Shown: positions 1-20,730 of the stretch, piece after piece | Position numbering within the stretch: position 1 is the stretch's first letter | Layout of the letters: every line of letters begins with the position of its first letter | DNA from: a virus | Length of the DNA: 20,730 nt | IMG/VR virus record: IMGVR_UViG_3300030104_005757 | Span: 1 to 20,730 of that record | Reading direction: 5' to 3' (one strand) | Notes under the pieces: generated by a model | The model's database searches: none | What the model was told of the DNA's origin: nothing | Seen by the model: the letters and a program-made list of their open reading frames with translations, nothing else | Made by a program: the position numbers and the translations under genes

Positions 1-480
1 GTTACTATCTTAAATGAGATAAGACCAATACTCTTTAAAAATGGTTTAACATTTACTCATTTATTTGAAGGTGATTATATAGTACTAGTATTGATTCATT
101 TTAAAAGTGGTGAAACTATAGTAAGCAAAAGAAAACTTAATCTAGATGTAGATCTTAAGAGCCAAAATGCATTACAAGTAGAAGGTAGTAGCATTACCTA
201 TAATAGACGTTATACTCTTAGTAGTTTACTTGGTATAGTTACAGATGAAGATACTGATGGTGTAGTAGGTAGAAAATCATCTACATACAATAAACCAAAA
301 GCAAAAGCAAAAGCAATCACTAAAACAAAAATTTCTAGAGATAAATTTGAAGAGGGTATAAAAGCTATAGAAAAATTAGAAGATACTACTAAAAGATCTC
401 AAGCTATACAAAATGCTTTAAATAATTATATACTAGATGAATCTCAAAGAATGTTACTTAATGCCTTGAAAGATGTTTAA
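1..480 (+). CDS. ERF-family single-strand annealing protein, 5' end outside window
   Basis: Frame 1 is open from base 1, so the gene starts upstream of the window; a TTG at 91 is only an internal codon. The visible 159 residues include a GLTFTH segment, then LIHFKSGE near residues 32-39, and the hallmark SITYNRRYTLSSLLGIVTDED at about 64-84. That is the ERF core signature (GSaiTYaRRYaLsslLGI..dEDdDG). A lysine-rich linker (about 97-110) leads to a helical C-terminal part. ERF proteins anneal complementary single strands during phage recombination and replication. The gene overlaps the downstream exonuclease by 8 bp, giving the usual annealing protein plus exonuclease pair. The family call is firm; the missing N-terminus cannot be judged. 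Confidence 0.88.
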   Translation, partial: VTILNEIRPILFKNGLTFTHLFEGDYIVLVLIHFKSGETIVSKRKLNLDVDLKSQNALQVEGSSITYNRRYTLSSLLGIVTDEDTDGVVGRKSSTYNKPKAKAKAITKTKISRDKFEEGIKAIEKLEDTTKRSQAIQNALNNYILDESQRMLLNALKDV

Positions 481-1216
481 AATAAGATGTAGTAGTATTG
501 GTAAAATTATGGGTAATCCTAGATCTAAAGTAGATAGAGAATTAGGATTACTTACTAAAGATGCCCAAAGTGTAGTTATAGATCAAATAGCTAAAGATCT
601 TTATAATTTTAAAGAAGAGATAAGTAGTAAGTATCTAACTAAAGGTAATAGAAATGAAAGCGAGGCTATATTATTACTATCTAGAGTTTTAGGTGAGTTT
701 ACTCTATTTAAAAATACTAAAAGATTTGAAGATGATTTTATGAGTGGAGAGCCTGATATAATTACTAAAGATGCTATAATAGATGTAAAGAATAGCTACA
801 ATGGTAAAACATTTACTAAAGTAGCTTTACAAGATGATCTAGATAATAAGATGTATTATTATCAAATTCAAGGATATATGCATCTATTAAAAAAGAAAAA
901 AGGTTATATAGCATATTGTTTAACTAATTGTGATGATGATCTAATACAAAGAGAAATCAATAACAATATTTATAACTTAAATGAATCTATAAAATCCATA
1001 AGTGATGAAGATTATACTATTATAGAGAATAGAGTAAAAAGTACTCTTACTTATGATGATATAGATGATGAGGCTAAAGTAAAGATATTTCAAGTAGATT
1101 ATGATCCTAAAGTAATTGAAGAGATACAAGAGAGAGTAGTTAAATGTAGAGAGTTTTATGATCAAAGTGTTTATAAATTAATCAATAATAAAATAAAAAA
1201 TGAAGTTACAAGGTAA
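473..1216 (+). CDS. YqaJ-like PD-(D/E)xK exonuclease (phage recombination)
   Basis: A 247-residue protein with the features of a YqaJ/lambda-exonuclease-type nuclease. An acidic helix KGNRNESEAI lies at about 57-66. GEPDI at 92-96 and IDVKNS at 103-108 supply the metal-binding Asp and catalytic Lys of the PD-(D/E)xK core. YYYQIQGYM at 128-136 matches the conserved Gln-containing helix of the family. It probably resects linear phage DNA 5' to 3', producing the single strands that the overlapping ERF gene product anneals. The ATG lies inside the end of the ERF gene (8-bp overlap), which suggests coupled translation. The fold assignment is well supported; polarity and substrate are inferred from family and neighbours. 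Confidence 0.8.
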   Translation: MFKIRCSSIGKIMGNPRSKVDRELGLLTKDAQSVVIDQIAKDLYNFKEEISSKYLTKGNRNESEAILLLSRVLGEFTLFKNTKRFEDDFMSGEPDIITKDAIIDVKNSYNGKTFTKVALQDDLDNKMYYYQIQGYMHLLKKKKGYIAYCLTNCDDDLIQREINNNIYNLNESIKSISDEDYTIIENRVKSTLTYDDIDDEAKVKIFQVDYDPKVIEEIQERVVKCREFYDQSVYKLINNKIKNEVTR

Positions 1217-1562
1217 ACTATTAAAAAAAGATGAGAGTGCTAAAATTTATAGCGAAAAGTTTAGAAAGAGAGAGTTTGTATTAGAAACTAATGAAACTTA
1301 CCCACAGACAATTTTAATTACTTTAATTAATGATGGGTGTGATCTTATAGATGATTTTAATGTAGATGATAGTATTGAGGTTAGTATTAATATTAGAGGT
1401 AAAGAGTGGACAAACCCTACTACTAATGATGTTAGATATTTTAATACTATACAAGGTTGGAGTATTAACAAAATAGAAGAGAGTGATACATCTTTAAAAA
1501 AAGAAGATTATGAAGAGGTTACTAAATCTCCTGTAGAGAGTGAAGATGATTTACCATTTTAA
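1200..1562 (+). CDS. DUF3127-like ssDNA-binding protein with SSB-type acidic tail
   Basis: A 120-residue protein with an OB-fold-like layout: MKLQGKLLKK at the start, FVLETNETYPQTI at about 26-38, then IEVSINIRGKEW and YFNTIQGWSI. This resembles DUF3127, a small family common in Bacteroidota and usually regarded as ssDNA-binding. The C-terminal third is acidic and disordered and ends in DDLPF, almost identical to the DDDIPF tip by which bacterial SSB recruits partner proteins. It overlaps the exonuclease gene by 17 bp, so the three genes form a recombination module of annealing protein, nuclease and strand protector. ssDNA binding is inferred from resemblance and tail. Confidence 0.72.
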   Translation: MKLQGKLLKKDESAKIYSEKFRKREFVLETNETYPQTILITLINDGCDLIDDFNVDDSIEVSINIRGKEWTNPTTNDVRYFNTIQGWSINKIEESDTSLKKEDYEEVTKSPVESEDDLPF

Positions 1563-1572
1563 AAATTAAGAT

Positions 1573-1785
1573 ATGAATGCAAAAGATTTAAAAAACTTGA
1601 GAAGTAGATCTCAAAAGATTATCAAAGATCATATAGAAAAATATGATAAAACAGAGAGTGGATTCGCCAAAGAGTGTGGTATACATCCAGCTCAATTACT
1701 TCTATATATGAGAAGTGAAAGAGGTTTAACAGTAGATAGTTTAATGAAAGTAGGTGATATAATTTGTGATTATGAAAAAAACTAA
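1573..1785 (+). CDS. Small helix-turn-helix protein, probable DNA-binding regulator
   Basis: A 70-residue protein. Residues 28-58 (ESGFAKECGIHPAQLLLYMR and the following helix) read as a Cro/CI-like helix-turn-helix: FAKECGI is the first helix and turn, HPAQLLLYMR the recognition helix. There is no room for a separate effector or oligomerisation domain. It starts 10 bp after the ssDNA-binding gene and its end overlaps the next gene, so it is cotranscribed with the recombination genes. It could act as a small repressor or activator at the early-to-late switch; nothing in the sequence identifies its operator. The fold is moderately well supported and the role is inferred. Confidence 0.6.
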   Translation: MNAKDLKNLRSRSQKIIKDHIEKYDKTESGFAKECGIHPAQLLLYMRSERGLTVDSLMKVGDIICDYEKN

Positions 1786-2008
1786 ATACTTTTTACAAGT
1801 TTTATTAGGTTTGTTTATTATGCCTATTTTAATATTCTTATTTATGTTAGATAGAGTATGTTTAGCTTTTTTACCTCACGTTAAAGGCTATACTATACAA
1901 GATACTTTTAAAGATGTAAAGTTATTTGTTCCATCTCTATATAGAGTGATATTATTTGTTTTAATATACTTTCTATACAAGTTTGTTATATTTGTTTTAA
2001 CTTTGTAA
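1772..2008 (+). CDS. Small integral membrane protein of unknown function
   Basis: A 78-residue protein, taking ATG 1772 (MKKTKYF) over an in-frame GTG six bases upstream. It has two strongly hydrophobic stretches, about residues 7-25 (VLLGLFIMPILIFLFML) and 57-78 (VILFVLIYFLYKFVIFVLTL), separated by a polar loop. The C-terminus sits inside the second helix. It overlaps the HTH gene by 14 bp and lies just before terS. A small two-helix phage membrane protein could be a holin or a superinfection-exclusion factor, but no lysin gene is adjacent and no family is recognisable, so no function is assigned. Confidence 0.6.
   Translation: MKKTKYFLQVLLGLFIMPILIFLFMLDRVCLAFLPHVKGYTIQDTFKDVKLFVPSLYRVILFVLIYFLYKFVIFVLTL
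1998..2005 (+). promoter_or_regulatory. Candidate -7 promoter element upstream of terS
   Basis: TAACTTTG matches the Bacteroidota -7 consensus TAnnTTTG exactly. It overlaps the last codons of the membrane-protein gene and would place transcription start near 2010, about 34 nt before the terS ATG. TTTG motifs occur upstream but not at the ideal 19-20 bp spacing, so support is moderate. Confidence 0.4.
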
Positions 2009-2022
2009 TAGATAAGCAAGGG

Positions 2023-2039
2023 AGTTATATAAAATAACT
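2023..2039 (+). promoter_or_regulatory. Small hairpin in the terS leader
   Basis: AGTTAT (2023-2028) and ATAACT (2034-2039) form a perfect 6-bp stem with a 5-nt loop, ending five bases before the terS ATG. It could mask the initiation region or be a chance AT-rich palindrome. No downstream T-tract, so it is not a terminator. Confidence 0.25.
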
Positions 2040-2043
2040 TTCT

Positions 2044-2445
2044 ATGAGTAAAAATGTAACACAAAGTAACACTATTAAAAAAAGGCTCTTTCTAGAGGCT
2101 CTAGAGAAATCATTGGGAGTGGTGGCTCCTGCTTGTAAAAGTGTAGGGATCTCTAGAACTACTTTCTATAGATGGTTACAAAGTGATAGAGAATTTAAGA
2201 ATAGTGTAGAAGAGATTGATGAAGTAGCATTAGATACAGCTGAGAGTGAGTTATACTCTTTAATTAAACAAGGTGTATTCCCAGCTATTTGTTTCTATCT
2301 AAAAACTAGAGGTAAAAGGAGAGGATATGTAGAGAGAAGTGAGATAGATGTAAGTAGTAAGGCTCCTGATCTTAGTGAACTATCTACAAAAGAGATAAAA
2401 GATTTATTAGAGAGTGGTACTACAAAAGGAATTATTAATAATTGA
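2044..2445 (+). CDS. terS: Terminase small subunit
   Basis: A 133-residue protein. Residues 24-50 carry an N-terminal helix-turn-helix (APACKSVGISRTTFYRWLQSD), followed by a long helix rich in acidic residues (55-76). The segment KQGVFPAICFYLKTRGKRRGY at about 75-95 is typical of phage small-terminase/HTH proteins, which recognise the packaging site and load genomic DNA into the large subunit. It lies directly upstream of terL and overlaps it by 32 bp, so the two are almost certainly cotranslated. A candidate promoter and a small hairpin precede it. Assignment rests on the HTH, the family-like tail and the position next to an unmistakable terL. Confidence 0.75.
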   Translation: MSKNVTQSNTIKKRLFLEALEKSLGVVAPACKSVGISRTTFYRWLQSDREFKNSVEEIDEVALDTAESELYSLIKQGVFPAICFYLKTRGKRRGYVERSEIDVSSKAPDLSELSTKEIKDLLESGTTKGIINN

Positions 2446-3766
2446 GTTAAAGAAAGAATTAGCTAGAAGATCTTTTTGGGACTTTTGTCTCTACTATGAT
2501 GAAGAGTTTTTTATTAAACGTGAATTTCTTAAAGAAGTTGCTATAGCTTTTGAAGATATTTATAATGGTAAGATCAATAGTTTAAGTGTATCAATGCCTC
2601 CTAGAGCAGGTAAATCTTACATCACTTCTTTATATTGTGCTTGGTTACTAGGTAAAGATCCTAAGTGTAGTGTAATGAGAAACACTTGTACAGCATCTCT
2701 ATATCTTAAATTCTCTTATGATGTTAGAGCCATCTTTAAGAGTGATAAGTTTATGAGTATCTTCCCTATAAGACTATCTCAAGATAAGAGTAATCTAAAT
2801 GGTTGGAATACTACTCAAGCTAAGATGGTTAGTTATTTTGGTGCAGGTGTTGGTGGTAGTATAATTGGCTTTGGTGCATCTAAAGTAGCTATAACAGATG
2901 ATCTATATAGAGGCTTAGAAGATGCTTTAAGTGATACTATTAATGATAGAATACTACAATGGAAAGAGGCCACACACGATAGTAGGCTAGAGAGTGGTTG
3001 TGCTAGAATTGATATAGGTACTAGATGGAGTGTTAAAGATCTCATAGGTTTACAAATAGAGAATAAAGAGTATGATAAATCTATTATACTAAAAGCATTA
3101 ACTAAAGAAGATAGATCTTTTTGTGAGGATGTAATGACTACTCAAGAATATCTAGATAAGAGAAAGAAAACAAGTAAAGAAGTATGGTTAGCAGAGTATC
3201 AACAAACGCCAATAGATCTAGAAGGTAGGCTATTTAACAAACTAAAAACAATATCTTTAAAAGAATATAATGAGATACATCATAAAAGTTTTGGCTGCTT
3301 AGGCTTTATAGATGTGGCTGATCAAGGTAAAGACTATCTAGCTATGGCTATAGGCTCTCTAATAGATGATAAATTATATATAGTAGATACTATATTTACT
3401 AAACAAAACACAGATCATACATTACCATTAGCATCTAGTATGCTTAATAAATATGATGTAAGATATTGTAGAGTAGAATCTAATAGTATGGGTGCTATGT
3501 TTAGCAGGATCTTACAAAAGCAAACTAAAACTAAAATCCTTCAAGTACATAACTCTACTAACAAGATCACTAGAATAATAATGCAAAGTGTCTTTATTCA
3601 AAATAATATGATCTTTGTAAAGAGAGATAATGATCCTAACTATATTCAATTTATGGATAATGTACTCTCATTTAGTAAGGAAGGAAAGAATAAAAATGAT
3701 GATGCACCCGATTGTCTGGCAGGTCTTTCTCTATTTTCTCAATCAATGTTTAAAAAAGTTTTTTAG
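2414..3766 (+). CDS. terL: Terminase large subunit (packaging ATPase and nuclease)
   Basis: A 450-residue protein with both terminase domains. Residues 11-30 (ELKKELARRSFWDFCLYYDE) match the usual N-terminal start. The ATPase has Walker A MPPRAGKS at 61-68 and a Walker B-like VAITDDLYR at 158-166, with Asp-Asp rather than Asp-Glu. The RNase H-like nuclease carries Asp300 (GFIDVAD), Glu355 (RVESN) and the C-terminal acidic cluster DDAPD at 429-433, all expected metal ligands. It pumps DNA into the prohead and cuts the concatemer. The start is uncertain: GTG 2414 overlaps terS by 32 bp and no ATG occurs before the Walker A motif. Unusually, the portal gene does not follow on the same strand. 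Confidence 0.93.
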   Translation: MVLQKELLIIELKKELARRSFWDFCLYYDEEFFIKREFLKEVAIAFEDIYNGKINSLSVSMPPRAGKSYITSLYCAWLLGKDPKCSVMRNTCTASLYLKFSYDVRAIFKSDKFMSIFPIRLSQDKSNLNGWNTTQAKMVSYFGAGVGGSIIGFGASKVAITDDLYRGLEDALSDTINDRILQWKEATHDSRLESGCARIDIGTRWSVKDLIGLQIENKEYDKSIILKALTKEDRSFCEDVMTTQEYLDKRKKTSKEVWLAEYQQTPIDLEGRLFNKLKTISLKEYNEIHHKSFGCLGFIDVADQGKDYLAMAIGSLIDDKLYIVDTIFTKQNTDHTLPLASSMLNKYDVRYCRVESNSMGAMFSRILQKQTKTKILQVHNSTNKITRIIMQSVFIQNNMIFVKRDNDPNYIQFMDNVLSFSKEGKNKNDDAPDCLAGLSLFSQSMFKKVF

Positions 3767-3835
3767 CTATAACACTATAAATCAATTAGTTACAAATTAT
3801 ATTAAAAAAAAGTTTAATTTTTTTCTCTTATATAG

Positions 3836-3865
3836 TTGTATATATAAATTTAATTTGTATATTTG
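3836..3865 (+). promoter_or_regulatory. Bacteroidota-type promoter (-33 TTG, -7 TATATTTG)
   Basis: TATATTTG at 3858-3865 matches TAnnTTTG exactly and is preceded by TTG (3836-3838) with a 19-bp spacer, the expected Bacteroidota geometry. Transcription would start near 3870, about 34 nt before the ATG at 3904. This is the best complete promoter seen in the window. It sits in the 137-bp gap after terL, which otherwise holds only AT-rich sequence and a weak A-run/T-run inverted repeat at 3804-3824. Confidence 0.6.
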
Positions 3866-3903
3866 AAGTGTTGAACAAATAAACATTATAAAAAAAACAA
3901 GTT

Positions 3904-4404
3904 ATGAAAAAAGAAAAACAAATTATTAAAGAGAATTACAAGAAGTTTTTAATTAACACCGATAAAAGTAGTGAAGGAGTAAAAATGTGGTGGGCGTTTA
4001 TTGATACTCAAGATAAAAATCTAGTAAAAGAAGTTGTAGAGAGTATGACAAAAATAGAGAGAAGATTGAGAGATTTTAAAGATGGTTTTTATTATAAAAC
4101 TAAAATTAGAAAATTTGCTAATCTTAAGTATTGGACTGATGTAGAGCCTTATGAAGTAGTTAGAGTAATAAGTGATAAGACTGTAGAAGTTAGATTAATG
4201 GATACTATTCAAACTAAAAGACCTGAGGCATTTGTAGTAGGTGGATTTGCAGCTCATTGTATTGATAACCATAACCAAGATTATAAATATATCTCAAATG
4301 AGAAAAATCCTATTAAAAGAATAAGAAAAGGTAAAAAAGGTTGGGGTAATGGTAAATATCAGATGAGTGATTACCCATTTAATTTTTATGATTATAATTT
4401 TTAA
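3904..4404 (+). CDS. Conserved hypothetical protein of marine-phage type (FYDYNF C-terminus)
   Basis: A 166-residue protein. The first half is charged and probably helical (KEKQIIKENYKKF; VVESMTKIERRLRDF). The second half is beta-rich: FYYKTKIRKF, YEVVRVISDKTVEVR, then AFVVGGFAAHCIDNHNQDY at about 108-126, and a basic stretch before a terminal FNFYDYNF. From memory, the GGFxxHC...FYDYNF pattern recurs in uncharacterised proteins of marine phages, but I know no function and assign none. The gene stands alone with its own promoter and a strong terminator (4418-4457), which fits a moron-type accessory gene between terL and portal. That this is a real gene is very likely. Confidence 0.65.
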   Translation: MKKEKQIIKENYKKFLINTDKSSEGVKMWWAFIDTQDKNLVKEVVESMTKIERRLRDFKDGFYYKTKIRKFANLKYWTDVEPYEVVRVISDKTVEVRLMDTIQTKRPEAFVVGGFAAHCIDNHNQDYKYISNEKNPIKRIRKGKKGWGNGKYQMSDYPFNFYDYNF

Positions 4405-4417
4405 TAATAATAGGAGT

Positions 4418-4457
4418 TGGCAGTAATCTCAGCGTAACAAAACTGCCATTTTTTTTT
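4418..4457 (+). terminator. Rho-independent terminator
   Basis: TGGCAGT (4418-4424) and ACTGCCA (4442-4448) form a perfect 7-bp stem around a 17-nt loop, followed at once by nine T residues (4449-4457). It begins 14 bp after the stop codon of the 3904-4404 gene. Confidence 0.8.
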
Positions 4458-4487
4458 AACTTTATAAACTATGATCTCAATAATGAA

Positions 4488-4712
4488 ATGAAATTAATAC
4501 TAGATATAGAGGCTTTTACTAGCTTATATAACACTAAATCTATTAGTGATATTACACCACCAATATTAAAATATAAATCATTTTCTATAGTAAAGTGTAA
4601 AATAAAAACTAATAAAAAAGGTGTAACAAAACTAAAAAAATGCACCATACAAGTTAATGGATTAGATAGTTATGATTGCATAAAAACACTTACTAACCTT
4701 TATGATTACTAA
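4488..4712 (+). CDS. Small hypothetical protein
   Basis: A 74-residue protein of unknown function with mixed polar and hydrophobic sequence, a lysine-rich centre (about 36-52) and two cysteines. No signal peptide, membrane helix or known motif is visible. It lies after a terminator, so it needs its own transcript. The only promoter-like sequence is TAACTTTA at 4457-4464, one mismatch from TAnnTTTG, overlapping the terminator's T-tract. Codon choice (AGA, ACT, AAA, TTA) resembles the neighbours. It is followed by the non-coding repeat region and converges with the portal gene. It is probably a real gene, but small-ORF uncertainty remains. Confidence 0.5.
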   Translation: MKLILDIEAFTSLYNTKSISDITPPILKYKSFSIVKCKIKTNKKGVTKLKKCTIQVNGLDSYDCIKTLTNLYDY

Positions 4713-4720
4713 TGATTCTA

Positions 4721-4790
4721 GCAATACTAAGCAATACTAAGTAATACTAAAACTTGTTAAGCAAAAGATAGCAAACTCTAGCAATTCAGC
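4721..4790. repeat. Degenerate 10-bp direct-repeat array (GCAATACTAA)
   Basis: Seven consecutive decamers: GCAATACTAA twice, GTAATACTAA, a diverged unit, then GCAAAAGATA, GCAAACTCTA and GCAATTCAGC. AGCAA, or AGTAA once, recurs at 4720, 4730, 4740, 4760, 4770 and 4780, exactly 10 bp apart, about one helical turn. The array is non-coding, between the 3' ends of two convergent genes. It could be a protein-binding iteron array, a replication or recombination site, or a decaying minisatellite. Confidence 0.7.
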
Positions 4791-4798
4791 CTGTAATA

Positions 4799-4828
4799 GT
4801 AAATGTAAATGTAAATGTAAGTGTAAGT
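4799..4828. repeat. Hexamer tandem repeat (GTAAAT x3, GTAAGT x2)
   Basis: Five tandem hexamers, three GTAAAT then two GTAAGT, end six bases before the portal stop codon. On the portal transcript they form its immediate 3' tail. No hairpin terminator was found in this convergent gap. Confidence 0.75.
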
Positions 4829-4834
4829 GTAGTA

Positions 4835-6040
4835 TTATAGTCCTAATATTTCTTTTTTCTCCTCTTCATTTAACTCTACTCCACTTTCTATGATCTTCTT
4901 TAATGCAGCTGCTCTAGTATCTAGTGCTTTAGCGTTTTCATTTTCATCATCTTGTAGTACAGGTAAATGACTAAAATCAGCCTCTAGATAATAACCTTCA
5001 TCACTTAAGCCTATTTGCTCTATGATATTATTATACATCATTTGAGTTTCAGGAATTATAGTATCAGTATAAGCCATTCTAATACCATCTCTTACATTAC
5101 TAAAGGTTGCTCCTCTCTCTTGAGAAAATACATAAATATTTAAACCATAAGCATCTACTATGGCTAATTTATCAGCGTTTAACTCTTCAAATAACATTAG
5201 ATCTTTAGTGGGAAAACTCATAGGTTGCCATTGTACATCTGCCTCAGTTATAATTAATTCATCTTTAGATCTACTATACCAGTCTCTTTGGATCTCTTTT
5301 CTCTCTTCTGGTGTCATTGGTATTGATCCACCTATATCATTATTCTTAGCTGATAATATACCTATAGATCCTATATTTTCTAATAGTACATTTCTTTTGT
5401 GGTAAGATGCTCTAATATTAGATAAAGGAAATCTTAAACAATCTATTCTACTCACAGGATTGATAAGATTAGTACCATCACTAGTCATTAAATACAAGAT
5501 CTCATCTATATCAAAAGTTTCTATTTTACCATCATCATATCTAAATTCAAAGTTTTTTATAAGTTGCTCAGCATCCATTTGTTTTAGTTTCTTACCTGTG
5601 GTATTAATTGTGATTCTATCACTAGGTAGAGGTACTAAAAGATTCACAATATCAAAAGATCTTTTAGGAGCATAAGCAAAAGAATTAGAGTATAGTGCAT
5701 CATTTATACTCATACTAAATACAAAATCCTTCCAATTTTGTCTAGGATTTGGTTTGTTAATTAAATCTAAAAACCAATGATTCTCTACTTTCTCACCATT
5801 TTTATCATATAAACACGGAATATTACTAGCCATCATAGAGGCACGTTTATTGACTACTGCTCTAAGTTCAGGTATCTCTATATAATGTTTAAAACTCTCT
5901 TCAGTATCTATCCATATAGCTGTCTTTTGTCCAAAGATTCTATTATATGGAGTATGAAAATTATCAATGTATCTAGGTAGTTTTATATTTGGAGATCCAA
6001 AAAAAGCGTTCCAAAAATTTAAAGGATTTTGATTAGTCAT
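4835..6040 (-). CDS. HK97-family portal protein, encoded on the opposite strand
   Basis: A 401-residue protein. Signature stretches include ELRAVVNKRASMMASNIPC at about 58-76, PNPRQNWKDFVFSM near 97-110, a SNSFAYAP segment, VPLPSDRITI near 136-145, and later EERKEIQRDW and FSQERGATFSNVRDG. These match HK97-type portals, the dodecameric ring at the head vertex through which DNA enters and leaves and to which the terminase docks. The length is normal. Every other recognised structural gene in the window is on the plus strand; only portal is reversed, between terL and the protease. It starts 58 bp from the protease start and has its own leftward TAnnTTTG element. The A-rich sequence before its ATG is typical of the host group. 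Confidence 0.9.
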   Translation of the reverse strand: MTNQNPLNFWNAFFGSPNIKLPRYIDNFHTPYNRIFGQKTAIWIDTEESFKHYIEIPELRAVVNKRASMMASNIPCLYDKNGEKVENHWFLDLINKPNPRQNWKDFVFSMSINDALYSNSFAYAPKRSFDIVNLLVPLPSDRITINTTGKKLKQMDAEQLIKNFEFRYDDGKIETFDIDEILYLMTSDGTNLINPVSRIDCLRFPLSNIRASYHKRNVLLENIGSIGILSAKNNDIGGSIPMTPEERKEIQRDWYSRSKDELIITEADVQWQPMSFPTKDLMLFEELNADKLAIVDAYGLNIYVFSQERGATFSNVRDGIRMAYTDTIIPETQMMYNNIIEQIGLSDEGYYLEADFSHLPVLQDDENENAKALDTRAAALKKIIESGVELNEEEKKEILGL

Positions 6041-6062
6041 TATTTTTTATATGAATTTTAAA

Positions 6063-6070
6063 CAAATTTA
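6063..6070 (-). promoter_or_regulatory. Candidate leftward -7 promoter element for portal
   Basis: On the minus strand this reads TAAATTTG, an exact match to TAnnTTTG. It lies 22 bp upstream of the portal ATG (6040) and back to back with a rightward element at 6073-6080. No clear -33 TTG at the ideal distance. Confidence 0.45.
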
Positions 6071-6072
6071 CT

Positions 6073-6080
6073 TAATTTTG
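6073..6080 (+). promoter_or_regulatory. Candidate rightward -7 promoter element for the capsid operon
   Basis: TAATTTTG matches TAnnTTTG exactly, 18 bp before the protease ATG (6099), so transcription would start near 6085. It is the only promoter candidate for the operon running to the terminator at 10973. No clear -33 element. Confidence 0.45.
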
Positions 6081-6098
6081 TTTTAATTATTCTAATTT

Positions 6099-7172
6099 AT
6101 GCAAAAATCAATAAATAAATATACACTAAAATCTAGTGGTCTAAATATAAAAGATCTTGATGATGATAAAAAAATAGTATCAATGTATCTTAACTCTTTT
6201 GATAATATTGATAGTGATAAAGATGTTATTAGAAAAGGTGCTTTTAAAAAATCAATTAAAGAGAGAGGGCCTGATAGTGCAAGTAATAGAAAGATAGCTT
6301 TTCTTAGATATCATAATTGGGAAATGCCTATAGGTAAATTCTTAGAACTAAGTGAAGATAATAATGGTCTTTATGCAGTTGCTCAATTAGGTAACTCTAC
6401 ACTAGGTAAAGATGCTTATGAAGATTATAAAGATGGAATAATTAGAGAGCATTCTATAGGTTTTCAATATGTTAAAGATAAAATAGATTATATTGAAGAT
6501 GAAGATGATGAAACTAAATCTTTTTACGAAATTAAAGAGGTTATTTTATGGGAAGGTAGTGCTGTTACTTTTGGATCAAATGAGTACACTAATGTATTAG
6601 ATGTATCTAAAGGATTACTACAAGAAGATAAAATAGAACAAGAGGCTAAAAAAATTAGTGATGAGTTAGATCTTTGTATTAAATCTCTAGCTAATGGCAA
6701 AGGAACAGATGATAGATTATATCAATTAGAAATGAAAGTTAAACTTTTAAACTCACAATTATTTACTTTAGCTACTTCTAATCCGTTTACTAAACAATTA
6801 GAGATAGAAAAGCCAAAAATTTATGATGGGTTTGATTGGCAAAAAGTTAATGATCTACTTTTAGAAAGTAAAGAAACTTATAGTGGTTATCCTCAAAAAG
6901 CTATATCTAATGCTAAAAAAGGTATAAAATTAAATGAAGAGGTAAATAACAAGTGTGCTACAGACGTGGGAAAACAAAGGGCCAGAGATATAGTTGCAAA
7001 AAGAGGTTTTAGCTTAGATACTCTTAAAAGAGTTTATAGCTATTTATCTAGAGCAAAAGAGTATTATAATCCTAATGATGAAAAAGCGTGTGGTACTATT
7101 TCTTATTTACTTTGGGGTGGTGAGGCTATGAGAGTTTGGTCTGAAAAAAAGTTAGATCAATTAGAAAATTAA
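6099..7172 (+). CDS. HK97-type prohead protease with an extra C-terminal domain
   Basis: A 357-residue protein, longer than the usual 170-220. Residues 25-170 are the serine protease: VSMYLNSFDNIDSDKDVI at the start, His72 in LRYHNWEMPIG, Ser119 in REHSIGF, and WEGSAVTFGSN at 151-161. His and Ser are the expected catalytic residues. The enzyme trims capsid and portal-associated proteins during head maturation. After a helical linker (about 170-240), residues 263-352 form a second, helical domain with YPQKAISNAKKGIKLNEEV, NNKCATDVGKQRA, VYSYLSRAKEYYNP and CGTISYLLWGGEA. I recognise this as a recurrent domain in phage proteins but cannot name its function. The ATG follows a candidate promoter, making this the first gene of the head operon. 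Confidence 0.9.
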   Translation: MQKSINKYTLKSSGLNIKDLDDDKKIVSMYLNSFDNIDSDKDVIRKGAFKKSIKERGPDSASNRKIAFLRYHNWEMPIGKFLELSEDNNGLYAVAQLGNSTLGKDAYEDYKDGIIREHSIGFQYVKDKIDYIEDEDDETKSFYEIKEVILWEGSAVTFGSNEYTNVLDVSKGLLQEDKIEQEAKKISDELDLCIKSLANGKGTDDRLYQLEMKVKLLNSQLFTLATSNPFTKQLEIEKPKIYDGFDWQKVNDLLLESKETYSGYPQKAISNAKKGIKLNEEVNNKCATDVGKQRARDIVAKRGFSLDTLKRVYSYLSRAKEYYNPNDEKACGTISYLLWGGEAMRVWSEKKLDQLEN

Positions 7173-7197
7173 TGTTTAATTATTAAAATTTAAAAAC

Positions 7198-8427
7198 GTG
7201 GAAAACACAAATTTAACTCCTGAGCAAGTGGTAGAAAAAATCACTAACTCTATTGAGGAGAAAACTCAAGGATTTGTATCTAAAAAAGATATAAACTCTT
7301 TTAAAGAAGATCTTAATGCTGTTAAAGAATTAGCTGAGAAAGATCACACTAGTGAATTAAAAACTAGTATTGCAAAGTTAGAAGGTCAAATAGAATCATT
7401 AAAAGAATCTTCTATTACTTCTAGTACTCCTAAATCTTTAGGTGGTGCTATTTGCGAATCTTATAGAAAAAACTTTGATAAGATTCAAGATGTAGTAGGT
7501 AAAGGTGGTGGATTAGTAGATCTACAAGTTAAAGCAGCTGGTACAATGACTATTACAGGTAACTATAGTGGTGGTACAGTTGGATTATCTAACTTAGAGA
7601 CTGGTCTATCTAGAGTTGTAAGACGGAGACCATTTTTAAGAGAGATTATTAATGTAGCTGGTACTACTTCTAAGTATGTAGTATGGATTGAACAAGCTAA
7701 TCCAGACCCAGGTGCTGCTGGTATGACTGCTGAAGGTGCTTTAAAAACTCAAAATGATTTTGATCTAGTTGAGAAATCATCTGAAGTTAAAAAGATCTCT
7801 GCTTGGATCAAAGTATCTAAAGAAATGATCGCTGATATTCCATTTATGGAAGGAGAAATCAATAACGAACTAATGGAATTGGTAGAGTTAAAACTAGATG
7901 AGCAAATTCTTTCTGGTAGTGGTGTAGGTGCTAACTTAACAGGTTTACAAGCTAATTCAACTGCTTGGACTGGTGGTACTTTTGCTAATACTATAGTAGG
8001 TGCTAATAATAGTGATGTTATTAGAGTAGGTATGGCCCAAATGGCAAATGCTAACTTTAATCCTTCTCATATTCTTATGAATCCTGCTGATGTAGCTGCT
8101 ATGGAACTTACTAAAACTACTACAGGAGAATACACTTATCCAATGTTTGTACCTCAAGCTGATGGTATTACTAGAGTTAAAGGTGTTCCAGTTATTGAGA
8201 ATAGTGGAGTAACTGCTAATCAATTTTATATTCTAGATGCATCTAAATCTAATTTAAGAGTTAGAGAAGATATGAATATTCAAGTAGGTTTTGTAAATGA
8301 TGATTTTACTAAAAACTTAGTAACTATTCTTTGTGAATGTCGTGCTACTCATTTTGTTAAAACAAATGATTATGGTGCTGTAATTTCTGGAGAGTTTGAT
8401 GTAGCAAAAGCTGAACTAGAGGCTTAA
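7198..8427 (+). CDS. Major capsid protein, HK97 fold
   Basis: A 409-residue protein. Residues 1-75 are charged and coiled-coil-like, fitting the scaffold-like delta domain removed by the upstream protease. From about 105 the sequence follows HK97 capsid proteins: FLREIINVAGTTSKYVVWIE, then KKISAWIKVSKEMIADIPFM, ELKLDEQILSGSGVG, HILMNPADVAAMELTK, VKGVPVIENSGV and FVNDDFTKNLVTILCECR near the end. It forms the icosahedral shell. The start is GTG at 7198, preceded by an A-rich stretch; no nearby in-frame ATG offers a better start. It lies 25 bp after the protease, as expected for the HK97 gene order. Confidence 0.92.
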   Translation: MENTNLTPEQVVEKITNSIEEKTQGFVSKKDINSFKEDLNAVKELAEKDHTSELKTSIAKLEGQIESLKESSITSSTPKSLGGAICESYRKNFDKIQDVVGKGGGLVDLQVKAAGTMTITGNYSGGTVGLSNLETGLSRVVRRRPFLREIINVAGTTSKYVVWIEQANPDPGAAGMTAEGALKTQNDFDLVEKSSEVKKISAWIKVSKEMIADIPFMEGEINNELMELVELKLDEQILSGSGVGANLTGLQANSTAWTGGTFANTIVGANNSDVIRVGMAQMANANFNPSHILMNPADVAAMELTKTTTGEYTYPMFVPQADGITRVKGVPVIENSGVTANQFYILDASKSNLRVREDMNIQVGFVNDDFTKNLVTILCECRATHFVKTNDYGAVISGEFDVAKAELEA

Positions 8428-8458
8428 TAAATAGATTTTTAATTTAAAAATATATCAA

Positions 8459-8635
8459 ATGTCTAAAGAGAAAGTAACTAAAAAAAAGCAAGAGCCTAAG
8501 AAATTAGATCCTAAAAAAATGTATGTTTGTGTAGGAACTGGAAATAGTCCACACATTAAAAAAGATAAAGAGGTGAAAATTATTGGAGCAACTGCTACTA
8601 TATTATTAAAAAAAGGTGCTATAAAAATTAAATAA
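8459..8635 (+). CDS. Small lysine-rich hypothetical protein between capsid and connector
   Basis: A 58-residue ORF (MSKEKVTKKK...GAIKIK). The first 20 residues are very basic, followed by MYVCVGTGNSPHIKKDKEV and a hydrophobic-basic end. It fills the gap between capsid and connector with a TAATG stop-start overlap to the next gene, and an A-rich leader precedes its ATG. This tight fit argues that it is translated. Genes at this position in other phages can encode small head-stabilising or completion proteins, but no family is recognised here, so function is left open. Confidence 0.6.
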   Translation: MSKEKVTKKKQEPKKLDPKKMYVCVGTGNSPHIKKDKEVKIIGATATILLKKGAIKIK

Positions 8636-9147
8636 TGAGTATAATACAAACATCTAACTTTACTGGGAAATATGCTTTACCTCAAGGTATGTATGTATCT
8701 AATAATATTAGTAATTATATAACTATATATGAAGGTAAATATCTTAGAGAGTTGCTTGGTGTAGATTTGTATAACTTGTTTGAGGCTGATCTAATCTTAG
8801 GAGTAACTCAGCCAACAGAACCAAGATTTTTAGTTATATGGGATCAATTAAACTTTGATTACTCTAATATGGTGTATAGAAGTGAAGGATTCCATCAAAT
8901 GCTAAAAGGATTTATTTATTTTGAATACTTAAAAGATAGTATAAATGAGATAACTCCTATAGGTAACGTAAAGCCTATAGGAGAAAACTCTCAAACAGTT
9001 AACACACTTGGATCTACAATGTATGGACGTTATAATGATGCTATAAAAAGCTATAATACTATACAAAAGTACATACAGGTTAATCCTTTAGATTATGATT
9101 ATAGTGATTTTAATGGTGTGCATAAAAGTTATAATTATTGGTTATAA
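8635..9147 (+). CDS. Head-tail connector, gp6-like (DUF6712-type)
   Basis: A 170-residue protein. The segment ITIYEGKYLRELLGVDLYNLF (about 29-49, written here in its core) resembles the DUF6712-type adaptor of Bacteroidota phages. A central aromatic-rich helical region (QLNFDYSNMVYRSEGFHQML; FIYFEYLKDS) and a C-terminal helical segment rich in Tyr and Asn follow. Proteins of this kind bind under the portal and extend the neck toward the tail. The position just after the capsid gene is the canonical one for the first connector. Its ATG overlaps the previous stop (TAATG), and its own stop overlaps the next start in the same way. Confidence 0.6.
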   Translation: MSIIQTSNFTGKYALPQGMYVSNNISNYITIYEGKYLRELLGVDLYNLFEADLILGVTQPTEPRFLVIWDQLNFDYSNMVYRSEGFHQMLKGFIYFEYLKDSINEITPIGNVKPIGENSQTVNTLGSTMYGRYNDAIKSYNTIQKYIQVNPLDYDYSDFNGVHKSYNYWL

Positions 9148-9842
9148 TGTTTGAAAACGAATTAACACAAGTTTTTAATGAGATAGTAGATGGTATTGAT
9201 TCTACTATAGTAGGTACTTATGATGTAGCTACTAATAAAACTTATTTTTGTGATACAAAATGGTTAAGAGTTGGTAAAGATGTTACAATGATCTCTAATG
9301 GTAATGAGTATCGTATTATAGAAATAGAGTATGATAATTGGGTAGAATGGCAGCAAATAAGTGGTACAAGTATTGTACCTTTGTCTGGTGAGATTTCTAT
9401 CCCTACACCCATTAAATTATCAGGTACCAAAATAGCAGCAAATAACGAATGGAGAGTAAGTAATCTTAATGTAGGTGCTAAAACTCCTTTAGTTTGGTTG
9501 TTAAAAATACTCTCTAAAAATGAATATGGTAGAGAAGATACTAGGTTATTTTCTAGTGATCTCAAAGTATTTTTTTTAGATGAAACAGATGTAACAAGTT
9601 TTGGTAGTGCTGAACACACTAAACAAGTAGTCTATCCTATGGAGAGATTATGCGAATATTTTTTAAAATCTATTAAATCTAATAGAAAATATAAAACTAT
9701 AGATGAGTATCAAAAATTTTATTTTGATAGATTTGGTGTAGAAAGTGAGAATGGTGTAGTACAAAATATAATAGATGCTAATCTTTCGGGAGTTCAATTA
9801 CAGTTATCCCTTACTAAGTATAAACCTAACTGTAAATGTTAA
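9147..9842 (+). CDS. Probable head-tail or tail completion protein
   Basis: A 231-residue protein, taking ATG 9147 (TAATG overlap) rather than an in-frame TTG at 9138. The N-terminal half is beta-rich (STIVGTYDVATNKTYFCD; VTMISNGNEYRIIEIEY). The middle has TPLVWLLKIL and LKVFFLDETDV, then VVYPMERLCEYFLKSI, and it ends in a cysteine-containing PNCKC. The pattern of a W-L-L segment, a beta strand of hydrophobics and a PM-x-x-L-x-x-F helix resembles structural proteins found between connector and tail tube in Bacteroidota phages. Tail-terminator or neck function is inferred mainly from position. Confidence 0.45.
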   Translation: MFENELTQVFNEIVDGIDSTIVGTYDVATNKTYFCDTKWLRVGKDVTMISNGNEYRIIEIEYDNWVEWQQISGTSIVPLSGEISIPTPIKLSGTKIAANNEWRVSNLNVGAKTPLVWLLKILSKNEYGREDTRLFSSDLKVFFLDETDVTSFGSAEHTKQVVYPMERLCEYFLKSIKSNRKYKTIDEYQKFYFDRFGVESENGVVQNIIDANLSGVQLQLSLTKYKPNCKC

Positions 9843-9874
9843 TTTGAAGTTAAATTTTTTAAAAAAATAAAAAA

Positions 9875-10786
9875 ATGATCGGATGTGATTGTAATGCTGG
9901 TTTGAGTAATACGGGTAGACCTAATTGTGTACCTATTCAATCAGTAGTATCAAGTTTAATAGTAGTGCCTTTATATGCTAATGATGGTACTCAAAATGGT
10001 ATAACTCTAAATAGTTTACCTACTTGGAATGATTTAGTAAATGAGGCAGATGCTTCTAAAAGATGGTTTCCATTACCAGCTTTTGAAAATGTAGAACTAC
10101 CTAAAGCGGATTCTCAATTTGAAGAGGCAAATAGTGGTAGAATGGCTTACTTAAGACAAGGAAAGAGAAGTTTTTCTGGTGAATTATGGGCTGAAGATTC
10201 TACTCCTACTTTCTTAGGAAAGTTAGCAGCTTCAAGGTGTGTAGATTTTGGAATCTTTATTGTAGATGTTAATGGTGCTTTAATTGGTAGTAAAAGTAGT
10301 GATGATCTTTATTTATATCCTATTCCTGTAGATAATGCTAGTTGGGATCCTAAATTTATGTTTGCAACTGATTCTACAGTTCAAAAAATAATGCTAGGTT
10401 TTGATTTTGATAGATTATTCCAAGAGCAAACTATGTATATGATTAATGCTGATGAGGCTATTGATTTCACTACATTGAAAGGTTTAGTAGATGTAACTAT
10501 CTTTGGTCAAACTGCTGCCTCTACAAGTGCTATAGATCTAAAAACTAAGTTTGATTATGGTACCGCTGTAAATCCTTTAGTGTTCTCTGGTGCTACTTCT
10601 ACTAGTGATTGGGATCTTTACAATGTTTCAGCTGGTGCTGCTGTTCCTGTTTTAACAGTTACAGAAAGTGTTTCTGTTCCTGGACAATATGCTTTAACTT
10701 TTGCAGCTCAAACTGCTGCTGATGTTATTAAAATAAGTGTAGCTAGAGATGGCTTTATAGGTGATGCTGAAGTAACTCTACCATAA
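9875..10786 (+). CDS. Probable major tail (tube) protein with Ig-like C-terminus
   Basis: A 303-residue protein that starts with a cysteine-rich GCDCNAGLSNTGRPNC. A beta-rich body follows, including PLPAFENVELPKADSQFEEANSGRM, LRQGKRSFSGELWAED and FDFDRLFQEQTMYMI. The last 80-90 residues (FGQTAASTSAIDLKT onward, with VLTVTESVSVPGQYALTFA) look like an Ig-like domain, a common decoration on tube proteins. The position after the connectors and before chaperone and tape measure is where the tube gene is expected. An A-rich leader precedes the ATG. Sequence families of tail tubes are diverse, so the call relies on layout and order. Confidence 0.55.
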   Translation: MIGCDCNAGLSNTGRPNCVPIQSVVSSLIVVPLYANDGTQNGITLNSLPTWNDLVNEADASKRWFPLPAFENVELPKADSQFEEANSGRMAYLRQGKRSFSGELWAEDSTPTFLGKLAASRCVDFGIFIVDVNGALIGSKSSDDLYLYPIPVDNASWDPKFMFATDSTVQKIMLGFDFDRLFQEQTMYMINADEAIDFTTLKGLVDVTIFGQTAASTSAIDLKTKFDYGTAVNPLVFSGATSTSDWDLYNVSAGAAVPVLTVTESVSVPGQYALTFAAQTAADVIKISVARDGFIGDAEVTLP

Positions 10787-10950
10787 TGAAGATTGATGTA
10801 GTTGTAAGAGGTATTACTTTTAATAGAGCATTTTTAAAAGCTAATTCACTAAGCGAATGTAAAGAGGTGTTAAAATCTATAGATACAGATATAGTTAAAG
10901 AGGCTTATTATTTGGTTAATCCAAAAAAAAGAAAACTCTCTAAAAAATAA
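10786..10950 (+). CDS. Small basic hypothetical protein
   Basis: A 54-residue ORF beginning MKIDVVVRGITFNRAFL and ending in a lysine/arginine-rich tail (NPKKRKLSKK). Its ATG overlaps the tail-tube stop codon (TAATG), the same junction used twice upstream, and it ends 22 bp before a strong terminator. It is thus the last gene of the head operon. No known family is visible. A short cytoplasmic protein after the tube gene might be a small chaperone, but this is speculation. Confidence 0.55.
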   Translation: MKIDVVVRGITFNRAFLKANSLSECKEVLKSIDTDIVKEAYYLVNPKKRKLSKK

Positions 10951-10972
10951 AAACTCTTACATATATAATTAT

Positions 10973-11005
10973 AAAAAGGATCTTCTTAATGTTGATCCTT
11001 TTTTT
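10973..11005 (+). terminator. Rho-independent terminator between head and tail operons
   Basis: AAAAAGGATC (10973-10982) and GATCCTTTTT (10994-11003) form a perfect 10-bp stem with an 11-nt loop, and the T-run continues to 11005. It follows the last head-operon gene and precedes a promoter element, so it marks the operon boundary. Confidence 0.85.
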
Positions 11006-11021
11006 ATATACGTTTATTAAT

Positions 11022-11029
11022 TAACTTTG
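11022..11029 (+). promoter_or_regulatory. Candidate -7 promoter element of the tail operon
   Basis: TAACTTTG matches TAnnTTTG exactly and lies 17 bp after the terminator T-run. Transcription should start at about 11033-11036, essentially on top of the first ATG (11034), implying a leaderless or nearly leaderless transcript. A TTG at 10992 is 27 bp upstream, longer than ideal. Confidence 0.5.
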
Positions 11030-11033
11030 TGAT

Positions 11034-11489
11034 ATGATTGATCTAATGGATACTAAAATAGGTGAAGTATTAAATAAAACATTAATTTTAAGTGATGCTG
11101 ATGCGTGGATAAGATCTATTGATCTAAATTTAAAGAAAAATATAGTAATAGATTGGATTCAAAGAGATCAATTATTTAATAAAGGAGTAAACTCATTGAA
11201 CGCTGTTATAGGTTATTACTCACCATTAACTGAGATCTTAAGTGGTGGTAGAAAAAAAGCAGGAGAGAAATATAATCTTTTTGATACTGGTGCTTTTTAT
11301 AGATCAATGTTTATAAGTGTACTAGCTAATGAGATATTAATAAGTGCTGATGATACTAAAATGCTAGATCAAAAGTGGTACACTAAACATATATTAGGAT
11401 TGAATGATGAGAATTTACAAAAACTTATTTACAAAGTTAAACAAAACTACATTAAATACGTCAGAAAAGTATTGGGAATCAATAGATGA
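11034..11489 (+). CDS. Phage structural protein, possibly neck/tail-completion type
   Basis: A 151-residue protein, first of the tail operon. The centre carries LFDTGAFYRSMFISV (about 83-97), followed by beta-like NEILISADDTKM. The DTGxxxxSM pattern is common in HK97 gp10-like and virion-morphogenesis proteins that close the neck or tail. The C-terminus is a helix rich in Lys and Tyr (LQKLIYKVKQNYIKYVRKVL). Start choice is open: ATG 11034 lies almost at the predicted transcript start, and ATG 11046 (residue 5, MDTKIGEVL) would leave a short leader. It is followed after 1 bp by the chaperone-like gene. Function is tentative. Confidence 0.45.
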   Translation: MIDLMDTKIGEVLNKTLILSDADAWIRSIDLNLKKNIVIDWIQRDQLFNKGVNSLNAVIGYYSPLTEILSGGRKKAGEKYNLFDTGAFYRSMFISVLANEILISADDTKMLDQKWYTKHILGLNDENLQKLIYKVKQNYIKYVRKVLGINR

Positions 11490-11490
11490 G

Positions 11491-11913
11491 ATGCCTCTAT
11501 TTAATTGGATTAAATGTAATAAAGGTGATGTAATTTACATAAGAAAAAAAGTTAATAAGAAAGATAAAAAAGATGAAGGAGATGAGATAATGTTTAAAAA
11601 ATTATATGATAATTATATAGATGAGTTTGGATTAGGTAAACTTTATTTAAGATTATTAAAAGTAATGAAACAAAAAGCATTATTGGAGTTAGATTTTGTT
11701 ATAAGTGGAGATAGATTTAAATTAACTGAGATAGCATTAGAAGAGCAAAGAGTAAAAGATATGATAGAGAATAATAAGCAAGGTATGAGTACTGAGCAAA
11801 GTTTAATCTATTTAAGTAAGTGGTTAGGTTATCACTTAGATAGTAAAAAAATTAGTGTTAGAGAATATTTTAATATATTAACAGAATATGGCAAACAAAA
11901 TAAAACGGAGTGA
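11491..11913 (+). CDS. Probable tail-assembly chaperone-like protein
   Basis: A 140-residue protein from ATG 11491, one base after the previous stop; the frame stays open upstream to ATG 11404, but that would overlap the previous gene by 86 bp. The start MPLFNWIKCNKGDVIYI resembles short proteins before the tape measure in other Bacteroidota phages, although SEKYWESIDE just before this ATG also looks family-like, so the longer form is possible. The rest is helical and charged (FGLGKLYLRLLKVMKQKALLEL at the centre in part; GMSTEQSLIYLSKWLGY). The slot right before the tape measure is where tail-assembly chaperones sit. Its end overlaps the tape measure start by 26 bp. No frameshift site was proven. 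Confidence 0.45.
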   Translation: MPLFNWIKCNKGDVIYIRKKVNKKDKKDEGDEIMFKKLYDNYIDEFGLGKLYLRLLKVMKQKALLELDFVISGDRFKLTEIALEEQRVKDMIENNKQGMSTEQSLIYLSKWLGYHLDSKKISVREYFNILTEYGKQNKTE

Positions 11914-14900
11914 AATAGCTGAAGAGGATTTATTTAAATCTATTAGAGATAGTGCAAAAAAGACTATACAGACTTTAGATAATATGAATAAATCACTTAA
12001 AAAAACAGCATCTACCATAAAATCAGATTTAAAGGGTACTACTTTTGGCAATAGTGAACAAATTAACAAAGTTAATAGTGCCTTAAAAGAAGCCAATAAA
12101 ATAAAAAATGAAAGTGTAAAAATTTCAAAAGCTAAACAACAAGCAGAGCAAAATTTAGCAAAAAGTGAGAGTGAATTATTGAGAATAGAAAGAGAGAGAA
12201 TTAAAAATGAAAGAGAGCAATTAAAAACCTCTATAATGCTCAAAAAAGAGAAAGAGAGAGAGTTAAAAGTAAAAGAAAGATTAGTAAAAGCTAACAAAAG
12301 AGAGAATAGTGAGTATGGTAAACTAGTTAAAAATACTAGAATACTAAAAAATCAATCTAAAGAATTAGCTGCTCAATTATTAAAACTAGAGCAAAATGGT
12401 AAAAAAAATAGTGCTGAATGGATAAAGCTATCTAGATCTTATAAAGAGGCTACTAATGCTGCTAGACAAGGTGATCAAGCATTAAAAAAGATTGATAGTA
12501 CTGTAGGTGATAACTTTAGAAATGTAGGTAATTATAGTGGTGCATTGAATACTCTTAAGAGTGGTTTTATGCAATTAATAGGAGTTGCTGGTGGTATACA
12601 AGTTTTAAGAAATGCTTTTGGAACTGTAATGGATTTAGATCAATCTATAGCAGACTTAACAGCTGTTAGTGGTAAATCTAAAGAGGATTTAGTAGATCTA
12701 ACTAATCAAGCTAAAGAGTTAGGCGGTACATCTAAATTTACAGCATCAGAAATAACTAATATGCAAATAGAACTAGCAAAATTAGGTTTTTCTAGTGATC
12801 AAATTTTACAATCTACTAAAGGCGTTTCAACATTTGCTGCGGCTACAGGTGCTGAAATACCAGAAGCTGCTGCCTTAGCTGGTAGTGCTTTAAGAGGTTT
12901 TGGTATGGAGGCTATAGAGATGGAGAGAGTAGTAAGTGTTCTAGGTGTAGCTACTACAAAAAGTGGTTTAGATTTTAGTAAACTTCAAACATCATTAAGT
13001 AAAGTTGCTCCTGTGGCTGCATCAGTAGGATTTAGTATAGAAGATACTACTGCTCTACTTGGTCAATTAGCTAATTCTGGTTTTGATGCATCTATGATGG
13101 GTACATCTTTGAAAAATATACTATTAAAATTAGCAGACTCTAATGGAGATTTAGCTAAAAAAATAGGTAAACCTGTATCAAGTGCAGAAGATTTAGTAGA
13201 TGCTTTAAATGATCTTAACAATGAAGGAGTAAACTTAGCAGAAGTTCTAGAGTTAACTGATCAAAGAAGTGTTACAGCTTTTCAAACTTTCTTAAAAGGT
13301 AAAGATAAACTTATTACATTGAGAGATAGTATTACAGATGTTAATGATGAACTTCAAGATATGGCTGATAAAAAGCTAGATTCTGTAAGAGGTCAATTAA
13401 CATTATTAGGGTCTGCTTGGGATAATTATATACAAGGCTTAAATGAGTCTATTTTTGCATCTGAGGGAGTGAAAGAGTTTTTAACTTGGCTAACAGATAA
13501 TCTACCTAGTATATTAAACTTTGTATTTAAATTAGGTAGAGCATTTGTGGGATATAAAATAGCTGTAGCTGCTGCTACATTAATTACAAAAGCATATAAT
13601 TTAGGATTAAAAGGAAGTATAACTAGCTTAGTGGGTATGGCTAGAGGCACTAATGCTGCTGCTGGTGCTACTACTAGATTAGGTCGTGCTATGAAGGCTG
13701 TTCCGTGGATGTTAATCATAGGTTTTGCTTTTGAATTGGCTCAAAGATTATTTGATGCTGGAGATGCTGCAGATAGATTAGCAGAAAAACAAAGAAAACT
13801 AAAAGAACAGCAAAGAGAATTTAATGCTCAACAGCAATTAAAAAACCAAAATTTAAAAAATAAATTACAAAAAGAAGAGATAGAGATAGAGAAACAATTA
13901 GCAAGTGGTACTATTACTACTGAACAAGCATTAAAAAAGAAAGATGCAGCTGTTAAAGAACTAATTAAAAGTCTTAAGAAAGAAATGTCTTCTGAAAAAG
14001 ATTTAAAAAAGTTACAAGATCAAAAAAATGCTGAGTTAAGTAAGATTAATTATGTCAGACGACCAGATCCGAATCAAGGTGGGGTAGATAAATTTTTCTT
14101 TGGTACAGATTATATAACTGAAGATGCCAATGATAGAGCAGCACAAAGAAATGCAGATAATATAAATCAAGTAATAGTAAAATCTAAAGAAGTTAATAAA
14201 GTTAATGCAGAAACTATAAAGCAATTAGAGAGTATTACGGATCAATATGATATTCAATTAAGAGGTATTGAAAGACGTAAAAATGAAGAGAAAAAAACTG
14301 GTAGAAATACAAAACATACTTTTAGATCTACTAAAAAAGTAACTACTGAATTAAGAACACAAGTTAATTTATATAGAGATATTAATAAGATTATCAGAGA
14401 ACAAGCTAATATATTAAATACTATTGCTCAAGTTGAACAAGATCAAAAAGTGAGTTTAATAGATGAAAATATAGAAAATGAGTTTAATATACAAATGGAT
14501 AACGCCAAAGAGTTAGGACAATTCAAACTAGATAATTTAAGAAAACTAGTAGAAGAGAGAAGAAAGTTAGAGATAGAAGGAGTTGAGAGAGATAGCAGAA
14601 AAGAACGTATAAGAATAAAAACAGATTTCAATCAAAAATATCAAGATCTTAGAGATAATTTAAAAAGAGAGAGAGATGAGTTATTAAAACAAGAAGGAGT
14701 AGGTAAAAAAGAGAGAATAAAAATAAATGATGATTACAGAACTAAGATGAAACTTTTAGGCGAAAAAATGAAAGTAGATAAAGAAATGACTGATGATAAA
14801 TTAGTTTTATTAGAAAAGCAAAAAGTTCAAAAAATAAATGAGATTAATAAAACAGCAAATGGTGAACTTAAAAATATGGATGAAGAGTTAACTGATTCTA

Positions 14901-15718
14901 AAAAAGAACACGATAAACAAGAAGAGGATGATGAGAAACAAAAACAAGATGATAAATTAAAAAAAGAGAAAGAAGCTGCTGATCACAGAAAACAAATAGC
15001 TAGTATGTTAACTGATTTTCTTATAAAGCAAAGTAATGAAAGAATAGCTTTAATAGATAAAGAAATAGCTGCAGCTAATAAACAAGCTGATCATCTTAGA
15101 ACATTGGCTCAAAATGGTAACATAGAGGCTAAAGAAAGTTTAGCAGAACAAAATAGACTAATTGCTGAGGCAAATATAAGAAAAGAGCAAGAGTTAAAAA
15201 GACAGCAAAGAATAAAACTAGCTGAGAGTGTTTACTCTACATACAATCAAAAAGTTGGTGAAGGTGTTAAGAATCCATTAGCTGATACTATTAGAGATAC
15301 TACTATGTTACAAGCCTTTATAAATAGTTTACCTACTTTTGCTGATGGTATTGAAGATACAGGTAATAATGGTAGAGGTTTAGATGGTAAAGGTGGTTTC
15401 TTATCTATATTACACCCTAATGAGAGAGTAGTACCTAAAGAAGAGAATAAGTTAATAGGTGATCTATCTAATAAAGATTTAGCTAGAGTAGTAAATGAAT
15501 ATAACACAGGTAAATTAATTGGTGAAGGTGCTACACAATTAGGAGTAGGATTTCAATCACAATTAATAGTTAAACATCTTATAAAAGTACAAAATGCTAT
15601 AGAAAATAGACCTGAAACAAATATAGAACTAGAAAAAATAGTAGATGGTGCTTTAACTATAGCAAAACAAACTAAAAAAGGTAATAGTATTACTTATAAT
15701 AGATATAAAATAAGATGA
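11888..15718 (+). CDS. Tail tape measure protein
   Basis: A 1276-residue protein, the largest gene here. Residues 60-200 are coiled coil, very rich in Lys, Glu and Arg. Residues 250-465 are the TP901-type tape-measure core (SIADLTAVSGKSKEDLVDLT, GGTSKFTASEITNMQIELAK, SALRGFGMEA, LEL TDQRSVTAFQTF). Residues about 533-620 are hydrophobic (AFVGYKIAVAAATLITKAY; VPWMLIIGFAFELAQ), the part thought to cross the host membrane. Long coiled coils follow at about 625-720 and 860-1100. The end has GGFLSILHPNERVV near 1170-1183, typical of tape-measure C-termini. At about 0.15 nm per residue the tail would be near 190 nm. It ends in ATGA with the next gene. Confidence 0.92.
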   Translation: MANKIKRSEIAEEDLFKSIRDSAKKTIQTLDNMNKSLKKTASTIKSDLKGTTFGNSEQINKVNSALKEANKIKNESVKISKAKQQAEQNLAKSESELLRIERERIKNEREQLKTSIMLKKEKERELKVKERLVKANKRENSEYGKLVKNTRILKNQSKELAAQLLKLEQNGKKNSAEWIKLSRSYKEATNAARQGDQALKKIDSTVGDNFRNVGNYSGALNTLKSGFMQLIGVAGGIQVLRNAFGTVMDLDQSIADLTAVSGKSKEDLVDLTNQAKELGGTSKFTASEITNMQIELAKLGFSSDQILQSTKGVSTFAAATGAEIPEAAALAGSALRGFGMEAIEMERVVSVLGVATTKSGLDFSKLQTSLSKVAPVAASVGFSIEDTTALLGQLANSGFDASMMGTSLKNILLKLADSNGDLAKKIGKPVSSAEDLVDALNDLNNEGVNLAEVLELTDQRSVTAFQTFLKGKDKLITLRDSITDVNDELQDMADKKLDSVRGQLTLLGSAWDNYIQGLNESIFASEGVKEFLTWLTDNLPSILNFVFKLGRAFVGYKIAVAAATLITKAYNLGLKGSITSLVGMARGTNAAAGATTRLGRAMKAVPWMLIIGFAFELAQRLFDAGDAADRLAEKQRKLKEQQREFNAQQQLKNQNLKNKLQKEEIEIEKQLASGTITTEQALKKKDAAVKELIKSLKKEMSSEKDLKKLQDQKNAELSKINYVRRPDPNQGGVDKFFFGTDYITEDANDRAAQRNADNINQVIVKSKEVNKVNAETIKQLESITDQYDIQLRGIERRKNEEKKTGRNTKHTFRSTKKVTTELRTQVNLYRDINKIIREQANILNTIAQVEQDQKVSLIDENIENEFNIQMDNAKELGQFKLDNLRKLVEERRKLEIEGVERDSRKERIRIKTDFNQKYQDLRDNLKRERDELLKQEGVGKKERIKINDDYRTKMKLLGEKMKVDKEMTDDKLVLLEKQKVQKINEINKTANGELKNMDEELTDSKKEHDKQEEDDEKQKQDDKLKKEKEAADHRKQIASMLTDFLIKQSNERIALIDKEIAAANKQADHLRTLAQNGNIEAKESLAEQNRLIAEANIRKEQELKRQQRIKLAESVYSTYNQKVGEGVKNPLADTIRDTTMLQAFINSLPTFADGIEDTGNNGRGLDGKGGFLSILHPNERVVPKEENKLIGDLSNKDLARVVNEYNTGKLIGEGATQLGVGFQSQLIVKHLIKVQNAIENRPETNIELEKIVDGALTIAKQTKKGNSITYNRYKIR

Positions 15719-17439
15719 AACACTTACTAAATGGAGTAGAAATTGCACCTAGAAATATAAATGATATAGGAGTAGTATCTAATTTTGGTGATTTACCTAA
15801 TGAATTAGAGTTAAATGTAGATAAATTAGTACTACCAAGAGAGGCTTATAACATTATAGAAAATCACGTTAATACTCTAGGAGTTTTTGAAGGTATTCCT
15901 TATGAGATTATTATGAATAGTGGTATAAATTTACAATATTATGTAGATTTAACAGAAGAAACTTTATATAGACAGCACGAAATTGAAGTAAAAATTAAGA
16001 GAAGAAATGCAAAGGATAGTTTTTTTGATAGAGCTGATGGATCTAGTTTTGAGTGGCTTAATAAAAGTGGTGCTAACTTTAATCTAAGATCTATTCCTTA
16101 TGTAATTATACAAGATAATCAAGAAGAGTTATTTTTTAATCTAGCTATATCTACTTTTATACTTACTAAGGAGTTAATATATGCAGCTGATCAAGTAGTA
16201 CAAGCTATAACCGAGATAATAAGTGCTACTGTGCCTGATGTTGGTATAACAGGCCCAACTGTACAAACTGGTGATATAATTAATATGTCTTTAAAGATAG
16301 CAGCTAGAATAATTTATTTTATTGCTGTAGTTATAGCAGTTATTAAACTAGGACAAGATTTATTAGGTTTATTATTTCCTAAAGTAAGATACTTAAAAGG
16401 ATGCACTGTGAAAGAACTAATAGAAAAAAGTTGTAGTTTTCTTGGTTATAATGTTCAATCTCAATTATTAAATGATATTGAGAATTATACTATTTTGCCT
16501 GTGCCATTAATGGCTAATAAAAATCAAAAATGGTATGAGAGTTTAGTAGATGATCTTAATAGTGATTTTAATAAAGGATATCCAACTGCTCAAGATACTG
16601 TAGCTACTTTAGGATCACTTATAAGATCTATAGAAATTATGTTTAATGCAAAAACTAGAGTTTATGATGGTGTAGTTTATATAGAGAGACGTGATTTTTG
16701 GCAAAATTTATCACAAAATATTATAAATCCAGCTCTTAATATTCAAAGTGATAGAGATGAGGTTTATAAATATAATACAGAAGATATTTGGAAGAGGTAC
16801 TACATACACTATCAAGTAGATTTTAGTGATACTCATACTACTGATGATTTTGATAGTACAGATGCTGAGTTTAGTTGTGAGCCAGTAAATGTAGTAAATC
16901 AAGATTTAGTAAGTATAAAAGGATTAAATGATGTTAATATTAATTTCGCATTAGGTAAAAGAAAAGATAAACTAAATTTTTTAGAACAAGCTGGGGCAGA
17001 TGTTCTATCCAATATAGATTTAGTAGTTAGTGTTTTTGGTGGTAACTCTAGTGTATCTTCTTTAATTACTAATAGAATAGGTGTGCTACAAATATCTCAG
17101 CAATTTTTTAGTGTTACTAAGATGCTTTATACTTTTGATGATGGTAAACAACCACAAAACTATAAAGATTACATTAGAGCCTCTTATTTGTGGGACAAAT
17201 ATCACTATATAAATCAAATATTTTTAAATAATTATAGAATAAAAGAAAATGCTAGAGTAAGATTAACTGATCAAGATTTTGTAAATTTACTAACTAATAA
17301 TTATGCTCAAGTTGGTAATCAAATAGTAGAGATACTAAAAATAGAATATATTGATAGTAAAAGCTATTCATTAATATCTTATAGATATTTTGATAATTAT
17401 GCTCAAGGTAAGGTAAATACATTAATAATTAATAGTTAA
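15715..17439 (+). CDS. Tail-tip/baseplate hub-like structural protein
   Basis: A 574-residue protein. The first 140 residues are beta-rich (GVEIAPRNINDIG; YEIIMNSGINLQYYVDLT). Residues about 146-221 are hydrophobic, with a strong membrane-like helix AARIIYFIAVVIAVIKLGQD (about 196-215). Then come KGCTVKELIEKSCSFLGY, and a long region with aromatic, Asn-rich beta segments (RVYDGVVYIERRDFW; LRQ-free VRLTDQDFVNLL). The gene lies directly after the tape measure (ATGA overlap) and before the fibre, the place of distal-tail and hub proteins. Proteins of this layout, with a helix in the middle, occur in Bacteroidota siphophages. A role in the tail tip and perhaps membrane insertion during DNA entry is inferred. 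Confidence 0.5.
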   Translation: MKHLLNGVEIAPRNINDIGVVSNFGDLPNELELNVDKLVLPREAYNIIENHVNTLGVFEGIPYEIIMNSGINLQYYVDLTEETLYRQHEIEVKIKRRNAKDSFFDRADGSSFEWLNKSGANFNLRSIPYVIIQDNQEELFFNLAISTFILTKELIYAADQVVQAITEIISATVPDVGITGPTVQTGDIINMSLKIAARIIYFIAVVIAVIKLGQDLLGLLFPKVRYLKGCTVKELIEKSCSFLGYNVQSQLLNDIENYTILPVPLMANKNQKWYESLVDDLNSDFNKGYPTAQDTVATLGSLIRSIEIMFNAKTRVYDGVVYIERRDFWQNLSQNIINPALNIQSDRDEVYKYNTEDIWKRYYIHYQVDFSDTHTTDDFDSTDAEFSCEPVNVVNQDLVSIKGLNDVNINFALGKRKDKLNFLEQAGADVLSNIDLVVSVFGGNSSVSSLITNRIGVLQISQQFFSVTKMLYTFDDGKQPQNYKDYIRASYLWDKYHYINQIFLNNYRIKENARVRLTDQDFVNLLTNNYAQVGNQIVEILKIEYIDSKSYSLISYRYFDNYAQGKVNTLIINS

Positions 17440-17441
17440 AA

Positions 17442-17666
17442 ATGGATAATAATTTTAAAGATTTAGTAGGATCAATACAAAAAAACATAGATCTAATATT
17501 AAAAAAAAATAATGAATTAATGAGTAAGTTACCTATAGAAGATCAATCTAAAGTAACTCATATATCTAAAGATATAAATACAGCTATACAAGCTGCTAGA
17601 GATGGAGATGTAGAAAAAATAACTAAATTAAGTTCAAAGTATGCCAGTTACAATAATATCAAGTAG
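17442..17666 (+). CDS. Small helical tail-module protein of unknown function
   Basis: A 74-residue, wholly helical-looking protein. LVGSIQKNIDLILKKNNELM (about 8-27) is a heptad-like stretch, followed by KLPIEDQSKVTHISKDINTA and a C-terminal helix. It starts 2 bp after the hub-like gene and its last 26 bp overlap the fibre gene, so it is cotranslated with the tail tip. A small coiled-coil protein here could be a fibre chaperone or a tail-tip component; no family was recognised. Confidence 0.55.
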   Translation: MDNNFKDLVGSIQKNIDLILKKNNELMSKLPIEDQSKVTHISKDINTAIQAARDGDVEKITKLSSKYASYNNIK

Positions 17667-20544
17667 TTATCAAGATAATTTTGGTAGTCCTGCTATTACT
17701 CAATATAGAAGTAATGTAGGTGATTTAACTACACTAACTCAAGTAATACATAGTAATATTAGAAAATCTAGTACTAGTTCTCCTTTATTATTAGATGTTT
17801 CAAATAATCAAATTTATAGTACTAGTGGTAGTTGGCTAGAAGAGGGTTTTATAGTTGGTGATACTATAGATGTTACTATATATGATGCTAGTGGTAGTGT
17901 AGTTAATTCTTACTCTACTAGTGTGCTTTATGTAGATCAAAGTATATTAGAACTAGCTACAGTTACTCACTTCTATGATAGTTCTAGTGGTGAAACTATG
18001 TTAATAGAAGTTAGTGGTAGAAATAGAGGAGATCTTATAGTATCTTTTAATCAAGTTCAAAACTCTAATAATGGAACTACTTACTCTTTAATAGATGGTG
18101 AGGCTACTAGAATTACATTTCCTAATTTACATTCTTTATTAGTAGGAAGTTTACAAAACGGTAATCTAGTAGGTAATCAAAGTGGTCAATTTTTAAATAG
18201 AGTAACTATTGAAAGAGATAGTGATGTAGGTAATACTAGAGTATATACTTTGGTGTTTAACTTTTTAAATAGTGGTATATATGATCAAACGTGGTTTAGT
18301 TCATCAGATTGCTTAAAAAACTATATTAATTATGAGTGGGACACTAGTGATAGTAATCCTCAATATACTACTAATGTAGTTTGTAATGAGAAAGGTAACA
18401 CAGGTTTTTTAAATGAGGCTTATAATGTAGGAGTAGTAGATACTGTTTTAGTTTCTACAAATTTTACTCAATTAGATTACTCTACTACTACTAGTAATTT
18501 ACAGGTAGTAATTGATGGTGTTACTAGTGATATTTCTATGGGTGCTTGTTATACTAGTGTAGATGATACTTATTATAAGAATAAAGTAGAGTCTGCTAGT
18601 GTTATGAGTATGATCACTTATACTCAATTAGCTAGTGGTACTTTATCTAGTATGGCTAATACTAGTGGTGCTAGTTATAATATAATAGTTAATAGTGTTA
18701 ATACTGTAGGATCACAAACCACTATAAATTTTGATTTTCAACCTAATGCAGCATTTTCTACTTTTATGGATAATAGATCTTTAGGTGATAGAAAATTTTA
18801 TATTTGGGTAAAGGGTGGATCTAGAAATATAATAGTATTAGCTGAGCAATTATATAAGGCTGAAATTACTGGACAAGTAATACCATTAGCTTTAGATGAG
18901 TTTAAAGATCATAATGATAATGTAGTTATAGGTGATGCTGATACTCCTGCTAGATTTGATACAGAAGATGATGTAAGTTATACAGCTAGATTTTTACTTA
19001 CTAAAAAACAATTATACTCTACTTTTAAAGTAAGAGTAATGGCTTATAATAATGTTACTAGTGAAGAGTTTAATCTTCAAGAGAGTTTATTTAGTTTTGC
19101 CTCTATACCTTATGATAGTGTTAATGGTATTTATTCTATAGATGAATCTCAAACAATAGTAACTACTCTACCTACTACAAGTAATAAAAGAGTAGCTACT
19201 TTTAAAAGAATACAAGGTATGGACACTGTTTTGAGTTATGGTGTAGAGATTTATTATCCTTTTTTATGTAGATGGGAATATTGGTTAAACTTATTGATCT
19301 CTACTTTTACTAGTTCTTTCTATCCTAATCAGAATAAAAATTGGCAACAATACTCAGCTGCCACTAATTGGGCTGTAAAAATTAGATTAGAGTTAGTGGA
19401 TTATCCTTTTGGTACTATGGACTTTTATGATAGACCATTTACTATAACAGACTATGATTATGATGCTAATGTAGATAGTGGTATAGCTTTATATAGAGAT
19501 TCTACTAGTAGCTATGTTAGTATTATACCTCAAGGTGAGATAATGACTATTTATAGTGTGCATAAGAATTTGAGTGGTAATTGGGCTGATGTTTGGGGTG
19601 CTATAACTGTTGAGCCTTTTGAATCTGCACCTAGATCAATCTCTTCTAGTGTAATAGATTATGATAATAATTTAAGTAATCCTTTAACACCTGTTTCAGG
19701 CACAAAAATAGCTATAGATTTATCTCAACCTGATTGGGCTGTATTAAGTTGTAAATTTGATACTAATAAACTAGATGTAAGTAATGGAGTTAAAATAACT
19801 TCTAAAATTAAAGGTGATACAGTTGCGGCTTGGTCTAATGCTTATTCTGTTTCTTTTGATGGAATTAGTCAGTATGTAGAGAGTGCATCTACTTTTCACG
19901 TTTTGAATAGTGGTATGACAGCTACTTGGAGCATTTGGATTAAAGCTACAGATCAACTATCTCATAGATTTATTTATATGAATCCAAGTAATGTAGGGTT
20001 ACAAGATAGTCAATTTATGTTATGGCTAAGACCTGCTGGATCTTATGCTTATAGTCTTGATTTTAGTATGGATAATGCCTCTTATTTTTGTAGAGCAAAT
20101 GCTGGAGTAATTACTAATGGTCAATGGCATAATGTAGTAGTAGTAGTAGATTTAAATCAAACTTGGAAAGCTAAAATTTATGTAGATGGTGTAGATGAAA
20201 CGTGGGGACAAAATATGGGTACATCACCAACAAGTATACCTTTAGGAAGTGGTAAGTTAGCATTAGGTAAAAATCAACAAGGCTATTTAAATACTTGGGA
20301 AGGTAATTTAGATGAATTTGCAATTTTTAACACAGCATTCTCTTCTAGTGATGTAAGTAATATTCTTTGGAATAGTGGCAATCCTCAAGATCTATCTAGT
20401 AGTTCTCCAGTTCTCTATTGGCGTTGTGGAGATAATGATGGTGGTAGTGGTACTACTATAACTGATCAAGGTAGTGGTAGTGGTGGTATGGGTAATAATG
20501 GTACACTAATTAATAGTGGATCTTTTCAAACTGATGTACCTTAA
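17641..20544 (+). CDS. Large tail-tip/fibre protein with C-terminal LamG-type lectin domain
   Basis: A 967-residue protein very rich in Ser, Thr, Asn and Gly, with many beta-strand-like repeats of hydrophobic-polar sequence over the first 700 residues. Residues about 735-930 match a concanavalin/LamG_3 domain: VSFDGISQYVES, MTATWSIWIKA, NGQWHNVVVVVDL, AKIYVDGV, LGKNQQGYL, GNLDEFAIFNTAFSS and VLYWRCGDNDG. Such domains bind sugars, so this is the likely receptor-binding protein that recognises surface glycans of the host. A Gly/Ser-rich tail follows the lectin. It begins 26 bp inside the preceding gene (ATG 17641, MPVTIISSSYQ). The LamG call is firm; fibre versus baseplate location is inferred. 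Confidence 0.75.
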   Translation: MPVTIISSSYQDNFGSPAITQYRSNVGDLTTLTQVIHSNIRKSSTSSPLLLDVSNNQIYSTSGSWLEEGFIVGDTIDVTIYDASGSVVNSYSTSVLYVDQSILELATVTHFYDSSSGETMLIEVSGRNRGDLIVSFNQVQNSNNGTTYSLIDGEATRITFPNLHSLLVGSLQNGNLVGNQSGQFLNRVTIERDSDVGNTRVYTLVFNFLNSGIYDQTWFSSSDCLKNYINYEWDTSDSNPQYTTNVVCNEKGNTGFLNEAYNVGVVDTVLVSTNFTQLDYSTTTSNLQVVIDGVTSDISMGACYTSVDDTYYKNKVESASVMSMITYTQLASGTLSSMANTSGASYNIIVNSVNTVGSQTTINFDFQPNAAFSTFMDNRSLGDRKFYIWVKGGSRNIIVLAEQLYKAEITGQVIPLALDEFKDHNDNVVIGDADTPARFDTEDDVSYTARFLLTKKQLYSTFKVRVMAYNNVTSEEFNLQESLFSFASIPYDSVNGIYSIDESQTIVTTLPTTSNKRVATFKRIQGMDTVLSYGVEIYYPFLCRWEYWLNLLISTFTSSFYPNQNKNWQQYSAATNWAVKIRLELVDYPFGTMDFYDRPFTITDYDYDANVDSGIALYRDSTSSYVSIIPQGEIMTIYSVHKNLSGNWADVWGAITVEPFESAPRSISSSVIDYDNNLSNPLTPVSGTKIAIDLSQPDWAVLSCKFDTNKLDVSNGVKITSKIKGDTVAAWSNAYSVSFDGISQYVESASTFHVLNSGMTATWSIWIKATDQLSHRFIYMNPSNVGLQDSQFMLWLRPAGSYAYSLDFSMDNASYFCRANAGVITNGQWHNVVVVVDLNQTWKAKIYVDGVDETWGQNMGTSPTSIPLGSGKLALGKNQQGYLNTWEGNLDEFAIFNTAFSSSDVSNILWNSGNPQDLSSSSPVLYWRCGDNDGGSGTTITDQGSGSGGMGNNGTLINSGSFQTDVP

Positions 20545-20557
20545 AAATTAAAAAAAA

Positions 20558-20730
20558 ATGTTAAGAGAATTTAAAGAAGATACTTATATAATAATTCACA
20601 AAAGTGATTTAAGTAGTGTAGATTTTGATCAAATAAAACAAAATAGTGTATATACTTGTAGATACTCTTTAGATGATACTAAAGTTATTTTATCATATCA
20701 AGATACTCCTAACTTTATTTCAATAGGTAG
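20558..20730 (+). CDS. Hypothetical protein, 3' end outside window
   Basis: The open frame starts at ATG 20558, 13 bp after the fibre stop, behind the A-rich leader typical of this genome, and runs off the right edge after 57 codons. The visible part begins MLREFKEDTYIIIHKSD and continues SVYTCRYSLDDTKVILSYQ and PNFISIG. It looks like a small beta-rich protein. No family can be named from this fragment; its place after the fibre suggests another tail-tip or fibre-associated gene. Confidence 0.5.
   Translation, partial: MLREFKEDTYIIIHKSDLSSVDFDQIKQNSVYTCRYSLDDTKVILSYQDTPNFISIG

Follow-up and report, generated by a model that had tools for sequence, protein, structure and literature searches.

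The portal gene of this phage lies reversed between the terminase and the capsid genes, and the arrangement is genuine and family-wide rather than an assembly artefact. From comparison of the sequences, we think it quite probable that the portal gene was inverted in place, together with its -7 box, in the ancestor of the clade, and that the inversion left behind what would be a compact bidirectional promoter. Few features of tailed phages are as conserved as the order of their head genes, which serves as a guide in annotation. The window (the whole stretch of DNA analysed, a linear viral contig of 20,730 bp) contains the following features:

2044-2445, + strand: terS, terminase small subunit (PHROG 4044, E=1.2e-9)
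2414-3766, + strand: terL, terminase large subunit, convergent with the portal gene (PHROG 38, E=1.1e-73)
3904-4712, + strand: two cargo ORFs of 166 aa and 74 aa in the tail-to-tail terL/portal slot
4418-4457, + strand: hairpin with a trailing U run, downstream of orf166 (MFE -11.4 kcal/mol, z -2.33)
4835-6040, - strand: inverted HK97-type portal, 401 aa (Pfam PF04860 Phage_portal, E=6.4e-28; PHROG 2662, E=6e-28)
6041-6098: 58-bp intergenic region from which portal and protease diverge
6062-6081: predicted near-palindromic two-way promoter core ACAAATTTACTTAATTTTGT, 20 bp
6063-6070, - strand: predicted -7 box TAAATTTG on the portal side, with a predicted start at ~6058 and an 18-nt leader
6073-6080, + strand: predicted -7 box TAATTTTG on the side of the protease-capsid operon, with a predicted start at ~6085 and a 14-nt leader
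6099-7172, + strand: prohead serine protease (Peptidase_S78), which opens the rightward capsid arm (Pfam PF04586, E=5e-26)
7198-8427, + strand: HK97-fold major capsid protein, MCP (Pfam PF05065, E=9.7e-36)

The product of 4835-6040 matches the portal profiles of both Pfam and PHROG, and with 98.3 bits against a curated cut-off of 39.1, over profile positions 3-304 of 321, it belongs to PF04860. The dN/dS of the portal is ~0.03-0.05 in the two clade pairs for which it was computed, which indicates purifying selection. An earlier note on this DNA had described the portal alone as reversed and running toward terL, and this description holds: an intact portal ORF lies on the minus strand, head-on to terL and divergent from the protease and capsid genes, and the other head genes lie on the plus strand, so that terL, portal, protease and MCP are not all co-directional. 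A second portal gene, for which the note had allowed, is absent from the window record, and each of ten related clade records (21-41 kb) has exactly one PF04860 match. The note had also allowed for an assembly error; the same inversion is found in 57 other non-redundant contig groups, with portal identity down to 43-78% and the flanking genes intact.

These relatives were collected by IMG/VR scans with the portal and the MCP, plus one genome scan. The resulting 172 non-redundant contig groups comprise 58 inverted groups (window included), 95 canonical groups, and 19 without both genes visible. Contigs with the MCP type of the window (at least 50% identity) and the portal in view are inverted, with L183 as the sole exception; the MCPs of the canonical contigs are more distant, at ~33-45% identity to that of the window. 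Twenty-four of the inverted groups form a displaced-capsid subgroup (L130, L143, L190-L193, L198, L200, L209-L215, L221-L237), in which the MCP gene does not adjoin the protease and is found downstream of the g170 and g234 homologues. A replacement of the MCP at the base of the clade was considered, as identity is 42-44% between groups and 52-68% within them, and the drop is larger for MCP than for terL or portal; it is not established because the MCP also evolves faster in general. A search for close cultured relatives returned none, the best phage records being ~24-29% identical, and the clade consists of uncultured tailed phages, probably of Bacteroidota. One canonical relative, L173, lies in a contig binned as Rhodobacteraceae; this binning is probably wrong, since the group has promoters of Bacteroidota type. 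The window protease is ~100 aa longer than most of its relatives (357 aa against a median of 253 aa), and a weak match to PHROG 2859 (E=0.003) covers its residues 270-351.

The divergent 58-bp gap before the protease, likewise reported in the earlier note, is present at 6041-6098, and it has counterparts of 39-68 bp, with three longer exceptions, among the 53 inverted contigs compared. A TAnnTTTG box points toward the protease in 51 of these gaps, toward the portal in 53, and in both directions in 51, against 3.0, 2.0 and 0.12 expected from mononucleotide shuffles in a comparison where the window is AT-rich and related contigs make the 53 gaps nonindependent (38 distinct sequences). Boxes of this form (TAnnTTTG, TAHHTTTG), a short leader away from a start codon, correspond to the -7 element of the Bacteroidota housekeeping (sigma-A type) promoter. 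The -7 consensus TANNTTTG and its distance of 4-5 nt to the transcription start are known from Flavobacterium johnsoniae (PMC6847099), the latter being the spacing used for the start predictions listed above, and the assignment of the element to sigma-A comes from F. psychrophilum (PMC9723704). The accompanying -33 element (TTTG/TTG) is weak or absent, and neither window box has a TTG at 16-24 nt spacing; this element is reported to be weak in mapped Flavobacterium promoters too (PMC6847099). A sigma-70 promoter scan of the locus gave no signal above shuffles. In the inverted gaps, the distance from box to start codon, mostly 21-33 nt, matches that of canonical portals, and the position of each box leaves just enough room before its start codon for a short leader. 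The 58-bp gap looks like a genuine, conserved divergent promoter region, whose activity we infer from its sequence. In favor of this reading, the core ACAAATTTACTTAATTTTGT is unique in the window and recurs exactly, at the divergent gap, in G006 and G009, and the 2-bp spacing of the boxes is fixed in most distinct window-like gaps.

The canonical relatives suggest where the portal box came from. A TAnnTTTG box precedes the portal in 55 of 81 of them, again mostly 21-33 nt from the start (2.6-2.7 expected); the corresponding counts are 0/78 for terL and 1/64 for MCP, and 14 of 76 canonical proteases have a box merely 12-15 nt upstream of the start codon. Of 17 displaced-capsid members, 12 have a box in the 80 nt that follow terL, mostly at 4-10 nt, which is near the position of the canonical portal box. 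In canonical relatives the portal thus already stands at the head of a promoter-led capsid operon; it kept its box through the flip, and the protease, which gained or moved one, has it at full leader distance.

The earlier note had read the locus differently: the inversion itself would have supplied a new portal promoter and placed the dosage and timing of the portal under a control separate from that of the capsid. Part of this stands, in that the portal is now a separate, divergent transcription unit with a box. The flip as the source of the portal promoter is, however, not supported, because unflipped portals have the same -7 box at the same distance. The claim that portal timing must be separate finds no support either, as both boxes are of the same housekeeping type and lie within the same 20 bp; joint timing of the two arms would be the simpler reading, and portal and capsid dosage could nonetheless differ. 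We therefore regard a promoter newly created by the inversion as unlikely.

The 20-bp near-palindrome could instead be an operator for a dimeric phage regulator, with the promoters elsewhere. Its dyad symmetry would fit such a site. So would its uniqueness in the window, since ACAAATTTACTTAATTTTGT has no further match in the window record. The spacing is also fixed in most window-like members, where the boxes stand back to back, 2 bp apart (ACAAAnnTA-nn-TAnnTTTGT); 21 of the 27 distinct gaps share an offset of 10. The symmetry nevertheless usually breaks exactly at the bases left free in TAnnTTTG, as it does in 15 of the 24 cores listed, an asymmetry that two promoter boxes fit better than an operator palindrome does. 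Furthermore, the box-to-box spacing ranges from 9 to 12 across gaps, the two boxes swap order in the displaced-capsid subgroup yet each keeps the distance to its own start codon, and the same box occurs singly before canonical portals. An operator is on these grounds decidedly improbable, and we retain the reading of two outward-facing -7 boxes.

The history of the flip was read from a portal tree, in which the inverted portals and L183 form one clade (support 85/99). Nine canonical outgroups served to root it, and they are fairly distant. The same clade has an SH value of 100 in FastTree. A tree with L183 outside the inverted clade is rejected (p=5e-9, an AU value that presumes that the model is correct and that the group was named beforehand), and L183 is therefore a reversal, the single one seen in the clade. 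With two very distant outgroups only, a free search roots inside the inverted set, and the tree with that set held together is 6.6 lnL better. A single change from canonical to inverted is the direction best supported by these trees, if not beyond doubt. The natural revertant itself (L183:1-2400) has its portal in the canonical direction again: its first 30 nt resemble the end of terL, after which come a small ORF and then portal, protease and MCP, all in one direction. Portal and protease still have a separate -7 box each, TAAATTTG before portal and TATTTTTG before protease.

A reversal inside the inverted clade is what would be expected if the portal were an invertible DNA segment subject to phase variation, but L183 is the sole exception against 58 inverted groups, the search for inverted repeats flanking the window portal gave nothing convincing beyond weak imperfect matches typical of AT-rich DNA, and the portal is expected to be essential either way, so that flipping would not silence it; a DNA switch is very improbable here. 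That the inverted portal is an assembly chimera, as the unrelated inverted-portal contig L286 might suggest, has practically no probability left: the inversion recurs over 58 diverse contig groups with intact genes, whereas in L286 terL is truncated, the protease is absent, and the joins share 8 bp. L286 (L286:1-5890) is likely a chimera or a defective genome; its portal is 97% identical to that of L174, and it makes a useful negative control.

The account that we favor is then as follows. A broad clade of tailed phages would descend from an ancestor in which the portal gene was inverted on the spot along with its own upstream -7 box, and it has retained the inversion since, one reversal apart. 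At the junction, two -7 boxes of the host housekeeping (sigma-A) type point away from each other, with 2 bp between them in most window-like members; firing to the left would yield a one-gene portal transcript and firing to the right would yield protease, capsid and later genes. Because RNA polymerase on one box would cover the other, occupancy would be mutually exclusive, with one direction served at a time, and both arms would switch on together; the portal to capsid transcript ratio would depend on how strong the two starts are relative to each other. Where terL and portal meet tail to tail, a slot for accessory genes arose. The sequences themselves show the inversion and its fixation across the clade, the two boxes with their positions, the box of canonical relatives and the accessory slot, whereas promoter activity, start sites, mutual exclusion and any influence on ratio or timing are inference. 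A stricter version, in which the element is an either/or promoter that fires the portal or the capsid arm and never both, fixes their ratio in the DNA, and has reached two geometries within the clade (abutting outward and crossed), is one that we put forward as no more than tentative.

The nearest functional precedent for a divergent portal is phage P2 (Peduoviridae), although the layout is different. As in the window, the P2 portal gene Q is divergent from the scaffold-protease and capsid genes O and N, with one shared promoter region (NC_001895 annotation). In P2, however, terL (P) travels with the portal and the portal does not run toward it, whereas here the portal alone is flipped and convergent with terL rather than in one operon with it. 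The P2 starts are also separated by ~111 bp, in which an activator site is annotated, while the starts predicted here are ~27 bp apart and the boxes leave little space for such a site between them. Among phages of Flavobacteriia, Polaribacter phage Danklef_1 and Flavobacterium phage filifjonk9-1 have homologous portals and HK97-type head genes in similar order, but their portals (~24-29% identity) are co-directional with the capsid genes and, in filifjonk9-1, also with the terminase. Bacterial promoters that fire in both directions from symmetric -10 elements have been described (PMC10268837), and they resemble the present core in that divergent starts arise from near-symmetric core promoter elements. 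In those promoters, however, the -10 elements overlap, the starts usually lie 18 bp from each other, and an antisense RNA is often produced; here there are two separate -7 boxes, two coding arms and predicted starts ~27 bp (window type) or a few bp (swapped type) apart. An inverted portal in HK97-type phages, or the combination described here, was not found in the literature searched, the coverage of which is incomplete.

These findings describe a broad clade in which an essential head gene has stayed reversed at a predicted two-way promoter of 20 bp that is highly conserved. The clade amounts to a natural experiment on the balance of portal and capsid, with a natural revertant included. Annotators should note that a portal in reverse orientation need not reflect faulty assembly.

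The slot between terL and portal (3767-4834 in the window, with equivalents elsewhere) carries accessory ORFs that are mostly co-directional and unrelated to one another. Across the clade, its length ranges from an overlap to 2683 bp, and in L108, L012 and L125 the facing ends of the two genes overlap or abut. The hairpin at 4418-4457 is a possible terminator of the terL-side transcript; a simple terminator scan of the locus found none above shuffles, and the loop of this hairpin is too long for that scan. In the terL/portal gaps of L191, L198, L209 and L245, a -7 box lies ~10 nt after terL and is followed ~60 nt on by a hairpin-like repeat with a T run, an arrangement that could encode a putative short RNA.
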